From positions 1 to 20,202 of the IMG/VR virus record IMGVR_UViG_3300022927_000162: a DNA stretch of 20,202 nt; one strand, written 5' to 3'. The notes under the pieces were generated by a model, which was given only the letters and a program-made list of their open reading frames with translations, was not told the DNA's origin and did no database searches. A program made the translations under genes and the position numbers. This DNA comes from a virus. Positions 1-20,202 of the stretch are shown here, piece after piece (positions within the stretch are counted from its first letter, which is position 1; each line of letters begins with the position of its first letter).

Positions 1-25
1 ACTCCTTATAGTAATTAATAAAAAA
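1..25 (-). promoter_or_regulatory. Leader with ribosome binding site for a gene just off the left edge (probably major capsid)
   Basis: Read on the minus strand, the last bases of the window are an A/T-rich stretch ending in ACTATAAGGAGT, so a strong Shine-Dalgarno (GGAG at 5..2) sits at the edge. A gene should start within about 10 bases outside the window. Its position directly after the scaffold gene makes the major capsid protein the expected product, by analogy with T7 genes 9 and 10. The sequence resembles the duplicated leader element at 12753 and 13663 (TTTTA, TAA, then TATA and GGAG), with two more bases between the blocks. The capsid identity is inference. Confidence 0.5.
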
Positions 26-124
26 GTATTAATCGCTGTGGTATGCCAGTGAAACTGGGCCAGTGCTTGCTATTTACGATAGCCAAACGACAAGGTTACT
101 TGCGTTAAGGGTTACATGAATATG

Positions 125-165
125 TAATAGGCCTTACATAGAATGCTACCATATAAAGCCTATTA
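125..165 (-). other. Inverted repeat / hairpin after the scaffold gene
   Basis: The 8-base arms TAATAGGC (125-132) and GCCTATTA (158-165) are perfectly complementary, and the inside can pair further with two mismatches. It lies 13 bases beyond the scaffold stop. No T-run follows on the minus strand, so it is not a standard intrinsic terminator. An RNA-processing or mRNA-stabilising hairpin is possible. Two smaller hairpins follow in the 178-base spacer: CCAGT/ACTGG at 46-58 and GCTAT/ATAGC at 69-83. No convincing gene was found in 1-178. Confidence 0.45.
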
Positions 166-178
166 ATACAAGGCTAGA

Positions 179-991
179 TTAGCCGTAGACTTGTTGGAAT
201 GCTCGTTCCACTTTTTGACGATATGCGGGATCTGTTTGATATTTTGGATCTGCAACTAATTGCTCTAACTCTTCCTTAGATGGAGTTCCTTCTACGGGAG
301 TTGTCTCAACTGGCACACGTCCTTCAAACGCACCACGTAGCTTTTCAAAGATAGATATTCCTCTGGCAGTACCACCCATGTATCTAGCTTCTTCTAAGTC
401 ATCTTCTGACAATACACCTTTGCTATGTAAACCATTAAGCCACTTTGATGTGCTGTCAATACGTGCTTGAGCATTAGGTCCAAGCATTTGCATTTCTTCT
501 TTGATATTAACTTCAGCTTCTTGCTGTGTGTTAGCTCCCATTTCAACTACTTGGCCAACCAAATCATCTAATGCAGATTGACTGACTCCATAATCTTTTG
601 CCCAATTTAAAACATGCTGTCTTAATGGATCATCATCAGGAGTATTACCAAATGCAGATGTATCATATTTGCCATCTGCTGGTGCTTTATGTTTGCCTTG
701 TGAGATTTGTTTACGTAGATCTTTCCAAGACTTAGCCATTCCTTCTAGGTCAGGTTTTTCTTCATCACCATTCCAAAAGTTTTCAGGCCACCACTCAGGT
801 CTTTCTAGTGGTTCATCATCTTCTTCAGACTCTGCATGTAGCTCATTCTCTTGAACTTCTGCTGGATCACGATGATCTATTTCTACTTGTTGTGGATTTT
901 CGGAACTAGCTTCCTCGGCTTCAGGTGTTGCTTGATCGAGTAGGCCAGTGCTTTCTTGTTGCTCCACACTAGGCTCGATTGTTTCTTCCAT
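179..991 (-). CDS. Capsid assembly scaffold protein (T7 gp9-like)
   Basis: A 270-residue, strongly acidic protein, best read as the internal scaffold that directs procapsid assembly and leaves before DNA packaging. The first 70 residues are rich in Glu, Gln and Asp and look disordered. They are followed by a WWPENFWNGDEEKPD motif (about 67-81) typical of podovirus scaffold proteins. The middle holds helical segments with a short YGVSQSALDDLVGQVVEMG stretch. The C-terminus (KEELEQLVADPKYQ to FQQVYG) is the charged helical end that usually contacts the capsid. The ATG overlaps the preceding stop as TAATG and has AAGGA seven bases upstream. It lies downstream of the portal gene, in the usual portal-scaffold-capsid order. 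No catalytic motif was seen. Function rests on composition, the WW motif and gene order. Confidence 0.75.
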   Translation of the reverse strand: MEETIEPSVEQQESTGLLDQATPEAEEASSENPQQVEIDHRDPAEVQENELHAESEEDDEPLERPEWWPENFWNGDEEKPDLEGMAKSWKDLRKQISQGKHKAPADGKYDTSAFGNTPDDDPLRQHVLNWAKDYGVSQSALDDLVGQVVEMGANTQQEAEVNIKEEMQMLGPNAQARIDSTSKWLNGLHSKGVLSEDDLEEARYMGGTARGISIFEKLRGAFEGRVPVETTPVEGTPSKEELEQLVADPKYQTDPAYRQKVERAFQQVYG

Positions 992-1254
992 TATAATTTC
1001 CTTGCTCTAATTAGCCTTGCTTCTAAGTCCTTAACTATACTGTTTTGTCCTTCACGATAAAATGCGTAGCTAGGATCGCTACCCGGCAAGGCAACAGGTT
1101 GCTCAACAACTGCTTGACGCAGCCATTTCATTAACTTTTGTCCATCCTCATTGCCTAAAACTTTTAGAGATAGACGATCTATTTCGTCTCGTTTGCTTTC
1201 TACACCATCTTGCCCAAGCGGCAATGCTTGTTCTAAATCATCCCATCCAGCCAT
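991..1254 (-). CDS. Small phage protein, Bbp19-like
   Basis: An 87-residue protein with no transmembrane segment. The C-terminal half carries the pattern YAFYREGQNSIVKDLEARL, which I recognise from small Bbp19-type phage proteins encoded between portal and scaffold genes. Their biochemical role is unknown. The gene starts one base after the stop of the upstream gene and ends in a TAATG overlap with the scaffold gene, so the two are probably translationally coupled. The ribosome binding site is weak (AAGAAA), consistent with coupling to the gene before it. The N-terminal 50 residues (acidic, with LSLKVLGNEDGQKLMKWLR) look helical. Confidence 0.7.
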   Translation of the reverse strand: MAGWDDLEQALPLGQDGVESKRDEIDRLSLKVLGNEDGQKLMKWLRQAVVEQPVALPGSDPSYAFYREGQNSIVKDLEARLIRARKL

Positions 1255-1255
1255 A

Positions 1256-1594
1256 TTATTTTCTTGTTCCTATAATGTTTGGGTTTGTCATCATTGAGTT
1301 GTCATCTTCAGGATTTTTGAATGGAGACTTGCCTTGCTTGATTCTCATTTGTGCATGTTCTATTGCTTTTGTAATCATCAATGATGTTGGCTCTTTGTTA
1401 TTTAAAAGTAAATTAAGTTCTTTAGTTGTAGTAGTGGGAACAATTAATGGTATTTCTACTTCCTTACCATCTATTCCTACACCAATAGATTTTTCAGTTA
1501 CTTTTCTTCCATCACGGTCAATATGTATACCTTTCCACCCTGTATACTTTTTACCATCAAGTGGATTGTATCTCATTCCATAATCTTCTGACAT
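1256..1594 (-). CDS. Conserved phage structural-module protein of unknown function
   Basis: A 112-residue soluble protein. The motif order is: an N-terminal NPLDG then KGIHIDRDGRKVTEKSIGV; a central IDGKEVEIPLIVPT with a following ELNLLL; and a C-terminal KAIEHAQMRIKQGKSPF. I recognise this pattern (tE.Sigv.idGkE.eiPtlVPt, then KA..HA..Ri..GkSPF) from many phage genomes, where it occurs alone or attached to larger virion or peptidoglycan-related proteins. Its function has not been assigned to my knowledge. A very good Shine-Dalgarno (AAGGA, six bases before ATG) overlaps the end of the portal gene. Location between portal and scaffold suggests a head or virion role, which is inference. Confidence 0.75.
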   Translation of the reverse strand: MSEDYGMRYNPLDGKKYTGWKGIHIDRDGRKVTEKSIGVGIDGKEVEIPLIVPTTTTKELNLLLNNKEPTSLMITKAIEHAQMRIKQGKSPFKNPEDDNSMMTNPNIIGTRK

Positions 1595-1597
1595 AAC

Positions 1598-3163
1598 TTA
1601 TCCTTGTTGTTGCATCATCTCTTGTGCAGCTTCAGGATTTTGCTGTGCCATTTGTTGTGCCATTTGAGCAGCTTGTTGTTTCATCATTTCACGCTCTTGT
1701 GGGCTTGGTCTCAAGCTTTGTGGTACTCCAAGCTTGTCAGCAATATAATCCATCATCTCACCAACTTTGATTGACATTTGACCTTCAGGTCCAGCTTGTT
1801 GTGCAATCTGAGCATACTGCAAGATGTTTTGTATATCATCCATATTTTGTGCCATTGCAAGTGGTGCAACAGGACTAATCTTAACTTCTAGTCCATTTAC
1901 TTTTAATGGTAAGGAAATTATACCACGCTGATCCATTACCTCTAGTATCTTGCTCACTAATGGAATCATTGTCTCATTAATCAATCGACCAAATGCAGAA
2001 CCTAAGTTTTGTGACAACTCTTTCATTCTTTCTACAACTTCTGTAGCAGATCGAGCTGACATGTTTTCAGGTGGCAATGACTCATCTAGTAAGATACGCT
2101 TAATACTTTGCACTAGGTCATTAGTAATGATCTGAGATACATTGAAGTCACCAGCTCGTGGTAATGGTCTCAATGATTCACCTTGAGGACCACCATTACG
2201 AGCAACAGGAATAATTGCACCCGGCATAATCTTCACATTGTTAGGATTTAACACACCATCATCCGCTGCTGTATATACTCCAGCAATAGATAATGTTGCA
2301 TTCTTTAGTATCAACTCTTTTGTTTTGTTTAGTGTTTTAATATCAGGCAACGCAGTAACTAATGGACCACGACCATAAATCTCACCAGCAACCTTAGCAT
2401 AACGAGACACTACCCAAGGAGAGTATGCCATGCGTTTGTATAGTATCTCTTCTTTTGTTTGCTTGTGAATAACATGATAACAATAGTCACCACGTTTCTG
2501 ATCTAAGAGTGTTGCTTCGATTAACTCTACTTCTTCTTCAGGTTTTTCATTGATCTTAATTTGCAATGCTTCAGGTATTTTTGCATCAGGCCATTGTCTT
2601 TGTATTGACTCAGCTTTAATTCTCATTCTTCTATAGACATTATCTACCTTACCATTTGCTCCTTCTTCTATAGATACAAGATATTGAGGAACAGGTACAA
2701 AATTAACAGGCTCTGTACCATCCCCTGGCTGAACCATCATAACTGCTGTACCTACAGATAGATCAAGCAAAAACTCACCAATAGCAATATCAAAGTTAGA
2801 TTGCTTGAGTGTGTCGAATAGTTTTTCTGAGTATTCATCTAATGCTAACTGTGCTTCAGCTTTACGATCTTGTGGAATATCTGATCCAGGTTCTAATCGA
2901 CACCACTTTCTTTGTGGAGGAAAGATTCCTGATTGCATGCGGTTAGCAAATCGTTGTGTAGAATGTATAGCTGTTGAATCAAACAAACGATCCATTTTCT
3001 TTTGACCACCAACTTTACCTTCCCAATGCCCACTATATAAATTACGTTGTGGCAAAGCAAACTCATAACACTCTTCGTATAAGTTTCTAAAGTCTTCTTT
3101 TCGTGTCAATGCTTTTTCATGTCTGTTTAACACTTGTTCAGCATTTAGTCTCATCATTTCCAT
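1598..3163 (-). CDS. Portal (head-to-tail connecting) protein, podovirus type
   Basis: A 521-residue protein matching the bacteriophage head-to-tail connecting family of T7-like portals. This dodecamer at the capsid vertex nucleates head assembly and is the channel for DNA entry and exit. Recognisable landmarks are: the N-terminal RNLYEECYEFALPQRN; TQRFANRMQSGIFPPQRKW (about 70-88), where 'fasnLqsglfPP' is typical; the central YGRGPLVTALPDIKTLN (about 265-281); and SARSATEVVERM (about 366-377). The last 40 residues are Gln/Met-rich (MKQQAAQMAQQMAQQ), a common disordered tail. Length is within the usual range of about 500-560. The start has AAGG seven bases upstream and follows the previous stop by two bases. 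The terminase lies upstream and the scaffold downstream in the same operon. Confidence 0.94.
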   Translation of the reverse strand: MEMMRLNAEQVLNRHEKALTRKEDFRNLYEECYEFALPQRNLYSGHWEGKVGGQKKMDRLFDSTAIHSTQRFANRMQSGIFPPQRKWCRLEPGSDIPQDRKAEAQLALDEYSEKLFDTLKQSNFDIAIGEFLLDLSVGTAVMMVQPGDGTEPVNFVPVPQYLVSIEEGANGKVDNVYRRMRIKAESIQRQWPDAKIPEALQIKINEKPEEEVELIEATLLDQKRGDYCYHVIHKQTKEEILYKRMAYSPWVVSRYAKVAGEIYGRGPLVTALPDIKTLNKTKELILKNATLSIAGVYTAADDGVLNPNNVKIMPGAIIPVARNGGPQGESLRPLPRAGDFNVSQIITNDLVQSIKRILLDESLPPENMSARSATEVVERMKELSQNLGSAFGRLINETMIPLVSKILEVMDQRGIISLPLKVNGLEVKISPVAPLAMAQNMDDIQNILQYAQIAQQAGPEGQMSIKVGEMMDYIADKLGVPQSLRPSPQEREMMKQQAAQMAQQMAQQNPEAAQEMMQQQG

Positions 3164-3165
3164 AA

Positions 3166-3438
3166 TTATGCCTTTTTATTCTTTGCTGCAAAGTTACGTG
3201 CTGCTTCTTTACTACCAAAACCCCATGCTTGTAATGCTTTTTTTAATCTAGTTGGTCTGCCTTTTTCATCTTTTAAAGGACCAGCCATACCGCCAAACCG
3301 TGCAGCAAAGCTGACACGCCTACCATGGCTACCAGACTTTTGTGGTGGCTTAAGATCGCCACCATCTTTTCTTTCAAAATGTTTACGTCCAGCTTCATTT
3401 AATCCACCTTTTGGGTTTTGATATTTCTTTGCTACCAT
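3166..3438 (-). CDS. Small basic protein, DUF6321-like
   Basis: A 90-residue, Lys/Arg-rich protein. Its N-terminal half reads NPKGGLNEAGRKHFERKDGGDLKPPQK followed by RRVSFAARFGGM, the pattern I associate with the DUF6321 family of phage proteins, whose function is unknown. The C-terminal half has a predicted helix-turn (RLKKALQAWGFGSKEAARNFAAK). I choose ATG 3438 rather than the in-frame GTG at 3447. The GTG overlaps the Shine-Dalgarno (GGAG, eight bases before the ATG), and the ATG overlaps the stop of the previous tiny gene as TAATG. The product may bind DNA or the inner capsid surface, judged from charge only. Confidence 0.75.
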   Translation of the reverse strand: MVAKKYQNPKGGLNEAGRKHFERKDGGDLKPPQKSGSHGRRVSFAARFGGMAGPLKDEKGRPTRLKKALQAWGFGSKEAARNFAAKNKKA

Positions 3439-3572
3439 TACGACCACTCCGCTCGTTGTATTCTTAAAGGACCAATGTTGACTAAAAAATAATCAACAGG
3501 ATCTCCATCTACTTCACCTTCATAGATTTCAAAACCTAAGTTAAATCCCCAATAAAGATGATATGACCACAT
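3438..3572 (-). CDS. 44-residue phage protein of unknown function
   Basis: A tiny gene with both ends locked by TAATG overlaps with its neighbours (start at 3572, stop at 3438-3440). The product begins MWSYHLYWGFNLGFEIYEGE, contains an acidic turn VDGDPVDYF, and ends LVNIGPLRIQRAEWS. A W/F-rich first half followed by a 'LGPLRIQ'-like end is a layout I know from small proteins in other phage genomes, where it is unannotated. No start other than this ATG is plausible. There is no separate strong ribosome binding site, so translation probably depends on reinitiation from the upstream gene. Confidence 0.7.
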   Translation of the reverse strand: MWSYHLYWGFNLGFEIYEGEVDGDPVDYFLVNIGPLRIQRAEWS

Positions 3573-3706
3573 TATGCTTTTTTCTTTTTAGGGAAACCAG
3601 CTAACATGTTTTTATATGCTTTATCAGATACTGTAGAATTAGCTTTAGAACGACTTGTTCCAGCTTTCTTACGTTTGTTCATGTTATGGTATAAACCTTT
3701 TTTCAT
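3572..3706 (-). CDS. 44-residue Lys-rich phage protein of unknown function
   Basis: A tiny, very basic product starting MKKGLYHNMNKRKKAGTSRS and ending YKNMLAGFPKKKKA, with about one third Lys/Arg. The pattern 'MKKGLY.Ni..krkaGtSR.k..StvS..aY..M..GFpkkk' is familiar from many phage genomes, always as a hypothetical protein next to structural genes. The start overlaps the previous stop as ATGA and has an excellent Shine-Dalgarno (AGGAGG, six bases upstream), so it is well supported despite its size. Charge suggests nucleic-acid contact. No direct evidence of function. Confidence 0.8.
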   Translation of the reverse strand: MKKGLYHNMNKRKKAGTSRSKANSTVSDKAYKNMLAGFPKKKKA

Positions 3707-4527
3707 AATAATCCTCCTGGGTTGCCCTTGTTGGGTGGTCGTTTTACATTACGTACTCGATTAGAGAAGTTGTTAATTACTTCATCTCCTGTCAATAATG
3801 TTCGTTTTTGTCCTTGATGAAATGGATCTTTAGTTTGCTGTTTGTTTTGTTTCATGCGTTTGCTTAATTTAAGCTGATGATTAATACTATCAAACTGTCC
3901 CATAAAATCATTACGCTTTTTAAAGTAATTTGCATTAGACTCACGGATCACTGTAGTTTGATGATGCGTTGCCCAATAGTCAAAGATATGATGCACATCT
4001 TTTGCAACTAAGTGCATTTTAGTGTCTTTCTTTCCCCAATTGTCATATATAAACAATGCACCTTGTTGACCAATACTGTATTTAGAAAAGTCACTGTTGC
4101 CTTGGTCAATTTGTTTATTTGCCCACTTTTTCATAGACTCGCTACCAACAGTTGATGCTCTTACTAATGCTGAAGTGGCAGATCCATGCTCACCTTGCTT
4201 GTATGATATGTTATCTTGCTCGTATTGAAACAGTCCACGACCTGGAGGATTTTGCCCTGGTTTCTTTGGTCTTTGTTTAATTGTAGGATCGAATGTCAAT
4301 CCTGATTCGTGTGCAATGATAGGGAGCATAATTTTATCTACCAACTCTTCTCTTGTTACATTGACTTTATGTTTTGTATTTGCAAATTCAATATACATAT
4401 CCATTGCTTTTACAGACACAGGATCACTAAGTAGTTCGTTTCTAACTTTATTAAAATTGGGTATATTAAGTTCCATCGCTAATCCTATGTGCGTTATAAA
4501 GATTAATAGGAGGAAAAGATATCTCAT
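3703..4527 (-). CDS. Possible lysozyme-like/transglycosylase protein with N-terminal signal sequence
   Basis: A 274-residue protein from ATG 4527. Residues 1-17 (MRYLFLLLIFITHIGLA) form a classic signal peptide with a likely cut after GLA. Around residue 74, IIAHESGLTFDP followed by GRGLFQYEQ resembles the catalytic Glu and 'GL.Q' motifs of goose-lysozyme/SLT folds. Further on, QGALFIYDNWG and a basic C-terminus (KRPPNKGNPGGLL) follow. Family assignment is tentative. A second in-frame ATG (residue 18, MELNIP, at 4476) has its own AGGA six bases upstream, so a cytoplasmic form lacking the signal could also be made. A TTG at 4536 directly after the previous stop is less likely. It could be a virion-associated peptidoglycan hydrolase or the endolysin; no other endolysin is visible in the window. 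Confidence 0.6.
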   Translation of the reverse strand: MRYLFLLLIFITHIGLAMELNIPNFNKVRNELLSDPVSVKAMDMYIEFANTKHKVNVTREELVDKIMLPIIAHESGLTFDPTIKQRPKKPGQNPPGRGLFQYEQDNISYKQGEHGSATSALVRASTVGSESMKKWANKQIDQGNSDFSKYSIGQQGALFIYDNWGKKDTKMHLVAKDVHHIFDYWATHHQTTVIRESNANYFKKRNDFMGQFDSINHQLKLSKRMKQNKQQTKDPFHQGQKRTLLTGDEVINNFSNRVRNVKRPPNKGNPGGLL

Positions 4528-4536
4528 GCCACTCAA

Positions 4537-5223
4537 TCATAACTCTTGTTTTGCTCCAAACAGATCACCTACAATACCTAATCCTGTTGCTCCTAAAGCG
4601 GGTAATCCTGTATCTTCTGGTGATGGTGCTTTGGCTAACAAGCCACCTGTCCCACGTCTTAATCTTTTTTGTGATGCCTTAGATTGTTCTGTTTGTCTCT
4701 TAGCTCTTGTTGCACCAGCTTTAGCTGATGTTTCAATGTCAGATAATTCACCAGCAGTATAATCTTCACGTTTACCAAAAACATCAAAGTCTCTTGATGT
4801 GTATTGTTTTTCTTTCGTGCGTGGATCGACAGTAAATACTGCACCTTCTGGTGCTTCATAACTTACCGATGTTCTAGCAGACACACCACCACCATAACCA
4901 AATAATGGATGATATGATGGTGTGTAAGGCATACCAAATGGTCCTGTTACTGGAGAGAACTGCCCCATAATTGTTCTACCATAGGTTGTACTAACTTGTC
5001 GCTTACCCGGTTGATATTCACCTGATGGCATTAAGAACTCTTTATCTTGTCGCTCTACAGTACGATAACCTTCAGAGATTTGTTTATCTACAGCTTTATT
5101 CCACCAGTCTTCAGACTTAAAAATGTTACGACCACCAGCAAGATTCAATAAATCTTTTTGAGCTTTTTCTGATTTAGGTAGCATCCCTCGTGCCAACGCC
5201 ATTCCAAAATCTAAGGCTGCCAT
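4537..5223 (-). CDS. Putative structural-module protein of unknown function
   Basis: A 228-residue protein, not recognised. The N-terminus has a helical MAALDFGMALARGMLPKSEKAQKDLL. The middle is Gly/Tyr/Pro-rich (FSPVTGPFGMPYTPSYHPLFGYGGG). The C-terminal third is a charged helix (ETSAKAGATRAKRQTEQSKASQKR) followed by RLRRGTGGLLAKAPSPEDTGLPALGATGLG. That end resembles the end of the neighbouring 80-residue protein (RRVGGKRTLLASRVAPETG and a late LG), suggesting a shared motif. The ATG overlaps the previous stop as TAATG. Its place between terminase and portal genes suggests a head or ejection protein. This is inference from position only. Confidence 0.8.
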   Translation of the reverse strand: MAALDFGMALARGMLPKSEKAQKDLLNLAGGRNIFKSEDWWNKAVDKQISEGYRTVERQDKEFLMPSGEYQPGKRQVSTTYGRTIMGQFSPVTGPFGMPYTPSYHPLFGYGGGVSARTSVSYEAPEGAVFTVDPRTKEKQYTSRDFDVFGKREDYTAGELSDIETSAKAGATRAKRQTEQSKASQKRLRRGTGGLLAKAPSPEDTGLPALGATGLGIVGDLFGAKQEL

Positions 5224-5465
5224 TACGCTTTAGTACCTAAGTTGTTTTCATCTTCGACACCAGTCTCAGGAGCAACACGGCTAGCGAGTAATGTTCTTTT
5301 ACCACCAACACGTCTTGCTCTTTGTTTTGCTGACATTTGTTCTGCTAAATCTCTTTTTTCTGCTTCAGCTGCTTCTCTTGCACGTTTCGTTTCTTCACGC
5401 TGTAATCTTAACGATTCTTCAGCTGCTGATGTGTCTGGCTTACCGCCACCAAATGCTCCGCCCAT
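5223..5465 (-). CDS. Small Arg-rich phage protein with central coiled coil
   Basis: An 80-residue protein of three parts: a Gly-rich start (MGGAFGGGKPDTSAAEE), a long charged helix (LRLQREETKRAREAAEAEKRDLAEQMSAKQ) likely to form a coiled coil, and a tail ARRVGGKRTLLASR ending in an LG-containing segment. Small proteins with a Gly-rich head and an 'RR.G+.+LL' tail are common in T7-like structural modules, but their function is unknown to me. The start has AGGAG seven bases upstream within the end of the previous gene and a TAATG overlap with its stop. Confidence 0.8.
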   Translation of the reverse strand: MGGAFGGGKPDTSAAEESLRLQREETKRAREAAEAEKRDLAEQMSAKQRARRVGGKRTLLASRVAPETGVEDENNLGTKA

Positions 5466-5956
5466 TAGGCTCTCCTCATCATGTAATAATCTTTTTTATC
5501 TTGACTAAACGCCCTGAGCAAGCCTTCTTCCCTGAAACCTAAAAAGCTTGCCCATGACATTGCCCTTTTATCCTCTGATCGTACAGTAATTTGTAGTCTA
5601 TGTAAAGTATATAATATCTCGCAGATATCAAAGAATGTATTAGCACCTTTAGTCATAGCTATTGGGTATCTTCTAGCTTGCTCAGAAAAGATAGACCACG
5701 CTTCACCAACGCCATTCCACAATAAGACAAGACCAAAAATAGCGACTGGACGGTTATCAAGATACGCAGTAACACTAGGACCACACTGAGACTGATGTAT
5801 GATACGTTGTTCTCGAACCTCTGGAGGTACTTGCGCAATCCCATAAGCATCTAACCCCTCAAATGTTTTAAGATGTAGTGGATCAAATAACACATACCCA
5901 CCATTTTTAACTTTGGGCATATATTCATTTAATATTTCCCTAGTGATTAAAGACAT
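5465..5956 (-). CDS. T7 gp13-like (DUF2833) protein with acetyltransferase fold
   Basis: A 163-residue protein matching the DUF2833/phage gp13 family, which resembles GNAT acetyltransferases. Key blocks are: GPSVTAYLDNRPVAIFGLV (about 60-78) with WNGVGEAWSIFS next; RYPIAMTKGANTFFDICE; LHRLQITVRSEDKRAMSWASFLGFREEGLLRAF (about 118-148); and a terminal DYYMMRRA. T7 gp13 is needed for virion maturation, and whether this family has catalytic acetyl transfer is not established. I choose ATG 5956 over the TTG one codon earlier. It overlaps the end of the terminase gene by 17 bases and lacks a clear ribosome binding site, suggesting coupled translation. Confidence 0.85.
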   Translation of the reverse strand: MSLITREILNEYMPKVKNGGYVLFDPLHLKTFEGLDAYGIAQVPPEVREQRIIHQSQCGPSVTAYLDNRPVAIFGLVLLWNGVGEAWSIFSEQARRYPIAMTKGANTFFDICEILYTLHRLQITVRSEDKRAMSWASFLGFREEGLLRAFSQDKKDYYMMRRA

Positions 5957-7499
5957 CAAAATCTGCGTTTACGACTGTTTGAGATATCAATGTATTCTGT
6001 GACAGGCCTGATTTAGTCATTCTCTTATGCTCACCACCACCTAGTAAGAGATAACCAAATGCATCACCAATGTGTGAGTGTTCATTTTTGTTTGGTGCAT
6101 CTTTAAATCGCTCTTGTCCAGCACCAATATTAACTCGCTTAAAATGATAACCACCCGCTAATGATTTACGAATACCTTTACAAGATGTATGTACTAACAA
6201 CCCTGGCTTGCCTTGTATTAATCTTTGCATTGGCGCTGCTGCAGCTTCTCGTCTTACCTTGAAATTGTTAGATGCAGTTGGTTGTGCTTTTAATCCAATC
6301 GTACGTAAATAATCAAATGCAGTCACTTCATAGATGGCATCTCGTTGCATACCTGCTGGATCTCCCCACACCATCAATTGTGCTTTAGGGTAACGAGCAT
6401 TGATTTCAGCAAGCAACTGCTGCCCAAATCTTTCTAAGCCCATATCCTCAGTAATAATCTCATGCAGAATAATCCAACGACCATTAGCTTGTCGTTGCCC
6501 AATCGCCGCTGCTGGTGTTAAACCAAAGTCAAGTCCAATATGTAATGGAAGTGTTGGATCATATTCTACCTCTGATGAACTCATTAAATTATCTTCGTAC
6601 TCAGGCCATACAGGTCGACCTTCTTGTACATAAGTATACTTGCCTTCAGCATAACAGCGAATCCAATCTAAGTTTTTACCACCTAGCATTTGAGAGTAAT
6701 AACCACCCGGTAAGTTGTTTACATTCTCTGCTCGTGGATTTATCCTCCACCAACGACCACCCGCAAAGATGTGATCGTTAGCTTCAGGATTATCAGGTAA
6801 GTCACCAGGATCAACCTCTACGACTCCACCAGGTTGTTTAAAGAAGTCCCACCCATACTTACCTGTAATCGGTTCTTTTTCAGATAGTCTAAACCACCAA
6901 TGGTCATCATCCATTGGGTTAGTATCCATCCATACCCCATGCCATGTTGGTCCACCATCTTTTTGAGTTGGGTATCGACCAACTCGATGTGTCAATCCAT
7001 CAATCACAGCTTTAGGTAATTCTCTTGCTTCGTTCACCCATGCGCCTGTTAATTCTAGTGAGAGTAATTTACGAACATCTTTAGGTTGGTCCAATGCCAA
7101 GAAGATCACTTCACAGTCTATGCCAGCGGCATCGCCACGGGAGGGTAGGCGTATATGGTGAGTGATTGGAGGTGTATATAACATCGGACCAAAAGTGTTT
7201 TCAGGAAATAGCTCTTGCCATGTTTTAATCGTTGTTGTTTTTAATTCAGGGTAAGAGTTCCTGACAATTACAAATCGAGTGTAACGAATACCATCAACAG
7301 GAGATGGCTTTTGTTTTACAGCTCGCATCATTATTTCAGCAGCACACGCATAAGACTTGCCTGAACCCACAGGCCCCATTAGTCCGCGAACGAACGCATT
7401 GGATTGGAGAAAATTATATGTCGTACGCGCGCCACTGAAATCTAAATCTATCCCAGGACCAGCTAGTTGTTTTTTACTACGTTCTTTCTTATTGCTCAT
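5940..7499 (-). CDS. terL: Terminase large subunit (TerL), ATPase and nuclease
   Basis: A 519-residue packaging motor. Walker A is GPVGSGKS at 42-49. The Walker B/catalytic region is LELTGAWVNEARE, with Glu about 157. The RNase H-like nuclease shows acidic residues in HIGLDFGLTPA (Asp324), MVWGDPAG (Asp380) and SHIGDAFGYLLLGG (Asp479). The protein pumps DNA into the prohead through the portal and cuts concatemers. Length and motif order are normal and no lesion is visible. The ATG lies inside the last codons of a tiny upstream gene (overlap 11 bases) and has a poor Shine-Dalgarno. Portal, scaffold and the gp13-like gene follow downstream, as expected for a packaging/head module. Confidence 0.97.
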   Translation of the reverse strand: MSNKKERSKKQLAGPGIDLDFSGARTTYNFLQSNAFVRGLMGPVGSGKSYACAAEIMMRAVKQKPSPVDGIRYTRFVIVRNSYPELKTTTIKTWQELFPENTFGPMLYTPPITHHIRLPSRGDAAGIDCEVIFLALDQPKDVRKLLSLELTGAWVNEARELPKAVIDGLTHRVGRYPTQKDGGPTWHGVWMDTNPMDDDHWWFRLSEKEPITGKYGWDFFKQPGGVVEVDPGDLPDNPEANDHIFAGGRWWRINPRAENVNNLPGGYYSQMLGGKNLDWIRCYAEGKYTYVQEGRPVWPEYEDNLMSSSEVEYDPTLPLHIGLDFGLTPAAAIGQRQANGRWIILHEIITEDMGLERFGQQLLAEINARYPKAQLMVWGDPAGMQRDAIYEVTAFDYLRTIGLKAQPTASNNFKVRREAAAAPMQRLIQGKPGLLVHTSCKGIRKSLAGGYHFKRVNIGAGQERFKDAPNKNEHSHIGDAFGYLLLGGGEHKRMTKSGLSQNTLISQTVVNADFDVFNH

Positions 7500-7650
7500 C
7501 GTCTATATCTTTGAACTTCATTGATATCAGACGTTCGAGTTCTTGATTTCTTCTGTATAAAGCATCAATAATTTCCATAACTCGGCTATTATTGAGCTTT
7601 GCCATCTCAAACTCTTCACGCAACTGATCGATCTTTGGTTTCATGTCCAT
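7489..7650 (-). CDS. 53-residue helical protein overlapping terL
   Basis: A short gene with a good ribosome binding site (GAGGGA, five bases before ATG 7650). It is out of frame with both overlapping neighbours: 35 bases into the DUF3310 gene and 11 bases into terL. The product (MDMKPKIDQLREEFEMAKLN, then VMEIIDALYRRNQELERLIS, ending DIDDEQ) is almost entirely heptad-like and should form a coiled coil. I do not recognise a family. Placement directly before terL makes a packaging accessory or a translational coupler for terL plausible. Both ideas are inference. Confidence 0.65.
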   Translation of the reverse strand: MDMKPKIDQLREEFEMAKLNNSRVMEIIDALYRRNQELERLISMKFKDIDDEQ

Positions 7651-7870
7651 CACGTTCCCTCACTTTCTTGCGAAGTCGTTGTAGATAATAATCTGCTTTG
7701 TCTAAATCCTCTACCCCATTTTTCAAAGCAAATCGCCAAACATACTTAATTATATTTGCTACACAAACTGCTACTATTCCCATCAACCCCATTGTTGCTG
7801 ACTCGATGGCATCGATACACTCTACTTTCCCCTGTGTATAGTGTTTAGGTTTATTGACATTGTCATGCAT
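7616..7870 (-). CDS. DUF3310 protein (SaV-like)
   Basis: An 84-residue protein matching the DUF3310 family. It shows VNKPKHYTQGKVECIDAIES at 5-24, an inner hydrophobic stretch, then IIKYVWRFALKNGVEDLDKADYYLQRL (about 40-66), where 'iKYv.R...K...eDL.KA..Yl.+L' is the signature. The family is frequent in phages and sometimes labelled nucleotide kinase, but I know of no demonstrated activity. A Cys- and Gly-containing insert (MGLMGIVAVCVANI) is more hydrophobic than usual. The start ATG overlaps the previous stop by eight bases. The C-terminal tail (RERDGHETKDRSVA) overlaps the next tiny gene. Confidence 0.88.
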   Translation of the reverse strand: MHDNVNKPKHYTQGKVECIDAIESATMGLMGIVAVCVANIIKYVWRFALKNGVEDLDKADYYLQRLRKKVRERDGHETKDRSVA

Positions 7871-7997
7871 CTTTTTTTCTACCTAATCTTTTTTTCGCTT
7901 CTTCTGCAAATCTTACCACGATCTCAAAATGTTTGTCAGGATTATTTAGTATCTTATCAATCCAATCCGTCCTCCTGTTTTGATTCTTGGATTCCAT
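7863..7997 (-). CDS. Small basic helical protein, start uncertain
   Basis: The frame is open from TTG/ATG codons near 8054, giving up to 63 residues, but only ATG 7997 has a proper ribosome binding site (AGGA, seven bases upstream). That gives 44 residues starting MESKNQNRRTDWIDKILNNP and ending EEAKKRLGRKKDA. It overlaps the end of the small terminase gene by 41 bases and the DUF3310 gene by eight. A perfect AGGAGG also occurs inside the frame before an ATT codon, close to the TerS stop, so an even shorter product cannot be excluded. Function unknown. The tight overlaps on both sides support its being a gene. Confidence 0.55.
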   Translation of the reverse strand: MESKNQNRRTDWIDKILNNPDKHFEIVVRFAEEAKKRLGRKKDA

Positions 7998-8463
7998 CTT
8001 TATGTCCTGTAGTATCTTCAGATACTTCTCTCTGTTCTGTGTTGTCATCTTCAATGTCTATTACCTCTGGTGCTTTCACATTAATACCAATCACAGATGG
8101 TTTGTCAGAGTCATCAGGGTTATCTAACAGGCCTGATGCTTTTGCAAGCAATCGTAATGTCTGTACTTTATCCCATAGCTCGATCTCGATCTCACCTGTC
8201 TTTGGATTTGTTTTTATCTTCTTGATACTTTGCAATGCTGTTTCAGGAATATCTTTACTTGCTTTGACTTTGATATTGCCTTCTTCATCCCATTCCATAA
8301 TATCGGTAAGTTTAGTATTAGCCATGCAGAGAAGGCTGTAAGCTACAGCTTCCCTGTTTGCGGCTAATGTAGTTGACCTCTCCAAGTTCTTTTGCAAGGC
8401 TCTCACCCCACCATACCCAGCAAGACTTGGAATTGGTTTGCTTTTGTTTTTAGTCTCTGCCAT
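7957..8463 (-). CDS. Putative terminase small subunit (TerS)
   Basis: A 168-residue protein. The N-terminus is basic (MAETKNKSKPIPSLAGYGGVRALQK). The central part (about 75-115) reads DIPETALQSIKKIKTNPKTGEIEIELWDKVQTLRLLAKASGLL. This 'iksIk..k...G.i.i.l.dK...L.lLak..Gll' pattern is what I know from phage small terminase subunits and gives the likely oligomerisation region. The last 45 residues are acidic and probably disordered, ending in DGLD. TerS would recognise phage DNA and recruit TerL, encoded three genes downstream. The ATG overlaps the preceding stop as TAATG and has no separate strong Shine-Dalgarno. Assignment is from pattern and position, not from a visible helix-turn-helix. Confidence 0.7.
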   Translation of the reverse strand: MAETKNKSKPIPSLAGYGGVRALQKNLERSTTLAANREAVAYSLLCMANTKLTDIMEWDEEGNIKVKASKDIPETALQSIKKIKTNPKTGEIEIELWDKVQTLRLLAKASGLLDNPDDSDKPSVIGINVKAPEVIDIEDDNTEQREVSEDTTGHKDGIQESKQEDGLD

Positions 8464-8768
8464 TAGAACGGAATGTCATCTTCTAACGAGTTAAGACTTT
8501 CGGACGTAACTGAATTCGCAGACTGCGTATTCTGTACTGGTGCTTGTGTGTTGGCACTTCCTCCCGTAACAGGACTACCAATTCGTACTCGTCTATATGG
8601 TTGACCACTATTCTTACCGACTCCATCCCATACATCGATAAAATGCCGTTCACCGTTTGGTAAAGTGATTTGACTCGTGTAGTCAGGATGCCAATCCAAT
8701 TCTTTCTTTTTGTTTACCTGACAATATACTTCACCTTGCTTTTCTTCAAAACCATTATCTTGTGCCAT
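8463..8768 (-). CDS. Putative single-stranded DNA binding protein (SSB-like acidic tail)
   Basis: A 101-residue protein with two parts. Residues 1-68 (KQGEVYCQVNKKKELDWHPDY, ITLPNGERHFIDVWDG, GQPYRRVRIGSPV) alternate in beta-strand fashion, compatible with a small OB-like domain. Residues 69-96 are a Ser/Thr/Gln/Asn-rich linker, and the protein ends LEDDIPF. The acidic tip DDIPF matches the C-terminal peptide by which bacterial SSBs and several phage SSBs recruit partner proteins. The gene is coupled (TAATG, with GAGGA upstream) to the RusA gene. Single-strand binding is inferred from the tail and context. The N-terminal fold is not a recognisable canonical SSB domain. Confidence 0.6.
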   Translation of the reverse strand: MAQDNGFEEKQGEVYCQVNKKKELDWHPDYTSQITLPNGERHFIDVWDGVGKNSGQPYRRVRIGSPVTGGSANTQAPVQNTQSANSVTSESLNSLEDDIPF

Positions 8769-9139
8769 TAATTTTCCTCGCTTTCGATTTCATAAATATG
8801 GACAACAGCAGAGCCACCGTCCTTGGCTTCACCACGTGCAATCTCGATGTATTCAAACTGACTATCATCATCATACACGTTAGCTTTCATTAATGCATCC
8901 AGGATCGCTTTTAGTGTGTTATCTAAATCAAACTTTCGTTTTGACCTTGGATGTATCATAACACTAATACCTAATGGAGCAGATCCAAAAGTCTTAAACC
9001 TTGCATTTTGGACTATTAGATTTACTTCTTCGGTAAATTTTTTCCCAGCTGGAGAGATATATCTTCGCTTTCCTGATGCATGCCAATAATTGTTGACACT
9101 AGGTGGGTAAGGTAGTTCATATCTCACAGTGGGTTTCAT
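8768..9139 (-). CDS. rusA: RusA-family Holliday junction resolvase
   Basis: A 123-residue endonuclease that cuts four-way DNA junctions. Visible signatures are YPPSVNNYW (11-19), RRYISPAGKKF, the catalytic acidic cluster KFDLDNTLKAILDAL (Asp71, Asp73, Asp81) and VYDDDSQF (Asp90-92). Length is typical of phage RusA (about 120). It would resolve recombination or replication branches so that the terminase can package the DNA, and it is encoded three genes before TerS. The ATG overlaps the stop of the ribbon-helix-helix gene (ATGA). It fits with the YqaJ/ERF recombination genes in the rightward operon. Confidence 0.95.
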   Translation of the reverse strand: MKPTVRYELPYPPSVNNYWHASGKRRYISPAGKKFTEEVNLIVQNARFKTFGSAPLGISVMIHPRSKRKFDLDNTLKAILDALMKANVYDDDSQFEYIEIARGEAKDGGSAVVHIYEIESEEN

Positions 9140-9297
9140 AACTTGTTTAATCTTGAGTTAATATCTTTTGAGCAATATGCTTTGATTGCATCATTAATAA
9201 TACTCGCTTTTGTCTTCTCTTGTTCTTTTGCAGTCTTACCTAACAGCTCAACTGAGGTTTTAGTAAGTCGTACTAAGAATGGAGTTAGCTCACTCAT
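9136..9297 (-). CDS. Small ribbon-helix-helix-like protein
   Basis: A 53-residue product. Its N-terminal strand LTPFLVRLTKTSVELL, helix GKTAKEQEKTKASIINDAIKAY and short basic tail (NSRLNKL) match the layout of ribbon-helix-helix DNA-binding proteins (Arc/MetJ/CopG type): a short strand with alternating residues, then two helices with 'Sii..Ai..y'. It starts in a TAATG overlap with the preceding gene and ends in an ATGA overlap with rusA, so it is firmly embedded in the operon. It could be a regulator of this operon; no operator is identified. The fold call is mine by eye. Confidence 0.72.
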   Translation of the reverse strand: MSELTPFLVRLTKTSVELLGKTAKEQEKTKASIINDAIKAYCSKDINSRLNKL

Positions 9298-9545
9298 TAT
9301 ACTTCCCCTTGTAATGGTGGGAGTGGCTCTTCAAATAACGGAGGTAGAATCTCAGGTAATAACGCTTCCTTAGTTTCTACCTCAGGTAATGGAATCGGAT
9401 CATCTACCACAATGCTTTCGATGTCAAACTCAACAATCTCTTGCTGTGCGATGTCTTTTTTCCAGCCACCAATCATTGCAATAACTAGAGCAAAACAGAT
9501 TATTGCTGTCACTGCTGCTCCAAACTTTTGGTCAAGGTCTTTCAT
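9297..9545 (-). CDS. Single-span membrane protein with acidic Pro-rich tail
   Basis: An 82-residue protein. Residues 8-27 (FGAAVTAIICFALVIAMIGG) form one membrane segment followed by WKK. The rest is strongly acidic and Pro/Leu/Glu-rich (DDPIPLPEVETKEALLPEILPPLFEEPLPPLQGEV). The positive residues flanking the segment do not decide topology clearly. I do not recognise a family. A very good ribosome binding site (AGGAG, six bases upstream) lies in the end of the preceding gene. The Pro-rich tail could sit in the periplasm, reminiscent of spanin-like proteins, but the lysis-type genes are elsewhere, so this is weak. Confidence 0.75.
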   Translation of the reverse strand: MKDLDQKFGAAVTAIICFALVIAMIGGWKKDIAQQEIVEFDIESIVVDDPIPLPEVETKEALLPEILPPLFEEPLPPLQGEV

Positions 9546-9816
9546 ATAGATCTCCTACATATTTATTGCGGACTTTTTTACTCGGCCGTCCACGACTCCG
9601 TACTTCATTCTTATGCTCTGCTTCTACATCTCGTTTACATAACTCAATCATCTTGAGCCAAGTACCAGCATCGATCTCCTTCATGCCATGCCCTGTATAA
9701 CCCTTAGTCATTTTCCAATAACCACCCGGATCAGTAAACTTATAATCTAACCGCTTACCATCATTAAACTCATCACATACGAGCTTGTAAAATTCACGTA
9801 ATGTTTTGTAAGATAT
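9532..9816 (-). CDS. Conserved-looking ORF without a standard start codon
   Basis: The frame is open from just after a TAA to a TGA at 9532-9534 and reads like a real protein: SYKTLREFYKLVCDEFNDGK, YKFTDPGGYWKMTKGYTGHG, TWLKMIELCKRDVEAEH, and a basic tail SRGRPSKKVRNKY. There is no ATG, GTG or TTG before residue 36. A perfect GGAGGT sits eight bases before an ATA codon (9814-9816), so an AUA start giving 94 residues is the best fit to the Shine-Dalgarno. The alternative is ATG 9711, giving 59 residues with only a weak GGTGG upstream. It overlaps the end of the methyltransferase gene by 23 bases. Function unknown; the basic tail suggests nucleic-acid binding. Confidence 0.55.
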   Translation of the reverse strand: MSYKTLREFYKLVCDEFNDGKRLDYKFTDPGGYWKMTKGYTGHGMKEIDAGTWLKMIELCKRDVEAEHKNEVRSRGRPSKKVRNKYVGDLYERP

Positions 9817-11023
9817 GTTTAATTACCTCCACTGTCCAACCATTACCTAACATCTTATATCTTTGTGTATTCGATACACCTTCTGTATAACCATCAGGTA
9901 CAGTCTGTAATCGTTCACACTCTAGTGGTGTTAGTTTTCTGTAATAGTATTGCTCTTTATTAATTACACCATTTGGTCTCGCTGCACGTAATGTAAATGC
10001 TTTCTTTTCTCGTACAGCATTGCCAAAGTTTTTACTGTTGTTCATTTGTGTTGCTAATACTTTTTCTTTAGACTCATCTCGTAACTTAATATAGTTTTCT
10101 TTATGAGCTTGCTCATTCTTATAGACAACCACATTGTCTTTTTGTACAGATGTTAATGTATTAGTTTTATCATCCTTACGAATCTCTAGCTGTTGCTTCG
10201 TTGATCCATCTTCTTCGTATCGACCACGAAATGCACCACAAGATACTTTAGGTTGACGATTACCCCCATTCATAGAATTTAGAGTAGGTGATTTACCTTC
10301 AGGACTATAGATTCTTTTCAATATATCATGGCCATTAATATCAGATGCCATGCCAACTTGGATAGGTCTATCTTTATTTTCTACTAAGGTCATGCCATTA
10401 TTACCCGCACCCTTCCACATCGTAGCAGTACAAGTTAATGCTTTTTGGTCATCTTGTTTATAATGTCTTTGATTCCTGGCTGTGTCCTTAACATCATCAC
10501 CAATGTAATCGGTTTCTAATATATGTTTTAACACAATGCCTTTATCTTCAGGTTGAGTAATGTTTGGTATATTAGTCCAATACAATCGTATTCTATTTTG
10601 TGCAGATACTAATCCACTATTAATAATGACAGGCTTGACTCCTAAATGTTCAGAAATGACATCTTGATACTCTTGTTTCATTCTGACATTCTCAAGTAAA
10701 AAGTATTTAGGATTACATTCTTTTAACAATCTGACAAATTCAAAGAATAATGCTGATCTTGGATCATCAAAGTTTAACTGCTTGCCCGCAAAACTAAAGC
10801 CTTGACAGGGTGAACCACCTAATAATAAATCAATCTGTGGTAAATCTTCTGCTTTAACCTTAGTCACATCACCTAGATGGATTGTATCCGGGTAATTATT
10901 CTGTGTAATACGCATAGCATACGGATCAATCTCTGCTGCATAGTATTTATTTACAGGTATACCTAACTGATCTAAAGCGATTTGACCACAACTCATCCCG
11001 TCGAATAGACTTAGTACATTCAT
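9794..11023 (-). CDS. DNA cytosine C5-methyltransferase
   Basis: A 409-residue enzyme that transfers a methyl group from S-adenosylmethionine to carbon 5 of cytosine. Motif I is NVLSLFDGMSCGQIAL (2-17). Motif IV with the catalytic Cys is GGSPCQGFSFAG (Cys73). Motif VI is LLENVRM (Glu111). Motif VIII is QNRIRLYWTNIP. Motifs IX-X are LECERLQTVPDGYT and RYKMLGNGWTVEVIKHIL at the C-terminus. The long region between VIII and IX (about 170-360) is the target-recognition domain, so specificity cannot be read by eye. No restriction endonuclease lies beside it, so it is a solitary phage methylase, likely protecting phage DNA from host restriction or altering packaging or transcription. Start overlaps the previous stop (ATGA). 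Confidence 0.97.
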   Translation of the reverse strand: MNVLSLFDGMSCGQIALDQLGIPVNKYYAAEIDPYAMRITQNNYPDTIHLGDVTKVKAEDLPQIDLLLGGSPCQGFSFAGKQLNFDDPRSALFFEFVRLLKECNPKYFLLENVRMKQEYQDVISEHLGVKPVIINSGLVSAQNRIRLYWTNIPNITQPEDKGIVLKHILETDYIGDDVKDTARNQRHYKQDDQKALTCTATMWKGAGNNGMTLVENKDRPIQVGMASDINGHDILKRIYSPEGKSPTLNSMNGGNRQPKVSCGAFRGRYEEDGSTKQQLEIRKDDKTNTLTSVQKDNVVVYKNEQAHKENYIKLRDESKEKVLATQMNNSKNFGNAVREKKAFTLRAARPNGVINKEQYYYRKLTPLECERLQTVPDGYTEGVSNTQRYKMLGNGWTVEVIKHILQNIT

Positions 11024-11118
11024 TTCTTTTCCTTTTTACCGAAGATACGTTCAAAGTTCTCTTCAAATTTCTTACGATCTGTTGGTCTTTGCTGACTGCC
11101 TTTTCCACCGTCACTCAT
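11020..11118 (-). CDS. 32-residue basic phage peptide
   Basis: A tiny gene with a near-ideal ribosome binding site (GGGAGGTGAA directly before ATG) and ATGA overlaps at both ends. The product starts MSDGGKGSQQRPTDRKKFEE and ends FERIFGKKEKK. The pattern 'GGKGS.qRPtd..kF..nfd+IFgk' is familiar to me from many phage genomes as an unannotated small protein, often near replication or methylation genes. Function unknown. The overlaps imply that it is translated together with the methyltransferase. Confidence 0.8.
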   Translation of the reverse strand: MSDGGKGSQQRPTDRKKFEENFERIFGKKEKK

Positions 11119-11312
11119 TTCACCTCCCTAATCTCTAAATTTTTAGGTAAATAGATATAATCATGATGCAAACATTTAATCCATTTATATTCTGTAGTCG
11201 TATAATTCTGTGCTACAAACTCATAAGCTTTCTCACATGAAGTAAAATGTCCAATATATAAGTGTTCATTATGCTCATGGGTAAAGTACATTACACAAAC
11301 AAATTCAAACAT
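11115..11312 (-). CDS. Small protein of unknown function, first gene of the leftward operon
   Basis: I choose ATG 11312 (65 residues, starting MFEFVCVMYFTHEHNEHLYI) because AAAGGAG lies six bases upstream. The upstream in-frame Met codons at 11360 and after lack a binding site and overlap the promoter. The protein is rich in aromatic and His residues and contains GHFTSCEKAYEFVAQNYTTTEYKWIKCLHH, a layout typical of small early phage proteins. No family recognised. It ends in an ATGA overlap with the 32-residue gene. As the promoter-proximal gene it may be made early. Confidence 0.75.
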   Translation of the reverse strand: MFEFVCVMYFTHEHNEHLYIGHFTSCEKAYEFVAQNYTTTEYKWIKCLHHDYIYLPKNLEIREVK

Positions 11313-11331
11313 CTGCATCTCCTTTATTATC

Positions 11332-11360
11332 ATTGTATATCTGTTGTATATATAAAACAA
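11332..11360 (-). promoter_or_regulatory. Sigma70-type promoter candidate for the leftward operon
   Basis: On the minus strand TTGTTT (11360-11355) is followed after 17 bases by TACAAT (11337-11332), matching the -10 consensus at five of six positions. Transcription would start near 11325, giving a short leader with the AAAGGAG site of the first gene. No other candidate of similar quality lies before the 11-kb operon. Confidence 0.5.
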
Positions 11361-11363
11361 GTG

Positions 11364-11392
11364 CTTGCATTATAATTATTTTTTAGTATACT
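11364..11392 (+). promoter_or_regulatory. Sigma70-type promoter candidate, rightward
   Basis: On the plus strand CTTGCA or TTGCAT (11364-11370) is followed after 16-17 bases by TATACT (11387-11392), a five-of-six match to the -10 consensus. Start would fall near 11399. The -35 boxes of this and the leftward promoter almost touch, so the two are back to back and could compete. Confidence 0.42.
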
Positions 11393-11399
11393 ATTTATT

Positions 11400-11584
11400 A
11401 CGGGGCCATTGCCCAGCCCACCTGTCGGTAGATAGCGACCAAAGGTATAAACGTGCTTAACAGCGAGGACTCTCCTTACACGGGATCTGTGAAAGCTGGT
11501 AGAAGAATTGAGACACTTCTATATGCTAGATAAACGAGAGCTATCAACATTTTTATGTTCTACCTGTTTTTTTACGGGCTAGGT
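11400..11584 (+). ncRNA. Candidate structured RNA or long structured leader
   Basis: About 190 bases without a gene, more GC-rich at the start than its surroundings and full of hairpins. They are: GGGC/GCCC (11403-11414); GTCG/CGAC with an 8-base loop; a CAGC...GCTG arm enclosing AGGA-CTC-TCCT and a CACG/TGTG hairpin; TAGAAG/CTTCTA with a 10-base loop; AACAT-TTTT-ATGTT; and CCTGT/ACGGG with a T6 loop. CCCAGCCC near the start can pair with GGGCTAGG near the end (seven of eight), which would close the domain. It lies between a promoter candidate and the DUF1289-like gene. I do not recognise a known RNA family. It could be a regulatory leader or a stand-alone sRNA. Confidence 0.4.
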
Positions 11585-11612
11585 TCTATTGGCTTCCTCA
11601 GTTAATCTTATT

Positions 11613-11792
11613 ATGACAGACTCACCATGTAAATATCAATGCAAACTAGAGACTATCCAGGGCAAAGAGATATGCACTGCCTGTGGACGAGCTATACAGG
11701 ATATCCGACAATGGAATGTTTATAGTGAGGAGCAAAAGTATATCTCAAATGTGCTAGCCGATTACCGATTGAAAAACTTGGCAAAAAATTGA
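11613..11792 (+). CDS. DUF1289-like small zinc-finger-type protein
   Basis: A 59-residue product from ATG 11613; the TTG at 11589 would add eight residues but falls in the structured leader. It starts MTDSPCKYQCKLETIQGKEI and continues CTACGRAIQDIRQWNVYSEEQKYISNVL. Four cysteines in CxxxC...CxxC and 'C.gCgR...eI..W...s..e' fit the DUF1289 pattern of small probable metal-binding proteins. There is no strong ribosome binding site, which could mean control through the leader structure. It stands alone, rightward, between two leftward units. Function unknown. Confidence 0.75.
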   Translation: MTDSPCKYQCKLETIQGKEICTACGRAIQDIRQWNVYSEEQKYISNVLADYRLKNLAKN

Positions 11793-11816
11793 GTGACATA
11801 CCCACGTAGAGGTCAG

Positions 11817-11838
11817 CACCCTGGGGGGGTAAAGGGTG
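11817..11838 (+). terminator. Weak terminator-like hairpin after the DUF1289-like gene
   Basis: CACCCT (11817-11822) and AGGGTG (11833-11838) form a perfect six-base stem with a loop containing seven consecutive G. The following bases GTTGTTTC are only partly T-rich, so termination is uncertain. The rest of the 11793-11978 stretch shows no convincing gene on either strand. Confidence 0.3.
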
Positions 11839-11978
11839 GTTGTTTCAGGCAAATGAAAGTTTTTCTTTTCAGATCATCATCATTATTCTGTTGCTCAAAT
11901 AGTAACCATCTTGACTTACCCTTGTTTATGCTACAAGACAAGCCATCCCATTACACAGCTAAAAGACCTAATAGCTAT

Positions 11979-12578
11979 CTAATACTTGAATCGAGCTAAT
12001 ATCTTCTTGATTGGCATGCCGATCCTCTCTAAGTGAGCAATCTCTGCAAGTTTATCCACTTCTGCCACAACACTTTTCAACCTAGTTAATCTATCTATAT
12101 CTTGTAATTCTGACTGTTCAACTTCTATATGTTGTGTCTCAGACTGTATCTTATTGTTTCTTTTCATCTTTAACAGTTCATTGTACTCTCTGTTACTAAA
12201 TGGTTCTTTTGGTTCTCCTCCGATCTGTTCTGCTTCTCGATCTGTTATATTCTCATCATAGATAATCCTTTTAGTCTTACCCTTGATACCTGTTGAATAT
12301 CCTGAATAGCTTTTAATATATCCTTGCTCTTCTAACTTCTTGAGATGCTTACTGATAGCTTGAGGAGTGACACCGATATCATTTGCCATCTTCAATTGAC
12401 TCACATATGTGAATCCACTTTTATTGCAATAGCTTGCAAGTAAGCACAGTATTCTTAACTGTGTCCTAGTCATGTTGTTATCAACAACAGCTCGAAGTGG
12501 TACAACACAAAACTTTCTTTGGTCAGGTTGCATTACTTTTGGCTTAATCTTTGGTGCTTTTGGGATGTTATATTCCAT
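11979..12578 (-). CDS. Winged helix-turn-helix regulator
   Basis: A 199-residue protein. Residues about 20-85 (RKFCVVPLRAVVDNN, TRTQLRILCLLASYCNKSGFTYVSQ, then KMANDIGVTPQAISKHLKKLEEQGYIKSYSG) form a MarR-like winged helix: an opening helix, the recognition helix after 'DIGVTPQAIS', and a wing with a KGKTKRIIY strand. The C-terminal half is a charged helical region (NREYNELLKMKRNNK, LKSVVAEVDKLAEIAHLERIG). It could be a phage repressor/activator or a replication initiator of the plasmid Rep type; the adjacent spacer with a DnaA box fits either. It has no Shine-Dalgarno, and a TATAAT box ends six bases before the ATG, so its mRNA may be leaderless, as for lambda cI from PRM. Confidence 0.85.
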   Translation of the reverse strand: MEYNIPKAPKIKPKVMQPDQRKFCVVPLRAVVDNNMTRTQLRILCLLASYCNKSGFTYVSQLKMANDIGVTPQAISKHLKKLEEQGYIKSYSGYSTGIKGKTKRIIYDENITDREAEQIGGEPKEPFSNREYNELLKMKRNNKIQSETQHIEVEQSELQDIDRLTRLKSVVAEVDKLAEIAHLERIGMPIKKILARFKY

Positions 12579-12584
12579 ATTATT

Positions 12585-12590
12585 ATTATA
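12585..12590 (-). promoter_or_regulatory. Consensus -10 box for a possibly leaderless regulator mRNA
   Basis: TATAAT on the minus strand ends six bases before the regulator's ATG (12578), so RNA would begin at or next to the start codon. A -35 box at 17 bases spacing (ACAATT, 12613-12608) is poor, suggesting need for an activator or an extended contact. Confidence 0.42.
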
Positions 12591-12648
12591 GCTTAATTAT
12601 TGAGCAGAATTGTGCCTATGCCTTATAAACTCTACAAACTATCAAAGT

Positions 12649-12711
12649 CAGGCCTGTGGATAACATCCAGGTAAGTTGCCCAGGTTGCAATTAGTTCTTG
12701 ATTTATCCTGA
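12649..12711. promoter_or_regulatory. Spacer with DnaA box, palindrome and direct repeat (origin or operator candidate)
   Basis: The 202-base gap between the divergent regulator and the rightward operon holds several signals: the 8-base palindrome CAGGCCTG (12649-12656); overlapping it, TGTGGATAA (12655-12663), an exact reverse-strand match to the DnaA box TTATCCACA; a direct repeat CCAGGT at 12667 and 12680, each soon followed by TTGC; and TTATCCTGA (12703-12711), seven of nine to a DnaA box. AT-rich flanks lie on both sides. The region could be a replication origin or the regulator's operator. No gene is seen in it. Confidence 0.4.
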
Positions 12712-12752
12712 CAATATCTATAAGCTATCATCTATGAAGTAAGCAACACATT

Positions 12753-12774
12753 ATTTTAATAACCATATAGGAGA
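12753..12774 (+). repeat. Copy 1 of duplicated 22-base leader element
   Basis: ATTTTA, one variable base, then TAACCATATAGGAGA directly before the 12781 gene. The same element occurs at 13663-13684 with a single mismatch. It includes the Shine-Dalgarno (GGAG) but conservation extends 15 bases upstream of it, so it is more than a ribosome site. CATATAGGAGA resembles the initiation half of T7-class promoters (ACTATAGGGAGA). It could be a phage promoter, an RNA processing site or an operator. Confidence 0.6.
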
Positions 12775-12780
12775 AACATA

Positions 12781-12993
12781 ATGCAAGTTTATCTAGCACA
12801 AGTACCATTTGGTAACTATTACATAACAGCAGTTGCCGAGACAGAGAAAAAAGCCATTGATATTGTTTACAAAGAGTATAAAAAACATGCTCTACAGAAT
12901 GGCATGGAGTGTCCTAAAAGAAATGCAAGCTTAGGTTTTGAGATTGATTTAGCTTGTCATGATCTACAATTTAATCAAGTCGAATGGCTATAA
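12781..12993 (+). CDS. Small phage protein of unknown function
   Basis: A 70-residue protein, first gene of the rightward operon, starting at ATG 12781 seven bases after GGAG. The N-terminal part MQVYLAQVPFGNYYITAVAE, then KKAIDIVYKEYKKHA, follows a strand-strand-helix pattern seen in many small early phage proteins ('Y.a.v..g...i..va.te..A...v..ey'). The C-terminal part has two Cys and ends FNQVEWL. No family is named with confidence. It overlaps the Shine-Dalgarno region of the next gene, indicating one transcript. Confidence 0.8.
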   Translation: MQVYLAQVPFGNYYITAVAETEKKAIDIVYKEYKKHALQNGMECPKRNASLGFEIDLACHDLQFNQVEWL

Positions 12994-13004
12994 GGGAGAA
13001 TGTT

Positions 13005-13481
13005 ATGAAAAAGAAAATATATGAGTTACATCGATCTGTAGAAGAATACACATGGGTTAAGGTAGAAGCTAGATCAGAGGAGGAAGCTATTGCCTTAGCT
13101 CAACAAGGTGAATTTATTGAAACAGGCAAACATGATTACAGAGAGGATTTTGAGGTCATTGGTATTACTGATAAAGACTATGTAACTCTTGGAAGTGACA
13201 CCAATAAAGCCAATGGCTCAGGTTTAGTAGGTTACATCAATGCAAGCTTTGACAAACTTGTTGAACTGTTTGGTGACTATCATACCTTTGATGAACATAA
13301 AGTAGATGCCGAATGGATTTTAGAGTTTACCGATGGCACTATTGCAACAATCTACAATTATAAGAATGGCTATAATTATCTCGGCAAGTATGGCACTCCA
13401 TTGGAGGACATGACTGAGTGGCATGTAGGTGGTCACACTGATGCAGCACTTACTAAAGTTGCAGAAATATTAGGAGAATAA
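13005..13481 (+). CDS. Two-part early phage protein (DpnD/PcfM-like start, unknown C-terminal domain)
   Basis: A 158-residue protein from ATG 13005, chosen because GGGAG lies six bases upstream; an ATG at 12984 would overlap the previous gene and lacks a site. Residues 1-50 (KKKIYELHRSVEEYTWVKVE, ARSEEEAIALAQQGE) resemble DpnD/PcfM-type small domains. From about 70 on, GSGLVGYINASFDKLVELFG, KVDAEWILEFTDGTIATIYN, YNYLG and TEWHVGGHT form a block I know as a frequent unannotated phage domain ('aeWileF.dGtvatIYNyK...WHIGG'). Its role is unknown. It is followed two bases later by the next tiny gene. Confidence 0.82.
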   Translation: MKKKIYELHRSVEEYTWVKVEARSEEEAIALAQQGEFIETGKHDYREDFEVIGITDKDYVTLGSDTNKANGSGLVGYINASFDKLVELFGDYHTFDEHKVDAEWILEFTDGTIATIYNYKNGYNYLGKYGTPLEDMTEWHVGGHTDAALTKVAEILGE

Positions 13482-13482
13482 T

Positions 13483-13599
13483 ATGCAAAATAAAACAATA
13501 CAAATACAAGTTCAAGATGGTGTTGTTATTGATGTTATTAACCTTCCTGATAATGTTGATTATGAGATCATTGATTTAGATACAAGTGACACTGATTAG
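13483..13599 (+). CDS. 38-residue acidic phage peptide
   Basis: A tiny gene with an excellent ribosome binding site (AGGAG, six bases before ATG). The product begins MQNKTIQIQVQDGVVIDVIN, continues LPDNVDYEIIDLDTSDTD, and is strongly acidic with beta-strand character. 'Gvv.dV.nLP...yeI.D.D' is a pattern I know from small phage proteins. It is the last gene before an intrinsic terminator. Function unknown. Confidence 0.75.
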   Translation: MQNKTIQIQVQDGVVIDVINLPDNVDYEIIDLDTSDTD

Positions 13600-13609
13600 T
13601 AACAACTTC

Positions 13610-13644
13610 AAGCCACTCTCCAGGTATTTGGTGGGTGGCTTTTG
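13610..13644 (+). terminator. Intrinsic terminator after the first rightward genes
   Basis: AAGCCAC (13610-13616) pairs perfectly with GTGGCTT (13635-13641). An inner CCA/TGG pair set adds to the stem, and a short T-run (TTTT, 13640-13643) follows. It lies 10 bases after the stop of the 38-residue gene and separates the small-gene group from the recombinase group, which therefore needs its own promoter or antitermination. Confidence 0.72.
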
Positions 13645-13662
13645 GATTGTTATTAGACAATC
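13645..13662. promoter_or_regulatory. Perfect inverted repeat upstream of the serine recombinase
   Basis: GATTGT (13645-13650) and ACAATC (13657-13662) form a perfect repeat with a six-base centre TATTAG. It sits between the terminator and the second copy of the leader element, 25 bases before the recombinase start. Possible roles: regulator operator, or part of a recombination site for the recombinase. Confidence 0.42.
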
Positions 13663-13684
13663 ATTTTACTAACCATATAGGAGA
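13663..13684 (+). repeat. Copy 2 of duplicated 22-base leader element
   Basis: Matches 21 of 22 positions of the element at 12753-12774; only the base after ATTTTA differs (C instead of A). GGAG lies three to six bases before the two alternative ATG codons of the recombinase. Because a terminator lies just upstream, this copy is well placed to restart transcription. Confidence 0.6.
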
Positions 13685-13686
13685 CA

Positions 13687-14388
13687 ATGATGCAAATCAT
13701 AACCTACCTCAGGGTTAGCTCTGACATGCAAAAGAAAAGTGGGCTAGGTATTGAAGCCCAAAGATCAGCTTGCATGCAACACATACAAAACAACAATGCC
13801 GAGTTTGTGGCAGAGTTTGTCGAGTATGAATCAGGAACAAAGACATCCTTCGAGGATCGACCTGAGTTGCACAGAGCTTTAAACCTTCTTGACTCACTAA
13901 AGGATTGCTCTCTACTTGTTGCTCGAACAGATCGACTAGCAAGAGACTTGCACTTTATTAGTGGATTACTTAAAAGAAATGTTCAGCTCTTAGTAGTTGG
14001 ACACAAGGAAATGTCAAAGCTTGAGTGGCACATGCATGCCATGATAGCCGAGCATGAAGCCGATCTAATCTCAACTCGAACCAAACAAGCACTTGCAGAA
14101 GCAAAAGCAAGAGGTGTGGTTTTGGGTTGTCCTCCTGAGAAGTTGCCAACAGCTCAAAAGCTTGGAGGTGAAGCAACAAAGAATAAAGCTCAGAGGTTCA
14201 GAGACAAGATCAAGCCGATTGTTAAGCAACTCATCAAAGACAAAAGAAAGACTTGGAGGAGTGGCAAACTTAATTACAGAATGCTTGCAGAACAGCTCAA
14301 CACTCTCGATATTAAGACATCGACAGGCAAGGAATGGCAACAAGCCAATATATTTCAATACATAAGGAAGGAGGGCATTCGTGTTTAA
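13687..14388 (+). CDS. Serine recombinase (resolvase/invertase family)
   Basis: A 233-residue site-specific recombinase. The N-terminal catalytic domain shows YLRVSSDMQKKSGLGIEAQ with nucleophile Ser11, YESGTKTSFEDRPEL, and LLVARTDRLARD with Arg80, Asp82, Arg83 and Arg86. A long helix follows (EHEADLISTRTKQALAEAKARG). The C-terminus (about 175-233) has a small DNA-binding segment with YRMLAEQLN and TGKEWQQANIFQYIRK, like the short 'recombinase' ends. It is far shorter than large phage serine integrases (about 450 or more), so DNA resolution or inversion is as likely as integration. Two adjacent ATG codons (13687, 13690) are possible starts. Its stop overlaps the YqaJ start by eight bases. Confidence 0.95.
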   Translation: MMQIITYLRVSSDMQKKSGLGIEAQRSACMQHIQNNNAEFVAEFVEYESGTKTSFEDRPELHRALNLLDSLKDCSLLVARTDRLARDLHFISGLLKRNVQLLVVGHKEMSKLEWHMHAMIAEHEADLISTRTKQALAEAKARGVVLGCPPEKLPTAQKLGGEATKNKAQRFRDKIKPIVKQLIKDKRKTWRSGKLNYRMLAEQLNTLDIKTSTGKEWQQANIFQYIRKEGIRV

Positions 14389-15376
14389 TGTGAATAGCCA
14401 TACAGCAGAAGGAAAACTCACCCCTGATGACATGTTGTCAGGATCACAAATTTGTGCAGTTTTGGGCAGAAGTCCACACATGACACCCAACAAAGTACTC
14501 AAAAGAGCTTTGGACTATCTCCAGGGCATCGAGCCACCAAAGTTGGATTTTGAAGCAATGCATTGGGGATCGACTTTTGAACTGCCAATCCTTAATGAAA
14601 CATGTCAGAAGCTTCGGCTAGGAAACCCAAAGACTAAATTTGAAAAGGCCTTTTTTCATCAGGATTTTCCATTTGCAGTTAGTTTGGATGGCATGGTCAA
14701 GGGTTCAGGAGAGGTTTTACAAACTGATCCATCCAAAAACATCTATTGTGTTAATGCAGATGAGATTGAACTCGAAGGCTATGGCATCATAGAGGTCAAG
14801 TTGACTAGCCATGAAGCAGAGGATGACTTACCTGACTTTCGAGGAAGGATTCAGTTACAAGCACAGATGGATGCAGTACAAAGCGAGACAGGCACACCGA
14901 TTACTTGGGGTGCTGTTGGTGTCTTGTATCGAGGGATACAACTTCGAGTGTTTGTATTTAAAAGAGATGAAGAGCTGATCCAGGAAATTCGTCAGGCAGC
15001 AGTAGACTTTGATTTGAGAGTTCAGAAGTTCAAGGACACTCAAGAAGCTGATTGGTATGATTTTGTCAATGGTCAAGATGCATCTGAAGTATTTGATGAA
15101 GCCAAAGAAGATACCATCGAGTTAGGTGACAGAGAGGAAGACCTAGCACAGCAAATCATCGAGTTGGAACAGGACATCAAAGACATGCAACAAGAGCTTG
15201 AGGTTCATCAGGCCAAGATCATGGCTCGTATGGGTGATTACAAGTATGCCAATGCAGGCCGATACCATGTCAAATGGGGTAAGTTAAACTACAAACCTCA
15301 ACCAGCAAAAGTTGTCCCGGCTAAGCCAGCACGATCAATTCGAGTTAAAAAACTACGCATTACGGAGGTACGATAA
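14381..15376 (+). CDS. YqaJ-type viral recombinase exonuclease
   Basis: A 331-residue nuclease that resects double-strand ends to give single strands for annealing. PD-(D/E)XK landmarks are MHWGSTFELPI (Glu67), FAVSLDGM (Asp103), IIEVKLTS (Glu138, Lys140) and RIQLQAQMD (Gln158). An N-terminal 'SGSQICAVLGRSP' helix is typical of YqaJ. From about 245 there is a coiled coil (EEDLAQQIIELEQDIKDMQQ) and a basic C-terminal strand region. Start is GTG 14381, supported by GGAGG six bases upstream inside the end of the recombinase gene. It pairs with the annealing protein two genes downstream. Confidence 0.95.
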   Translation: MFNVNSHTAEGKLTPDDMLSGSQICAVLGRSPHMTPNKVLKRALDYLQGIEPPKLDFEAMHWGSTFELPILNETCQKLRLGNPKTKFEKAFFHQDFPFAVSLDGMVKGSGEVLQTDPSKNIYCVNADEIELEGYGIIEVKLTSHEAEDDLPDFRGRIQLQAQMDAVQSETGTPITWGAVGVLYRGIQLRVFVFKRDEELIQEIRQAAVDFDLRVQKFKDTQEADWYDFVNGQDASEVFDEAKEDTIELGDREEDLAQQIIELEQDIKDMQQELEVHQAKIMARMGDYKYANAGRYHVKWGKLNYKPQPAKVVPAKPARSIRVKKLRITEVR

Positions 15377-15579
15377 TGGAAGACATTGGATATGAAGGAG
15401 CAGACTTTTGGCAACATATTCAAGAGCTTGAGCAACAAGAGTCAGAAGAAGCTATTGATGATTTCTTTTTTAAAGGCATTGTTGATACAAGAGTTCGTTC
15501 TAAAGCAAGACGTAAAGCATTAATGAAAATATATTATGGAGATAAAGATGGAAAAACAGAAAACCTCGGAGATTGTTAG
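15376..15579 (+). CDS. Small protein of unknown function between exonuclease and annealing protein
   Basis: A 67-residue product. The first half is acidic (MEDIGYEGADFWQHIQELEQ, then EEAIDDFFF) and the second basic (VRSKARRKALMKIYYGDKDG). It starts in a TAATG overlap with the exonuclease stop and has GGAGG seven bases upstream, so it is clearly expressed. It overlaps the next gene by 32 bases. No family recognised. The position suggests a partner of the recombination pair, which is inference. Confidence 0.8.
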   Translation: MEDIGYEGADFWQHIQELEQQESEEAIDDFFFKGIVDTRVRSKARRKALMKIYYGDKDGKTENLGDC

Positions 15580-16225
15580 TCACATCATGGATCACATTGC
15601 GGCTTTGCACGAGTCGCATGGTGTTCCACAAAAAGGCAACAAAAAATACACTCAAGTCGTACACCGAATGGAAGCCTTCAGAAAAGCTGTTGGCTTTGAC
15701 TATGGTGTGACAACTGAGATCGTTGTTGATGATGGTCAGAGGGTAGTGTTAAAAGCTACCATTCATGACACATCAGGCCATATCATAGGCACAGGTTTTG
15801 CAGAAGAAATCCGTGGTAAAGGGTTAGTCAATACTACCTCGGCTCTAGAAAATGCAGAGACCAGTGCGATTGGTCGTGCATTAGCTGCACTTGGCCTGTC
15901 AGGTGGTGAGTATGCATCACTCAATGAAATGGATGCAGTAGGAAGAAAGACTGAAGCTATTGCAGAACAAAAGAAGACTACAATCACATTGCTACGACCT
16001 AAGCAAGATCCTGTTGAGGTCAAGGATGCTGATGAGTTAGTCAAGGTGATGATTGAGTTAGCGAAGAAAGTGTCGCAGCAAGAGAAGGGTACAGTTAGTC
16101 AGAAGACAGGCTACATCCAAGAATTGCAAGCGATGAACGAAAAAACCCTAGGTTCACTAGGGCCTGATCGTTTGATGGCAGTCAAGTTTGACTTTGATAC
16201 CATCGTTCGTACATTAAATCAATAA
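15548..16225 (+). CDS. ERF-family single-strand annealing protein
   Basis: A 225-residue protein from ATG 15548, where GGAG lies six bases upstream; the ATG at 15536 overlaps this site. The core (about 25-135) contains VVHRMEAFRKAVGFDYGVTT, strands VVDDGQRVVLKATIHD and IIGTGFAEEIRG, and LVNTTSALENAETSAIGRAL then AALGLSGGEYAS. 'T.S..En.eTSAiGRALa.lG' is the hallmark of ERF/Sak-type annealing proteins. It would coat single strands made by YqaJ and anneal them. The C-terminus (helical, VKVMIELAKKVSQQEKG to RTLNQ) is probably for protein contacts. Its 3' end contains, on the other strand, the terminator of the pqqA-like gene. Confidence 0.87.
   Translation: MEKQKTSEIVSHIMDHIAALHESHGVPQKGNKKYTQVVHRMEAFRKAVGFDYGVTTEIVVDDGQRVVLKATIHDTSGHIIGTGFAEEIRGKGLVNTTSALENAETSAIGRALAALGLSGGEYASLNEMDAVGRKTEAIAEQKKTTITLLRPKQDPVEVKDADELVKVMIELAKKVSQQEKGTVSQKTGYIQELQAMNEKTLGSLGPDRLMAVKFDFDTIVRTLNQ
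16140..16163 (-). terminator. Intrinsic terminator for the pqqA-like gene, inside the annealing-protein gene
   Basis: On the minus strand the six-base stem CCCTAG / CTAGGG with loop TGAAC is followed directly by TTTTTT (16145-16140), a classical rho-independent terminator. It lies 63 bases beyond the pqqA-like stop and acts only for leftward RNA. On the plus strand the A-run precedes the hairpin, so rightward transcription is not stopped. Confidence 0.8.
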
Positions 16226-16297
16226 TTACTTATTGCAGATGTACATTGTTACTTCAAAACCGAAACGCATTTCAGTTGCTTTTGGTGCTGTCCACAT
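16226..16297 (-). CDS. pqqA: PqqA-like PQQ precursor peptide
   Basis: A 23-codon gene whose product starts MWTAPKATEMRFG and ends FEVTMYICNK. PqqA is the ribosomal peptide from which pyrroloquinoline quinone is made. PqqE, with the PqqD chaperone, links a Glu and a Tyr spaced E-x-x-x-Y, and the rest is cut away. Here Glu15 and Tyr19 have exactly that spacing. The MW start, the 'R.GfEVTmY' core, an N-(K/R) end and the length of 23 all match bacterial PqqA as I know it. AAGGAG lies six bases before the ATG, and an intrinsic terminator follows at 16163-16140. It is convergent with the annealing-protein gene (stops abut) and divergent from the 16380 gene. No pqqB-F genes are in the window, so the host's pathway would be needed. 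Confidence 0.87.
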   Translation of the reverse strand: MWTAPKATEMRFGFEVTMYICNK

Positions 16298-16379
16298 AGT
16301 GTTCTCCTTATTTGTGAGATATCATTGTGGCATGTAATGGTGTACATCGCATCAATAAATTCATGAGTTGGAGATAAAT
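16298..16379. promoter_or_regulatory. Divergent spacer between the pqqA-like gene and the next rightward gene
   Basis: The 82-base spacer holds both ribosome sites (AAGGAG leftward, GGAG rightward) and an inverted repeat ATGTA/TACAT (16332-16347). TGTACAT here also echoes the palindrome ATGTACAT at 16239-16246 inside the pqqA-like gene, so the two could be paired regulator sites. No strong sigma70 promoter was found for the leftward gene; the best minus-strand guess, TGTACA (16347-16342) with GATATC after 17 bases, is poor. Confidence 0.35.
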
Positions 16380-16655
16380 ATGGATCACTATCCAATTATA
16401 GACATAAGCGAATCACAGTTACTTAATAACCCAAAGCCTGATAACTTTCCTGTCAGATTGTTACAAGGTATTTTACATCAAGCAGTACGAGACATTCTCA
16501 GTTGTGATGTGTCCCAGGATAGTCGTATGAAAGCACTAGAATGGTTGTCAGATTACGATGATGAGATGTTGCAATTGTGTTTAAGTGTATGTAATATAGA
16601 TTATGAACACATGATGTTAAGGTTAATGAAGGATAAGTGGAATTTAAGTTTATAG
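16380..16655 (+). CDS. Small phage protein of unknown function
   Basis: A 91-residue acidic, helical protein. ATG 16380 is chosen over the TTG at 16368 because GGAG lies six bases upstream of it. The main block is FPVRLLQGILHQAVRDILSC, DSRMKALEWLSD and LQLCLSVCNIDYEHMMLRLM. The pattern 'Ll.avl.qAv.D......r..Al.WL......lCl.v.gid' is one I have seen in unannotated phage proteins. Two Cys pairs lie in the C-terminal half. It overlaps the next gene by 19 bases. Confidence 0.8.
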   Translation: MDHYPIIDISESQLLNNPKPDNFPVRLLQGILHQAVRDILSCDVSQDSRMKALEWLSDYDDEMLQLCLSVCNIDYEHMMLRLMKDKWNLSL

Positions 16656-16831
16656 TTATTGATGAGTTTGGTGAATCGATCCGTGCCTTCCACGAGCTGG
16701 AAGATGCGGAGAGGTTCGCAAAGACAAGAAAAGATTTTACTATTGAGGAGATACCACATGAGGAAGTCCCTGAAGAAACAAAACTTAGTTACCAAGACAT
16801 GCATGATATGTATGGCGATGCTCCTTTTTAG
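16637..16831 (+). CDS. Small acidic protein, GTG start
   Basis: A 64-residue product starting at GTG 16637, with AGGA only three bases upstream (short spacing). The sequence MEFKFIVIDEFGESIRAFHE then LEDAERFAKTRKDFTIEEIP begins with a strand and a helix, the layout of small early phage proteins. The tail is acidic (HEEVPEETKLSYQDMHDMYG). The overlap with the previous gene and the nested next gene in another frame makes codon-level evidence weak. Function unknown. Confidence 0.6.
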   Translation: MEFKFIVIDEFGESIRAFHELEDAERFAKTRKDFTIEEIPHEEVPEETKLSYQDMHDMYGDAPF

Positions 16832-16928
16832 CGTCATGGCTTATGCATGTGAGAGTTATTTTGTGTACGATGCCAATGGAAAGCTACTGCATTGCATGAA
16901 ATGTGGTCAAATTGTGACCTGTAACTAG
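16758..16928 (+). CDS. Small secreted Cys-rich peptide
   Basis: A 56-residue product from ATG 16758, where GGAG lies seven bases upstream. It begins MRKSLKKQNLVTKT, then a hydrophobic core CMICMAMLLFSVMAYA with a signal-peptidase-like AYA cut site. The mature part is only about 26 residues (CESYFVYDANGKLLHCMKCG, IVTCN) with four Cys, likely disulphide-bonded or metal-bound in the periplasm. Cys directly after the cut could also suggest a lipoprotein, although the lipobox is poor. The first 74 bases overlap the 64-residue gene in a different frame. Similar 'y...Gk...C.kCg.ivtC' peptides occur in other phages without known function. Confidence 0.65.
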   Translation: MRKSLKKQNLVTKTCMICMAMLLFSVMAYACESYFVYDANGKLLHCMKCGQIVTCN

Positions 16929-17043
16929 GATATACGTCTCTCGTTTGTTATAAGCATTGAGGTAAAAAGATCGTATTTTTCTGATACCTTACCCTAGGTT
17001 GACATGAGATCGTGCAACACAGAGCGATTATGCAAGCCGTTTT
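16929..17043. other. Convergent intergenic region with weak hairpin
   Basis: 115 bases between the ends of the rightward and leftward units. AGGTA and TACCT (around 16961-16990) flank an AAAAA/TTTTT pair, an imperfect AT-rich hairpin that could act as a weak bidirectional terminator. No gene or clear GC-rich terminator is visible. Confidence 0.3.
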
Positions 17044-17274
17044 TCAGTGAGTAACGTCAGGTTTTGGGTTTAACACATACATGTCCATGTTTTGACCATA
17101 AATCAGCATGTAGTCGTGATCTTGTTCTGAAAACTGTATCTTGATAGCTGTGTCATCTTTGTCTTCTAGTATTTCTATGTTCCAAATCTTACGACCAATC
17201 AAACCATCAATGACTTTTGCTTGCTCTGCATCGAGTTCTGATATTGTTTGTACTAAACTATCTTCTGTATCCAT
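17044..17274 (-). CDS. Small protein of unknown function after the phosphoesterase
   Basis: A 76-residue acidic protein: MDTEDSLVQTISELDAEQAK, VIDGLIGRKIWNIEILEDKD, then alternating strands DTAIKIQFSEQDHDYMLIYG and MYVLNPKPD. The layout is one helix followed by a four-strand sheet. I do not recognise it. The ATG has AGGA nine bases upstream and overlaps the phosphoesterase gene by 22 bases, so it is the last gene of the leftward unit. Confidence 0.75.
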   Translation of the reverse strand: MDTEDSLVQTISELDAEQAKVIDGLIGRKIWNIEILEDKDDTAIKIQFSEQDHDYMLIYGQNMDMYVLNPKPDVTH

Positions 17275-17957
17275 CGACCACCATCCTTTAATACCATCGG
17301 CATGAGTTTAGGTTGACCGTCCAGGATCATGCCACATCCTATAACGAACCGAGATTTGAAGTTCTTAGCATACTCAAATGCTAATTCCTTCTGATTGATA
17401 AGGCATCCGACTTGCATACCCCATACTAACTTATCAGGATTAGAATAGTATTCAATCTTAAACTTGGAGTGGTAGTGGCCTTGACACGTGGACATCCCAT
17501 ACTGGGCAGCCACCTTCATCACATCGCTGGCCATTCCATGAGTAAAGAAACATCTTTGTCCATCGGATAGAGTAACAGTTAAATCATCTACCCATCTCCA
17601 ACCATCATCTACTTGGAGAAACTCATTATAGGATTTTAGATACTCAAGACTCAGGCCATGTGCAACAGCTTTACGATAGACCAATGATGAATGATTCGAG
17701 TGAACAATCGTCATCTCAGGAAAGATCTTCTGTAGTTCTTGGCAATAGACACGAGCTTCTCTTAACTCATCACCGGGTGACTTTAGATCAGGGTGGTGAT
17801 TATGAAAAGAGATAGCATGCTGATCGATCTCATCTCCAATGTTGACAACGAGATCAGGCTTGTATTTTTTCTTCAGTGCTTTCAGGAAATCAAAAGCATC
17901 TGGATGGTGATAAGGGATGTGCAGATCCGAGATCACTAAGACCGATTTGTAGCTCAT
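17253..17957 (-). CDS. Calcineurin-like metallophosphoesterase
   Basis: A 234-residue enzyme with the full set of two-metal phosphoesterase motifs: ISDLHIPYHH (Asp11, His13), NIGDEIDQH (Gly41-Asp42, Asp45), IVHSNHSS (Asn88, His89), FFTHGMA (His140) and CQGHYHSKF (His161, His163). Substrate cannot be read from sequence; phage members are proposed to act on nucleic acid ends, nucleotides or signalling molecules. Length is usual. It follows the holin-like gene by 17 bases and precedes the small 76-residue gene. No clear ribosome binding site is visible. Confidence 0.93.
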   Translation of the reverse strand: MSYKSVLVISDLHIPYHHPDAFDFLKALKKKYKPDLVVNIGDEIDQHAISFHNHHPDLKSPGDELREARVYCQELQKIFPEMTIVHSNHSSLVYRKAVAHGLSLEYLKSYNEFLQVDDGWRWVDDLTVTLSDGQRCFFTHGMASDVMKVAAQYGMSTCQGHYHSKFKIEYYSNPDKLVWGMQVGCLINQKELAFEYAKNFKSRFVIGCGMILDGQPKLMPMVLKDGGRWIQKIV

Positions 17958-17974
17958 AAGTTCATTGTATCAGA

Positions 17975-18400
17975 TTAATTAGCCTTCGCAAGCTGTCCAC
18001 CAAAGTAGAACTCTACGATCATAGTTGCCCATGCAAAGATCTCATCGAACTTATATAATCCTTTTATGGTTTGGAATGATTCACCACCACCAAACTCAAT
18101 GAGACCTAAAAGTTTTACACCATCTGATGTAGTCTTGACCACAGTATCTACACCAAAGACACCAGCCAATGGATAGATCGCAACTAATGCTAAGATAACT
18201 AAGATCAGTATGCGTCTATTCCATGCAGCGAATGGTGATTCTTTTACAGCATACTCACGAGCTTTATCTATCTCACCTGATTTGGCAGCAAGAGTTTCTA
18301 GCATCAGCTTTTGTTGGTCATGTGCTTGTTGTGATTTGATTGCCATCAGCTTTGCAATAAAGCCAAGTGCAATTGGTACTAAGTGTGTAATAATTCCCAT
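17975..18400 (-). CDS. Membrane protein, holin candidate
   Basis: A 141-residue protein with three hydrophobic segments: IITHLVPIALGFIAKLMAI (about 3-21), ILILVILALVAIYPLAGVFG (about 64-83), and EIFAWATMIVEFYFGGQLA near the C-terminus (about 119-137). Between the first two is a charged helix (KSQQAHDQQKLMLETLAAKS). Three membrane segments in about 140 residues plus the neighbouring spanin-like gene fit a class I-type holin or the '3TM' holins. The name rests on topology and context. The start has AGGA seven bases upstream and follows the spanin-like gene directly. Confidence 0.65.
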   Translation of the reverse strand: MGIITHLVPIALGFIAKLMAIKSQQAHDQQKLMLETLAAKSGEIDKAREYAVKESPFAAWNRRILILVILALVAIYPLAGVFGVDTVVKTTSDGVKLLGLIEFGGGESFQTIKGLYKFDEIFAWATMIVEFYFGGQLAKAN

Positions 18401-18401
18401 G

Positions 18402-18821
18402 TTAGTTTCCTAGTGGATTAGTTGTGGCCTTACGTAATGCTTTCATCTCTGCACGTATGCCATCTAAGTTAGCTTCGACCTCAGATCGTACACTTTTGAG
18501 TGTTGCTTCTACCTCACGTTGGTTACCTCTAGACTCTGCGGCCACCTCACGAGCTAGTGCTAATGCATCACTGGCCTTCTCTTGTGTGATGATCGCACGC
18601 TCCATGATCTCTATGATTCTATTCTGTTGACTACCTAGCTTCAGCTCGATCTCTTTAATCTTACTTTCATCGTATGATTCAATTACCGAAACCGTGTCGT
18701 TGTAAAGGGTTATCCCCATGTAACTGATCCCACCGATGATTGGCAATACCGCTAAAACTATCCCCAATATCATCTGATTGGATAAAGTTAAAGAGAATGT
18801 TTTGTTCTTCTGCGTAGTCAT
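18402..18821 (-). CDS. Spanin-like membrane-anchored coiled-coil protein
   Basis: A 139-residue protein with one N-terminal membrane anchor (QMILGIVLAVLPIIGGISYM, about 16-35) and then a long, Lys/Glu/Arg-rich helix with heptads (IKEIELKLGSQQNRIIEIME, ALAREVAAESRGNQREVEAT, VRSEVEANLDGIRAEMKALR). This is the architecture of inner-membrane spanins (Rz), which span the periplasm and fuse membranes at lysis. An outer-membrane partner is not obvious. The first 143 bases overlap the end of the Cys-rich gene in another frame. Other coiled-coil membrane proteins cannot be excluded. Confidence 0.6.
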   Translation of the reverse strand: MTTQKNKTFSLTLSNQMILGIVLAVLPIIGGISYMGITLYNDTVSVIESYDESKIKEIELKLGSQQNRIIEIMERAIITQEKASDALALAREVAAESRGNQREVEATLKSVRSEVEANLDGIRAEMKALRKATTNPLGN

Positions 18822-19629
18822 CCTGGTTTTGTCCTAAAAAAATTTCAGTGGGTTGTTCATATATACTACTGTTACCTTGCTGTATTAGCTTAATAGCAAT
18901 CCCAAACCCAGGCACGACCTCTTCGTTTTCCTTGGTTTGTGGTGCTTGAGGTTCTTGTTCTATCTTCTCTTCCGTCTCTGTCGGTGTCGTCATCTCTTGC
19001 TGCACAGGATCCTGGCTGACAGTTACAGGTTCTGTTGCTGTCGTAGGTACAGGGGTGGAGGTCGGCACTGTTGTATTTAACGGAGATGCTGGATTCAATG
19101 GACTCTCTATACTTGCTGGATCGCTTGCTTTTAGGGTACATGAATCCGAGATGGTAGTCCAAGGTGATACTGTCGGGATCGAGTAGGGAGTCGAGCATGT
19201 CGTAAGTCTTTGCTCTACTAATGATCCATGATATCCAGGTGCGCACTCTACTGTCCTCTCTTCCACAGCTTCGATGCAAGTTGCTGGATCAGCCACACAA
19301 TGAGATGAGCTAACAGTCCAGCTAGACCAAGAGCTAGTATTGCAAGAATAGAAGCGAGCTTCATTAACGTAACCAGAAGTGTTCGGCTCTGTGCAAGCAG
19401 TTGTTCTTTGCTCTGTTTGGTCAGTGCATGTAGCGAACTGATTGCAGATCGGATCTGATGGTTGATAGTCGACACACCAGTATTGAGAAAGTGCCACAGA
19501 TTCTTCAATGTCGTAACACTGAAGCGAGTCTTCAACCATGTAACCATTCGTGTCAGGTGTGTACGTACAGTACCAAGCATTAGCGTTACTCCATGTTAAG
19601 AGGAACAACCAAAACAAATTCCTCGCCAT
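18679..19629 (-). CDS. Secreted Cys-rich repeat protein with Pro/Thr/Glu-rich linker
   Basis: From ATG 19629 a 316-residue protein begins with a signal peptide (MARNLFWLFLLTWSNANA, cut before WYC). Residues about 19-175 hold repeated Cys-containing units: CTDQTEQRTTACTEPNTSGY then 'SWSSWTVSSSHC', and CIEAVEERTVEC then 'SPWTTISDSC'. The W..W...C spacing recalls thrombospondin type 1 repeats. Residues about 180-265 are a Pro/Thr/Glu-rich linker. The tail is acidic then mixed. It overlaps the upstream gene by 44 bases and the spanin-like gene by 143. The start lacks a good Shine-Dalgarno, and the frame is open further upstream to 19776. It may sit at the cell surface or in the periplasm; function unknown. 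Confidence 0.65.
   Translation of the reverse strand: MARNLFWLFLLTWSNANAWYCTYTPDTNGYMVEDSLQCYDIEESVALSQYWCVDYQPSDPICNQFATCTDQTEQRTTACTEPNTSGYVNEARFYSCNTSSWSSWTVSSSHCVADPATCIEAVEERTVECAPGYHGSLVEQRLTTCSTPYSIPTVSPWTTISDSCTLKASDPASIESPLNPASPLNTTVPTSTPVPTTATEPVTVSQDPVQQEMTTPTETEEKIEQEPQAPQTKENEEVVPGFGIAIKLIQQGNSSIYEQPTEIFLGQNQDDYAEEQNILFNFIQSDDIGDSFSGIANHRWDQLHGDNPLQRHGFGN
19248..19580 (-). CDS. Nested membrane-protein ORF overprinted on the Cys-rich gene (uncertain)
   Basis: A 110-residue frame lying wholly within the Cys-rich gene. It starts at ATG 19580 with GGAG eight bases upstream, five bases after the stop of the preceding gene. The N-terminal 65 residues are basic and amphipathic. The C-terminal part TLLVTLMKLASILAILALGL, AGLLAHLIVWLIQQ, then SKLWKRGQ forms one or two membrane spans with a basic tail, like a small holin. 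The hydrophobic stretch could arise by chance because the Ser-rich TCT/AGC codons of the other frame read as Leu/Ala here. The Cys-rich frame has clear internal repeats and is surely real, so this is a possible second gene. Confidence 0.3.
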   Translation of the reverse strand: MLGTVRTHLTRMVTWLKTRFSVTTLKNLWHFLNTGVSTINHQIRSAISSLHALTKQSKEQLLAQSRTLLVTLMKLASILAILALGLAGLLAHLIVWLIQQLASKLWKRGQ

Positions 19630-20155
19630 ACAATTTAGTAAACCTTTCAGGATGTAGATCATACCAAGCTGATCGCGCAGCCACCCCTGTTGCACCACCA
19701 ATAGGGCATGGACTGCCAGATAATTCCATAGCATTCCACACTTTAATATCTTCACACATGACTGAGACTGCTGCAACCTTCAGGCCTAAGTCATTCATGA
19801 CCTTAGCATACTTACGTCTTTGACATGCTTCATCCTCGATAGCTGTCCCAGCTGCAACAGAGATGATGCCACCTGATACAGCACCAGTCACAGGCACTAC
19901 ACATAAGTCTTGAGAGTATGCAGAGATCGATGGGGCTATTGCTGTAGGCACGGGCATACCACGCTGTTCAATAATTGTTCTGGTTTCTGCATGAGCAGAT
20001 GAAACAAAAGAAACTATAATAGCTACGAGTGCAGCCATGATTGCCCAGACTAACTTGTTGAGCATAGCTTCAATGCGATCTAAACGCTTATGTATAGTAG
20101 CGTATCGTTCAGCACATAGCTTCTCGTGGGCAACTAGTTCCTCGTGTGGTGACAT
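19586..20155 (-). CDS. Membrane-anchored protein with conserved phage exported domain
   Basis: A 189-residue protein. Residues 1-32 (HEELVAHEKLCAERYATIHK, RLDRIEAMLNK) are a cytoplasmic helical segment. LVWAIMAALVAIIVSFVSSAHA (about 35-56) is a membrane anchor or signal ending in a possible AHA cut. The rest is exported: VPTAIAPSISAYSQDLCVVP, SGGIISVAAGTAIEDEACQR, and LGLKVAAVSVMCEDIKVWNA then SPCPIGG. The 'TA.APs....qd.C..p.sg......g.s.G....de.C...k...l...Gl.aAa...C.d..v..A' pattern is familiar from phage proteins of unknown role. Its four Cys may form disulphides. The start overlaps the end of an upstream frame as TAATG. Confidence 0.8.
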   Translation of the reverse strand: MSPHEELVAHEKLCAERYATIHKRLDRIEAMLNKLVWAIMAALVAIIVSFVSSAHAETRTIIEQRGMPVPTAIAPSISAYSQDLCVVPVTGAVSGGIISVAAGTAIEDEACQRRKYAKVMNDLGLKVAAVSVMCEDIKVWNAMELSGSPCPIGGATGVAARSAWYDLHPERFTKLYGEEFVLVVPLNME

Positions 20156-20202
20156 TATACGCTCACTAGGTGTGCTGAAAGTCTAACAGTTGATGATGAA
20201 GC
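20155..20202 (-). CDS. C-terminal end of a gene entering from the right (partial)
   Basis: The minus strand is open from the window edge and encodes ASSSTVRLSAHLVSV before a TAA that overlaps the next ATG as TAATG. The same coupling signal is used throughout this genome, which supports a real gene. Only 15 residues are visible. Their strand-like, Ser/Val-rich end would suit a tail fibre or other virion protein, but that is a guess. Confidence 0.45.
   Translation of the reverse strand, partial: ASSSTVRLSAHLVSV

Follow-up and report, generated by a model that had tools for sequence, protein, structure and literature searches.

A stand-alone pqqA gene in a MEP301-type phage and its recurrence among methylophages

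Introduction

Why would a phage carry a gene for PqqA, the precursor peptide of PQQ, standing apart from pqqBCDE? The question is raised by a 23-codon gene in a 20.2-kb virus record (IMGVR_UViG_3300022927_000162, positions 1 to 20,202; this whole stretch of 20,202 nucleotides is called the window below). PqqA is a consumed substrate: PqqE joins a Glu and a Tyr of the peptide, with PqqD acting as chaperone (Barr et al. 2016, as cited in PMC9851590). Here, we examine whether the gene is a genuine pqqA, how widely it occurs among phages, whether its codons are constrained, and what the likely hosts would gain or lose from an additional supply of the peptide.

Results

The window carries a genuine pqqA gene

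A sequence-only reading of the window had described a short ORF with a strong Shine-Dalgarno sequence, a PqqA-like product, and the E-x-x-x-Y motif. The ORF lies at exactly the coordinates given by that reading, on the minus strand, which had been left unstated, and the Shine-Dalgarno sequence is as strong as described. The features of the locus and of the surrounding phage genes are:

16226–16297 (stop included), minus strand: pqqA, 23-residue PQQ precursor peptide MWTAPKATEMRFGFEVTMYICNK, from ORF translation and profile matches
16304–16309, minus strand: Shine-Dalgarno sequence AAGGAG, 6 nt 5' of the pqqA ATG
16298–16367, minus strand: pqqA upstream region of 70 nt, presumably holding the promoter
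16143–16165, minus strand: putative intrinsic-terminator-like hairpin, 9 pairs followed by TTTTTTC, 60 nt past the pqqA stop
15536–16225, plus strand: probable ERF-like single-strand annealing protein gene, from synteny beside YqaJ and weak similarity to the ERF of relatives
16368–16655, plus strand: conserved small gene homologous to MEP301 gp07; divergent from pqqA, with which it lies head to head
17253–17957, minus strand: calcineurin-like metallophosphoesterase, conserved, on the far side of the variable pqqA interval
5940–7499, minus strand: terminase large subunit (TerL), 87% identical to that of OM43 phage MEP301

Glu15 and Tyr19 of the translated ORF have the E-x3-Y spacing of the pair joined by PqqE. 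In profile searches, the peptide scored 41.4 bits against Pfam PqqA PF08042 (E = 1.3e-10, 19 of 19 model positions) and 44.3 bits against NCBIfam TIGR02107, for which the curated cut-offs are 21.1 and 20 bits, respectively. With scores about twice both cut-offs, the window ORF is a genuine PqqA, and its identity and motif agree with the earlier reading. A degenerate PqqA pattern occurred once in the window and in none of 100 shuffles, and the ORF is not a chance one because its relatives recur in many phages with substitutions biased to the third codon position. Neither the window gene nor the pqqA genes of the other phage loci examined show the usual adjacency to pqqBCDE, but this is no real bar to PqqA status because the host strain HTCC2181 also separates pqqA from pqqBCDE.

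Alignment with alphaproteobacterial PqqA had been suggested; the kinship to PqqA stood, but the relevant relatives are those of Methylophilaceae and not an alphaproteobacterial pool. The window peptide and the PqqA of the Methylophilaceae hosts HTCC2181 and KB13 (PF08042/TIGR02107) share their length, the MWT-x-P start, the ATEMRFGFEVTMY core, and Glu15/Tyr19; 19–20 of the 23 residues are identical, and both come from stand-alone genes. The window peptide differs in being phage encoded and in having A4, K6, and I20, which are absent from the OM43 host copies examined.

The pqqA and ERF-like genes converge, their two stops touching, and pqqA opposes both neighbours in orientation. A sigma-70 search of the 70 nt upstream of pqqA gave nothing above chance. 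One terminator-like hairpin was found near the gene against 0.2 expected in 400 bp; this hairpin is a candidate only because it is embedded in the ERF-like gene, at its 3' end.

The window is part of a MEP301-type phage

TerL identity places the window as a piece of a MEP301-type phage, and both genomes have a head-tail connector, a RecE/YqaJ-like exonuclease, a resolvase-type recombinase, and a metallophosphoesterase. A DNA methyltransferase gene (phrog_116) at 9794–11023 on the minus strand of the window is not apparent in the MEP301 annotation. MEP301 was isolated on the OM43 strain HTCC2181 (PMC8024684), and because this type relative grew on HTCC2181, the host of the window phage is probably also an OM43-like member of the Methylophilaceae. 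Contamination by host DNA was considered and rejected: isolate genomes carry pqqA as well, and the window has terminase, head-tail connector, and recombination genes.

pqqA recurs across methylophage lineages

A tblastn search with the window peptide matched 12 of 50,697 phage records. Nine were Methylophilales isolates with a confident PqqA (MEP301, MEP401, MEP402, Venkman, P19250A, and four Melnitz), which is every Methylophilales phage isolate identified in the collection; in MEP301, the gene is unannotated and adjoins that phage's own ERF gene. The tenth confident match was MW202481, a Venkman-like record with a TerL 74% identical to that of Venkman. The other two records, both from Acinetobacter phage MD-2021a, were rejected as a further example because the record examined is probably a misfiled bacterial contig. 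Filed as phage, that record (CAKLQF020000010.1) contains ppk together with a whole operon of pqqABCDE and looks bacterial.

The carriers span five lineages. MEP301, Venkman, P19250A, and MEP402 have at most weak local similarity in TerL or capsid, and the fifth lineage, Melnitz, was counted by its myovirus/Kyanoviridae class. The nearest relatives from other hosts in the same collection (SAR11 pelagiphages in the case of Venkman and Vibrio phage ICP2 in that of MEP402) yielded no PqqA match, and therefore pqqA follows the host and not the phage family. The gene is absent from the full-length MEP402-like record MW202697.

In IMG/VR, at least 120 contigs with pqqA were retrieved by the degenerate DNA pattern, and all encode PqqA ORFs of 23–25 residues. 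The pattern fixes W2, P5, G13, E15, V16, T17, and Y19 and restricts positions 11, 12, 14, and 18, so conservation at these positions is not evidence; T8, E9, M10, N22, and K23, which the pattern leaves free, are also conserved among the matches listed. A Shine-Dalgarno sequence precedes 121 of 127 pqqA ORFs, counting the matches listed and a few from other loci. When MEP301-type contigs were picked by TerL and not by pqqA, the gene was present in 9 of 11 informative contigs, at varying sites. The two without it, G221 and G225, are nearly full length, which indicates that pqqA is dispensable. Contigs picked by the ERF of the window added four more with the peptide MWTTPKATEVRFGFE[VI]TMYVCNK; a same-peptide scan for an exact sister of the window peptide found none. 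The prediction that related phages should keep both the ORF and its Glu/Tyr motif is thus borne out in MEP301-type contigs, isolates, and ERF-selected relatives alike.

More divergent PqqA peptides, for example MKWETPSFEDLRFGFEVTMYINASN or MKWSKPTYQKLRLGFEVTMYFKQV, were seen in phage contigs L027, L030, and L082 (also L005, L065, and L084). The first three have terminase or portal genes, and the phages probably infect other PQQ-making hosts. Such divergent peptides would suit a re-purposed PqqA that feeds PqqE or PqqD for another end product or target, such as a host signal or an influence on PQQ export and competition over public goods, and PQQ is taken up by non-producing bacteria as well (PMC12124388). 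The methylophage peptides, however, are near-identical to host PqqA along their whole length, and no recurring partner gene was found beside methylophage pqqA in the loci examined. Re-purposing is the least probable of the explanations weighed in this study.

Phage pqqA codons are under purifying selection

Selection was assessed on 15 phage pqqA genes that had not been selected by the degenerate pattern. Across this set, pN/pS was 0.18 (0.17 inside the MEP301 type), Glu15 and Tyr19 were kept in every gene, and polymorphic sites at codon positions 1, 2, and 3 numbered 7, 6, and 17 (p = 0.007, with shared ancestry ignored). Phage pqqA codons are under purifying selection, as the low pN/pS and the third-position excess show and as had been proposed for related phages. 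An attachment-site role was also considered and rejected: the position of pqqA is not fixed, and synonymous changes are common.

These values bear on whether pqqA is a passive hitch-hiker, that is, a short host gene lately acquired by chance or a homology patch for recombination that does nothing for the phage. Its position does differ between phages, and the window gene shares a 36-nt exact run with the host copies HTCC2181c and KB13c. The longest run common to MEP301 and its own host, however, is only 24 nt, which indicates that the protein and not the DNA is conserved. Set against pN/pS, third-position bias, recurrence in five lineages, Shine-Dalgarno sequences, and terminators, passive carriage appears quite improbable.

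Among the matches listed, pqqA is followed by a perfect-stem terminator at a distance of at most 110 nt in 57/122 cases compared with 3/122 in shuffled sequence, and pqqA opposes both neighbours in 44/104. In a search for a conserved promoter in the relatives, sigma-70-like matches occurred in 31% of pqqA upstream regions, hardly above the 22 ± 4% in shuffles. Orientation independent of the neighbours and a candidate terminator of its own are moron-like traits. The gene also has the marks of an auxiliary metabolic gene (AMG): it is homologous to a host gene, the genome that carries it is truly that of a phage, the host has the remaining steps of the pathway, and the gene is patchy and dispensable. 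No PqqE above the cut-off was detected in 46 pqqA-bearing phage records, full isolate genomes included, and no PqqB–E in the stretches of phage loci around pqqA.

The gene had been suspected to be short enough for gene callers to miss, and no examined record annotates it on the right strand: in seven true phage records, pqqA is unannotated or masked by an opposite-strand call (Melnitz, MW202481). The opposite-strand hypothetical proteins at Melnitz 2461–2556 and MW202481 2067–2195 are probably false calls that hide pqqA. No PHROGs family was found for phage pqqA.

Hosts have pqqBCDE, several pqqA copies, and a PQQ-dependent enzyme

The pqqB, C, D, and E genes of HTCC2181 form one operon without an adjacent pqqA, and the strain has three stand-alone pqqA copies, two of them in tandem. 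The tandem pair, approximately 180–200 bp apart, was seen in OM43 genomes together with a solo copy, which in HTCC2181 follows an ammonium-transporter gene. Among 150 Methylophilaceae genomes, PqqE exceeded the cut-off in 140 and PqqA was present in 149, and all but eight have at least two pqqA copies; 3–12 copies alongside a single pqqBCDE have been described for the family (PMC4109929). Methylotrophs of the OM43 type are abundant on coasts, where they use methanol, and their xoxF ranks with the most highly transcribed genes of coastal seawater; OM43 xoxF is invariably the most abundant transcript (PMC5120137), and pelagic Methylophilaceae have XoxF4-1 only (PMC6794327). A phage-borne pqqA would have made little sense in a host without pqq genes or a use for PQQ, and these hosts have pqqBCDE and depend on the PQQ enzyme XoxF (PMC5120137, PMC6794327).

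The phage peptides compared are identical to OM43 host copies at 19–23 of 23 residues, and that of P19250A equals the host copy HTCC2181c exactly. This similarity bears on a decoy role, in which phage PqqA would titrate PqqD/PqqE and lower or redirect PQQ synthesis, for example by stopping methanol oxidation or freeing SAM. A 23-residue peptide translated from a strong Shine-Dalgarno sequence could outnumber the host peptide, and the sequence is compatible with inhibition. A competent substrate, however, would be converted and would not block the enzyme; both reactive residues are present in all 15 pattern-free phage genes; and one methylophage contig adds xoxF itself, which points to more methanol oxidation, not less. 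We therefore regard a decoy as very improbable; supply of PqqA is better supported, given that the phage peptides retain the reactive residues and match host copies fully or almost fully.

xoxF was found in only one of 50 pqqA-bearing records searched. This phage-like contig, G019 (IMGVR_UViG_3300025120_009955, 72 kb), has pqqA and a full xoxF-type methanol dehydrogenase gene with 82–88% DNA identity to host xoxF, the homology being confined to the gene. It also has a formate-dehydrogenase-like molybdopterin enzyme beside xoxF, ribonucleotide reductase, and GroEL, and it resembles the methanol-dehydrogenase viruses of Lake Baikal.

Discussion

Phage pqqA is likely to be a stand-alone AMG of OM43-like methylophages that tops up PqqA for PQQ-dependent methanol oxidation by XoxF. 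An extra supply of PqqA had been the favoured interpretation from the outset, and the ORF and motif kept in relatives, the purifying selection, and the pqqBCDE genes of the hosts support it at the level of sequence. The infecting phage would make PqqA, which host PqqD would hand to PqqE for linkage of Glu15 to Tyr19; host proteases, PqqB, and PqqC would then complete PQQ. With the added PQQ, the methanol dehydrogenase XoxF in the periplasm would stay charged and thereby provide energy and carbon for phage replication. One PqqA is spent per PQQ whereas the enzymes turn over, so that no other single gene would maintain or increase PQQ flux as cheaply after the decay of host transcripts. Through their multiple pqqA copies, the hosts appear to follow the same course, and recurrence in unrelated methylophages suggests that the methanol-oxidising enzyme is kept supplied during infection.

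Cell extract converts added PqqA to PQQ (Wang 2021, as cited in PMC9851590). As a caveat to supply by pqqA only, overexpression of pqqAB in Acetobacter raised PQQ by 29%, and that of the whole cluster eightfold (PMC7936290). The gain in PQQ from pqqA alone may thus be modest.

Cyanophage AMGs such as psbA, phoH, and mazG are host-derived genes considered to keep the metabolism of the infected host going. Phage pqqA is alike in its host origin and its presumed support of the infected host, but it supplies a consumable peptide substrate and not an enzyme or structural protein. The closest published case is the Lake Baikal virus VP_266, which infects Methylophilaceae and whose PqqA gene was put forward as an AMG for methanol oxidation (Coutinho et al. 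2020, PMC7678222). The same benefit is proposed for both phages, but VP_266 is T4-like and also encodes methanol dehydrogenase, whereas the window comes from a small short-tailed MEP301-type phage. Phage pqqA is therefore already a known kind of gene. What appear to be new are its recurrence across unrelated methylophages, its host-linked breadth, its stand-alone arrangement, and the systematic lack of annotation. The isolate papers for MEP301, MEP401/402, and Melnitz make no mention of pqqA, and no survey of phage pqqA was found in the open-access full-text literature. AMG surveys undercount small-peptide genes, given that this 23-codon gene, present in all the methylophage isolates identified, is unannotated in the records examined, unmentioned in those isolate papers, and absent from PHROGs.

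The cultured pairs MEP301/HTCC2181 and Venkman and Melnitz with H5P1 make the supply idea testable. If phages of OM43-type methylotrophs routinely bring PqqA, infection may have a direct influence on methanol oxidation by way of the supply of its cofactor. We lean, by a little, towards the broader proposal that pqqA is near-universal and host-tracking in methylophages and was gained independently in at least five lineages, feeding the pathway a consumable precursor and not an enzyme, in keeping with the multi-copy hosts. If that is true, the production of viruses in methanol-oxidising plankton would be limited quite generally by PQQ supply.
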